A stretch of 41,024 bases of DNA from a virus (IMGVR_UViG_3300025030_000031:1-41024), one strand, 5' to 3'; counted from the stretch's first letter, positions 1 to 41,024 are shown. The notes: generated by a model not told the origin, from the letters alone. Translations and numbers: made by a program.

Positions 1-127
1 ATGTTTTGCATCTGGATGACATGCTTGGTAAAAGAGACATAAAAGTGGAGTGGAAGGACAACCAGTATGCGTTGAAGGGTTATGCGGATTTGAGCTCGGA
101 AGAATACATGGAGGTGATGAGCCTGGG
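1..127. repeat. Terminal direct repeat (contig overlap), left copy
   Basis: Bases 1-127 are identical to bases 40898-41024. An exact end-to-end repeat of 127 bases is what a circular molecule gives when assembled with k=127, so this is most likely an assembly overlap rather than a packaged terminal repeat. The unique genome would then be 40897 bases. Confidence 0.9.
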
Positions 128-332
128 TGAGAAGTTCGTTGGATATAAAGATATAACGAAAACTGAGAAGCTTTCCAAAGATATTTTAGTGTCGGTGAAT
201 CGGATAATGGAAATCATTGCGCCTGAGTTGGCTGAGTTGAAGCTGTCATTCAGCGGACAGATGCTGGTATTGACTTTCTGGAAAGAGCAGCAGGATGATC
301 CCACAAAAAAGAAACGGGCGAAGGCGAATTAG
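1..332 (+). CDS. Tail assembly chaperone, gpG-like (5' end lies at 40882)
   Basis: This is the 3' part of a gene that starts at ATG 40882 and crosses the contig junction. The joined zero-frame product is about 115 residues, acidic in the middle and lysine-rich at the end (PTKKKRAKAN). Position decides the call: it lies between the tail-tube gene and the tape-measure gene, where siphoviruses encode the chaperone that coats the tape measure before tube polymerisation. Near its end, bases 305-311 read A AAA AAG in the gene's own frame, an ideal -1 slippery heptamer. Five bases downstream is a 7-bp stem (317-323 with 343-349). Ribosomes that slip would continue to 670 and make a longer gpGT-type form. 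No family motif was recognised in the residues, so the call rests on context and the frameshift signal. Confidence 0.8.
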   Translation, partial: VLHLDDMLGKRDIKVEWKDNQYALKGYADLSSEEYMEVMSLGEKFVGYKDITKTEKLSKDILVSVNRIMEIIAPELAELKLSFSGQMLVLTFWKEQQDDPTKKKRAKAN

Positions 333-349
333 AGCCGCTTGACTTCGCC
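305..349 (+). promoter_or_regulatory. Programmed -1 ribosomal frameshift signal
   Basis: The heptamer A_AAA_AAG lies at 305-311 in zero frame. A five-base spacer follows, then the stem GGCGAAG (317-323) pairing with CTTCGCC (343-349). The zero-frame stop is at 330-332, inside the hairpin loop. Heptamer, spacing and stem all match the known arrangement of bacterial and phage -1 sites. Confidence 0.75.
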
Positions 350-670
350 GATATTTTTTCACGGCTTACGTATTGGTATGGACTGGACTATTTCACCATT
401 CGCAGGATGCCGCTTTCAGCGATAGAGCATTATATGGATCTGCTGCCGAGGCGGCAGGCTGAAATGCGGATGATACAAGGGGAGGCGGCGAGTGTGCCGT
501 ACATGGATGAAGAACGTCATGACGAGTGGAAGAAGAGTATTAACCAGATTCTAACGGCGGGGTCTGAGACCCCCGCCAAGCGAACAGAGGTTGCTGCGCC
601 GAGCAAGTTAATGGGATTTGGGATCAAGGTTGTATTGACTTCTGCCTCCACCCTGTCCTCCCCCAAATAG
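311..670 (+). CDS. Tail assembly chaperone, gpT-like -1 frameshift extension
   Basis: The -1 frame is open without interruption from the slippery heptamer (305-311) to the stop at 668-670. It adds about 119 residues to the first 109 of the gpG-like protein, giving a fusion of about 228 residues. The extension opens with acidic residues and then WYGLDYFTIRRMPLSAIEHY, which resembles the second half of split tail chaperones. An internal ATG at 407 could also start a separate protein, but it has no good ribosome-binding site, so frameshifting is the better reading. The last dozen residues and the stop codon come from the left arm of an intergenic palindrome (657-668). In the lambda system gpG and gpGT act in the cytoplasm as tape-measure chaperones and are absent from virions. 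Confidence 0.75.
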   Translation, partial: ETGEGELEPLDFADIFSRLTYWYGLDYFTIRRMPLSAIEHYMDLLPRRQAEMRMIQGEAASVPYMDEERHDEWKKSINQILTAGSETPAKRTEVAAPSKLMGFGIKVVLTSASTLSSPK

Positions 671-702
671 GGAAAGATCAAACATCCCGATTTGGGGGAG
701 GA
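640..702 (+). repeat. Intergenic palindrome, family copy 1
   Basis: CCTCCCCCAAAT (657-668) pairs perfectly with ATTTGGGGGAGG (690-701). The left arm is preceded by CCACCCTGTCCTC, the class-A leader shared with copies at 37336, 38187, 38600 and 40797. The stop codon of the gpT-like frame is formed inside the element, and the element ends about 30 bases before the tape-measure start. Confidence 0.85.
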
Positions 703-729
703 AGAGCAGTTGGAAAAACGGAGAGAATA

Positions 730-3297
730 ATGAGCGGTAGTTTAGGCGAAGCTGTACTTACATTAAATGCCGATGAAAGCAAACTGGATGCCGCGATGGC
801 GAATTCCAGAGGAAAAGTAACGAGTGCAATAGGTTCGATGAAGAGGGATTTCTCTTCGCTTGGATCGTCGCTGGCTGGTATTGGAAGCTCAATCTCGACC
901 ACGATAAGCAGGGTTAGTTCCACGCTGACAAGTGTGGGAAGTACGATCACGCGAAATGTGACTGTGCCTATGGCGGCGCTAGGTGTGGGATTGATTGCAT
1001 TGGGTGTGAATGCTTTGAAGACTGGCGCAGATTTTGAAAAAGCGATGAGCGGGGTGCAAGCTATATTGGGCGCGACCAATGAAGAATTGCAACAACTAAA
1101 AGACCTGGCAATGAATTTGGGTTTGGACCCAAATTTGATCGTATCTGCATCGCAGGCGGCGGGGGTGATGGAGGAACTGGCAAAGAACGGTTTGACTACA
1201 CAGCAGATCATGGATGGCGCGGCAAGGTCTGCGATTGCTTTGGCTAATGCGACGGGAACCGATTTTTCAACTGCGGCGGCGATTGCATCCACAGCGATGC
1301 AGTTATTCAATTTGACTGCGGAGGAAATGGCGAGCATCGTAAACAATATTACGGGTGTGGCAAATTCATCCCGCTTTAGTGTCGAGGATTTTGCACAAGC
1401 GATGGCGATGGGTGGTGGTGTGGCGGCGGCAATGGGAATACCTATCGAAGATTTTGCAACTGCGATAGCTGGACTTTCCACCAGTTTTTCCAGCGGGTCG
1501 GATGCAGGCACATCCTTCAAAGTGTTTCTTCAAAGGCTGGCTCCAGATACAGTACCAGCAATCGAAGCCATGAAAGAATTGGGAATCATCACAGAAGAAG
1601 ACGGCAACCGCTTCTTTGACGCTGAAGGCAATATGAAGAGCCTTTCGGAAATTGCAGGCATTTTACAGGAAGCATTCAAAGACCTGAGCGATGAACAGAA
1701 AATTTTAGCGTTGACCAATATCTTTGGCACTGACGCGATGCGCGCGGCAAATGCGATGGCAGAGCTGGGAGCTGAAGGATTCGATAAGTTGTCCGATTCG
1801 ATGGCAAAGACGGACGCGGCGGCAAATGCAGCGACGCGCATGGACAATCTAGCTGGCGCGGTGGAGATTTTGACTGGCATTGTAGAGTATTTCAAACTAA
1901 AGTTTACCGATGCATTTGGGCCGAGTGTACGAATGGTGGTGGAAACATTCTCGAAGTTTTTGAGCGAGCATTCAGGGCAGATAGACGCAATGTTTATCGT
2001 GCTTTCGGAGGTGTTTGGCGGGTTTGCAGAAAAGATTTCGGCAGGAATTAACGAGCATGGGCCTGCCGTTTTGGATTTTTTTGCGAAGGCGATCGTGGCG
2101 CTGCCAATCGTAATCGAAAAATTGAGTGAAATGGGAAGCGTAGCGGCGCCCTATGTTCAGAAATTATTCGATGCCTTTACAAAGATCACGCCCGACCAAA
2201 TCGCAAAGATCATGGAGACACTATTGGGATTAGCGGCGGCGGGACCTGCATTGATGGCGTTGGGAGCAGCGTTGACACCGATCCTGATTGGATTGGGGGT
2301 AATGCTGGTTCAAACCATCATCAAGAATGGACCCGCGATTCAAGAATTTTTCAAAAATTTGAGCGATAAATTACCTGATCTTGTAGGAAAATTGAAAGAG
2401 ATCGGATCTGTGGCTGGTCCGCAGGTGCAGAAATTGGTGGATGCGTTCATGAAGATGAAGCCGGAGACGATCGTATCCCTGATCGAATTGATCGGCGCAT
2501 TGGTGATATTCAGCAAGGTAGCTGGGGTGCTGGGATCGATTGGCATGTTCTTTTCTGGATTGGCACAAATAGGAACCATCTTATCTGGACTTTCGGGCGT
2601 GGCGTCGCTTCTTGGCACGCTTGGCTCAGTGTTTGCTTCGATCGGGGCGGTAATCACGGGCGGAGTCTTATTACCTTTATTGGTGATCATTGGGACGTTA
2701 GCGCTGGTATATCTGGCTTTCAAGACTAATTTTGGAGGCATTAGAACGACAGCAGAACAATTGGGGTTCATTATTGGATATACCTTTAAGAAGATCGGAG
2801 ATGACATTAAATTTTCCTGGGATGTGACTGTCTGGTATTTGAAGGATAAGTTCAATGAGATGTTGGCGAGTGCGACAGACCTGGTGACCAAGATCAAGGG
2901 AGCATTCAACATTGACTGGAGCGAGTTGGGGAAGAAGATCATTGATGGAATGATCGCAGGAATGATGGGTGGGATCGCGGCAGTGATATCTGCGGCGGAG
3001 GATGTGGCGAAAGCGGCTTTGGATGCGGCGAAGAATGCGCTGGGTATCAAGAGTCCTTCGGCGGCTTTTGCTGCGCTAGGCGATTTCAGCGGGATGGGAT
3101 TTGTGCAGGGATTACAAAAAAGCATGACTCCGCAGAAGATCTCGCCAATTATGAACCGAGTGGTGGCTGGGGCAAGCTCGACAATCAGCCGCTCGATGAA
3201 CAACAATATCACCATCAATAACCCGACGGCTGAGCCTGCTTCGAGCAGTGTGGATGGCACACTGAAGAGGCTGGGATATTTGGGGGTGTTGAAATGA
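730..3297 (+). CDS. Tail tape measure protein
   Basis: This 855-residue protein sets tail length and is threaded through the tail tube; it is the largest gene but one in the tail operon. The N-terminal region (LGEAVLTLNADESKLDAAM, then coiled, alanine-rich helix to residue ~300) is that of the TP901-type tape measures. Hydrophobic stretches lie around residues 75-95, 490-540 and 590-670, as expected for a protein that also inserts into membrane. A glycine-rich C-terminal part contains AALDAAKNALGIKSPSAAF, common near the ends of these proteins. About 1.5 angstrom per residue would predict a tail near 125 nm. ATG 730 follows a purine-rich GGAGAG. The gene overlaps the next one by ATGA. Long antisense open frames over it are shadows of its alanine-rich codons. 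Confidence 0.93.
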   Translation: MSGSLGEAVLTLNADESKLDAAMANSRGKVTSAIGSMKRDFSSLGSSLAGIGSSISTTISRVSSTLTSVGSTITRNVTVPMAALGVGLIALGVNALKTGADFEKAMSGVQAILGATNEELQQLKDLAMNLGLDPNLIVSASQAAGVMEELAKNGLTTQQIMDGAARSAIALANATGTDFSTAAAIASTAMQLFNLTAEEMASIVNNITGVANSSRFSVEDFAQAMAMGGGVAAAMGIPIEDFATAIAGLSTSFSSGSDAGTSFKVFLQRLAPDTVPAIEAMKELGIITEEDGNRFFDAEGNMKSLSEIAGILQEAFKDLSDEQKILALTNIFGTDAMRAANAMAELGAEGFDKLSDSMAKTDAAANAATRMDNLAGAVEILTGIVEYFKLKFTDAFGPSVRMVVETFSKFLSEHSGQIDAMFIVLSEVFGGFAEKISAGINEHGPAVLDFFAKAIVALPIVIEKLSEMGSVAAPYVQKLFDAFTKITPDQIAKIMETLLGLAAAGPALMALGAALTPILIGLGVMLVQTIIKNGPAIQEFFKNLSDKLPDLVGKLKEIGSVAGPQVQKLVDAFMKMKPETIVSLIELIGALVIFSKVAGVLGSIGMFFSGLAQIGTILSGLSGVASLLGTLGSVFASIGAVITGGVLLPLLVIIGTLALVYLAFKTNFGGIRTTAEQLGFIIGYTFKKIGDDIKFSWDVTVWYLKDKFNEMLASATDLVTKIKGAFNIDWSELGKKIIDGMIAGMMGGIAAVISAAEDVAKAALDAAKNALGIKSPSAAFAALGDFSGMGFVQGLQKSMTPQKISPIMNRVVAGASSTISRSMNNNITINNPTAEPASSSVDGTLKRLGYLGVLK

Positions 3298-4070
3298 GCA
3301 GTTGGAGTTTTGAAGGCACGCTCCTAGATGATCTGGGAATCGTGACGCTGGTTTCCGATTCTTTCAAGACACTCAAACGGCGCGGTGGGAATATGTTGAT
3401 CCCTCAGCGCGATGGGCGTATTTTTACGCGAAAATATTACGAGCAGAGAACCATGACGCTGGGATTGGAAATCACTGAGGACTCATTGACAGCGCTGGAG
3501 ACTGCGATAGATACGGTCAAGGCTCTTTTTGGCGAAAGCGAATTGGGAACATTGTCTGAGACGCTGGAGGATTTGACTGTACGAACGCTGGAGGTGGAAC
3601 AAACGGGTGACCTGGATCCTACGCGGGTCTCGCCGCTGTGCGTAAAGATGCTATTGGAGTTTGTCGCGCCTGATCCGTTTTTCCGCGGGTCTGCGCTGGT
3701 GACCGATACACATACGATTGACGCTTCGCCGAAAACGTACACGCTGACGAACCCAGGCACTGTGTATGAGCGCAACCCGAAGATCACATTGACGGGTCCG
3801 CTGAATAATGTGACGATCACGAATCTGATTAATGGTGTGAGCATCAGTTATAACGCTGCGATTGCAAGTCCGCGAGTGGTGACGATCCAGTCAACGAATG
3901 GCGAGTTCACGGCGACAGATGATCTGGGTACGAATGTAATTGGGAATGTTTCACATGCAGGCGATAGCACATTATTTGTTTTGAAAAAAGGCGCGAACCC
4001 GCTCAGCGTGGTGGATTCCGTTGCCACTACAGGCACAATAAAAATTGAGTATTATCCTCCATACCTGTGA
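3294..4070 (+). CDS. Distal tail (Dit-like) protein
   Basis: A 258-residue protein directly after the tape measure, overlapping it by four bases (ATGA), which suggests coupled translation. It begins SSWSFEGTLLDDLGIVTLVS, followed by TLKRRGGNMLIPQRDGRI and a segment on handling of the phage-tail fold (TLGLEITEDSLTALETAIDTVKALFG). This pattern is typical of siphovirus distal-tail proteins, with an N-terminal ring domain and a C-terminal beta sandwich (residues ~150-258, Thr/Val-rich strands). The protein would form the hub ring that joins tail tube to tip or fibre proteins. Assignment to the Dit class rests on gene order and the N-terminal pattern; exact family membership was not checked. Confidence 0.8.
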   Translation: MSSWSFEGTLLDDLGIVTLVSDSFKTLKRRGGNMLIPQRDGRIFTRKYYEQRTMTLGLEITEDSLTALETAIDTVKALFGESELGTLSETLEDLTVRTLEVEQTGDLDPTRVSPLCVKMLLEFVAPDPFFRGSALVTDTHTIDASPKTYTLTNPGTVYERNPKITLTGPLNNVTITNLINGVSISYNAAIASPRVVTIQSTNGEFTATDDLGTNVIGNVSHAGDSTLFVLKKGANPLSVVDSVATTGTIKIEYYPPYL

Positions 4071-4084
4071 TCTAAAAGGAAATT

Positions 4085-7000
4085 ATGACAACCCCCGACC
4101 CAAACAATGACCCCGGTGAATTTATTCTAAATGACTTTATAGATACAGGCGCAAATATAAACATTTTGCCTGCCAAGAATTCCTCATTTCGTCTTGACCT
4201 GAATGAGTGTGGGGGAGGAAATCTTAGCGTTCCTGCTTCGTCCGTTGCCGCAGGACTGATAAAATCCGGGCAGGTTGTGATTGTCAAATATCGCGGCGCA
4301 ATACGGGGAGGTTTTTTTGTCGAGCATATCAACGAAACAATTGCCAATGCAGGCGAGGGCGCCGAGTTGTGGAAAACTATATCAGGGCGCGGCATCCTGG
4401 CACTGTTGGATGATGGCATTGTGTGGCCGGATGCAGAAGGCACTGGATCACGCGAATTTACAAGCACGAAAGCTGGAATACTTTATAACCTGATAACAGA
4501 GGCAGATGCCAGAGGCACATGGATACCTACTCTTGATTTCAGCGCAACAACCGATAGCGAGTCAGTGGCGTGGACTGATAGCGAATTGATGGAATTTTCA
4601 GCCGGTAAATCATTACTGGATGTTGCAAGGGAAGTAGCAGAGATGGGGATTGACATAAACTCTACGATTGATTCGACTGGCTCAATCACACTCAGCGCGT
4701 ATAAAAATGAGTTCGGCTCCAACAAGGCTACGACAATAAAATTTAGGATTGGCAAAGAGTGCATCGAGGTTGGAAGTTCTGAAGCGGGCGATGAAATAAG
4801 GAATGCGCTGGCGGTAAAATACAGCAATGGTTTTTTATTCACCAATGATGCAGTATCCATAGCCGAGAGGCGCAGGCGCGAAGCAGTAATAGACGCGCAA
4901 GATGCGGGCAATGCGGCGAATGCGCTGAATTATGGAAATGCCATTCTTGAATATTCCAAAGACTCGAAGGTAGAGAAATCCGTACAGGTCTATGATGGCG
5001 TTGGCGTCCGCGTTTTCATAGATTATGGGCTAGGCGATTACATCACAATTGATAAAAACGGCACGGAGGCAATTTACAGGATTAGAAGCCTGCAATTATC
5101 CTGGGATGATGATGAGAAAGCCAGCGTAGTTGTCGGTTTGAACTCAATCATCCTTGAGAACGAAATCCGCATGGCGCGGAATCTCAAGAAGTTGCAGGAA
5201 AAATGGAGGCGGGAAGGCGATCCAAGTAAAATTATCGTTAATCAATGGTTTGGACTTGGGTTGAGCAGCGATACAACTGGTGGATATGTACAAGCAATTG
5301 CATTGGATGTAGTAAACAATGTTCTTTTTGTTGGTGGATCATTTGCACAAATTGGAGGAGTTTCGGCGGACAACATTGCAAAATACGATATAAACAGTAA
5401 AACGTGGTCATCTGTTGGAGGACAATTAAATAGTCAGGTTATTGCTCTTGTCATATCTGGTGATGATTTATTCGTAGGTGGCTCATTCACAAATGCAGAC
5501 GGTATTTCGACAGCAGATTATGTTGCGAAATATTCAATTTCGGGAAATACGTGGGCATCTATTGGTGGTCAGTTGAATGACAGCGTAACCGCTTTGGCTG
5601 TATCAGGTGATGACCTGTTTGTGGGTGGTATTTTTACAAATGTTGCTGGCGTCAGTATTTACTCAATTGCTAAATACTCCATATCCGGCGATGTGTGGTC
5701 TGGAATTGGCGGGCAAATATTTAACTATGTAAAAGCTGTTGCAATCTCTGGAGATGATCTGTTTGCCGGAGGTTGGTTTGTTGATGCAGATGGAGAGGTG
5801 ACGGCAGATAAGATTGCAAAATACTCAATATCGGGAGGCACATGGTCGTCCATTGGAGGACAATTAAATAACAATGTTGCCGCCCTGGCAATATCTGGTG
5901 ATGATTTGTTTGTAGGCGGGGCGTTTACCGATGCTGATGGTATTGCGACAGCAGACCGCATTGCGAAATATTCTATTTCAGGTGGTACGTGGTCTAGCAT
6001 AGGAGGAGGACTAGATAATTCTGTAAATGCCTTGACGGTATTTGGAGACGATCTTTTTGTGGGTGGGTCTTTTACAAATTATGATTACATCGCGAAATAT
6101 TCCATATCCGGAAATACATGGGCATCTATTGGCGGAGAATTGAATAATGGGGTTTATGCTCTGGCAATGTCGGGTGATGACTTGTTTGTGGGTGGGTTGT
6201 TTACAACCGTTGAGGGTAGGTCGTCAAAAATGATGGCTGTTTACATTCATTCGCTCGAGGATGTTTTGGATGAACTTGGAGGCGGTGGAAATTCAATTAC
6301 CAGATGGGGTAATATTATCGGTACGCTTGCGAATCAAGGCGATCTAAAAGCCAAGCTGGATTTGATAACTCCGCCCGCCGCGACAGCAGAAAACGATGTG
6401 CAGGTTGGCAATGGCTTGGGTTCGTGGATAAAAAAGACGCTGGCAGAATTCTCTACTATTTTACAAACATCACTAGACGGTGTCTATCTGAAATTGCCCG
6501 GCTGGATTACAGGCATAGGAACATGGTCGTATTCGAGCGCGGACGCTCCATCATTTGTCATATCAATCAATGCAGATGTAACAGCATTAATTAGCGTTGG
6601 AATGCGAATTAAACTTACCCAAACAACAGTTAAATATTTTATCGTTACGGCGGTTGGGGCATACGGCGGGGGGGCTACTCTTGTTACAGTTTACGGAGGC
6701 ACGGACTACACATTAGCCAATGCCGCAATTACTGTACCATTTTATTCGTCTGAAAAAATACCGTTCGGATTTCCGGCTGACCCTTTGAAATGGACGGTAT
6801 CCGCATCCAGTTCAAGTGATTGCCTGAAAGATACTCCAACCGTCAGCACTTGGTATGGAGACACCGGTTTGTCAGCAACAGGCCCCAGCTTGTCCATTCC
6901 CATTGGCGCATGGCGCGTGGATTATAAAGGTCTTATTTCTTCAAAAGACACAACAGTTGTAGATTTCACTATCTACTCCACGCTTTCCACTGCAAGCAAC

Positions 7001-7219
7001 AGCGAATCGGATTCGCGCTTTACGGCTGGCGTGGTTCTAAGCGCACCGTCGGGGTCTTATACGATTTTTGGACCAGTTTTTGTGCAAAATAATATTTTGC
7101 TTGCGTCAAAAACAACCTACTATTTCAACGTTAAATCCAACATTTCAACCGCTGACAATATCCGTATTCGCGGTGATGTTGTGGCAAGCACTATAAAAGC
7201 GGTGTGTGCATATTTGTAA
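4085..7219 (+). CDS. Tail tip/receptor-binding protein with seven-bladed propeller
   Basis: A 1044-residue protein in three parts. Residues ~1-380 resemble the siphovirus ReqiPepy6 Gp37-like tail proteins (region around GRGILALLDDGIVWPD), which attach to the distal tail. Residues ~400-718 hold seven imperfect repeats of about 45 residues, each with a strand pair like ALAISGDDLFVGGAF and then IAKYSISGGTWSSIGG. Seven units is the right number to close one beta-propeller. Residues ~720-1044 form a Thr/Ser-rich beta domain that starts after a Gly-rich hinge (LGGGGN) and may carry the trimer tip. The gene lies last in the rightward tail operon, 14 bases after the Dit-like gene, and ends just before a bidirectional terminator. 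A role in host-surface binding is inferred from position and fold. Confidence 0.8.
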   Translation: MTTPDPNNDPGEFILNDFIDTGANINILPAKNSSFRLDLNECGGGNLSVPASSVAAGLIKSGQVVIVKYRGAIRGGFFVEHINETIANAGEGAELWKTISGRGILALLDDGIVWPDAEGTGSREFTSTKAGILYNLITEADARGTWIPTLDFSATTDSESVAWTDSELMEFSAGKSLLDVAREVAEMGIDINSTIDSTGSITLSAYKNEFGSNKATTIKFRIGKECIEVGSSEAGDEIRNALAVKYSNGFLFTNDAVSIAERRRREAVIDAQDAGNAANALNYGNAILEYSKDSKVEKSVQVYDGVGVRVFIDYGLGDYITIDKNGTEAIYRIRSLQLSWDDDEKASVVVGLNSIILENEIRMARNLKKLQEKWRREGDPSKIIVNQWFGLGLSSDTTGGYVQAIALDVVNNVLFVGGSFAQIGGVSADNIAKYDINSKTWSSVGGQLNSQVIALVISGDDLFVGGSFTNADGISTADYVAKYSISGNTWASIGGQLNDSVTALAVSGDDLFVGGIFTNVAGVSIYSIAKYSISGDVWSGIGGQIFNYVKAVAISGDDLFAGGWFVDADGEVTADKIAKYSISGGTWSSIGGQLNNNVAALAISGDDLFVGGAFTDADGIATADRIAKYSISGGTWSSIGGGLDNSVNALTVFGDDLFVGGSFTNYDYIAKYSISGNTWASIGGELNNGVYALAMSGDDLFVGGLFTTVEGRSSKMMAVYIHSLEDVLDELGGGGNSITRWGNIIGTLANQGDLKAKLDLITPPAATAENDVQVGNGLGSWIKKTLAEFSTILQTSLDGVYLKLPGWITGIGTWSYSSADAPSFVISINADVTALISVGMRIKLTQTTVKYFIVTAVGAYGGGATLVTVYGGTDYTLANAAITVPFYSSEKIPFGFPADPLKWTVSASSSSDCLKDTPTVSTWYGDTGLSATGPSLSIPIGAWRVDYKGLISSKDTTVVDFTIYSTLSTASNSESDSRFTAGVVLSAPSGSYTIFGPVFVQNNILLASKTTYYFNVKSNISTADNIRIRGDVVASTIKAVCAYL

Positions 7220-7260
7220 GGAGTTTTGAACGGCTTCTTTGGTATGTGCATTACCTCTAC

Positions 7261-7291
7261 AAAAAGACCGCGCTATGAACGCGGTCTTTTT
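7261..7291. terminator. Bidirectional rho-independent terminator
   Basis: AAAAAGACCGCG (7261-7272) pairs perfectly with CGCGGTCTTTTT (7280-7291) around a seven-base loop. It has an A tract on one side and a T tract on the other, so it can stop both the rightward tail operon and the leftward integrase. The serine-recombinase stop codon lies in the loop. Confidence 0.9.
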
Positions 7292-8970
7292 GTTGAAGAA
7301 GTGAAGGAGTATTGCATTATGTGCCTACGGAGAGGCGGTCCCGAGGACTGGCGGGGTGTTGGCACATCATCATCCCCGTTTGGAGGTGGGGAATCGTCTG
7401 GCGGGGGATTGTCCCCGTTTGAAATCATATCGTCACCTGGGAGAAAGTAGTAAATTGTGCCGCGGAGGGTGTTTTCGTGGCGTTCAACGTCAACGCGGTG
7501 AATCATGCCGCGCAGGAAGAGTTTGAGGGCGTGGGGTTCTTTGCTTTTGAGGATGGAGACGATGTCTTTGAGGGCGGTTTCAAGCTGGGCGGGAGTGAGG
7601 GCGGGCACCAGAGCGCGGGAGTCCCGCGCCCCTACAGATTCCAGTTCGCTCAGCGCGGATACAAGTTCGTTCTTTCGGTGTTCGAGTTCTGTGAGGCGGG
7701 TTTGGAGGGCGGGGGATGTGCCGTTTTCTTCAATGGCTTCGATGACGTTGTTGAGTTTCTTTTTGTTGGATGCGATTTGGGCGAGGATTTCGCGGCGCTG
7801 ATCGGCGATCTGGGTGGATAGCTCGCCGTCCTGTTCGGCTTGGAGTTTGAGGAGGTCGCCAATGTTTTGAGGGAGGAGGATGTAGTTGGTGAAGGCGTTG
7901 ATGACGACTTGTTCGAGGGCAGGCTTGGGGATGCGTCCTTTTGAGCAGGCTCCGCGTTTGCGGTAGGCGAGGGTGCAGAGGTAGGATTGGTATTTGTAGC
8001 CTGTCTTTTGGTGGGAGGTGCGTCCGTAGAGCGGCGATCCGCAACGGGAGCAGTGGGCGAGACCCGAGAGAATGAAGTCGGAGTTGACGCGGCGGGGGTG
8101 GTTGATGTCGCCAGATTTTACATTTTTACTTTGTGCAAATCCCTGTTGGATAAGTTGAACCTTATCCCACAGGGATTTTTCTATTATGGGTTCGCAGTAG
8201 TTTTCCAGGGTGACACTACCATAGACAAGGGTTCCGTAATAGAGCGGATTGCGCCAAAATGTGGCGTATGAGTTGATGGTAGAGAATAGCTTGCAGGCTT
8301 TTTGGATCTCATCGAGGGATTTGTTGGCGGCGCGCATTTGGAAGGCGAGGCGGACGCGGGGGATGAAGGCGGGGTCTGGAACCCAGCGGTGATTCTTGCG
8401 TTCAAGCCCTGTGCGGGAGTTGATGGTGATGATGGGTTCGCGCTTGAAGCCACGCGGCGGGACACCTGGCACGGCGCCCTGGGCGACGATGGAGCGGATG
8501 CCATCTTTGGAGTCGATGGAGGTTTGACGACGCTTTTCCTCGTTGGAGATGTCGATCAGGAATTCGACGAAGCGCCCGTAGGGTCCCTCGGGGATATGGT
8601 CGGTGAGGGAGTGGACGATGATGCCGCGTTTGCGGAGGAGGGATTTGTAGTAGGTGGAGTCGTCGAGGTCGCGGGCGAAGCGGGCGTAGTTCCAGATGAG
8701 GAGGGCTGCGGGGCGTTCGGCTTCGTTGCGGGTGTTGGAGATGAGGCGGTCGAAGTCGTCACGCCCTGCAGTGGAGCCTCCAGATTTGGCGGCGTCTTTG
8801 TAGATGCGGCGCAGGGTGAGGTTGTGCCTGGCGCAGTATTCTTTGATGGCTTCGAGCTGGCGAGGAACGGAGCGGTCTTGTCCTTCGCCGCCGCTGTCGC
8901 GCAGGTAGGTGTCTACGATGGAGTTGGCGGGGATGGTGGAGGGGAGAGGAGTTAATGTGTCGGATGTCAA
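7273..8970 (-). CDS. Large serine recombinase (phage integrase)
   Basis: This 565-residue protein has the layout of the large serine integrases. The N-terminal resolvase domain carries YLRDSGGEGQ, with Ser26 as the likely nucleophile, then Q, ARF and R motifs (LLIWNYARFARDLDD). A recombinase domain follows at ~165-280 (GVPPRGFKRE, NPLYYGTLVYG). A zinc ribbon comes next (CSRCGSPLYG ... C), and a coiled coil at ~395-470. Such enzymes join attP and attB without host factors. The start is TTG 8970 with no clear ribosome-binding site, and no ATG precedes the catalytic motif. The coding DNA looks clearly richer in G+C than the flanking repressor region, which suggests a separate origin. An ATCAGT repeat cluster lies just upstream. 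The attachment site was not identified. Confidence 0.93.
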   Translation of the reverse strand: MTSDTLTPLPSTIPANSIVDTYLRDSGGEGQDRSVPRQLEAIKEYCARHNLTLRRIYKDAAKSGGSTAGRDDFDRLISNTRNEAERPAALLIWNYARFARDLDDSTYYKSLLRKRGIIVHSLTDHIPEGPYGRFVEFLIDISNEEKRRQTSIDSKDGIRSIVAQGAVPGVPPRGFKREPIITINSRTGLERKNHRWVPDPAFIPRVRLAFQMRAANKSLDEIQKACKLFSTINSYATFWRNPLYYGTLVYGSVTLENYCEPIIEKSLWDKVQLIQQGFAQSKNVKSGDINHPRRVNSDFILSGLAHCSRCGSPLYGRTSHQKTGYKYQSYLCTLAYRKRGACSKGRIPKPALEQVVINAFTNYILLPQNIGDLLKLQAEQDGELSTQIADQRREILAQIASNKKKLNNVIEAIEENGTSPALQTRLTELEHRKNELVSALSELESVGARDSRALVPALTPAQLETALKDIVSILKSKEPHALKLFLRGMIHRVDVERHENTLRGTIYYFLPGDDMISNGDNPPPDDSPPPNGDDDVPTPRQSSGPPLRRHIMQYSFTSSTKRPRS

Positions 8971-8985
8971 GGTGTTGGGGAGTGG

Positions 8986-9028
8986 AGTGATCAGTTATCA
9001 GTGGTCAGTGATCAGTAATTAGTAATTG
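8986..9028. repeat. ATCAGT-type repeat cluster, copy 1
   Basis: Overlapping units of the type TGATCAGT/TTATCAGT/GGTCAGT/AATTAGT lie between the serine-recombinase start and the end of the next leftward gene. The same unit family recurs at 10853-10888, 33361-33382 and 39828-39862. Confidence 0.7.
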
Positions 9029-9588
9029 GTGTCTTCGCAGGCTAGGTTGTCGTCGTCTCTGTCGAGTCCGCTTGGGTCATCGTAGCCGAGGGATTTGCAA
9101 TAGTCGAAACAGGCTTGCGCTTCAGAGTGCGATGAAAAATCGGGGCAATTGTAATCAATAGAGCAGGAACAGACTTCGGATTGTGGGGGTAGTGTTGATT
9201 GCAATGTTGGCTCAAGCGGTTGGGTTGCCAAAGAAAAAGGTGTGTTGGTTGAATAAATATATTGGGTTGGCTGTGCCATGTTGGTTTGAAGCTGGAAGAT
9301 AAATATTGTGGCGGTTGGAATGTTTTCAATCAATGGTGCGATGGTTGCAGTGGATAGTGGCACTGGATCTGCTATTGCTGTTTGAGTACCTGCAGCAGAG
9401 TAAGTGAGCGCGATGAGGGTGGGAATGGGGAAAGGTGTATCAAGGACTTGAATCGGGATGGGAGTGGAGATCGAAAGAATATCACCATTATCGAAGGCAA
9501 AGACCAGGAGAATGCATGCGCAACAAATTACGCATAGAAAAGTGAAAGCGATAACGATGAGTCCTGTATTAGATTTGCGGTGTTTCAC
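9019..9588 (-). CDS. Membrane-anchored surface protein with Excalibur-type C-terminus
   Basis: About 189 residues from GTG 9588, which follows GGGTGA and overlaps the upstream stop as TAGTG; TTG 9600 is the alternative start. One membrane helix (residues ~10-32, IVIAFTFLCVICCACILLVF) is followed by a Pro/Thr-rich spacer of about 100 residues. The C-terminal module has six or more cysteines and ends GLDRDDDNLACE, the pattern of the Excalibur calcium-binding domain. The protein should sit on the cell surface with the Cys-rich module outside. Lying between integrase and repressor, it is in the place where temperate phages carry genes expressed in the lysogen, so a role in altering the host surface or excluding other phages is possible but inferred. 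Such spacer-plus-Excalibur proteins are common in Chloroflexota and Gram-positive bacteria. Confidence 0.75.
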   Translation of the reverse strand: MKHRKSNTGLIVIAFTFLCVICCACILLVFAFDNGDILSISTPIPIQVLDTPFPIPTLIALTYSAAGTQTAIADPVPLSTATIAPLIENIPTATIFIFQLQTNMAQPTQYIYSTNTPFSLATQPLEPTLQSTLPPQSEVCSCSIDYNCPDFSSHSEAQACFDYCKSLGYDDPSGLDRDDDNLACEDTNY

Positions 9589-9815
9589 TATTTCACCCAA
9601 TGCGCGGAATAGATTTTATAAGTAATCCAGCGCAGATAAAAATATTTTATGTGTTCAAGAACCTGAAACAACGTGGGAAAGGAATGCCATAATGCGCGAA
9701 CATATAGCCATGTCCTTTGAGCAGGGGATAGATATTGCCATGCCCTATTTAAGTTTTCTAATCTTTGCTGGCTTCGATACCTTTTGAACCCGCTCAGAGA
9801 TGTTCTGCGCTTCAT
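9588..9815 (-). CDS. Small basic hypothetical protein
   Basis: A 75-residue protein that begins inside the 3' end of the repressor gene and ends by sharing TAGTG with the next gene. It therefore looks translationally coupled on both sides. A purine-rich GAAGAGG precedes the ATG. It is rich in Arg, Tyr and Trp. Its segment LNRAWQYLSPAQRTWL echoes LNRIWEFIPEEIQKKF in the repressor C-terminus, which suggests the two were once related or bind a common partner. No known family was recognised. The 71-base overlap with the repressor is long, so the start or the gene itself is uncertain. Confidence 0.45.
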   Translation of the reverse strand: MKRRTSLSGFKRYRSQQRLENLNRAWQYLSPAQRTWLYVRALWHSFPTLFQVLEHIKYFYLRWITYKIYSAHWVK

Positions 9816-10155
9816 ATCTTTCAGCCTCTTCGGAGAATTTCTTTTGTATCTCTTCTGGAATAAATTCCCAAATACGATTTAATTTTTGAAGATAAGGATT
9901 AGGGCGGGGGAGATCAAGAACATCATAGATTTCGTTTCCAAATATCTCAGCCAAAATCTTTATATTTTCTGTACCTGGCTTTTTATTACCATTCATCCAC
10001 ATATTTACAAGTGGACGGCTTGTCCCAAGGTAAGCAGCAAAATCTTCAATAGTTTTTCTTCTCCCCTCATTGGCTTGCCATTCAACAAACTTACGAGTAA
10101 TCCAATCAGAGAATTTTTCCATATATGAATTCATTCTAATTTGAAAAAGTACCAT
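9745..10155 (-). CDS. CI-like repressor, XRE-type HTH
   Basis: About 136 residues from ATG 10155, which has AAGGG eight bases upstream; ATG 10173, 10134 or 10122 are alternatives. Residues ~35-85 form a helix-turn-helix (TIEDFAAYLGTSRPLVNMWMNG) with the recognition helix at SRPLVNMWM. The tail is helical and charged. There is no peptidase domain, so induction by RecA-driven self-cleavage is not expected. It is transcribed away from the Cro-like gene across an operator region with two palindromes (10188-10212). Together they look like the lysis-lysogeny switch of the phage. Confidence 0.8.
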   Translation of the reverse strand: MVLFQIRMNSYMEKFSDWITRKFVEWQANEGRRKTIEDFAAYLGTSRPLVNMWMNGNKKPGTENIKILAEIFGNEIYDVLDLPRPNPYLQKLNRIWEFIPEEIQKKFSEEAERYEAQNISERVQKVSKPAKIRKLK

Positions 10156-10166
10156 ATGTAAGACCC

Positions 10167-10195
10167 TTGACATAATTTGTTGTTGAGGTTACTAT
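10167..10195 (+). promoter_or_regulatory. Rightward early promoter
   Basis: A consensus -35 TTGACA (10167-10172) and a -10 TACTAT (10190-10195) are separated by exactly 17 bases. The -10 lies inside the operator palindromes, so bound repressor would block it. It would drive the Cro-like gene and the early operon. Confidence 0.75.
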
Positions 10196-10212
10196 GTAAC
10201 TCTAGTTACATA
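10188..10212. promoter_or_regulatory. Overlapping operator palindromes
   Basis: GTTAC-TAT-GTAAC (10188-10200) overlaps TATGTAACT-CT-AGTTACATA (10193-10212), a perfect 9-bp inverted repeat. A further half-site, ATATGTAA, lies at 10154-10161. They sit between divergent repressor and Cro-like genes and are the obvious binding sites for these HTH proteins. Confidence 0.75.
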
Positions 10213-10237
10213 AAGTAAATGTTGCGGAGAAAACGGA

Positions 10238-10534
10238 ATGCAAGAAGAACCCAAAATCGAAGATGTGATGAAAGCCTACATGGACAACTACAACCTGACG
10301 CAAGAGAATTTCGCCGCGCAGATTACAGCCAGCCTTGTCAATACAAATATCAGCCGTGTTTCGGTGACGAATTGGTGCAATGGCAAATCGTCTCCGAACA
10401 CGGACTTTTTATTAGTATGCGCAGTTGCTTATGAAGATTGGCGGCGCTCATGGGCGATGCAATGTTTGAAGGTGAAATTGCCTGAGGTGTTTGATAGTGG
10501 AGTAGTGGAATTCAAGCTGCCCTTGGCAGGATAA
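10238..10534 (+). CDS. Cro-like HTH regulator
   Basis: A 98-residue protein divergent from the repressor and the first gene of the rightward early operon. ATG 10238 follows GCGGAGAAAACGG. Residues ~10-65 look like an XRE-type fold: LTQENFAAQITAS as the first helices and NISRVSVTNWCNGKSSPN as the recognition part. The C-terminal 30 residues are basic, then hydrophobic. It most likely binds the palindromes at 10188-10212 and turns down the repressor, but the fold is read only from the pattern. Confidence 0.7.
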   Translation: MQEEPKIEDVMKAYMDNYNLTQENFAAQITASLVNTNISRVSVTNWCNGKSSPNTDFLLVCAVAYEDWRRSWAMQCLKVKLPEVFDSGVVEFKLPLAG

Positions 10535-10538
10535 GGAT

Positions 10539-10567
10539 GAGCGCAGTGTGGACGGGACACTGCGCTC
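10539..10567 (+). other. Hairpin with GGACGGG loop
   Basis: GAGCGCAGTGT (10539-10549) pairs perfectly with ACACTGCGCTC (10557-10567) around the loop GGACGGG. The next hairpin (10582-10600) has the same seven-base loop. Confidence 0.75.
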
Positions 10568-10581
10568 GAGAGGATGGAGAT

Positions 10582-10605
10582 GGGCGAGGACGGGTCGCCC
10601 TTTTT
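10582..10605 (+). terminator. Rho-independent terminator after the Cro-like gene
   Basis: GGGCGA (10582-10587) pairs with TCGCCC (10595-10600), followed by TTTTT. The stem is short. The loop GGACGGG is identical to that of the hairpin just upstream, so the pair may act together to stop or regulate early transcription. Confidence 0.6.
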
Positions 10606-10909
10606 CTATCGGTAAGTGTAGCGCAGGTTTGGTGAGTTTGGTGATTTTTACAAGTGAATTATGGGATGGCAGACCTGAAGATGTCAAGAACTATATACCG
10701 CGCCAATATAAGCGGTGAGACATTAAGGTGGCTGTTACAGGCAGCTTCGATGCTCCCCATCCCACTAGAGAGTAGGAAAGTTTCTCTCCTCCTTTGGTAA
10801 TGGTGTGCGTTTTGGTCAGCTTGGCTCGATCAGAGCGCACACCACCAAAGAGGACCAGTAACCAGTAATCAGTAAACAGTAAACAGTCAAAACCAAAAGG
10901 AGATAACCA
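10606..10909 (+). other. Non-coding stretch with possible structured RNA
   Basis: No convincing gene lies here. A small stem CCGC/GCGG occurs near 10697-10714, and AGAGA/TCTCT near 10767-10788. A long interrupted stem follows: CTTTGGT (10792-10798) with ACCAAAG (10844-10850), and inside it GGTGTGCG (10802-10809) with CGCACACC (10836-10843). An ATCAGT repeat cluster (10853-10888) and the ribosome-binding site of the next gene follow. It may be the leader of the early operon or a small RNA. Confidence 0.5.
10853..10888. repeat. ATCAGT-type repeat cluster, copy 2
   Basis: Tandem units CCAGTAA, CCAGTAATCAGTAA, ACAGTAA and ACAGTC lie just upstream of the zinc-ribbon gene. They are diverged from copy 1. 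Confidence 0.65.
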
Positions 10910-11158
10910 ATGTCAGGTCAAATACAAAATGCAAGTCAAGCGCCAGTGGTGCAATGTTTCAAGTGTCATCAGGATTTCATCCTTGGGGTGGAAGGCATTG
11001 AAACGAAAAATGGAACTATCTGCGATAGCTGCGGATATGTTGTGCGGGACAGAGAAGGTTTTGCCTGGACAAGTCAACCAAACATGTGCATGTGCTTCGA
11101 GTGTGCTGGGGATAATGATGAATGTCCAGTGCATGGGGGAGATCATGAAACACAATAA
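10910..11158 (+). CDS. Small zinc-ribbon protein
   Basis: An 82-residue protein with a strong start (AAAAGGAGATAACC before ATG 10910). It has two CxxC-type pairs: CFKCHQDF near residue 16 and CDSCGYVV near 38. A Cys/His-rich tail follows (MCMCFECAGDNDECPVH). This pattern could bind two zinc ions. Its function is unknown; small zinc proteins are frequent in early phage operons, where some act on host transcription or DNA. The next gene begins inside its 3' end, which suggests coupled translation. Confidence 0.75.
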   Translation: MSGQIQNASQAPVVQCFKCHQDFILGVEGIETKNGTICDSCGYVVRDREGFAWTSQPNMCMCFECAGDNDECPVHGGDHETQ

Positions 11159-11417
11159 GAGACCTTCAGTGAATTATATCCGCAAGTTTTTGCCGAGTCT
11201 TCGAAGGGTGTCCACGCTTGAGGGACGCAAGTGGACTATTGATGGCAAAGAGCATTTCGGTACTTTGCAAGAAGTGATCGAATTCTATGGCAAACGCCCT
11301 CCGGAGCTGGCTGAGTTGATGAAGAAATTGCCCGCAGAAACAGAGACTGAATCAATATTGGCAGATATTTTAAACGCTGGCGCAGAGAAGGAAGTGAGCA
11401 ATGTTCCAGCAAATTGA
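11145..11417 (+). CDS. Hypothetical early protein
   Basis: A 90-residue protein. ATG 11145 was chosen because GGGGGAG lies just upstream and the earlier part of the frame only mirrors the zinc-ribbon gene. The N-terminus is strongly basic (KHNKRPSVNYIRKFLPSLRR) and the middle (KWTIDGKEHFGTLQEVIEFYG) looks like a small alpha/beta fold, followed by an acidic helical tail. It overlaps the genes on both sides (11145-11158 and 11401-11417). No family was recognised. Confidence 0.65.
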   Translation: MKHNKRPSVNYIRKFLPSLRRVSTLEGRKWTIDGKEHFGTLQEVIEFYGKRPPELAELMKKLPAETETESILADILNAGAEKEVSNVPAN

Positions 11418-12342
11418 TATTACCCAGTTAGGGGTATCTTCGCAGTTAGATTGGCGCGCGGAGTTTGGTCTGTGGCTGAGACGGACGCCAACTCAGAAAC
11501 GCAGTGAGCGCAGTCACCTTTCGGTGGAGGCATACACATCGGACATCGAGCAGATGAGCCGCTGGTTTACAAGCCGCTATGGTGTGGAGTTTGCGCCAGA
11601 TCATGTCAACAGCGCGAATTTGCAGGAATATTTTGGTGGGCTTGAGTGTGCGCCTGCAACCTATAACCGCAAGCTGGCGAGTGTGCGGATGCTGATCAAA
11701 TGGTCAAGGTCGGTGAATGTTTTGGACTATGACCCAAGTGAGTGGATACCTTTGCAGGACGCGACCAGGGAAAGTCCGCGGGATGTGGTGGAAGATGATC
11801 GCGTGATGTTGGAATTGGCGGCGGAAGAAAACGAGTCCACGCTGATTGGGCTGCGCGATAGTTTGATTTTCTTTTTGATGTCGAACGCGGGGTTGCGTAT
11901 CAGCGAGGTTGTTGATTTAAAGTTGAGCGATCTGCACTTGGATGATGGATATATCCATGTGTTTGGAAAAGGGCAGAAACATCGCAAGGTCAATGTAGGC
12001 GGGCGATTGGTGAAGAAGATCAATGCCTGGTTGAGTCGGATGCCTGCAAGCATTGAAGGCACATTAATTACCGAAGAAAAGGGATTGTCCATTGAACGCG
12101 GGCAGGCTTGGAAACGGTTTGTGTTGATCAGGGAAAATGCGGGCGTGAAAACAACTCCGCACGCGATGAGGCACACGTTTGTGCTGCGCTTCATGGATGC
12201 GGTAATGGGCGGAGATCCCAGCAAGCTGCCTGCGGCAATTGATGCGGTATGTCAACAGACGGGTGATCGCCCTGAGGTCATACTGGCTTATTACACGCGG
12301 GCACGTGAGAGCGATATGCGTGCGGCGGCGGAGGTGATGTGA
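11401..12342 (+). CDS. Tyrosine recombinase, XerC/D type
   Basis: A 313-residue tyrosine recombinase. The N-terminal SAM-like core-binding domain spans ~20-110 (SVEAYTSDIEQMSRWF). The catalytic domain shows the box I arginine in NAGLRISEVVDL, a lysine in FGKGQKHRKV, HAMRHTF with His-x-x-Arg, and the nucleophile region LAYYTRA. The usual box III LGH is replaced by QTGDRPEV, so the third histidine is missing, which may alter activity. It lies inside the early operon and not beside the immunity genes, so it may resolve multimers or act on the phage's own circle instead of integrating it. It is separate from both the serine recombinase and the integron-type integrase. Confidence 0.85.
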   Translation: MFQQIDITQLGVSSQLDWRAEFGLWLRRTPTQKRSERSHLSVEAYTSDIEQMSRWFTSRYGVEFAPDHVNSANLQEYFGGLECAPATYNRKLASVRMLIKWSRSVNVLDYDPSEWIPLQDATRESPRDVVEDDRVMLELAAEENESTLIGLRDSLIFFLMSNAGLRISEVVDLKLSDLHLDDGYIHVFGKGQKHRKVNVGGRLVKKINAWLSRMPASIEGTLITEEKGLSIERGQAWKRFVLIRENAGVKTTPHAMRHTFVLRFMDAVMGGDPSKLPAAIDAVCQQTGDRPEVILAYYTRARESDMRAAAEVM

Positions 12343-12650
12343 TGAGTGGCAAACTCGAAAATCTTACGATGGACAAATTGCTGGAAATAATACGCGACGA
12401 AGAAATGAGTACCCAGAAAGCGCGAACAATTGCAGTTGGGGAAATTCAGCGGCGTGTGCGTTTATTGGCGATCAACAGAAAGCAAATTGCGCAACGACTG
12501 GCGGCGTATGAAGAAGATGAGCGCGGGTATTATCCGATTGCAACTGTGTTTGAAAATGCTCCACTTGCGCTTATCCAAGTGAAGTTGAAAACGGGAGCGC
12601 AGGAACTGAGATGGGTGTTGACCCTTCTTGACAATGGAGATGGGCAATGA
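12342..12650 (+). CDS. Hypothetical protein, helical
   Basis: A 102-residue protein. ATG 12342 has GGAGGTGAT upstream and overlaps the end of the recombinase gene; GTG 12339 is the alternative start. The N-terminal half is helical and charged (LTMDKLLEIIRDEEM), with an Arg/Lys-rich helix (IQRRVRLLAINRKQIAQRLAAYEED), and the C-terminal half has beta strands (ALIQVKLKTGAQELRWVLTLLD). It overlaps the Toprim-like gene by four bases. No family was recognised; position suggests a nucleic-acid role. Confidence 0.65.
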   Translation: MSGKLENLTMDKLLEIIRDEEMSTQKARTIAVGEIQRRVRLLAINRKQIAQRLAAYEEDERGYYPIATVFENAPLALIQVKLKTGAQELRWVLTLLDNGDGQ

Positions 12651-13546
12651 AAGAAAAATTCGTTGAGCATAATTTCAATGCCACAAGCACTAAGTTGATC
12701 GCAATTGCGGGTGGAATTTTGAACGAATATCGAGCAATGGGGTATCGCTTGAGTTTACGCCAGTTGTATTACCAGTTGGTGGCAAGGGATTACATAGAGA
12801 ATTCAGTAAAGTCTTATAAGCGAGTTGGAAATCTGATTAGCGATGCACGCCTGGCAGGGATGGTTGATTGGGAAATGATCGAAGATCGCGGACGTGAAAC
12901 GGTTATTCCGACCGCATGGAAGTCGCCTGCGCAGATCGTGCGAGCTGCGGCTCAACAATTCCGCGTGGATCGCTGGCAAGGTCAGTCTTGCCATGTGGAG
13001 GTGATGGTCGAGAAGGATGCGCTCAGCGGCATTCTGGAACCAGTATGCCGTGAAATGCACGTGAGATTTACGGCCAACAAAGGCTATAGCTCATCATCGG
13101 CAATGTATGAAGCAGGTAAGCGTATGGCAGATGCGATGGATCGGCACGGTCGGATAGTACATCTTTTTTATCTGGGAGATCACGATCCGAGTGGGATTGA
13201 TATGACGCGCGACATTCGGGAACGTCTTGGCATGTTTGCGGAAAGTCAGCGAATTAAAGTCCACAGGCTGGCGCTCAATTATGAACAGGTCGAGCAATGG
13301 CAACCCCCTGAGAACCCCGCAAAAGAAACAGATAGCCGATACAAAGCTTATGCAGATGAATTCGGCGAATCATCCTGGGAACTCGATGCAGTTGAGCCGC
13401 GCACACTGGCAAATTTGGTTCGTGATGGGATTGAGGATTTGATTGACCGAGATAAATGGCGAGAGATCATGCAGGAAGAAGAACGAATGCGTGATGAGCT
13501 ACAGAGTTTTGCTGATGAATATGAGAACAGAGAGGATGGTGAGTGA
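12647..13546 (+). CDS. Spo11/topoisomerase VI A-like Toprim protein
   Basis: A 299-residue protein. Residues ~35-95 form a winged-helix-like region (LSLRQLYYQLVARDYIENSVKSY). A Toprim-like core follows: VMVEKDALSGIL gives the conserved acid, NKGYSSSSAMYEAG gives the next strand, and YLGDHDPSGIDM gives the DxD pair that binds magnesium. The order winged helix then Toprim is that of topoisomerase VI subunit A and Spo11, but no 5Y-CAP tyrosine was firmly placed (Tyr46 and Tyr47 in RQLYYQL are candidates). Related phage and bacterial proteins are usually left as hypothetical Toprim proteins. A role in making or processing DNA breaks during replication is possible. It overlaps the neighbours at both ends. 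Confidence 0.7.
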   Translation: MKEKFVEHNFNATSTKLIAIAGGILNEYRAMGYRLSLRQLYYQLVARDYIENSVKSYKRVGNLISDARLAGMVDWEMIEDRGRETVIPTAWKSPAQIVRAAAQQFRVDRWQGQSCHVEVMVEKDALSGILEPVCREMHVRFTANKGYSSSSAMYEAGKRMADAMDRHGRIVHLFYLGDHDPSGIDMTRDIRERLGMFAESQRIKVHRLALNYEQVEQWQPPENPAKETDSRYKAYADEFGESSWELDAVEPRTLANLVRDGIEDLIDRDKWREIMQEEERMRDELQSFADEYENREDGE

Positions 13547-13722
13547 TATTTTCAATCGGAGATCCAGAAACGGGCAAACGCACCGATATGCGTTATGAAA
13601 CGGTGGAACTTGCCGATATTGCGGCAAGTGAAGCCAGTGTAGACGATCATGTTTGGGCGGTGTGGAATGAGGATGATGAGGAACTGGTTTCATTGGTATT
13701 TCAAGAACGAGTTTTTGATTAG
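13543..13722 (+). CDS. Small acidic hypothetical protein
   Basis: A 59-residue protein from GTG 13543, overlapping the Toprim gene stop as GTGA. It has an acidic, all-beta-like pattern (VWAVWNEDDEELVSLVFQERVFD). Overlap start, codon use like its neighbours and the gap it fills support it. The function is unknown. Confidence 0.55.
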   Translation: MIFSIGDPETGKRTDMRYETVELADIAASEASVDDHVWAVWNEDDEELVSLVFQERVFD

Positions 13723-13733
13723 TCAGGTGAAAC

Positions 13734-14345
13734 GTGACTCTTCAACAGTTGTCGTTTGGCGGTGTGAGCCGCGTAAGTTTTTGCTCACGGTGCAAGAAGC
13801 CATTGAGCAACCCAGCGTCTGTGGATGCTGGAATGGGTCCCGTTTGTAGAGGTCATAGAAAAGGAGATGATGGAATGAGTGATATTTGCAAGTGCAAAGA
13901 ATTTTCCGATGGAGAGACCGAAAGTATGATTTTTCTGGACGAAGCATTGGTTTTGGGGCGGCATCCGCGTCCAGTTGATCGGGAAGCAGATATGGATATC
14001 GAAGTGGGACAGTGCCTGACGAATGTTCCGCACTTGGTTGTCCATCATTCTCCAGATGGCTTCGAGTTTGGTTATGGCGGTTCAGGTCCTGCGGATTTGG
14101 CATTGAATGTTTGTCAGTGGCATTTGAACAGCATGAGTTATCAGGGCGAGAAGATTGAATGCTTTGATGGTACATGCTGGTCATTGGCATGGGTGCTGCA
14201 TCAGGAATTCAAACGCGCATTTATTGAAAATGCTCCACGCCAGGGAATCACTATCTCGATGGCGGAGATCAAACATTGGTTTGCAACACACATCACTGAA
14301 GATATGAAACGTATGTATGCAATCCAAGTGCAAGAAGATGAGTAA
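13734..14345 (+). CDS. DUF6011-DUF6166-like zinc protein
   Basis: A 203-residue protein starting at GTG 13734, eleven bases after the previous gene. The N-terminus has CSRCKKPLSNPASVDAGMGPVCRGH, whose CxxC and C-H residues match the small zinc domain known as DUF6011. The middle (HHSPDGFEFGYGGSGPADLALNV) matches DUF6166-type proteins. A helical C-terminal region follows (SMAEIKHWFATHITEDMKRMY). The two domains often occur in mobile elements, but their roles are unknown. An internal ATG at 13875 (after AAAGGAGATGATGGA) could produce the second domain alone. Confidence 0.7.
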   Translation: MTLQQLSFGGVSRVSFCSRCKKPLSNPASVDAGMGPVCRGHRKGDDGMSDICKCKEFSDGETESMIFLDEALVLGRHPRPVDREADMDIEVGQCLTNVPHLVVHHSPDGFEFGYGGSGPADLALNVCQWHLNSMSYQGEKIECFDGTCWSLAWVLHQEFKRAFIENAPRQGITISMAEIKHWFATHITEDMKRMYAIQVQEDE

Positions 14346-14348
14346 TGA

Positions 14349-14675
14349 ATGGGCAAGCGCGTCGAGTTGGTTACAGAATTCAAGGTGGTCTATATTCCGC
14401 TTCCGCCAGAGAGGGCGGCGGCTCGGCGCACAGGTCTACTACTACTAATGCAATGGATCAAGGAAGATTTGTCTTTGAACCCCGAGGGCAAGGTGAGCAA
14501 TGAAGTTATGGATGCTAATCGTGATGGTGATGATGGCAGAGTTCGGGATGCATTATTTCCCCTGGAGAACGTTGCTGAGAGGAAGAGAACTCCCGCGTCT
14601 CGCGGCATATACGCTTGGGTTATTGGGCATGATGGGTCCGCTCACCGCATGGCTTTGGGAGCGTGGCGAAGTTGA
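14349..14675 (+). CDS. Hypothetical protein, overlaps membrane-protein gene
   Basis: An open frame of 108 residues that starts three bases after the previous stop. The first ~50 residues (VELVTEFKVVYIPLPPERAAARRTG) look like real coding sequence. The second half overlaps the membrane-protein gene in another frame and has a low-complexity, charged composition. Either two genes overlap by 175 bases or the real upstream protein is shortened by an unseen error. No family was recognised. Confidence 0.45.
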   Translation: MGKRVELVTEFKVVYIPLPPERAAARRTGLLLLMQWIKEDLSLNPEGKVSNEVMDANRDGDDGRVRDALFPLENVAERKRTPASRGIYAWVIGHDGSAHRMALGAWRS

Positions 14676-14829
14676 GGTCATACAAACGTTGTGGGCTGTG
14701 ACTATGTCCGCTGGCTTGATGGTGTTCGCACTATACGGTCTTGATCATTATTTGGATCTGATGATGCGTGATATTGAAGCCAACGAACGTGAACAAGCAC
14801 TGCGTAAGGATACCGATGCCAAGAAGTAA
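14500..14829 (+). CDS. Small multi-pass membrane protein
   Basis: A 109-residue protein with AAGGTGAGCA before ATG 14500. It has a short hydrophobic N-terminus (LWMLIVMVMMAEFGM) and two longer membrane helices near residues 35-55 and 62-85, then a charged cytoplasmic tail ending in DTDAKK. It lies in the early operon before the primase gene, so it is not an obvious holin. A role in anchoring replication or blocking other phages is possible but unsupported. Confidence 0.6.
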   Translation: MKLWMLIVMVMMAEFGMHYFPWRTLLRGRELPRLAAYTLGLLGMMGPLTAWLWERGEVEVIQTLWAVTMSAGLMVFALYGLDHYLDLMMRDIEANEREQALRKDTDAKK

Positions 14830-15067
14830 GGGAATGAATGGGCAGGTAATGCGTGTGCGCAATGAACTGGAAGGCGCAGTTCTGTCACTGGTTGATTGCG
14901 AAGAGGTCATTCCAATCGTTATGTTGCGAATAGAGCAAGCCATTCGCAGGGCAGGACTTGGGTCATTGCTTGAGCCTGCTTTGTGTGACCTGGCACGAGT
15001 AGCCTCATCCATTGATGATGCGAAGGCGCAGGTCAACGGGGCGGTTGGGTTGTTGGTGAAGGAGTGA
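14816..15067 (+). CDS. Hypothetical helical protein
   Basis: An 83-residue protein. ATG 14816 has AAGGA six bases upstream and overlaps the membrane-protein end by 14 bases; ATG 14834 is the alternative. It is alpha-helical, with regular Leu/Val/Ala heptads (LEGAVLSLVDCEEVIPIVMLRIEQAIRRAGL) and a Leu-rich tail. It is the last gene before the 290-base gap upstream of the primase. No family was recognised. Confidence 0.6.
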   Translation: MPRSKGMNGQVMRVRNELEGAVLSLVDCEEVIPIVMLRIEQAIRRAGLGSLLEPALCDLARVASSIDDAKAQVNGAVGLLVKE

Positions 15068-15359
15068 TGTGGCGTGCCCATCAAGTTGTTTAGGCAGTAG
15101 TAGAAAGAATCGCAAACTTCCCTTTTGCCCTGTGGCTGGGTGGTGTGTAGAAAACGGTTTGTGGCGGTCAAAAAAACATGCAACATAACATGGGGTTATG
15201 TCGCATGGATGGGCATGGGGTAGGGGGGTGGGTCGGTTACTTCTTTTTTTTGGCTCGCGCCCCACGGTAAGCAGCTGGAAAATTCTGAGCAGATCTGGAG
15301 AAACAGTCTGATGGTTGTTGGATGGATGGCATGAAATATCTTGATATTGGACGGAATAG
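15068..15359. other. Non-coding gap upstream of primase-helicase
   Basis: No gene is supported here. A strong hairpin lies at 15177-15207: CATGCAACATAAC pairs with GTTATGTCGCATG (one mismatch) around ATGGG. Just beyond it is a G-rich run (15216-15234) and a T8 tract (near 15244-15251). The stretch could hold an operon leader, a promoter or an initiation structure for replication. Confidence 0.5.
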
Positions 15360-18300
15360 ATGACGATCATTGATGATATCAAAGGGCGAGTAGATATTGT
15401 GGAGCTGATCCAGCAGGATGTGGTGGTGAAGCTTCGCAGGTCGGGGAAGAACTGGACGGGCTTTTGTCCATTTCATGCGAATTCGCATACGGGTGCGTTG
15501 ATCGTTTTTCCTGATACGGGAACATGGCATTGTTTTGGTTCGTGCAATGAAGGCGGCACAGTGATTGACTGGGTGTTGAAGAAGAATCCAGGCTATGACG
15601 TAAAGGAGGCAATCAGAGATCTTGCTAAATTGGCAAACCTGCCATTGGGCGAGATGGACGGGACTGAACTGAAACAACGCCTCGCTGTGAGAGCGCGTGA
15701 AGACGCATTACAGATCGCCGCACGGTTATTTGCGAAATGGCTGATGGCAGATGAAGAGGCGTTGGCTTACGCGCGCTCACGTGGATGGAGTGACGAGACG
15801 ATCACAGCATCAAGATTGGGTTTCAGCGGACGGGCTTCTGCTGCTCAAGTAAAAGAGATGAAGGGCGAATTTGACCTATACGGCATCAAACATGATTCGC
15901 CCGATGCGGTGCTCGTGCTGGGGTTCAAGGGAGATGTGGCGGTATGGGCGCAGAAACATGATCTTGATCCGCACGGATTCAAGGAGAAGAATATACACGG
16001 GATGATGGATACGCCTGGACTGGTGTACGCGCACAAGCTCTACGGGAGGATCGTGTATCTTTCGCGGAGACAATTGCCAGGGCGGGACGTGATCCGTGAT
16101 AAGGAATCAGGCGCAGAGACAGAATGGAAGTCATTCAATTCCTATGTAACGCTGGCTGGCGAGAAAATCCCATTTTTCAATCACATGCATTTGCGAGATC
16201 ACTCGAAGATCGTGATTGTGGAAGGGCAGGGCGATGCCATTACGCTTGCACAGTGGGGCATCCCTGCGATGGCACTATGCGGATCGGCATGGAAGAACCT
16301 GGGTGAGTATATTGATATGCTCACGGCAAAGAAGGAACATGGAGCTCCATACGACACGATTTACTTTGCGACCGATGCAGACACGCCAGGCGAAGCCATT
16401 GTTACGGGCGCTGGAAAAGATGACGGAAAATTTCCGCTGACTACTGCTTTTGGCGGGATGTTGTGGGTGGCGCGCTGGCCAAAATTCAAATGGGTGCGGC
16501 CGGATGGCAAGGAAAAGATAGGCAAAGACGCGAATGACCTGGCGCAGTATCACGTTGACAACGATATTGAGCCGAAAATGCAAAAGAATAATGTACAGGC
16601 GGTTTTCGACAGCGCTGAGCCAATCGTGTTGATGGCGGCACAATATGCGGGTCGGAAACAAGGCGCGGACCGCACGAAATCACTGGAGATCGTGCTGCCA
16701 TTGATCGCCAGGATGCCCATCAACACGCGCAATGACATGCGTTTGAAGTTGGCAAAGGCATTATATCCAGAGGATCTCTTTCCTGAATATAAAGGCGCTC
16801 CGATAAGACCCTATGAGAAGTTGATCGGGAATGAGATCAAGACTAGGGATGATGAAGATAAGCCTGTTGAAATCGAGGAGGTAATGGGGGGCTGGTATCC
16901 AGTGAATGAAGACGGTTCGGAAGGTTATTTGTTGGAGATGATCTATGACAAGCGGAATGGCAAATCGAAATTTGCATACGCTCATATCTGGCTGAAGAAA
17001 AAGGATAACTCGGTGACCTTGACATCCACGCGCGAGATCGGGACGGCAAATTTTATTGACATCAACGGGAAACGTTACGTTCCAATGATTGATGACAACG
17101 TACGCTATGGTACGGTGAGATTGCCAAGCGAGTTGGGAGCCAAAAAGAGACCCCGCCAGCTGCTGGGCGAGATCAGGCTGTTCATTACAAGATATTTTTT
17201 ATTGGATGCAGATATTCATATCATTCAAAGCTCGTTATATGCACTCTTCACGTGGGTCTACGATTGCTTTCCTTATCTTCCATATTTACGGGCGCGCGGC
17301 GCTCCTGGCTCAGGCAAATCAGAGTTGATGCTGTTGGTTGGTAAGGTGTGCTACCGAATGATGACCACGGCGGGCTTGACAAGCATTGCAGGCTTCAAAG
17401 GCATGGCGCACATCTATAAAGGCACGTTAATGATTGATGAAGTGGATTCGCTGTCTGCAAATAGTAAAGAGGACCGCGGCGAGCTGCGGGCATTGCTGAA
17501 TGTGCGAGCCATGAAAGAACAGGCGCGGATCATAACGATGATGGATGTGGTGAAAGCGGATGGGACACATACGTTTAGGCCTACTACTACTTTTGTGTTC
17601 GGTCCGACGCTGTTGACGATGTATGGCCCATTCAAAGACCCTGCGACAGAAAGCCGATGCCTTTCATTCGATCTGTATAAGCGCGATGTGCGGGATCTGT
17701 TGAATCATAAGCCGAACCCAATTGAGCCAGGTGTAATTCCGCCTGAACAGGAAATCGAAGGCATGGCTTTGACGAATGACTTGTTGTATTTCAGGCTGGA
17801 AACATGGATGCCGAGCATCGAAGTGGATGCATCGGTGAAGCTCACAGATGTGCGAGTGAGCGCACGCATGAACCAGGTGATGCGCCCATTGAAGGTTCTG
17901 GCCTATTTGCAAGAAGATAAAGAATTGATGGAAGATCTGAATATGGTGGCTGAGATCAATTTCGAAGAGGAACAGAATCGGGCGGCGGCTTCGTTCGAGG
18001 CATTGGTATTTCGAGCGGTTGTGGCAGTGAATGAAGACGAAGAGTATGCAAAATATGTACACCTTGGGAAACTGCGAAAACTTGGCATCGTGCGTTATGT
18101 CCTGGCGAAAGACCTCGCGATGATCGCCAACATGATGATGGATGCCGAGAATTATTCGGCTGAAAGCACTCAAAAAAAGAAAGATGATGCTGTGACATCG
18201 CAGACCGTGAGCGGGTATTGTCGTGATTTATTCAGATTGCCAGTGGAGCGGGCAGGTTCGAAGGGCGGCGGTAATGCGGTAGTGCTGGATAAAGAAATGA

Positions 18301-18389
18301 TTTCGGCCATCAAATTCCGTTTTGGAATGGATCAGGTTGATTTGGAAGAGCCGAAACAACTGGAATTGAGTGAGGAAGGAAAAACATGA
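15360..18389 (+). CDS. Primase-helicase (CHC2 zinc, Toprim, ATPase)
   Basis: A 1009-residue replication protein. Residues ~1-100 hold a CHC2 zinc finger (Cys36, His39, Cys58, Cys62 in GFCPFHANS and HCFGSCNEGG). Residues ~280-360 form the Toprim core (IVIVEGQGDAITLAQWG and a DAD-like YFATDADTPGEA). The C-terminal half carries a P-loop ATPase: Walker A GAPGSGKS near 647 and Walker B LMIDEVD near 692. The protein should open the duplex and prime DNA synthesis. It is the only replication enzyme visible; no DNA polymerase is present, so host polymerase must extend. It starts at ATG 15360, and its stop codon is formed inside the first iteron of the downstream array, tying it to the probable origin. 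Confidence 0.88.
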   Translation: MTIIDDIKGRVDIVELIQQDVVVKLRRSGKNWTGFCPFHANSHTGALIVFPDTGTWHCFGSCNEGGTVIDWVLKKNPGYDVKEAIRDLAKLANLPLGEMDGTELKQRLAVRAREDALQIAARLFAKWLMADEEALAYARSRGWSDETITASRLGFSGRASAAQVKEMKGEFDLYGIKHDSPDAVLVLGFKGDVAVWAQKHDLDPHGFKEKNIHGMMDTPGLVYAHKLYGRIVYLSRRQLPGRDVIRDKESGAETEWKSFNSYVTLAGEKIPFFNHMHLRDHSKIVIVEGQGDAITLAQWGIPAMALCGSAWKNLGEYIDMLTAKKEHGAPYDTIYFATDADTPGEAIVTGAGKDDGKFPLTTAFGGMLWVARWPKFKWVRPDGKEKIGKDANDLAQYHVDNDIEPKMQKNNVQAVFDSAEPIVLMAAQYAGRKQGADRTKSLEIVLPLIARMPINTRNDMRLKLAKALYPEDLFPEYKGAPIRPYEKLIGNEIKTRDDEDKPVEIEEVMGGWYPVNEDGSEGYLLEMIYDKRNGKSKFAYAHIWLKKKDNSVTLTSTREIGTANFIDINGKRYVPMIDDNVRYGTVRLPSELGAKKRPRQLLGEIRLFITRYFLLDADIHIIQSSLYALFTWVYDCFPYLPYLRARGAPGSGKSELMLLVGKVCYRMMTTAGLTSIAGFKGMAHIYKGTLMIDEVDSLSANSKEDRGELRALLNVRAMKEQARIITMMDVVKADGTHTFRPTTTFVFGPTLLTMYGPFKDPATESRCLSFDLYKRDVRDLLNHKPNPIEPGVIPPEQEIEGMALTNDLLYFRLETWMPSIEVDASVKLTDVRVSARMNQVMRPLKVLAYLQEDKELMEDLNMVAEINFEEEQNRAAASFEALVFRAVVAVNEDEEYAKYVHLGKLRKLGIVRYVLAKDLAMIANMMMDAENYSAESTQKKKDDAVTSQTVSGYCRDLFRLPVERAGSKGGGNAVVLDKEMISAIKFRFGMDQVDLEEPKQLELSEEGKT

Positions 18390-18694
18390 GGCACATGAGG
18401 CTCATGAGGCAATTTGGGCGTACGGCGAAAAATATTTGTTTTGTGGAAAAAATTCTTTACAAAACAAATATTACAGGGTGCATTTGGGCGATTTTCCCTC
18501 ATAAATCCTCATTTGCCTCATTAAATGGCGTACTTGTATATACATTTATTGGTAAAAGTATCTAAAACATGAGGCTTATGAGGATATATGAAGATAGGTA
18601 AATTAAAGGTTTTTATTTGTCTTGTATATAGGAAGGGTCGCAGGCCTCCGAAAAAGTTTGAAAACATGAGGCAATTATGAGGCAACATGAGGCA
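18385..18694. repeat. Iteron array, probable origin or centromere
   Basis: Eleven copies of an ATGAGG core, most as CATGAGGC, lie in a 310-base gene-free stretch. Forward copies begin at 18385, 18394, 18403 (9-base spacing), 18568, 18578, 18666, 18678 and 18687. Reverse copies are at 18497, 18507 and 18515. Between them is an A+T-rich perfect inverted repeat, AATATTTGTTTTGT (18431-18444) with ACAAAACAAATATT (18459-18472). ATTTGGGCG occurs twice (about 18412 and 18482) and GCGTAC three times. Clustered iterons beside an AT-rich dyad just after a primase-helicase gene are typical of theta origins; a parC-like site for the ParM-like pair is the alternative. Confidence 0.75.
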
Positions 18695-18707
18695 AGGAGC
18701 GTACGAA

Positions 18708-18946
18708 TGAAAAATACGGTCAAGACTGATTTTAGACAGTTTTTGGTGTATGCGGGCCAGCACCCGTGGGAGGATGCGGGATGGCAGATTGGGTTTGATT
18801 TTGGGAAGGTGCAGGTCTCAATTGCATGTACGCCAGAGACAAGGGGAGTTGAATTGATGGCGTGGGGACTGTTTTTGAAGCCTTTGGAATATGTGACTCC
18901 AGCTATGGCGTTGGAGTTTTTGGAAAGGATGGTGCGTGATGAATGA
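18708..18946 (+). CDS. Small hypothetical protein
   Basis: A 79-residue protein. ATG 18708 was chosen because the last iteron is followed by AAGGAG at the right distance; the earlier ATG (18677) lies within the iterons. The sequence has a mixed fold (VYAGQHPWEDAGWQIGFDFGKVQVSIACTPETRGVELMAWGLF). No family was recognised. It overlaps the next gene by eight to eleven bases and is the first gene after the iteron array, so it may bind it. Confidence 0.65.
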
Positions 18947-19643
18947 TGGGCCGCGCGCGTGGAAGTGGATGGTGCCTGGCGTGGGCATCGGAGGGGTGCT
19001 GGTAATGCAATTATGGATCAATGAATATGGCTCTCCGTGGATGGCTTATTGCATTTACGGGACCATACCTGTGATGTTGATCCTTACAGCTCAAAGTGTG
19101 GCGATGTTTTGGGCATATTACAGCGAACTATTTACAGATCAATTTGTGGCGCGGCGGCGGGCTATTGCTACGACTGCTGAAACACAATTATTTGAGATGG
19201 CGCGATTGATGCATCCAGAGACTGTCAGGTTATTGCTGACGCACAGGAAAACGAAATGGCGAATCAAAGAAGCCAAATTGAATGAACTGGTGGATTGGGT
19301 GTTGGATGCGGACCCGCGTATTCGGGTGGAGTTTGTGGAGTATGTGTTGGGGAATTCCACACAATATGCAATGATGCCGATGAATGGTTATTTGAGCGAT
19401 AAGGCATATACATTTAATCCTGATAAGTTGGTGACAGATTATGACCAGTACCGAGCGTTTCACAAACTGCTGATCAATCGGGCTATGGCAACAGATTCAC
19501 TGGGGAGCCAGCCTGGTCAGTGGATCGAGCCGTGGACGCCTGAGCTTGTGGCGCGGCAATTTGGAATTGCGTTGGTGGATGAAAAAGCGGCGGAGTCAAA
19601 GACCCTCGCTGAGCCAGAATTGAAGTCTGTAGTTCAATCATAA
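18939..19643 (+). CDS. Membrane protein with long cytoplasmic domain
   Basis: A 234-residue protein. ATG 18939 is adjacent to a GTG at 18936; either may be used. Two membrane helices lie near residues 8-30 (WMVPGVGIGGVLVMQLWI) and 38-65 (YCIYGTIPVMLILTAQSVAMFW). The remaining ~165 residues are soluble and helical, with an Arg-rich region (VARRRAIATT). It sits between the iterons and the ParM-like gene, so it could anchor DNA or the segregation machinery to the membrane. No known family was recognised. Confidence 0.65.
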   Translation: MNDGPRAWKWMVPGVGIGGVLVMQLWINEYGSPWMAYCIYGTIPVMLILTAQSVAMFWAYYSELFTDQFVARRRAIATTAETQLFEMARLMHPETVRLLLTHRKTKWRIKEAKLNELVDWVLDADPRIRVEFVEYVLGNSTQYAMMPMNGYLSDKAYTFNPDKLVTDYDQYRAFHKLLINRAMATDSLGSQPGQWIEPWTPELVARQFGIALVDEKAAESKTLAEPELKSVVQS

Positions 19644-19658
19644 AAGAGGAGACATACA

Positions 19659-20693
19659 ATGTATAACGATGAAATGATTTATCTCGGTGAGGACCTTGGT
19701 ATGGGCGCAAATAAATTGTGGAGCGCTGGTTGGTATGTGCCTGGAGAAAAGAAAGACAGGTTCAATCTCGTTAAGGCTGGCGGTTCGCAGATGGTGAGCC
19801 AAGTTGCCTCCAATGGGCGCGGGCATTTTGAAGGCATGCTTGGCTTGAAAAGCAAGCGCCGCCCGATGGAGATCTCTTCTGATTTTGGCTCGTTCTATGT
19901 TGGCGATGGAGCGCATGAGTATGGGCGGCCTGTGGAGAATTTGGATTTCGAACGTTTGACTGGCGCGCCTGAGATGCGGGCGTTGCTTTATGGAAGCCTG
20001 GCGCAATTTCAAAAAGTTTACGGAAAGTTTGATCGTCCACTTTCGCTGATGGTGGGCTTGCCATTGCAGATGATGATGGGGGCGGATGCGAAGCAATACC
20101 AGGCTGGGGTGAAGGGATGGCTGAAGGGAACGCACCAATTCACGGCGGATGGGGAGGCGGTGAACATCGAGGTGGGACAGGTGCGGTTGACGAGTCAACC
20201 AGTGGGGGCATTGTTCGATTATGTGCTGGATGATGAAGGTCACATTCAGGCTGATCGCGCGAGCGCCATGCTGGATGAAGTGGGCGTGATCAGCGTTGGT
20301 TTCAACACGGTGGAGCTGCTAGTAGTGAAGGATCAGGGCGCAGTGGAGCGTTTCACTGCTGGTAATACTTTGGGCGTGCGCCGTTTATTGGAGCTTTTGA
20401 ATCGGGATGGATTGTGGTCATTGGGTGAATTGGATGAGAAGGTCCGCACTGGACGAATGCGGGATGAGATGAAGATAATTCTTCCGATTTGGGCGCGCGA
20501 GGTGAATGGTGAGATCGAGCGCAGGTGGGGACAAAGTTTCAAACGTTTTGTGAAAGTGATCGTTGTGGGGGGCGGGGCGTTGTTGTTGAAAGAAGCATTG
20601 ACGGCGCAGTTTGGAGCGAAGGCTTATGTGCCAAATTTGCCTGTGCTGAGTATTTCGAGGGGGTTGTGGAAACTTAGTGTGATGAAGAGGTAA
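19659..20693 (+). CDS. ParM-like actin (plasmid/phage segregation)
   Basis: A 344-residue protein with the signature blocks of the actin-like ATPase superfamily. YLGEDLGMGANKLW (start) is a phosphate-1-type loop. EVGVISVGFNTVELLVV (~residue 205) is the phosphate-2 block, and VIVVGGGALLLKEAL (~295) the adenosine block. Length and pattern fit ParM/Alp-like proteins encoded by plasmids and phages, which polymerise to push DNA copies apart. GAGGAG before ATG 19659 is a good ribosome-binding site. A small basic gene follows two bases after its stop, as ParR follows ParM. Phage PhuZ-like centring is another possible role for cytoskeletal genes, but those are tubulins. Function is inferred from blocks and context. 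Confidence 0.75.
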   Translation: MYNDEMIYLGEDLGMGANKLWSAGWYVPGEKKDRFNLVKAGGSQMVSQVASNGRGHFEGMLGLKSKRRPMEISSDFGSFYVGDGAHEYGRPVENLDFERLTGAPEMRALLYGSLAQFQKVYGKFDRPLSLMVGLPLQMMMGADAKQYQAGVKGWLKGTHQFTADGEAVNIEVGQVRLTSQPVGALFDYVLDDEGHIQADRASAMLDEVGVISVGFNTVELLVVKDQGAVERFTAGNTLGVRRLLELLNRDGLWSLGELDEKVRTGRMRDEMKIILPIWAREVNGEIERRWGQSFKRFVKVIVVGGGALLLKEALTAQFGAKAYVPNLPVLSISRGLWKLSVMKR

Positions 20694-20695
20694 TA

Positions 20696-20968
20696 ATGGC
20701 GAGACCAAGAGACAAGACTCGGAGCGAGCGGATACGCATTGATGGTTATCGCAAGCGCGGCGTTGATGCCCGGCAGGATAAAACATTTGCCTGGCTGGAT
20801 GCAATCCCAGCAGGGAAGCGGTTTGATTTTGCGTGGGAGCTATTCACTGCGGCACTGAATGGTGAGCTTGGATCAGTGATGCAACAGGCAGTTGAGGATG
20901 GTGATGTTGAAAAGGCTCGCGAAGCCGCAACGCAGATCGTTAGTGCGTTTGTTGTGGATGATGACTAA
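20696..20968 (+). CDS. ParR-like small DNA-binding adaptor (tentative)
   Basis: A 90-residue protein starting two bases after the ParM-like gene. The N-terminus is highly basic (ARPRDKTRSERIRIDGYRKRG). The middle reads as a ribbon-helix-helix or short helical fold (FAWLDAIPAGKRFDFAWELFTAALNG), with an acidic C-terminus (FVVDDD). ParR adaptors are small, basic at the N-terminus, bind centromere repeats and cap the ParM filament through their C-terminus. Sequence alone does not prove membership; gene order is the main evidence. Confidence 0.55.
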   Translation: MARPRDKTRSERIRIDGYRKRGVDARQDKTFAWLDAIPAGKRFDFAWELFTAALNGELGSVMQQAVEDGDVEKAREAATQIVSAFVVDDD

Positions 20969-21005
20969 TTCTTAACCGTCAAAAACGATTTCAAATTCTT
21001 AACCG
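20967..21005. repeat. 12-bp direct repeat pair after ParR-like gene
   Basis: AATTCTTAACCG occurs at 20967-20978 and 20994-21005, 27 bases apart, in the 150-base gap downstream of the ParR-like gene. A T-poor, G-rich stretch resembling the intergenic palindromes (CTCCC...GGGGGAGGGG, about 21070-21095) follows. The repeats could be part of a centromere or a regulatory site. Confidence 0.5.
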
Positions 21006-21119
21006 CCAATAACTCCCCTACCCCATTTTGTATTGTTCGCGTGCGCTCGGTGTGGACATGCAAATGGACATCTCCCTTGTGTGGGGGAGGGGAGAAGGCA
21101 AAAGGATGAAGGATGAATT

Positions 21120-21557
21120 ATGAAGGATGAAGTTATCGAGCTTAAGAACATTGTCAGTGATGATGGGATGTACGCTGTGCATCTGATGTCAAACGCTGAG
21201 TTGACTGTTGAGGCTTTGCGAAAATACGATGCGCCAGCTGATGCAAAGGTCGAGATCAATAAAGAAGCTGGCGTTTATCATTTGCGCGCGACGTGGTTGT
21301 TGTGTGGGGCACTGGAGATCAATTGTGAGGTGTGGCCAGCGCCGAGGGTTTTTGTGGTTTGGAATTTGGCTTTATGCGATTCGGTGAAGGGCGCGATGTA
21401 TGAAGCGGCGAATAAATACGAGGATGTTTTTGGGGAGCGATCGCAATATGCTTTTGTTCATAAGATGCCCCGAGGAGTTGAGAATGGCGCGGAGGTGGGG
21501 GATTTGATGTTGTTTGAAGCGGAGTGGATGGTCCGCAAGTGCGTGGCTGTTAGATAA
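21120..21557 (+). CDS. Hypothetical protein
   Basis: A 145-residue protein with AAGGATGAA before ATG 21120. It has an alternating alpha/beta pattern (DDGMYAVHLMSNAELTVEALRKY ... VYHLRATWLLCGALEINCEVW). The later part is rich in aromatic residues and ends LFEAEWMVRKCVAVR. No family was recognised. It leads a run of rightward accessory genes that ends at the integron, with short gaps, so it is probably co-transcribed with them. Confidence 0.65.
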   Translation: MKDEVIELKNIVSDDGMYAVHLMSNAELTVEALRKYDAPADAKVEINKEAGVYHLRATWLLCGALEINCEVWPAPRVFVVWNLALCDSVKGAMYEAANKYEDVFGERSQYAFVHKMPRGVENGAEVGDLMLFEAEWMVRKCVAVR

Positions 21558-21566
21558 GGAGACAAA

Positions 21567-21905
21567 ATGGATAATCTGGACGGGAAGGTTTTGAGCAATT
21601 CGAAGCAGTGGCGGTGCGACAAGGGGCACATCCTGGGCGTGATCGAGCGGGTGCAGGTGAGTGTGATGTTGGATGACAAATCCACGCTGAAATATTACAC
21701 AACGCGGCTGATTATCTTTCGGGCGGCTGTTGATCTATGTGCTGAGGTGCCTGCGGAGATTGCGGTGGCAGGCACTTTGGATGGAAAGATGCTGAGCATG
21801 ATCTGGAAATGCTCAGTGCCTGGATGCGGGTATTTCAAGGAGTGGCATCCTGATGAAGGCGCGTTGGAGTGGTTGAAGAAAAGATATGGAAAGGATGGTG
21901 TGTGA
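21567..21905 (+). CDS. Hypothetical zinc-binding protein
   Basis: A 112-residue protein with AAGGAGAC before ATG 21567. Two possible zinc ligand pairs are seen: WRCDKGH near residue 16 and CSVPGC near residue 82. The central part is beta-rich (YYTTRLIIFRAAVDL). It overlaps the ASCH-domain gene by one base (TGATG). The function is unknown. Confidence 0.65.
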   Translation: MDNLDGKVLSNSKQWRCDKGHILGVIERVQVSVMLDDKSTLKYYTTRLIIFRAAVDLCAEVPAEIAVAGTLDGKMLSMIWKCSVPGCGYFKEWHPDEGALEWLKKRYGKDGV

Positions 21906-22324
21906 TGCCAGCTTATAACTTTCAAGAACAGTTTGTGCCAATGATATTGGATGGACAAAAGTCGCATACGATCAGGCGGAGAAGAAAGCATCCGACGAAG
22001 GTGGGTGATAAGTTGATGCTTTATACGGGGATGCGGACGAAGCAATGTAAGTTGATCGTGATGACTGAGTGTGTGAAAGTCGAGCCAATCATGATATGGC
22101 CTTTCAAGAATCATCTGGCTTCGCCGATCAATGTTCCAATTGAGGAATTTGTCCATAATGATGGCTTTGAAAACGTGGATGCCTTCTTTGAATTTTTCAG
22201 GCGATATAAAGCCGAGTGTCTGAATGATTTCGAGATCATTTGGTGGGATGCGAAAACCCTCACCCTGCCCTCTCCCGAGGAGAGAGAGGAAATATATATG
22301 GAGGTGCGTGATGGGAAAGAATAG
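21905..22324 (+). CDS. ASCH/PUA-like domain protein
   Basis: A 139-residue protein from ATG 21905, overlapping the previous stop as TGATG. It opens AYNFQEQFVPMILDGQKSHTIRRRRKHPTKVGDKL and continues LYTGMRTKQCKLIVM, the pattern of ASCH proteins (RNA-binding, PUA-like fold; often near phage nucleotide or RNA-modifying genes). The C-terminal part reads TLTLPSPEEREE and is translated from an intergenic-palindrome-like element (22257-22291), so the true domain probably ends near residue 118. It is coupled to the Gp37/Gp68-like gene, which starts inside its 3' end. Confidence 0.75.
   Translation: MPAYNFQEQFVPMILDGQKSHTIRRRRKHPTKVGDKLMLYTGMRTKQCKLIVMTECVKVEPIMIWPFKNHLASPINVPIEEFVHNDGFENVDAFFEFFRRYKAECLNDFEIIWWDAKTLTLPSPEEREEIYMEVRDGKE
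22257..22291 (+). repeat. Palindrome-like element inside ASCH gene 3' end
   Basis: CACCCTGCCCTCTCCC is followed by GAGGAGAGAGAGG, an inverted repeat that uses the same CACCCTGCCCTC leader as the class-A intergenic palindromes. Here it is translated in frame and adds a charged tail to the ASCH protein. Confidence 0.6.
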
Positions 22325-23459
22325 CAAAATCCAATGGACAGATCACACGTTCAATCCGTGGATGGGTTGCACCAAGGTTTCGCCTGGGTGTGTGAATTGC
22401 TATGCAGAACGCGACATGGATATACATTGGCATAAGGTGCAGTGGGGTCCGCAGGGAATGCGGGTGCGGACGAGTAAAGCGAATTGGCGTCAGCCGTTGA
22501 AATGGAACAAGGATGAATTGTGGGAGCAATGTATTGGTTGCGGCTATCGTGGGCCGTTGGCTTCGTTCAATAATTTCCGCATGGATTTGGAAGGGGATGG
22601 CGGATATACAGTGGATTGTCCGAAGTGTCCATCCATTGAAACATTCAGAACCCGACAACGGGTGTTTTGCGCGAGTCTGGCAGATGTAGGCGATCATCAT
22701 CCGAGCGTGCTGAATGAATGGATCGAAGACCTGGTGCGGCTGATCGAGCAAACGCAGAATTTGGATTGGATGCTGTTGACAAAACGCCCTGAGGATTTGT
22801 TGGCTCGATTCGGAATGTTTTGGGGACTTGAACGGTGGCCAGAAAATGTATGGGTTGGCGTTTCGACTGAAGACCAGAAATGCGCGAATAAACGAATTCC
22901 GGTCCTTCAGAGTATCCCAGCGGCAGTGCGATTTGTTTCCTGCGAACCGCTGCTTGGTTATATTGATTTGAGCGAGGCGGTTGAGCCTGATAAAGAAGCG
23001 TGGCATGAAGTCAGTGCAAGACAAGATGATGATGAGCCTGAGGAGTTTGTTGAAGAGTGCGAAGCCGAATGTGATTGGGTGAATTTCGGGAATGATCTGG
23101 TCGACAATCCTGAACATCGAGAGTGGGTGGAACGAAGGCGCCTGATAGCTGGCTTCAAAACCTTGAAGCATGGCGCGATTGATTTGGTGATCGCTGGCGG
23201 GGAGAGCGGCTCGGAGGCGCGACTCACAGACCCGAATTGGCTTCGCGCGCTACGGGATGAATGTACGCAGGCTGGTATTCGGTTTTTCTTCAAGCAGTGG
23301 GGAGAGAATGTTCCGCTTGACCATCTCCCCTGGGTGACGGACAAAATTACGTTCAAACATAAACCTGTCGAGATCAATGGGACGATGATGGCGCGTGTTG
23401 GGAAGGGGATGGCTGGCAGGGTGCTGGATGGAAGAGAATGGAGTGAGATGCCGAGATGA
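22311..23459 (+). CDS. Phage Gp37/Gp68 family (DUF5131), radical-SAM-like
   Basis: A 382-residue protein. ATG 22311 was chosen because GGAGGTGCGTG precedes it and the family starts KIQWTDHTFNPWMGCTKVSPGC. The GCTKVSPGCVNCYAE cysteines resemble a radical-SAM iron-sulfur site, as in the DUF5131 family. The protein also has an inserted Cys-rich zinc knuckle (CIGCGYRG ... CPKCPS, residues ~74-105). Conserved blocks WMLLTKRPEDL, WVGVSTEDQKCANKRIPVL and FVSCEPLLG follow. The substrate is unknown; DUF5131 members are common in phages and mobile elements. Its stop overlaps the integron integrase start (ATGA). Confidence 0.85.
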   Translation: MGKNSKIQWTDHTFNPWMGCTKVSPGCVNCYAERDMDIHWHKVQWGPQGMRVRTSKANWRQPLKWNKDELWEQCIGCGYRGPLASFNNFRMDLEGDGGYTVDCPKCPSIETFRTRQRVFCASLADVGDHHPSVLNEWIEDLVRLIEQTQNLDWMLLTKRPEDLLARFGMFWGLERWPENVWVGVSTEDQKCANKRIPVLQSIPAAVRFVSCEPLLGYIDLSEAVEPDKEAWHEVSARQDDDEPEEFVEECEAECDWVNFGNDLVDNPEHREWVERRRLIAGFKTLKHGAIDLVIAGGESGSEARLTDPNWLRALRDECTQAGIRFFFKQWGENVPLDHLPWVTDKITFKHKPVEINGTMMARVGKGMAGRVLDGREWSEMPR

Positions 23460-24436
23460 AACTTATGGAAGAAGTTCAAAATGCCTTGCGTGTGCAGGGA
23501 TACGCATATAAAACAGAGAAGCAATATTTAAGCTGGATTCGAAGATATGTGCGGCGCTATCTTCCGAAGCATCCGCGTGAGACGGGCGGGGATGGCGTGC
23601 GAGAATATGTGACTTATTTGGCGGTCGAGAGGCATATCTCCCCCACCACGCAAGGTCAATGTCTGGCGGCTTTGCAGTTTTTGTATAAAACGCTTGGGGT
23701 TGATATTGGTGACATAAAAGTTGTTCGAGCGAAGAAAGATAAACATTTACCGACGGTATTGACAGAGACTGAGGTGATGAATCTATTGATGCATCTGGAC
23801 GGAATCTATAAGATCATGGGTGAGATGATCTATGGCGGCGGTCTGCGGTTGATGGAGTGTTTGCGCTTGCGGGTGAAAGATGTGGATATGGATAATTTGT
23901 CCGTTACCTTGCGTGAGACGAAGAGCAATAGAGACCGCGTGACGTGTTTGCCTGCTTCGGTTGTTCCGATGCTGAGACTGCATTTGGAGAAGGTAAAAGC
24001 TTTGCATAATGAAGACTTGGCGCGCGGTTTGGGGATGGTGGAAATGCCATATGCGTTCGACCGTAAATCTCCGAATGCCGGGTTAGAGTGGGGCTGGCAA
24101 TATGTATTTCCTGCGGCTGGACTTTCACGTGATCCATACTCAGGAAAGATTGGGCGACATCATATTTTCGAGACAAGTTTGCAGAGAGCTGTGAAATCTG
24201 CTGCAACGGCGGCTGGCATTGCGAAACCCGTGGGAGTGCATACGTTACGTCACTGCTTCGCTACGCATTTATATCGCGCTGGAACAGATATTCGAACTAT
24301 TCAGGAGCTGCTTGGACATTCAAAACTTGAGACAACAATGATTTATGTACATTTACAGGGTGGCGCGGCGGTTCGTTCGCCGTTGGATCGGTTGTCTGCG
24401 ATGCCTGTTATACGGCAAGCAGTTGTAGAATCATGA
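23456..24436 (+). CDS. intI-like: Integron-type integrase (tyrosine recombinase)
   Basis: A 326-residue tyrosine recombinase with all catalytic residues: Arg131 (GGGLRLMEC), Lys156, His262-x-x-Arg265 (HTLRHCFATH), His288 (LLGHSK) and Tyr297 (TTMIYVH). It also has the stretch that separates integron integrases from XerC/D, at residues ~190-240: MPYAFDRKSPNAGLEWGWQYVFPA followed by SRDPYSG and GRHH, then LQRAVKSA. The end, VRSPLDRL, is likewise typical of IntI. These enzymes recombine attI with the folded single-stranded bottom strand of attC sites and so capture cassettes. The gene starts by overlapping the Gp37/Gp68 stop (ATGA), so the phage operon may express it. No N- or C-terminal truncation or frameshift is visible. 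Confidence 0.93.
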   Translation: MKLMEEVQNALRVQGYAYKTEKQYLSWIRRYVRRYLPKHPRETGGDGVREYVTYLAVERHISPTTQGQCLAALQFLYKTLGVDIGDIKVVRAKKDKHLPTVLTETEVMNLLMHLDGIYKIMGEMIYGGGLRLMECLRLRVKDVDMDNLSVTLRETKSNRDRVTCLPASVVPMLRLHLEKVKALHNEDLARGLGMVEMPYAFDRKSPNAGLEWGWQYVFPAAGLSRDPYSGKIGRHHIFETSLQRAVKSAATAAGIAKPVGVHTLRHCFATHLYRAGTDIRTIQELLGHSKLETTMIYVHLQGGAAVRSPLDRLSAMPVIRQAVVES

Positions 24437-24539
24437 GTTCGGCGTCGCTCGGGGATGCTGGAATACGCACCCCGCTCGCTAGACCCCGAACGGGCGCGCG
24501 ATACAATTGCGTTGCTCGGCTAATCAAGAAAGGAAAATT
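24437..24539 (+). other. Candidate attI region
   Basis: Between the integrase stop and the first cassette gene, GTTCGGC (24438-24444) is a near match to the GTTRRRY core. A dyad joins it to CCCCGAAC (24484-24491). AACGGGCGCGCGAT (24489-24502) is the inverse of a segment after the first cassette gene. This is where attI should lie if cassettes insert next to the integrase 3' end, but the recombination point cannot be fixed by eye. Confidence 0.4.
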
Positions 24540-24868
24540 ATGACAAAAGATGAACTCTTGCAAATTAAGGAACATTTAACAGCGGCGCATCAAATGGTGA
24601 GCGACTTATGTCAAGGAAATCGTAGATGGACAATGTCTGTTCCTGCTCGCTTTGGTTATGACCCGGACTTAGTAATTGACCACGCACTTGTTGATGCCGA
24701 TAAAATGCTAATCCAGTTATTGAGCGACGCCGAACAACGCAATGCACCCACCGAAGCAGGCGGGGAGTGGACTTGCACAAAATGCAAGACCCGCAACAGT
24801 GACGATAAATCAATTTGTGGGTTCTGCGATACCCCCCGCCTCGGCGGGTGATCGCGCGCCCGTTAGGC
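24489..24868. other. Inverted repeat and attC-type core flanking cassette 1
   Basis: AACGGGCGCGCGAT (24489-24502) and ATCGCGCGCCCGTT (24851-24864) are a perfect 14-base inverted repeat, the right one running into GTTAGGC (24862-24868), a perfect GTTRRRY core. The left end reads CCCCGAAC, a near match to RYYYAAC. The arms have the R-L box layout of attC but enclose a whole gene, about 380 bases apart, longer than a usual attC. Confidence 0.6.
24540..24851 (+). CDS. Cassette 1: RanBP2-type zinc-finger protein
   Basis: A 103-residue protein with a clear ribosome-binding site (AAAGGAAAATT before ATG 24540). The first 70 residues are helical (LLQIKEHLTAAHQMVSDL, LVDADKMLIQLL). The tail WTCTKCKTRNSDDKSICGFCDTPR is a RanBP2-type zinc finger with a W-x-C-x2-C and C-x2-C layout, a module that binds RNA or ubiquitin-type partners. 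The stop lies three bases before the inverted repeat that ends the cassette, as cassette genes often end close to attC. A 14-base inverted repeat flanks the gene (24489-24502 and 24851-24864). The function is unknown. Confidence 0.7.
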   Translation: MTKDELLQIKEHLTAAHQMVSDLCQGNRRWTMSVPARFGYDPDLVIDHALVDADKMLIQLLSDAEQRNAPTEAGGEWTCTKCKTRNSDDKSICGFCDTPRLGG

Positions 24869-24876
24869 TTCTTGCT

Positions 24877-24939
24877 GTAAAACAAAGTTGCGGGCGTCCA
24901 CACGCGGTGGCGAATCCGCTCACAGAGAACTTGTTCGGT
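24877..24939 (+). other. Degenerate attC-like site
   Basis: GTAAAAC ... GTTCGGT bound a 63-base imperfect palindrome in which AACAA-GTT pairs with AACTTGTT and GC-rich segments follow. Both cores deviate from RYYYAAC/GTTRRRY. It is listed as a possible decayed attC. Confidence 0.35.
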
Positions 24940-25070
24940 GTAGTGATACGGTGCGGACAAGACTTGCTGAGATGAGTATGGTAGGCAAGCGAAAAGTTAT
25001 AACGTGGCGACATCACAAACGCGCCAATCTGTGAGACGGAAGGTAATCAATCCTTCCCCGCATTTACGAA
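24940..25070. other. Gene-free cassette segment
   Basis: No credible gene is present. The segment has a hairpin GGAAGG (25038-25043) with CCTTCC (25052-25057) and a weak dyad ACTTGCT/AGGCAAG near 24962-24988. It lies between attC-like sites, so it may be a non-coding cassette or the remains of one. Confidence 0.45.
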
Positions 25071-25196
25071 GCCTAACAAAGCGTGCAGTGGACGGTGCTG
25101 ATAGTCTGCCTATCGGTGGCGCTTGAAGGAAGTTAGTGAAGGCATAAAGTTAGTGGCGGATGTCCACCGCACCGCCGCTCACGCAAACCGTTAGGT
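25071..25196 (+). other. attC site (126 bp, clear)
   Basis: GCCTAAC (25071-25077, RYYYAAC) and GTTAGGT (25190-25196, GTTRRRY) are complementary apart from one wobble. Inside, GCGTG (25081-25085) faces CACGC, CAGTGGAC faces a GTCCACCG region, and a terminal hairpin GATAG/CTATC closes the top. Length, cores, paired L boxes and bulges are those of a folded attC. It ends 9 bases before the next gene, whose start follows directly, as in integron arrays. Confidence 0.85.
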
Positions 25197-25205
25197 GGCT
25201 TTTTT

Positions 25206-25457
25206 ATGAAAATGTTAACTTGCAAATATGGAAATCACGAATGCGATCCCCTGCACGTTTGCTATTACACAGATCTGAAAAATGGAATTGCGGAGGATAC
25301 TCTAACGTGCAACTCTTGCTATGAAAGGCACATATTGAAGTTTTATCCGAAAAGCAAAATAGCCCGCCACCTAACACAGCGTGGAGCGGACTCGTTGAAG
25401 GCGGTGGTAATTAGCCCGCCGAAGTCAATTCAATTAGAAATGGTCTTGCCAGCGTAA
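25206..25457 (+). CDS. Cassette 3: small Cys-rich protein
   Basis: An 83-residue protein whose ATG follows the attC end by nine bases, without a clear ribosome-binding site. Cysteines and histidines are arranged CKYGNHEC, HVCYY and CNSCYERH, which could bind zinc. From residue ~54 on (RHLTQRGADSLKAVV) the frame runs through the next attC, so the true protein is about 55 residues plus an attC-encoded tail. This running of a gene into its attC is common among cassettes. No family was recognised. Confidence 0.6.
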   Translation: MKMLTCKYGNHECDPLHVCYYTDLKNGIAEDTLTCNSCYERHILKFYPKSKIARHLTQRGADSLKAVVISPPKSIQLEMVLPA

Positions 25458-25481
25458 AGCCACTAACGCTTGCCGTTCGGC
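25369..25481 (+). other. attC site (113 bp, one core mismatch)
   Basis: ACCTAAC (25369-25375) matches RYYYAAC, and GTTCGGC (25475-25481) differs from GTTRRRY at one base. GCGT near 25379 pairs with ACGC near 25466, with an interrupted stem between. It begins inside the cassette 3 gene and is followed within 25 bases by the HNH gene. Confidence 0.7.
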
Positions 25482-25505
25482 GGACGGATATTTATGAGGT
25501 GCATG

Positions 25506-26009
25506 ATGAAAAAAAAGAAAATTATTCATTCGGCTGAACGCGCTTTGAATAAGAAGTTTTGGGGTCGCGTGGATGTGAAAGAACCAGAGGAATGTTGGAA
25601 TTGGACGGGGTATGTTGGGAAAAATGGGTATGGGATGGTTCGCTTCGAGGGTGAAAGATTTACCGCTCATCGTCTAGCTTATATGCTGGATAAGGGGAGG
25701 AAGATCAGCAGGAATTTCCTTGTTTTACAGACGTGTGAAAATAAGAAATGCTGTAATCCTTCCCACTTCAAGACAAGCACAAGAAAAAAGCAGTTGATGG
25801 AAATGGCGGAGAAAGGAACTGTCCGAGGATACGCACAAAGAGGGCGTGATAATCACAGTGCAAAATTGATGAATGAACAAGTGATGGAGATCAGAAGGTT
25901 GTTTGCGACTGGCGCATATTCAAAAACCAAACTTGGAAGAATGTTTTCCATTAGTGATGATGAAGTCAAAAATCTGGTAAATCACAGGAGATGGAGGTGG
26001 TTGAAATAA
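25506..26009 (+). CDS. Cassette 4: HNH homing-type endonuclease (possibly inactive)
   Basis: A 167-residue protein starting at ATG 25506 (ATG 25503 adjacent), with GAGGT upstream. It matches the phage HNH layout: FWGRV start, CWNWTGYVGKNGYG, then AHRLAYMLDKG (His55), then VLQTCENKKCCNPSHF. In family members the last block normally begins vlHtCdn; here the first histidine is Gln75, so the catalytic site may be lost. Cys77, Cys82/83 and His87 remain as metal ligands. The C-terminal third (LMNEQVMEIRRLFATGAYSKTKLGRMFSISDDEVKNLV) is a helix-turn-helix DNA reader. It may be a cassette or a phage gene next to the array; no attC was found after it. Confidence 0.8.
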   Translation: MKKKKIIHSAERALNKKFWGRVDVKEPEECWNWTGYVGKNGYGMVRFEGERFTAHRLAYMLDKGRKISRNFLVLQTCENKKCCNPSHFKTSTRKKQLMEMAEKGTVRGYAQRGRDNHSAKLMNEQVMEIRRLFATGAYSKTKLGRMFSISDDEVKNLVNHRRWRWLK

Positions 26010-26032
26010 GATTAGAATCTGTGTTCTGACCC

Positions 26033-26060
26033 TTGTTAAATTTAGAAATTGTATTAAAAT
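26033..26060 (+). promoter_or_regulatory. Candidate late promoter
   Basis: TTGTTA (26033-26038) and TAAAAT (26055-26060) are separated by 16 bases in A+T-rich DNA just upstream of the lysis and packaging genes. It is the only good match in this gap. A strong terminator 65 bases downstream would interrupt its transcript unless it is read through. Confidence 0.5.
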
Positions 26061-26122
26061 ATATACACAACTAAATATCTCCGCAGGCCCAGCAAATTGG
26101 CGGGGCCGAGTTAACCAGCATG

Positions 26123-26157
26123 AGCGACTGACATCGAAAGATGTCGGTCGCTTTTTT
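26123..26157 (+). terminator. Strong rho-independent terminator with GAAA loop
   Basis: AGCGACTGACATC (26123-26135) pairs with GATGTCGGTCGCT (26140-26152), with a G-T pair in the middle and a GAAA tetraloop, then TTTTTT. Lying just after the candidate promoter and before the lysis genes, it ends the integron/accessory operon or attenuates the promoter. Confidence 0.85.
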
Positions 26158-26204
26158 GTTGTTCCCGCAAAGAACGCGGGACCTTGTAATTTCCAGAGCG
26201 GAGA

Positions 26205-26265
26205 TTTACCCCCTTCGGCTTCGCCACTTCCCCCAAATGGAAGAGCGCCATTTGGGGGAAGACAT
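26205..26265 (+). repeat. Intergenic palindrome, family copy 2
   Basis: CTTCCCCCAAATGG (26227-26240) pairs perfectly with CCATTTGGGGGAAG (26248-26261) around AAGAGCG. The leader CCCTTCGGCTTCGCCA is class B. A smaller dyad, CCCGC/GCGGG, lies at 26164-26180. The element ends just before the holin-candidate ribosome-binding site. Confidence 0.85.
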
Positions 26266-26286
26266 GAAATGAAAAGGAGATTTGAT

Positions 26287-26766
26287 ATGAAAAAGTTTAC
26301 TTCCATCTTGCTTGTTGTTTTGTTTGTTGCGGCGTTTGCCGTGATGCCTGTTTTCGCGCAGGGTTTGCACCAGGTTGAAAATCCTGCGACTGATGTTCAG
26401 TTGTACGTGATCGGTTTGGCGGCTACGGCGATTCTGTATGGTCTGAAGTTGATCACCACCCGTTTTCCGAAGATCAAGATCACACGCGAATGGGTTTCGG
26501 TGCTGATCTATGTGGTGGCGCTGGGATTGTCATTTGCGTTCGGCGGTTTTGCGCTGCCTGCGTTCGGCGTTTTTACTGACCCGTTGACTTTTGTGAGCGC
26601 GTCCTTTGGATTTATCAACGCGCTTTTGATTGCGATGGCGCCATCAGTATCGTTGGCAACGCTTTTTTATAACTTAATTTTGAAGCGCGTTTTCGATGCT
26701 GGGGCTGTGAAGGCTGGAATTATCGAGACGCCCAAAGCTGAGCCTGTGATGAAGGCGAAGAAATAA
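26287..26766 (+). CDS. Putative holin or lysis membrane protein
   Basis: A 159-residue protein. ATG 26287 follows AAAAGGAG. The first helix (TSILLVVLFVAAFAVMPVFAQ) looks like a signal anchor or signal peptide with an AxA-type site. Further hydrophobic segments lie near residues 33-52, 70-95 and 100-130. It is 26 bases upstream of the lysozyme gene. Four membrane segments and position suggest a holin, but the sequence was not recognised as a known holin family. Confidence 0.6.
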   Translation: MKKFTSILLVVLFVAAFAVMPVFAQGLHQVENPATDVQLYVIGLAATAILYGLKLITTRFPKIKITREWVSVLIYVVALGLSFAFGGFALPAFGVFTDPLTFVSASFGFINALLIAMAPSVSLATLFYNLILKRVFDAGAVKAGIIETPKAEPVMKAKK

Positions 26767-26792
26767 TGGACAGAACTTCGTTGTGAGGCGGC

Positions 26793-28553
26793 GTGGCAAA
26801 AACACTATTGATTGACACCTGGGAATCGGGTGGAGAGATTGATGAGAATATTTTGCTTGCCAATGGCATAGCAGGTATGATCATGTGTCTTAATGACATA
26901 AGCGGCGGCCATCACATGGACGAGAACTTTATCGTCCAATGGGAACAAGCCAGGGCGTTGCCTGTGCGAATTCCATATTTTGTTTATAACCCGTGGAAAA
27001 ACGGACAAGAGAACTATGACTGGTTAGCAGCTCACATCCCTGATGAGTGTGGCGCAGTCATGGTGGATGTGGAGGTTAGATACACGGGGTATTCACCAGA
27101 TATCTACGCAAGTGAACTTGAGAAATTCAAGACGCTCGTCGCTGCAAAGTACAACTATCTTATCTATACAGGGCAAGGGTATTTGGATTTATGTACCTAT
27201 TGGCCGGACGCAGGCTATTGGTGGGCGGCATATCCTCTTGCGTTTTACCAATATGAAACCATCACATGGGATGTCCTAAGGGCACGACTGGAAACAATAC
27301 CTCGCCCCGCTAATGAATTTCGAATCCCTGGTTCTGGCATTCTTAAAATGTGGCAGTTCACGGGTGACAGGATCATCCTGCCTGGTTGCAATAAGCGCAT
27401 GGATGTGAATGTTTTCTATGGGACTCTGGATGAGCTGAAAGCATTTGCAAACGAGAAACCAACTGATCCAGACACTCCCCCTGACGGCGCTAGATTGATA
27501 AGCGAGCGTGAATATTATCCGGGCGCATTCTATCGCCAATACGAAATCAGGCTGCCTGTCTCAGGATTGACCACCTACCATGTGCTCGAGTTCGATTCTG
27601 ACCAGGCAGAATTATTCGTAAGCCCCAGACCACTTGGAAACAACTACGTCCCGCAACTCACCAAAAAGTACGGGCAAGACTTCGGGATGAATTGCGATGG
27701 ATTCGTAGGAAACAATATTACCGGCTATGCAATCAGCAACGGCGTGCCCTATGGCACACAGAACGTAGAGGAAACCCTTTACATCAGTAAGAACAATGGA
27801 TTTACTCTTACACGCCCATCCGTTTTGAATATGGCGTTTTCGTTTCCAAATGTGCTTGTAAGGGATGGAGTTATTCCGTATATAGATAAGGGGGATGATT
27901 GGCGGGCAAGAAGCGCGTTTGGATATACCAAAGATCAAAGCAAATTCTTTTTCGTTGTCGTTGACGGAAAAGATTATCTCGAGCAGGTTGGAGCATCTTT
28001 CAAAGAGACGGCGGCAATTATGCTGGAACTCGGATGCTTTTTCGCCGTGATGTGTGACGGCGGCGGGTCGTCAACACTGGCGGCAATGGATAACGGCTTT
28101 CCCGAATTACTGAATAAGGCATGGGGCGAGGAGCCAGAGGTCGGATACTTCGAAGGATACAGCTACAAAATGAGGCCAGTTGCACAAATACTGGGCGTAA
28201 AAATGAAATCAGATGTGATCGTGATACCACCCGAAGGAGGCAATATGTTTACAGTCAAAAAAAGTGCGAGGTTTCGGTCGCTCCCAACTATGACCACCAA
28301 CGATCAGGGCGCAAGCTCGGTCGTTGGCGAGACTTTTGAAAGCGCAACTACTGTGCTTGATATTAACAATCCATCAATAACAATGGTACAGCATACAAAT
28401 GGTAAGTGGCTGCCATTAGAAATCAATGGCGTTGTTTATACGTCCGGCGAAGTTGTCACTCTTCCTCCGCCAACTGAAAGCTCGTTCGTATCTGCCACAC
28501 TTACCCGCGCAGACGGAACGCATGTTGACTTCGACCTGGTTCCAAAGGCATAA
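26793..28553 (+). CDS. Endolysin: GH25-like lysozyme + NAGPA-type glycosidase + SH3
   Basis: A 586-residue protein from GTG 26793 with three parts. Residues ~1-215 resemble GH25 lysozymes (LIDTWESGGEID ... GAVMVDVE ... YLIYTGQGYLD ... LKMWQFTGD). Residues ~240-460 match the phosphodiester glycosidase (NAGPA) fold: MNCDGFVGNN, FVVVDGKDYLEQVG, LGCFFAVMCDGGGSSTLA. Residues ~485-586 look like an SH3-type wall-binding domain. GH25 enzymes cut the glycan of peptidoglycan, and NAGPA-like domains remove sugar-phosphate links in wall polymers. The fusion suggests two wall bonds are attacked at release or entry. There is no signal peptide, so the membrane protein upstream would be needed to let it out. 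Confidence 0.8.
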   Translation: MAKTLLIDTWESGGEIDENILLANGIAGMIMCLNDISGGHHMDENFIVQWEQARALPVRIPYFVYNPWKNGQENYDWLAAHIPDECGAVMVDVEVRYTGYSPDIYASELEKFKTLVAAKYNYLIYTGQGYLDLCTYWPDAGYWWAAYPLAFYQYETITWDVLRARLETIPRPANEFRIPGSGILKMWQFTGDRIILPGCNKRMDVNVFYGTLDELKAFANEKPTDPDTPPDGARLISEREYYPGAFYRQYEIRLPVSGLTTYHVLEFDSDQAELFVSPRPLGNNYVPQLTKKYGQDFGMNCDGFVGNNITGYAISNGVPYGTQNVEETLYISKNNGFTLTRPSVLNMAFSFPNVLVRDGVIPYIDKGDDWRARSAFGYTKDQSKFFFVVVDGKDYLEQVGASFKETAAIMLELGCFFAVMCDGGGSSTLAAMDNGFPELLNKAWGEEPEVGYFEGYSYKMRPVAQILGVKMKSDVIVIPPEGGNMFTVKKSARFRSLPTMTTNDQGASSVVGETFESATTVLDINNPSITMVQHTNGKWLPLEINGVVYTSGEVVTLPPPTESSFVSATLTRADGTHVDFDLVPKA

Positions 28554-29306
28554 ATGGACCTAGTCTTTCACCGCGCAGATGGCGGTACTCTGGGGTTTGT
28601 GGAAAGGTTACACGAGATAACCTATCCACACATGGCACAGTTGAAAAACCATGTACAGATGTTTGGCAAGAGCATCCTGTATTGCGATCCGGTGGTCCCG
28701 CTGTGGCAATCAAGTATTCCATCTGTGCGCCAGTATTTACAAGACTCTGACCAATACGCCGTCACACTGACGCCCGACGCGGAAGCATGGATGTTTGAAT
28801 TGTTCAAAGAAACCGCGCCAATCACCATGACATTGACCGATATTAAAAAATGCTTTGCCAGCACATTCGATGGAGCAAGAGCATTCTGCAACAAGACAGC
28901 GTGGAACAATGGATATAAGTCTATTGTCCTTGGCGAAAATCTGTCTTCAAAGATGTGGAAGCTACAGCCAACAATTTGTCACGGCGCGACTATTGAAATT
29001 CTAAGACCGCCATTTTGGAAGATGAATCAATGGCAGGTGTCGTTTAGGGTGTTGAATATCAATCGTCCCGATGAATTTTTGAACATGAATTACAGGGATA
29101 ACCGGACGGTCATCTTCGAGGCTATCAATTGGTATCGGTATCCGCTGCCCTACGGTAAAGCTGACCCATTTCCAAAGTTGGATTGGAAACCGGTACCTAT
29201 TCCCCTGCTTTCCAATAAAGACGAAGGTCATTTGGAATTGGACTGGATCAGTTTTTATGGATATGGCGAGACGAAAATACGAAATCCCCGCTGGCCGCAG
29301 GTGTAA
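28554..29306 (+). CDS. Hypothetical virion or lysis-region protein
   Basis: A 250-residue protein beginning right at the stop of the endolysin gene. Its start (VFHRADGGTLGFVE) is similar to the endolysin end (LTRADGTHVDFDLV), suggesting a short duplication or shared wall-binding strand. The rest is mixed alpha/beta with many Trp and Tyr residues (WQVSFRVLNINRPDEF, AINWYRYPLPYG). No family was recognised. It lies between endolysin and a holin-like gene, so a wall-binding or lysis-accessory role is possible. Confidence 0.65.
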   Translation: MDLVFHRADGGTLGFVERLHEITYPHMAQLKNHVQMFGKSILYCDPVVPLWQSSIPSVRQYLQDSDQYAVTLTPDAEAWMFELFKETAPITMTLTDIKKCFASTFDGARAFCNKTAWNNGYKSIVLGENLSSKMWKLQPTICHGATIEILRPPFWKMNQWQVSFRVLNINRPDEFLNMNYRDNRTVIFEAINWYRYPLPYGKADPFPKLDWKPVPIPLLSNKDEGHLELDWISFYGYGETKIRNPRWPQV

Positions 29307-29315
29307 TGGTGAATT

Positions 29316-29678
29316 ATGAATATTGAGCTATTTCTGCAAGAAAAGAGTTGGATTGGTTTTATTGTCTATATTCTCATAAAAGAATTGTGGCCATTTTTTC
29401 GCGACAAGATTTACCCGAGTAGGCTGGCAGAAGAGCATTTGCTTCGAGAACGAAGGGCCAAAATGGAAGAACGCGCGTTGAAAAACGATGAACGAAACAT
29501 TATCGCTTTTGAAAGCATGTCGCTGGCTGTCCAGCAAATGACCCTGACACTTACCAGCAACAACGAGCGACTTTCAACATTAATAGCGGATCAAGCCAGA
29601 CATGCGACCTTTATGTCGGATGCCATTGCTGATATGCGCGAAAAGGTTGCAGGTCATGTTTTGGAACGGAAAGGATAA
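29316..29678 (+). CDS. Membrane-anchored coiled-coil, holin-like
   Basis: A 120-residue protein with one N-terminal membrane helix (WIGFIVYILIKELWPFF, residues 12-28), a basic stretch (RERRAKMEERALKNDERN) and a long coiled coil to residue ~115. This resembles BhlA/UviB-type holin-like proteins of Gram-positive phages and bacteriocin loci. With the gene at 26287 it brackets the endolysin, so the two may form a holin pair. Confidence 0.6.
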   Translation: MNIELFLQEKSWIGFIVYILIKELWPFFRDKIYPSRLAEEHLLRERRAKMEERALKNDERNIIAFESMSLAVQQMTLTLTSNNERLSTLIADQARHATFMSDAIADMREKVAGHVLERKG

Positions 29679-29724
29679 TTGTTTATGAAGATCAGGCGCG
29701 AGCGCAGAGCAGCATAGGTAAATA

Positions 29725-30423
29725 ATGCCGATTTCGATTGCACATCAATTGAGTTTCGACTGGGACCTTCCCGAGGAAGAGTCCAATTCTGCTTTAAGTG
29801 CAGAGGAAATACAGTTGCGGAAAGATGTGGCGCGGGCATTCATCGAAAACCCTGATACATGGCCAAAGGACAAGGATGGGAAACCTGAGAAGCCATATTG
29901 GTTTGATCGTTACGTGACACTATCTGAAACGCATTGGCCATTTCGTGTGGCAGTTTTGACTGCTTGGTTGGAGACGCCGAAGAAATATCGTTATCCGAAG
30001 ACACAAGACGAATTGGCGGATATGCTGGGGATGAGCAGCGACCGCCAGTTTACGGTGTGGATGGCGAAAAACCCACAGATCAAGGCGATGGTGCATCAAG
30101 CCTGGAAAGAACGCGCTCTGGATAGAATTTCGGACAGTATGGAGGCTATGTTCGAGGTTGCAGCGCTCCCTGATTACAAAGGACGCGGTGACCGGGAATT
30201 GCATTTCAAGATTGCAGAGATCCTTTCTGACAAGGTGATCGTGGATAACTCAGGAAATGTTGATCTGAGCAAACTGAGCTTTGCAGAGAAATTACATCTG
30301 GCTGGATTGGATAATCCTGAGGCGTTGATTCGAATACGTGAAGATCTTGCAGCGCGGCGGTCCGAGATGGAAAAACTTTCAGCTGAAGAAGAGGAAGAGG
30401 ATGCTACCAGAAGCGACTCTTAA
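29725..30423 (+). CDS. Terminase small subunit (putative)
   Basis: A 232-residue protein immediately upstream of the large terminase gene, overlapping it by 23 bases. The N-terminal third is unusual (FDWDLPEEESNSALS). The centre has an HTH-type DNA-binding block (TQDELADMLGMSSDRQFTVWMAKNPQIKAMV). A helical region follows (LHFKIAEILSDKVIV), and the tail is very acidic (KLSAEEEEEDATRSDS). Small terminase subunits recognise the packaging site and regulate the motor. The call rests on the HTH, position and length. Confidence 0.75.
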   Translation: MPISIAHQLSFDWDLPEEESNSALSAEEIQLRKDVARAFIENPDTWPKDKDGKPEKPYWFDRYVTLSETHWPFRVAVLTAWLETPKKYRYPKTQDELADMLGMSSDRQFTVWMAKNPQIKAMVHQAWKERALDRISDSMEAMFEVAALPDYKGRGDRELHFKIAEILSDKVIVDNSGNVDLSKLSFAEKLHLAGLDNPEALIRIREDLAARRSEMEKLSAEEEEEDATRSDS

Positions 30424-31957
30424 TGTAACCCGAGAGCAGGCACTCGCCGAGGTGATGAAGATCGAATTGGCACGGGAAGACCTGGCGTTTTTCTCGGAGT
30501 ATATGAGTACGGACGAAGACGGGTTCGCCTGGTATGTGGCTCATAAGATGCACCAGTTGATGGCTTACGAGCTTCAACAGGTTTTGCATTATTTGATGAC
30601 GGACGGAAAAGAGGGGACGCAATTTCTTTTGATACTCACGCCGCCTCAGCATGGGAAGAGTGCTTTGGTGAGCCGATTCTTTCCTGCATTTTGTTTGGGC
30701 AAGCTCCCGAACCTGCGCGTGTTGGAAGTTTCTTATGGCGCGGACCTTGCAAGCGAGAACAGCCGTTTTGTGAGAAACATGATCTTGTCGGATCGTTATC
30801 AGGCAGTGTTCGGGAAGTTGTCTCCGAGCGATGAGCCTGTAGTGTTGGCGGCAGACAGCAAGAGCGCGGCCGCTTGGGATTTGGCGGCTCCACATCGAGG
30901 CGGGATGATCGCCACTGGTGTAGGCGGAGCGGTTCCAGGACGGGCAAAAGGAATCGGGATTTTTGATGACCCGGTCAAGGGAGAGAAGGAAGCGCAGAGT
31001 CCGGGAATTTTGGATGATGCCTGGGATTTTTATGTTTCATCGTTCCGTGTGCGTATGCGCGCTGGTGTGATGGTGATGACTCATTGGCATCCAGATGATC
31101 CGGCGGGCAGGGTAATCAAGGACATGGTTATAAAACCAGACGGCGATAACTGGAAGATCTTGATGCTGCCTGGGATCGTGGAAGATGGAATGTTTGCCGT
31201 GAACAAGGAGGAGCAGCGGAAAAAGATGGCGGAGGGAATTTACCTGCCATTACGGGATCCGCTGGGAAGGGCAATCGGTGAAGTGGTTTGTCCTGAAATC
31301 CTTTCGAAGACTGAGATGTTGAAGATACGCACAACTCAGGGTGATCGTCATTTTTCGGCGTTATATCAGCAGATGCCTTATCCGAAGGAAGGGCAGAAGT
31401 ACAGGCGCGATTGGTTCAAGGTGATTACGAAGATGCCTGAGGGCGTGACGATCAAGTTTATTGTGCGGCTTTGGGATAAGGCGAATTCGACGAAAGGCGA
31501 TTTTACGGCTGGCGTTTTGATGGCTTATTGTTCGGACGGATTTTTTTACATTGTGGATAGCGCGCGCGGACAGTGGAGTTCGTATGAACGCGACATGAAA
31601 ATGAAGAAGACTGCGATGCTTGATCGTGAAATGTATGGGAAGGTTTATATCTGGCATCAGCAGGACCCTGGCTCAGCCGGGAGAGATTCCGCTGAGGCGA
31701 CGAACCGTTTATTGATGGGATTTCCCGTTAAGTTTGAAACGGTGACAGGCGATAAGGCGACACGCTCGGAGCCGATGGAAAGCGCATTCCAAGGCGGAAT
31801 GATTTTTCTTCTTAAGGGCGCGTGGAACGATGCGTTTGTGGATGAATGTGTGGCGTTCGACCGCGGCAAATATGACGACCAGGTGGATGCGGCGAGCGGC
31901 GCATATAACAAGTTGCTGGAAATGATCGGGTCGCACAGGAAAAGCAAAATTTTATGA
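30401..31957 (+). CDS. terL: Terminase large subunit
   Basis: A 518-residue packaging motor. ATG 30401 was chosen because GAGGAAGAGG lies before it; the earlier part of the frame overlaps the small subunit in another frame. The ATPase domain has a Walker A-like PPQHGKSALV (~residue 82), Walker B-like IGIFDDPVKG (~185), and VMVMTHWHPDDP. The C-terminal nuclease domain has RLWDKANSTKGDFTAGVLM (first acidic residue) and FDRGKYDDQVDAASGAYN (last acidic pair). It drives DNA into proheads and cuts it; it acts with the small subunit and portal. Its stop overlaps the portal start. Confidence 0.93.
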   Translation: MLPEATLNVTREQALAEVMKIELAREDLAFFSEYMSTDEDGFAWYVAHKMHQLMAYELQQVLHYLMTDGKEGTQFLLILTPPQHGKSALVSRFFPAFCLGKLPNLRVLEVSYGADLASENSRFVRNMILSDRYQAVFGKLSPSDEPVVLAADSKSAAAWDLAAPHRGGMIATGVGGAVPGRAKGIGIFDDPVKGEKEAQSPGILDDAWDFYVSSFRVRMRAGVMVMTHWHPDDPAGRVIKDMVIKPDGDNWKILMLPGIVEDGMFAVNKEEQRKKMAEGIYLPLRDPLGRAIGEVVCPEILSKTEMLKIRTTQGDRHFSALYQQMPYPKEGQKYRRDWFKVITKMPEGVTIKFIVRLWDKANSTKGDFTAGVLMAYCSDGFFYIVDSARGQWSSYERDMKMKKTAMLDREMYGKVYIWHQQDPGSAGRDSAEATNRLLMGFPVKFETVTGDKATRSEPMESAFQGGMIFLLKGAWNDAFVDECVAFDRGKYDDQVDAASGAYNKLLEMIGSHRKSKIL

Positions 31958-33978
31958 ACTTATTTCAGAAATTATTCCGCAAGGCAGCTGGCGTTGTCTC
32001 AAAGGCTTTTTCGTTTATGCCTGTGTGGGTGCGTTACGCATTCTCGGCTGTCACAATGGACAAGATCATCCGCGAAGGCTACAAGGCAAACGCGGCAGTC
32101 AGCGCCTGTGCAACCACGCTTCAGCTTACCTTCCCTGAGCCGCCGTTGCTGGCAGGATATGAAGAAGATGGGCGTTTCATTCCCGATTACAAACACCAGA
32201 TCATGAAACTGCTGAAACAGCCCAATCCTGATATGGGTTTGGCGGAGTTTTTGCAGTTTACGATCACCTATTCGCCCATTGGCGGAAATTGCTATATCTG
32301 GAAACAACGAAATCAAAACAGAACCATTCGGCATTTGTGGCCTTTCAGCGATGTCCAAATCACACCGATTGCAGGACGTGATACGAGCGAAGGTTTTGTC
32401 GCATATTACGAATACGATTCTGGCGATGGAAAGAATATTCCGATACCGAAAGATGACATTATTCATTGGAAGTGGATGGTCGATCCGCAATTTCCATGGA
32501 AAGGGATTGGCGCGATTGAACTCTGCGCGCGCGAGGTTGATAAGGATAACGAGGCTACATCCTACATCTTTGCGCTATTGAAGAATAATGCGGTGCCGCC
32601 TGTGGTGATCACGCTTGAGGAAGGCGATGATTCAACACAGGAAGAGATAGACGCAATGGGTTTGAAGTGGGTACAAAAGCATGGTCAAGGTCAACCTGCG
32701 TTTATCTCGAATGGGATGAAAGTAGAACAGATGGGTTTTGACTTGAACAAACTTGCGGCAGATACATTGGCAGATATTCCAGAGACAAGGATCGCGGCGA
32801 ATTTCCATGTGCCGCCAAGTGTGGCTGGTTTGAATGTGGGCGTGAAGCGATCCGATTATGGGGATACAGCGGCGCGGAAGGCTTTTACCGAACAGACATT
32901 AATGGCATTGTGGAGGTCGTTGGCAAGCGAGCTATCGAATGGGTTGAAGGATGAGTATCCGAATACTCCAGATAATTTTGTTTTGCAGTTCGATCTGCAG
33001 AATGTGGGCGCTTTACAGGAACAAGTGAAAGATAAGTGGGAGCGCGTGACATTGGCGTTCAATCGTTCGTTGTTGACACGAGGTCAGGCAAAACAGGAAT
33101 TGGGAATGAAGCCAGATGGTGGAGATGATGTGTATTTCGTTTCGCTGGCGAGCGAGTTTGTGGCTGCCAGTGGAACTGGCGTTGTAGAAAGATCAAGCGA
33201 TTCAACCGCAAAGGGCACAAAGGGCACGAAGGAAAGCAAGGCGAGAACTGGTGGACAGGCGTTGCAGAGGATTCGGTTGGATGTGGCGCGGCGTATGACC
33301 GCGGCGGTGGATGTGTATTTTAGTCAGCTGGCGGATCGGGTTGTGGAAAGAGCAGGAAAAGTTATCAATAATCAGTTATCAGTGAAAGGCGATTTGCCGA
33401 ATGCTGGCGATCTATTGAATGGTGATGATCGCAAGAAGTTGGAAGTGTTGGTGAAACGGTTTTATGTGGAGATTTTGCAGCTTTCGTGGGATCAATGGAA
33501 TTATGTGCTGGGAGTTGAGAAGGCATTTGATCTGGAGGACCCGATTATTTCGCAGATGTTGAAATTGGCGGCGCAAAATGTGAAAGATATCAACGACACG
33601 ACGATGCAGGAGATCCGCGATGCGTTGAAGTATGGAAATGATAACGGATGGGGCATTGATCAACTGGTGCGAGGCGATGCGGAACATGCTGGTCTGCGAG
33701 ATATTGTGGATGAGACATACAAGGGGCGGGCGCGAACGATTGCGCGAACTGAACTTGGCGATGCGCAGAATGCGGCGACGGTGAGCCGATATAGAGAGGC
33801 TGGCGCGAAGCTGGTTGAAATTTTGGATAACGGCGCGACCGATGACGATGAAGAATGCCAGGTCGCAAACGGTCAGATCTGGACATTGAGTTATTTTGAT
33901 GCAAATCGTTTGGAGCACCCGAATTGCACACGCGCGGCGGCTCCAGTCTTTGATGATGTAACGCCTGATAGAGGATGA
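31954..33978 (+). CDS. Portal protein fused to MuF head-morphogenesis domain
   Basis: A 674-residue protein that overlaps the large terminase gene by four bases. Residues ~1-400 match phage portals (KANAAVSACATTLQLTFPEPP, SYIFALLKNNAVPPVVITL, ANFHVPPSVAGLNV). The linker near residues 405-475 includes a stretch from the ATCAGT repeat (33361-33382). Residues ~475-674 match MuF/gp7-like head proteins, ending ARTELGDAQNAATVSRYREAG, ILDNGATDDDEEC, ANGQIWTL and HPNCTRAA. Most phages encode these as two genes; the fusion makes twelve MuF copies at the portal vertex. It should form the head entrance and bind packaging proteins. Confidence 0.87.
   Translation: MNLFQKLFRKAAGVVSKAFSFMPVWVRYAFSAVTMDKIIREGYKANAAVSACATTLQLTFPEPPLLAGYEEDGRFIPDYKHQIMKLLKQPNPDMGLAEFLQFTITYSPIGGNCYIWKQRNQNRTIRHLWPFSDVQITPIAGRDTSEGFVAYYEYDSGDGKNIPIPKDDIIHWKWMVDPQFPWKGIGAIELCAREVDKDNEATSYIFALLKNNAVPPVVITLEEGDDSTQEEIDAMGLKWVQKHGQGQPAFISNGMKVEQMGFDLNKLAADTLADIPETRIAANFHVPPSVAGLNVGVKRSDYGDTAARKAFTEQTLMALWRSLASELSNGLKDEYPNTPDNFVLQFDLQNVGALQEQVKDKWERVTLAFNRSLLTRGQAKQELGMKPDGGDDVYFVSLASEFVAASGTGVVERSSDSTAKGTKGTKESKARTGGQALQRIRLDVARRMTAAVDVYFSQLADRVVERAGKVINNQLSVKGDLPNAGDLLNGDDRKKLEVLVKRFYVEILQLSWDQWNYVLGVEKAFDLEDPIISQMLKLAAQNVKDINDTTMQEIRDALKYGNDNGWGIDQLVRGDAEHAGLRDIVDETYKGRARTIARTELGDAQNAATVSRYREAGAKLVEILDNGATDDDEECQVANGQIWTLSYFDANRLEHPNCTRAAAPVFDDVTPDRG
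33361..33382 (+). repeat. ATCAGT-type repeat, in-frame copy in portal gene
   Basis: TTATCAATAATCAGTTATCA and flanking bases carry the same unit family as the clusters at 8986, 10853 and 39828, but here lie inside the coding sequence and add VINNQLS to the linker between the portal and MuF domains. Confidence 0.65.
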
Positions 33979-33981
33979 AAG

Positions 33982-34275
33982 ATGAATAATCGAATAAAAA
34001 CATTACCTCATGCGCCTGTAGAGCCGTTGAGAATAGAAAGGGATTTTACTTTTGGAAATGAGATCATTGTGATTGAAGGGGTGAGGTATGCCGCAGAGTA
34101 TTTTCGGACGTTTGCATGCCCAGAGACGGATGTATTGTATGCGGTGCGGCGCGATGATGACAATGTTGTTTTGACGACAATCCGTAATATGGATGACGCG
34201 GCGGAGTTTTTCAACGAAGAGAAGTCTTTTGACTACGAGACAGGAGAGCGCCGTCTTTTTACCGCGGACGAATAA
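33982..34275 (+). CDS. Hypothetical protein between portal and protease
   Basis: A 97-residue protein with GAGGATGAAAG before ATG 33982. It is beta-rich (EIIVIEGVRYAAEYFRTFACPETDVLYAVRRDDDNVVLTTI), ending in a charged tail. No family was recognised. It sits between portal and prohead protease and is probably a small head component or assembly factor. Confidence 0.7.
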   Translation: MNNRIKTLPHAPVEPLRIERDFTFGNEIIVIEGVRYAAEYFRTFACPETDVLYAVRRDDDNVVLTTIRNMDDAAEFFNEEKSFDYETGERRLFTADE

Positions 34276-34291
34276 AAAAGAGGAGATGAAC

Positions 34292-35068
34292 ATGCTATAT
34301 AAAACTTTGCCTTATTTCGTGAAGGAACTGGATGCGAAGACGCGAGTGGTGACTGGCATCTTTGCTGTGCATGGGAATGTAGACAGCGGTGGAGACATGT
34401 CGGTGAATGGGTCGTTTGAGAAACGATTGAGTGATGGGCGTTCGCGGGTGCGGTTTTTATGGAATCATAATTCGATGAACCCGCCGATTGCAAGCGTGAA
34501 ATCTGTCCGCGAGGTGGGGGCGGATGAACTACCAGCGAAGGTGATGGAATGGGCGCCCGAAGCAACTGGCGGCGTGGAAGTGACGCGCAAATATTATTCC
34601 GATGTGCCTTTATCCGATTGGGTATTCAAATCCATCGAAGAGGGGGATGTAACCGAGATGTCTTATGCATACGACATCCATGAGTTTTCGATCAAGAAAC
34701 TCGATGATGGGAAAGAGATCCGCATTTTGCAGGATGTGGAGCTATACGATATTTCGGATGTGAACTGGGGGATGAACCCTGCAACGGCTGGTGTGAAGGG
34801 TCTGCCTGTGACAGGCACGACTTTTGTACAACACTCTGCACTGGTGGAATCAACAGTGGAGGAGTTTTTGGCTCGTGTGAAGGACCGCAAGAATTTCCGC
34901 GAGAGTGAAGGGCGCACACTTTCTGATTTGACACGGGGACGTTTGGCGAAGATGGTTTCGGAGATCGAGGCTATTTTGTGCGAGACGCAGCCGATGGCGG
35001 ATGAGATGGATGTGCTGAATGAGATCGCAAAATATGAATTTATGAAGGCTCAAGCCACCTTCGGCTAA
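34292..35068 (+). CDS. HK97-type prohead protease
   Basis: A 258-residue serine protease. ATG 34292 was chosen over ATG 34286 because AGAGGAG is six bases upstream. The N-terminus (KTLPYFVKELDAKTRVVTGIFAVHGNVDSGGD) is that of HK97 prohead proteases. FLWNHNSMNPPIASV gives the conserved histidine region, and EMSYAYDI the serine region. The C-terminus (KARVKDRKNF...) is helical and may be a scaffold domain. It matures the capsid by removing the delta domain of the major capsid protein, which follows. Confidence 0.85.
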   Translation: MLYKTLPYFVKELDAKTRVVTGIFAVHGNVDSGGDMSVNGSFEKRLSDGRSRVRFLWNHNSMNPPIASVKSVREVGADELPAKVMEWAPEATGGVEVTRKYYSDVPLSDWVFKSIEEGDVTEMSYAYDIHEFSIKKLDDGKEIRILQDVELYDISDVNWGMNPATAGVKGLPVTGTTFVQHSALVESTVEEFLARVKDRKNFRESEGRTLSDLTRGRLAKMVSEIEAILCETQPMADEMDVLNEIAKYEFMKAQATFG

Positions 35069-35117
35069 AGCCGCTTTCCCCCAAATGGCAAAGAGCAAGA
35101 TCGCCATTTAGGGGAAG
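35052..35117 (+). repeat. Intergenic palindrome, family copy 3
   Basis: TTCCCCCAAATGGC (35076-35089) pairs with GCCATTTAGGGGAA (35103-35116), with one mismatch. The class-B leader CACCTTCGGCTAAAGCCGC overlaps the protease gene end. It lies just before the capsid ribosome-binding site. Confidence 0.8.
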
Positions 35118-35142
35118 AAAAACAAACAAGGAGAAATAGATC

Positions 35143-36393
35143 ATGAAAACTGTAAAAGAATTACAAGAATTATTGAACGCGAAGCAGGCTGAATTGGCGG
35201 CTATTTTCGAGAAGGCGAAAACCAAAGTTGACGGCGAGGATCGTTATGACCTTACGCCTGCGCAACTCGAGGATGTGAAGGCGCGCAATGCGGAGTTGAA
35301 TGACATCGGTGTGCAGTTGGAAGCCGCGAAGGAACTGGATGTGATCTACCAGAAGAACCAGAAGGCGATACGTGACGGTGGTCGTCCTGCGGGTCAGTTG
35401 CCGCTTGGTGGTAATGCGGGTGGTGCGGGGTCTGGAGACTCGCGCCGAACAGAGGCGAAGAGCCTGGGTGAGTTGTTCGTGGAAAGCGAGCAATACACAG
35501 GACGCAAGAGCGCAAAGGAAATCAAAGCGAATTTTGAGGAATACGATTTCCTTGAACGCAAGACGCTGATGGAGACCGCGGCTGGTTGGGCTCCTATGGC
35601 GCAACGTATTGGGCGTGTGGCAGAATTCGCCATGCGACGCCCAGTGATCGCGGATTTGATTCCACAGACACCGACTGAAGCTGCGGCAATTACCTACATG
35701 GAAGAAACCACCTTCACCAATAATGCGGCGGCTGTGTTGGAAGGCGGCGAAAAACCTGAAAGCGCGTTGGCTTTCACGGAGCGGACTGCCAACATACGCG
35801 AGATCGCAACTTGGTTGCCTGTAACTGAGCAACAGATCGAGGATGTGCCCGTGGTGCGGTCGGTGATTGATAACCGCCTTCAGACGATGCTGGCTTTGGC
35901 TGAAGAAGTACAGTTGTTGACTGGCAGCGGCGTTGCCCCGAATCTGGAAGGCTTCCTGGTGAAGGCTGGCGTGCAAAGCCAGGCGAAGGGCGCTGACCCG
36001 ACACCTGATGCAGTTTACAAGGCGATGACGCTGGTGCGTTTTACGGGCTTCGCCGAGCCGAGCGCGATTGTGTTCCACCCGAACGATTGGCAGGATGTTC
36101 GTTTGCTGCGCACCGTGGACGGCATTTACATCTGGGGCTCGCCCGCAGAGGCTGGACCTGAGCGCATTTGGGGTCTGCCTGCGGTGATCACCACGGCTGA
36201 GACAGAGAATACCGCATTGCTGGGCGATTTCCAGTTGTATTCGGAGATCTTCCGAAGGCGCGGCGCGACGATTGCCGTGAGCAACAGCCACAGCGATTAT
36301 TTCATCAAGAACAAGCTGGCGATCCGCGCTGATGAGCGGTTGGCTTTGGCGATCTATCGCGCGGCTGCGTTTGCGAAGGTGACGGGAATCTAA
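35143..36393 (+). CDS. Major capsid protein, HK97 fold
   Basis: A 416-residue protein with AAGGAG before ATG 35143. Residues ~1-100 are a charged coiled coil (KELQELLNAKQAELAAIFEKAK), the delta-type scaffold that the protease removes. From ~130 the HK97 core follows (KTLMETAAGWAPMAQRIGRV as the N-arm; EKPESALAFTERTANIREIATWLPVTEQQIEDVPVV for the spine). The C-terminal half has AIVFHPNDWQDVRLLRTVDGIYIWGSP and RADERLALAIYRAAAFAKV. It forms the head shell. It is followed by an intergenic palindrome and a two-repeat decoration protein. Confidence 0.92.
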   Translation: MKTVKELQELLNAKQAELAAIFEKAKTKVDGEDRYDLTPAQLEDVKARNAELNDIGVQLEAAKELDVIYQKNQKAIRDGGRPAGQLPLGGNAGGAGSGDSRRTEAKSLGELFVESEQYTGRKSAKEIKANFEEYDFLERKTLMETAAGWAPMAQRIGRVAEFAMRRPVIADLIPQTPTEAAAITYMEETTFTNNAAAVLEGGEKPESALAFTERTANIREIATWLPVTEQQIEDVPVVRSVIDNRLQTMLALAEEVQLLTGSGVAPNLEGFLVKAGVQSQAKGADPTPDAVYKAMTLVRFTGFAEPSAIVFHPNDWQDVRLLRTVDGIYIWGSPAEAGPERIWGLPAVITTAETENTALLGDFQLYSEIFRRRGATIAVSNSHSDYFIKNKLAIRADERLALAIYRAAAFAKVTGI

Positions 36394-36448
36394 CCCCCAT
36401 CCCCCTTCGGGTACTTCCCCCAAATCAAAAACCGATTTGGGGGAAGGC
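36394..36448 (+). repeat. Intergenic palindrome, family copy 4
   Basis: CTTCCCCCAAATC (36414-36426) pairs perfectly with GATTTGGGGGAAG (36434-36446). The class-B leader CCCCCTTCGGGTA precedes it. It lies between the capsid stop and the next ribosome-binding site. Confidence 0.85.
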
Positions 36449-36468
36449 TAGAAATAAGGAGTGTAAAT

Positions 36469-37335
36469 ATGTCCCCAATAATTGAAGGTGGAATGGAATA
36501 TGAAAACGCTGGCGCGCCGAGCGATGGAACGAGTGAGGTGCAGACGCTGACTTTTGGCGGTTCGCCTACGGGCGGGACGTTCAAACTGGCGTTTGATGGA
36601 TATACCACTGCGCCGATCACGTGGGTTGGAAATGACGATGCGGCTTTGATCGCTGCGATTGATGCGGCGCTGGAAGCCCTTCCAAATATTGGAGCGGGCG
36701 GTGTGACGGTTGCAGATGGTACGCTGACGAATGGCGTGGGCACTGTGACGATCACGTTCGCAGGCAACCTGGCGAAGATGGTTGTACCGTTGATCACGGT
36801 GGTGAGCAATGCCCTGGTGGATGCGACTCCCCCGACCATTGCGGTAGTGGAGACCACACCTGGCGCAGCAACCCCCACAAATGAGGTGCAGACACTGACC
36901 ATTGCGGCAGGTCCGCCTACGGGTGGAACTTTCCAGCTTGAGTTCGACGGGCAGACAACCGCGCCGATTGCATGGAGCGCAACGAATAACACATTGCTTG
37001 CCAATATTGATGCAGCGCTCGAAGCGTTGTCGAACATCGAAGCGGGCGATATTGCGTGCGCGGCTACCACGTTGACGGCGGGTGTGGGCGCACTGACAAT
37101 CACTTTCAGCGGGACGCTGGCGGCAACGGACGTGGCGTTGATCACTGTGGCAGATAACAGCTTGACGGGCAACACAGGAACTGTGGCTGTAGCTGAGACC
37201 ACGCCCGGCGTGACTGCGACTGCGCGCGGCGCGAAGATCGGCGCGACTTTGACCGATACCACGAATGGCGTGCTGTATATCAATACGGGTACGGCGCTGG
37301 CTCCGACGTGGACGAAGGTTGGGACGCAAAGCTGA
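36469..37335 (+). CDS. Two-repeat beta protein, probable head decoration
   Basis: A 288-residue protein with AAGGAG upstream of ATG 36469. It has two tandem copies of a ~117-residue unit: EVQTLTFGGSPTGGTFKLAFDG (~residue 23) and EVQTLTIAAGPPTGGTFQLEFD (~140), each followed by ALIAAIDAALEALPNI-like helix and TVTITFAGNL strands. The C-terminal end (TDTTNGVLYINTGTALAPTWTKV) is a short carbohydrate- or fibre-like strand found in virion proteins. Directly after the capsid gene, it most likely decorates the head. Composition (Thr/Ala/Gly) supports an outside beta protein. Confidence 0.7.
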   Translation: MSPIIEGGMEYENAGAPSDGTSEVQTLTFGGSPTGGTFKLAFDGYTTAPITWVGNDDAALIAAIDAALEALPNIGAGGVTVADGTLTNGVGTVTITFAGNLAKMVVPLITVVSNALVDATPPTIAVVETTPGAATPTNEVQTLTIAAGPPTGGTFQLEFDGQTTAPIAWSATNNTLLANIDAALEALSNIEAGDIACAATTLTAGVGALTITFSGTLAATDVALITVADNSLTGNTGTVAVAETTPGVTATARGAKIGATLTDTTNGVLYINTGTALAPTWTKVGTQS

Positions 37336-37405
37336 CCCCCACCCTGCCCTCCACCAAATATCCGCCAAAGTGCAAGAGCGGCGGAGTATTTGGGGGAGGG
37401 AGGAA
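37336..37405 (+). repeat. Intergenic palindrome, family copy 5
   Basis: CCCTCCACCAAATATCCGCC (37347-37366) pairs with the segment 37380-37400 ending TTTGGGGGAGGG, with two departures. The class-A leader CCACCCTGC and the loop AAAGTGCAAGAGC are shared with other copies. It ends before the ribosome-binding region of the next gene. Confidence 0.8.
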
Positions 37406-37414
37406 AGGTTGATT

Positions 37415-37672
37415 ATGGATGATACAAAAATAAAGGTCAGAATTTTGCCGTTGCATAATATTGGCGGCGTGGGTATGGCTGGTGATGTGGTGTGGATGAG
37501 CGCGGCGGATGCTGAGATGTATATCCGCGAGGGGGATGTGGAGGTGGTTGATGCAGACCCTGCTGCCCCCAACGCCCTTCAGACACTTCCTCCAAATGAC
37601 GAAGTGCAAGAGCGTCATTTAGTAGAAGAAGGGCACGTCATTATGAAACCGCAGAGCAGGCGGAGGAAGTAA
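37415..37672 (+). CDS. Small virion protein, paralogue of 39877 gene
   Basis: An 85-residue protein from ATG 37415 (GGAAAGG upstream). Its core VKVRIL-type segment, GVGMAGDVVWMSAADAEMYIREGDVEVVD, aligns with GVGNAGDVVEVSELVAMNFVAQG in the gene at 39877. The C-terminal 36 residues are translated from a diverged copy of the intergenic palindrome (37560-37640), ending KPQSRRRK. So the gene has absorbed the element and found a new stop past it. No named family was recognised; it lies among neck genes. Confidence 0.7.
   Translation: MDDTKIKVRILPLHNIGGVGMAGDVVWMSAADAEMYIREGDVEVVDADPAAPNALQTLPPNDEVQERHLVEEGHVIMKPQSRRRK
37560..37640 (+). repeat. Palindrome family copy 6, inside a coding sequence
   Basis: CTTCCTCCAAATGACG (37586-37601) pairs with CGTCATTTAGTAGAAG (37613-37628), with about three mismatches. 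The leader CGCCCTTCAGACA is class B, and the loop AAGTGCAAGAGCG is the family loop. It is the most diverged copy, and it is translated. Confidence 0.7.
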
Positions 37673-37676
37673 ATCA

Positions 37677-38186
37677 ATGACCAGCCTTGTCTCTCCAGCA
37701 AATGTAAAGGCGCTGATCAATACGGCGATGGTTGATGCAGATTTGCAGGTCATTATTGATCGCGTTGAGGCGCAGGTGACTGCGAAGATCGGCGCGCCGC
37801 AGACGGATGGGTATACGACGGAGTTAGTGAAGACGATGCGCGGCGAAGGTTTCAACCTTTTTATGCCAACTGAGATCTATTCAGTTTCAAGCATCGTCGA
37901 GGATCTATCTACGCTGACGAGTGATCAGTATCAGACGTGGGGCGGCGGTGTGATCGAGCGGCTGCCAAACGAGAGCTATTGGGGGGATCGGGTTGTGGTG
38001 ACGTATAAGCCCGCAGACGATCGGTTGAAACGCGCTGAGGTGATCATTGATCTGGTGCGGCTGGTGATCGAGCGCACGGCGATGAAGAGCGAAAACATTG
38101 CTGGAGAATATTCGTTTACGGCGCCGGATGATTGGAATAAGGAGTTTCGCAAGGCGATGAAGAGGTTGATGTATCAGGCAGTATAA
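37677..38186 (+). CDS. Head-tail connector, gp6-like
   Basis: A 169-residue protein whose start overlaps the previous gene's surroundings by a four-base gap. The N-terminus (SLVSPANVKALINTAMVDADLQVIIDRVEAQVTAKIG) and the later RAEVIIDLVRLVIERTAMKS and RLMYQAV fit head-tail connectors of the HK97 gp6 type: helical hairpins around a beta core. It would form the first ring below the portal. Confidence 0.78.
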   Translation: MTSLVSPANVKALINTAMVDADLQVIIDRVEAQVTAKIGAPQTDGYTTELVKTMRGEGFNLFMPTEIYSVSSIVEDLSTLTSDQYQTWGGGVIERLPNESYWGDRVVVTYKPADDRLKRAEVIIDLVRLVIERTAMKSENIAGEYSFTAPDDWNKEFRKAMKRLMYQAV

Positions 38187-38256
38187 GCCCCCCTGCCTGT
38201 CACCCTGCCTCCCCCAAATGGGATGCTCTTCCTATTTGGGGGAGGGAGAACATAAG
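38187..38256 (+). repeat. Intergenic palindrome, family copy 7
   Basis: CCTCCCCCAAAT (38208-38219) pairs perfectly with ATTTGGGGGAGG (38234-38245). The class-A leader CACCCTGC precedes it. The loop carries GCTCTT, the reverse complement of the usual AAGAGC, so the loop is inverted relative to the arms. Confidence 0.85.
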
Positions 38257-38267
38257 GAGAAAATAAA

Positions 38268-38600
38268 ATGGCAAGAACTGAAATTACGTATCAGCAGGTT
38301 GTGCGGACTGGGTTGGAACAGACTTATGCAGCCGCAGTTGCAGATGGTGAAAAATTTTCAAACGATGGGCGCATGTTTTTGCACGTGAAGAACGGCGCGG
38401 CAGCCCCCATTACGGTCACTGTGCAGACGCCTGGAACGGTGGATGGTTTGGCTGTGGCAGAGCAGGTGATTACTGTGACCAATGCCGAGGAGCGGATGAT
38501 CGGTCCATTTCCGCCTGGCATCTATAACCAATCTGACGGCATGGTGTATGTGGATTATTCGAGTGTGACGACCATCACCAAGGCGTTGCTGAGATTGTAG
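38268..38600 (+). CDS. Small virion protein, probable neck or head structural
   Basis: A 110-residue all-beta protein with AAGGAG before ATG 38268. The sequence ITYQQVVRTGLEQTYAAAVADGEKFSNDGRMFLHVKNGAAAPITVTVQTPG resembles small siphovirus head or neck proteins of unknown exact role. It is one of several genes set between intergenic palindromes in this stretch. Confidence 0.65.
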   Translation: MARTEITYQQVVRTGLEQTYAAAVADGEKFSNDGRMFLHVKNGAAAPITVTVQTPGTVDGLAVAEQVITVTNAEERMIGPFPPGIYNQSDGMVYVDYSSVTTITKALLRL

Positions 38601-38662
38601 CCCGCCCCCACCCTGCCCTCCCCCAAATGCAAAGAGCAAGATCATTTAGGGGAGGAGGAGAA
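38601..38662 (+). repeat. Intergenic palindrome, family copy 8
   Basis: CCTCCCCCAAATG (38617-38629) pairs with CATTTAGGGGAGG (38643-38655), with one mismatch. The class-A leader CCCCCACCCTGC and the loop CAAAGAGCAAGAT are shared with copies 3 and 5. Confidence 0.85.
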
Positions 38663-38667
38663 TAACG

Positions 38668-39006
38668 ATGTCTTTTGATAACTTTTTGAACAGGACTTGC
38701 ATGATTGATCGTCCCATTGCGGATGGTGTGGATCGCTATAACCAGAATCAATATCGTGATGAACGGGTTGGAAGTGATGTGCGCTGCCGTCTGGTAGAGA
38801 AGAGTGTGAAGTTGATGGATGAAAAGACATCGGAATACAGCTGGGTGAAGGCGACTGTTTTACTACTACCTGCGGGCACATCCATTTTGCCGAAGGATAA
38901 GGTGACGGTTGGAAGCGATGTGTGGCTGGTGAAGCAACCTTTAAGCCGAAGCCGCGGGAATGCCGAGCATCATGTGTCTGTGGTGGTGGAGGCGCTGAAT
39001 GGCTGA
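38668..39006 (+). CDS. Head-tail closure/adaptor protein
   Basis: A 112-residue protein with GGAGGAGAATAACG before ATG 38668. It shows the small beta-barrel pattern of head-tail joining (closure) proteins: SFDNFLNRTCMIDRPIADGVDRYNQNQY, VRCRLVEKSVKL, ILPKDKVTVGSDVWLVKQ. It would close the connector and join the tail tube. It overlaps the next gene. Confidence 0.75.
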   Translation: MSFDNFLNRTCMIDRPIADGVDRYNQNQYRDERVGSDVRCRLVEKSVKLMDEKTSEYSWVKATVLLLPAGTSILPKDKVTVGSDVWLVKQPLSRSRGNAEHHVSVVVEALNG

Positions 39007-39427
39007 TTTTGAATTGAACTGGAAAGGCGATGAGGTTCTGCGCACGACGAAAGAGAATGCGGCGAAGATCATTGCTGAATTCGCTTTGACGGTCGAAGGC
39101 GAATCAAAGAAGGAGTTGCGAAAGGGTCATGGTGTATTGACCGGAACTTTGCGCCGCTCGATCCACACGGCTTTGCCTGGTTATGACTGGGGAGGCGATG
39201 ACGTGGAGCCAAGCGCGGGCGCGCCAGAACGAGGCGGAGGGGAGGCTTTGCCTGATGCAAGCAGTAGTGATCAGCTCACCGTAGAGGTTGGAAGCGGTCT
39301 GGATTATGCGATGGCTGTGCATCAGGGTCATCACAATTTCAGCGGGTATCACTATCTGACGATTGGACTGAAGAAGGCAAAAGAGAAGATGCAATCCATT
39401 ATTGCCAGGCATCAGGTGAAGAGATGA
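38999..39427 (+). CDS. HK97 gp10-like tail completion protein
   Basis: A 142-residue protein overlapping the previous gene by eight bases and the next by four. The N-terminal helix (DEVLRTTKENAAKIIAEFALTVEGESKKELRKGHGVLTGTLRRSI) and the later VEVGSGLDYAMAVHQGHHNFSGYHYLTIGL match gp10-type minor tail or neck proteins. It should sit at the top of the tail. Confidence 0.78.
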   Translation: MADFELNWKGDEVLRTTKENAAKIIAEFALTVEGESKKELRKGHGVLTGTLRRSIHTALPGYDWGGDDVEPSAGAPERGGGEALPDASSSDQLTVEVGSGLDYAMAVHQGHHNFSGYHYLTIGLKKAKEKMQSIIARHQVKR

Positions 39428-39846
39428 TTGATCCGTTGGAAGCCGCGATCCAGTTTTTGTTGAGCCGCGCCGAGCTGGCGAGTTTGGGAAACCGTGTCGC
39501 TTCGAAGCATAAGTATGGCGAGGAGTGGACGACTGACCAGAGTTCGCTGGTGGTGATATTGGATGACAGCGATCCGAATTGGTATGTGCAGATGCAGGAT
39601 GTGCGGCTGGAGATTTGGAGCCTTGCGGCGGACGATGCGGCGGCGATGGATACATGGATGACACTGGTTGGTTTATCACGCAATGCGGCACGAGTTGCGG
39701 TGACCACTTCGAAAGGGTCCGCGCTGGTTTATGCGTTTTTACCTGAAAGCGGTCCTTCTTATTTGCCCGATGAAGAGTTGACGATGATGAAGCGCGTGTT
39801 GAGTTTTTGGAGGATACAGGTGAGTGAATCAGTGATCAGTAATTAG
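39424..39846 (+). CDS. Tail terminator-like protein
   Basis: A 140-residue protein, starting with overlap ATGA. It has the pattern of a tail terminator: N-terminal helix (DPLEAAIQFLLSRAELASLGNRV), a beta sheet (SSLVVILDDSDPNWYVQMQDVRLEIWSL), and a C-terminal helix and strand. Its last residues (SESVISN) and stop are encoded by the ATCAGT repeat cluster that begins at 39828, so the repeat has replaced the original end. Confidence 0.7.
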   Translation: MIDPLEAAIQFLLSRAELASLGNRVASKHKYGEEWTTDQSSLVVILDDSDPNWYVQMQDVRLEIWSLAADDAAAMDTWMTLVGLSRNAARVAVTTSKGSALVYAFLPESGPSYLPDEELTMMKRVLSFWRIQVSESVISN

Positions 39847-39862
39847 TGATCAGTAAGAAGTA
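39828..39862. repeat. ATCAGT-type repeat cluster, copy 4
   Basis: Units AATCAGT, GATCAGT, AATTAGT and GATCAGT occur in tandem over the end of the tail-terminator gene and the intergenic gap, followed by AAGAAGTAAAAAGGAG, the ribosome-binding site of the next gene. Confidence 0.7.
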
Positions 39863-39876
39863 AAAAGGAGAATTCC

Positions 39877-40116
39877 ATGAAAGACGAAGAAGATTTAGAA
39901 AATAAAAAGCAAGAACCAAAAGAAAATAAATTGAGGCGACCGCCATTGATAGAAAAGATGGTGAAGATCAAGATCAACGCGAAGCGCGCGATTGCTGGCG
40001 TGGGTAATGCTGGCGATGTGGTTGAGGTGAGCGAGTTGGTTGCGATGAATTTTGTGGCTCAAGGTTTGGCTACGATTATTGACCCGCCCCCTCTGCCCTT
40101 CGGACATCTCCCCTAA
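39877..40116 (+). CDS. Small virion protein, paralogue of 37415 gene
   Basis: A 79-residue protein with AAAAAGGAG upstream of ATG 39877. The first 35 residues are very rich in Lys and Glu. The core VKIKINAKRAIAGVGNAGDVVEVSELVAMNFVAQG matches the gene at 37415. The last residues (PPPLPFGHLP) and the stop come from an intergenic palindrome (40083-40150), at the same place where the palindrome is inserted in the paralogue. Role unknown; it lies between the tail terminator and the tail tube genes. Confidence 0.7.
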   Translation: MKDEEDLENKKQEPKENKLRRPPLIEKMVKIKINAKRAIAGVGNAGDVVEVSELVAMNFVAQGLATIIDPPPLPFGHLP

Positions 40117-40150
40117 ATAAGGGAAGAGCACCCCGATTTGGGGGGAGGAA
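40083..40150 (+). repeat. Intergenic palindrome, family copy 9
   Basis: CTCCCCTAAAT (40108-40118) pairs with ATTTGGGGGGAG (40136-40147), nearly complementary. The leader CCCTTCGGACAT is class B and the loop AAGGGAAGAGCACCCCG carries AAGAGC. The upstream gene stops inside the left arm. Confidence 0.8.
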
Positions 40151-40178
40151 CATTAGAAAATATAAGGAGAAATAAGAT

Positions 40179-40754
40179 ATGGATGCTTATGCACTTTTGA
40201 CAAACGTTGGGCGAATGTACATTGCCCCTGTTGGTACCGCTTTTCCTGCGTTGACTGCCTCGCCTGCAGCACCGTGGCGCGATTTGGGCGATACGCAGGA
40301 TGGCGTGGATATGAATTCGGACGATAAGGTTGAACTTGTGAGAACCGATCAACGGACGGGTCCTGTGAAGGCAACACGCACCGATGAAACTGTTGTGGTG
40401 AAAACCAAATTGGCGGAAGCCACATTGGAGAATCTGGCGGATGCAATGGGCGTGACGTTGACGGATACAGCGCCTGGTGTTGGCACGATTGGGACACGCG
40501 AGATCAATTTGCATCGCGGCGCGACCGTGGATGAATTCGCATTTCTTTTCCGAGGCGATAGCCCTTATGGGGCATATCCCGCTCAATACCAATTGCCACG
40601 CGCTTATTGCGATGAGGTTGGCGCGATCAAGTATGACAAGGGCAAAAATGTGCCGATCCCTGTGACATTCAAATGTTTGGAAGATTTGAACGCTGCCACT
40701 GAGGATGAGCGCTATGGGAAGTTGATCGCACAAGATGCGGCGGCTTTGCCGTAA
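40179..40754 (+). CDS. Major tail tube protein
   Basis: A 191-residue protein with TAAGGAGAAATAAGAT before ATG 40179. It shows the tail-tube pattern: NVGRMYIAPVGTAFPALTASPAAPWRDLGDTQDGVDM at the start, helix TLENLADAMGVTL, and strands through DEVGAIKYDKGKNVPIPVTFKCLED. It should stack as hexamers to form the tube. The chaperone gene follows after a palindrome, as in other siphoviruses. Confidence 0.85.
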   Translation: MDAYALLTNVGRMYIAPVGTAFPALTASPAAPWRDLGDTQDGVDMNSDDKVELVRTDQRTGPVKATRTDETVVVKTKLAEATLENLADAMGVTLTDTAPGVGTIGTREINLHRGATVDEFAFLFRGDSPYGAYPAQYQLPRAYCDEVGAIKYDKGKNVPIPVTFKCLEDLNAATEDERYGKLIAQDAAALP

Positions 40755-40796
40755 CCCGTGCCCTTGTTGCCGTACGCTTTTGGCTCGGCGACGTTC

Positions 40797-40862
40797 CCCC
40801 CACCCTGCCCTCCCCCAGATATCCGCCAAAGAATAAATGCGGCGGAGTATTTGGGGGAGGGG
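40797..40862 (+). repeat. Intergenic palindrome, family copy 10
   Basis: CCCTCCCCCAGATATCCGCC (40808-40827) pairs with the segment 40841-40861 ending TTTGGGGGAGGG. It is closely similar to copy 5 (same ATATCCGCC extension, class-A leader). It ends about 20 bases before the chaperone start at 40882. Confidence 0.85.
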
Positions 40863-40881
40863 AAAGAATGGAGAATAAGAT

Positions 40882-41024
40882 ATGAACGAAAAAAATAATG
40901 TTTTGCATCTGGATGACATGCTTGGTAAAAGAGACATAAAAGTGGAGTGGAAGGACAACCAGTATGCGTTGAAGGGTTATGCGGATTTGAGCTCGGAAGA
41001 ATACATGGAGGTGATGAGCCTGGG
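40882..41024 (+). CDS. Tail assembly chaperone, gpG-like, 5' end
   Basis: The gene begins at ATG 40882 with GGAGAATAAGAT just upstream (MNEKNNVLHLDDMLGKRDIK) and runs off the end of the window at 41024. The same frame continues at base 1 through 332, where the frameshift signal lies. Only the first 47 codons or so are visible here; the full gene was joined by way of the 127-base overlap. Confidence 0.85.
   Translation, partial: MNEKNNVLHLDDMLGKRDIKVEWKDNQYALKGYADLSSEEYMEVMSL
40898..41024. repeat. Terminal direct repeat (contig overlap), right copy
   Basis: Second copy of the 127-base end repeat. The tail-chaperone gene that starts at 40882 continues without a break at base 1, which supports joining the ends into a circle. 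Confidence 0.9.

Follow-up and report, generated by a model that had tools for sequence, protein, structure and literature searches.

A ParMRC-like module conserved across a lineage of temperate phages that also carries a large serine integrase

Why should a phage that encodes a large serine integrase also carry an actin and an adaptor of the kind that partition plasmids? The question is raised by the stretch of viral DNA analysed here (hereafter the window; an IMG/VR virus record of 41,024 nt), whose two ends share 127 identical bases and which therefore represents a closed genome; the related records G006 and G007 show the same 127-base overlap of their ends. In the window, tail genes are followed on the minus strand by the serine integrase gene and a gene for a CI-like regulator, and then on the plus strand by genes for a tyrosine recombinase, a topoisomerase and a primase, by iterons, by small genes and by the genes for the actin and a 90-residue protein; DUF5131, second tyrosine recombinase, HNH, terminase, portal and capsid genes come next (Table 1). 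The original prediction read the centre of this genome as a type II partition system, that is, an actin-type ATPase gene, a small basic gene two bases further on and a repeat array close by, in a phage that would usually live as a plasmid and might choose between that state and integration. The layout is borne out by the two open reading frames and the interval between them, and the coexistence of the actin with a full-length serine integrase gene extends to about ten records of the lineage. Two other genes of the window have an obscure role in a phage, namely those for the 411-residue DUF5131 protein (22224-23459) and for a 586-residue protein with a phosphodiester glycosidase (NAGPA) domain (26793-28553).

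Table 1. Features of the window that bear on partition, replication and integration.
Feature	Position	Strand	Basis
Direct terminal repeat	1..127		exact 127-base identity with 40898-41024
Large serine integrase, 565 aa	7273..8970	-	PF00239, PF07508, PF13408; phrog_95
CI-like transcriptional regulator adjoining the integrase	9745..10173	-	phrog_8 transcriptional regulator, 1.9e-8
Tyrosine recombinase A	11401..12342	+	PF00589
DNA primase, 1009 aa, CHC2 zinc finger and Toprim	15360..18389	+	profile matches
Candidate replication origin: iteron array (eight ATGAGGC copies, clustered) and AT-rich stretches	18385..18694	+	repeat scan
Perfect 14-bp inverted repeat AATATTTGTTTTGT/ACAAAACAAATATT within the iteron array	18431..18472		similar element in G015 and G001
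Predicted membrane protein, 235 aa, directly 5' of parM	18936..19643	+	tblastn matches; hydropathy
ParM-type actin-like ATPase, 344 aa	19659..20693	+	Pfam, PHROG, PDB profile, AlphaFold/Foldseek
ParR-like adaptor, 90 aa (putative function)	20696..20968	+	homologue after parM in relatives; alignment; model
parC candidate: two copies of AATTCTTAACCG(T/C)CAA(A/T)AAC, 27 bp apart	20967..21013	+	repeat conservation
Tyrosine recombinase B, 326 aa	23456..24436	+	profile matches

Sequence profiles and fold prediction concur that the 344-residue protein is a ParM-type actin and not a member of some non-actin family. It matches the Pfam families PF17989 (ALP_N, 3.9e-10) and PF21522 (MreB-like_C, 2.7e-8) and the PHROG family phrog_691, annotated as 'partition protein' (7e-27), and a profile built from a 32-member alignment finds pCBH ParM in the PDB (1.7e-12) as well as Alp12. 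Its AlphaFold model (pLDDT 86.7, pTM 0.87) has pSK41 ParM as the top solved structure in Foldseek (E 9.4e-20, TM 0.69-0.74), followed by pCBH ParM, Ta0583 and CorM and, lower down, by R1 ParM. The phosphate-1 motif (DLGMGANK, of the DxGxGxxK type) and the GGG of the adenosine loop (VGGGA) are kept, and Gln180 occupies the catalytic position at which pSK41 and pCBH likewise carry Gln. By contrast, the phosphate-2 motif begins with a serine (S212), and Ser stands at this position in 31 of the 32 aligned members, Pro in the remaining one (L041) and Asp in none, whereas the plasmid relatives and those of Bacillus and Paenibacillus phages retain the Asp, as seen in pCBH, CorM, Alp12, a Lactobacillus-type plasmid ParM and the phages API480 and CampHawk. 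In R1 ParM the corresponding residue, D170, is required for ATP hydrolysis. Judging from this replacement, the ATPase cycle of the window ParM could differ from that of its better-known relatives. One might go further and imagine a bistable lysogeny of Anaerolineae siphophages, maintained either by the serine integrase or through plasmid partition by a Ser-variant ParM whose filaments cycle differently, for example hydrolysing ATP slowly and remaining stable while tied to the membrane protein encoded next to parM, a scenario that we consider improbable.

Relatives of this ParM at a threshold of 1e-30 occur in 35 of 396 genomes of the class Anaerolineae, and because of these matches the hosts of the lineage are probably Anaerolineae, a little-studied group of bacteria; we found no literature on ParM in phages of this class. 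Divergent homologues are also seen on very long Anaerolineae contigs (G312:C3:1551792, G420:C59:151327 and G373:C114:155822), where they are perhaps chromosomal rather than phage-borne. Among described viruses, Rctr41k (KX853513, from a DAMO/AAA enrichment) resembles the window in its 54% identical ParM, its ParR-like gene, a TTAACCG doublet spaced at 27 bp and two tyrosine recombinases, but its ParM is annotated merely as hypothetical, its serine-recombinase match is short and an extra gene lies between parM and parR. A separate observation concerns record G012 (L064, L065), which is 69% identical to the window in portal, 65% in capsid and 60% in integrase, but only 54% in ParM, and has no clear parC doublet; going by these identities, the two genomes are mosaic.

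If the actin is a ParM, its gene should be accompanied by that of an adaptor. A small gene does lie 3' of parM in most of those relatives whose sequence extends far enough, homologous to the one in the window, and in two loci (L004, L006) an additional gene separates the pair. Searches of this protein against Pfam, PHROG, the PDB (by profile) and Foldseek gave no significant family or fold match; its profile matches StbB and pSK41-type ParR weakly (E about 1.5), and the adaptor of one relative matches Plasmid_stab_B, again weakly (E 0.018). In an alignment of 22 members the N-terminus is basic, two helices are predicted and the C-terminus carries a short tail that is conserved (FVVDD/FVVE/NWEF). 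The model (pLDDT 71), with helices at residues 25-35 and 39-54, could represent one half of a ribbon-helix-helix dimer. Our best guess is that the 90-residue protein is a ParR, which would adopt a ribbon-helix-helix fold and bind DNA. On the other side of parM, homologues of the predicted membrane protein occupy the same position in many relatives, and these proteins hit no Pfam family above the cut-off. By eye, the C-terminus of the upstream membrane protein resembles a winged helix in L006, L016 and L038, and in L029-L036 an FtsK-like ATPase takes the place of the membrane protein, often with a lipoprotein-like protein before it.

A partition system of this type also needs a centromere, and two sets of repeats lie near parMR. 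Directly 3' of parR, the window has two copies of AATTCTTAACCGYCAAWAAC at 27 bp spacing, centred on TTAACCG. A TTAACCG pair adjoins parMR in 14 of 38 loci, all of them related to one another (two, L017 and L023, have only part of parM), and is found nowhere else in those loci; the spacing is 27 bp in eleven, 28 in two and 18 in one. No record, in 686 kb altogether, has more than one such pair, and shuffled par regions yielded it in 9 of 7600 trials. Where a gene is inserted between parM and parR (L004, L006), the doublet remains beside parR; in L021 it precedes parM. Four distant loci (L014, L036, L037, L038) carry after parR a doublet of other sequence with 27-29 bp spacing, and a scan of the same place in L007, L008, L018 and L027 showed no clear doublet. 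Because the sequence of the doublet shifts while its place and spacing hold, the pattern fits a centromere that coevolves with its adaptor. The doublet is thus likely parC, a newly located candidate for a two-site centromere.

The second set of repeats is the iteron array, which is confirmed as predicted: ATGAGGC occurs eight times, seven on the plus and one on the minus strand, and forms the strongest short-repeat peak of the window (score 32 against a mean of 3.2 and a standard deviation of 3.2). That prominence is what speaks for taking these iterons as the centromere and the doublet as only an operator or terminator. However, the array overlaps the 3' end of the primase gene, and a similar array, with clusters in both orientations and AT-rich stretches, begins at the primase gene or shortly beyond it in 10 of the 12 primase-bearing records scanned (G005 and G021 were not resolved). 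Among the repeat peaks of its own record, this array ranks first in eight cases and second in the other two. Its core also varies, from ATGAGGC in the window to mostly TGAAC in other records, among relatives that have the TTAACCG doublet in common, whereas the doublet goes with parR and consists of direct rather than hairpin-forming repeats. We therefore dropped the iterons as parC and regard that assignment as very unlikely. They are probably not the centromere, and since they directly follow the primase gene in those 10 records they look like a replication origin; comparable repeats are bound by the primase-helicase of phage P4. Repeats of the kind expected of a centromere beside parMR are present in the doublet, a candidate for adaptor binding.

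Taken as a whole, the operon and doublet probably constitute a type II, ParMRC-like segrosome that acts on circular, extrachromosomal phage DNA. The phage circle would be replicated from the iteron origin adjoining the primase gene, the adaptor would bind the two TTAACCG sites just 3' of its own gene, and its conserved C-terminal tail would couple the circle to the end of an ATP-dependent ParM filament and so allow the circle to be moved and segregated, while the serine integrase would provide an integrated state for the same phage. The module resembles ParMRC of pSK41, pCBH and R1 in its actin-fold ATPase, for which ParM is the best match by fold and by profile, in the order parM-parR, in the small basic adaptor and in the adjacent repeats. 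It differs from them in being phage-borne, in a parC candidate of two sites spaced at 27 bp and usually placed after parR, in the Asp-to-Ser change and in an adaptor not recognisable by sequence. Against the segrosome stand the number of sites, two being few for a ParR ring, the modest model of the adaptor and its lack of a significant match, the loci without a clear doublet, the mutual relatedness of the loci compared and the phosphate-2 Ser of the ParM.

Does such a circle amount to a plasmid prophage? The original prediction assumed that phages with such systems usually live as plasmids, a generalisation that finds no support here in that form. SPO1-group Bacillus phages, which also carry ParM homologues, are lytic. 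The Corynebacterium prophage CGP3 is integrated and its AlpAC system aids replication of phage DNA, segregation being judged unlikely (PMC4446434), and a survey of plasmid prophages warns that a partition gene alone is no proof of plasmid lysogeny (PMC8026635). Nor is the phage an obligate plasmid prophage, which would lack a full-length integrase: the window, whose protein has Resolvase, Recombinase and zinc-ribbon domains, and about ten records carry one. A search with PF00239 identified a serine integrase gene in 9 of 23 records, the window among them, and tblastn added G015.

It is possible, though we hold it with reservation, that the phage is a facultative plasmid prophage, a narrower form of the segrosome model in which a low-copy, ParMRC-partitioned circle can persist long-term and the serine integrase offers the phage another state. 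A closed and circular assembly would fit, as would the primase with its origin-like iterons and tyrosine recombinases that could resolve dimers, and the closed relative G007 has ParMR, iterons and two tyrosine recombinases and no serine integrase. ParM-encoding plasmid prophages of the Bacillus cereus group such as B83 are likewise siphoviruses with ParM, a small ribbon-helix-helix adaptor and Xer-like recombinases, but they belong to another host phylum and the table rows consulted for the ParM-bearing phages list no large serine integrase (PMC8026635). However, virion DNA would give a closed assembly equally well, ParMR lies on the replication strand apart from repressor and integrase, a consensus scan for promoters and terminators at the operon found no more than in shuffles and hence no promoter of its own for ParMR, and most larger relatives keep the integrase. 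Across the relatives and Anaerolineae contigs compared, we found no direct sign of a plasmid prophage.

Alternatively, the prophage could be integrated and the actin could serve only after excision, positioning replicating DNA at a site in the cell during the lytic phase and raising phage copy number, as in CGP3, another integrating phage with an actin and a DNA-binding adaptor, in which AlpC and AlpA lift circular phage DNA about 2-fold (PMC4446434). The primase and origin upstream of ParMR on the same strand, the membrane protein gene before parM in many relatives and the ParM homologues of the SPO1 group would all suit this reading, and TTAACCG matches the alpS motif TTAAnnG (PMC4446434). 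Yet this likeness amounts to five fixed bases and may be chance, AlpA precedes AlpC and alpS lies upstream of the operon whereas the window has the plasmid order with the adaptor downstream, and fold and profile matches favour plasmid ParMs. We regard lytic-phase positioning as a possibility on the doubtful side.

A role in stabilising an integrative element while it is excised and replicating also has a precedent, as SXT/R391 ICEs, which integrate too, are stabilised by the type II partition locus SrpMRC, although these are conjugative elements and not phages, and the locus has four 13-bp sites upstream of srpM (PMC4489591). Related ParMs do occur in elements beside host-like genes on Anaerolineae contigs: L030 combines one with a ParR-like gene, a XerC-like gene, a primase and an integrase and is flanked by host-like genes, and G123:C15 (a 133.6-kb contig) has one in an element-like gene set. 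These ParMs are, however, just 45-59% identical to that of the window, and their elements showed no phage structural genes where checked. We found no integrated copy of the window phage either: the integrase matches checked on MAG contigs (L044-L051, stretches of 3-4.5 kb around the match) lie without any other window phage genes, and neither the window nor eight checked loci contain tRNA genes as integration sites. This role appears rather unlikely to us.

The ParMRC-like module of this temperate lineage is real and conserved, and under the segrosome model that we favour the phage probably keeps its DNA both as a separate circle and inserted in the host chromosome. That circle may belong to a plasmid prophage or be no more than replicating DNA after excision, with precedents for both among the systems compared. 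The predictions for this Anaerolineae phage lineage are a precisely placed centromere of two sites and an origin of replication, and the clade-wide change from Asp to Ser in its ParM offers a way to test what a textbook catalytic residue does. With both its integrase and its partition module kept, the lineage is well suited to asking whether phage actins segregate DNA, promote its replication or do both.
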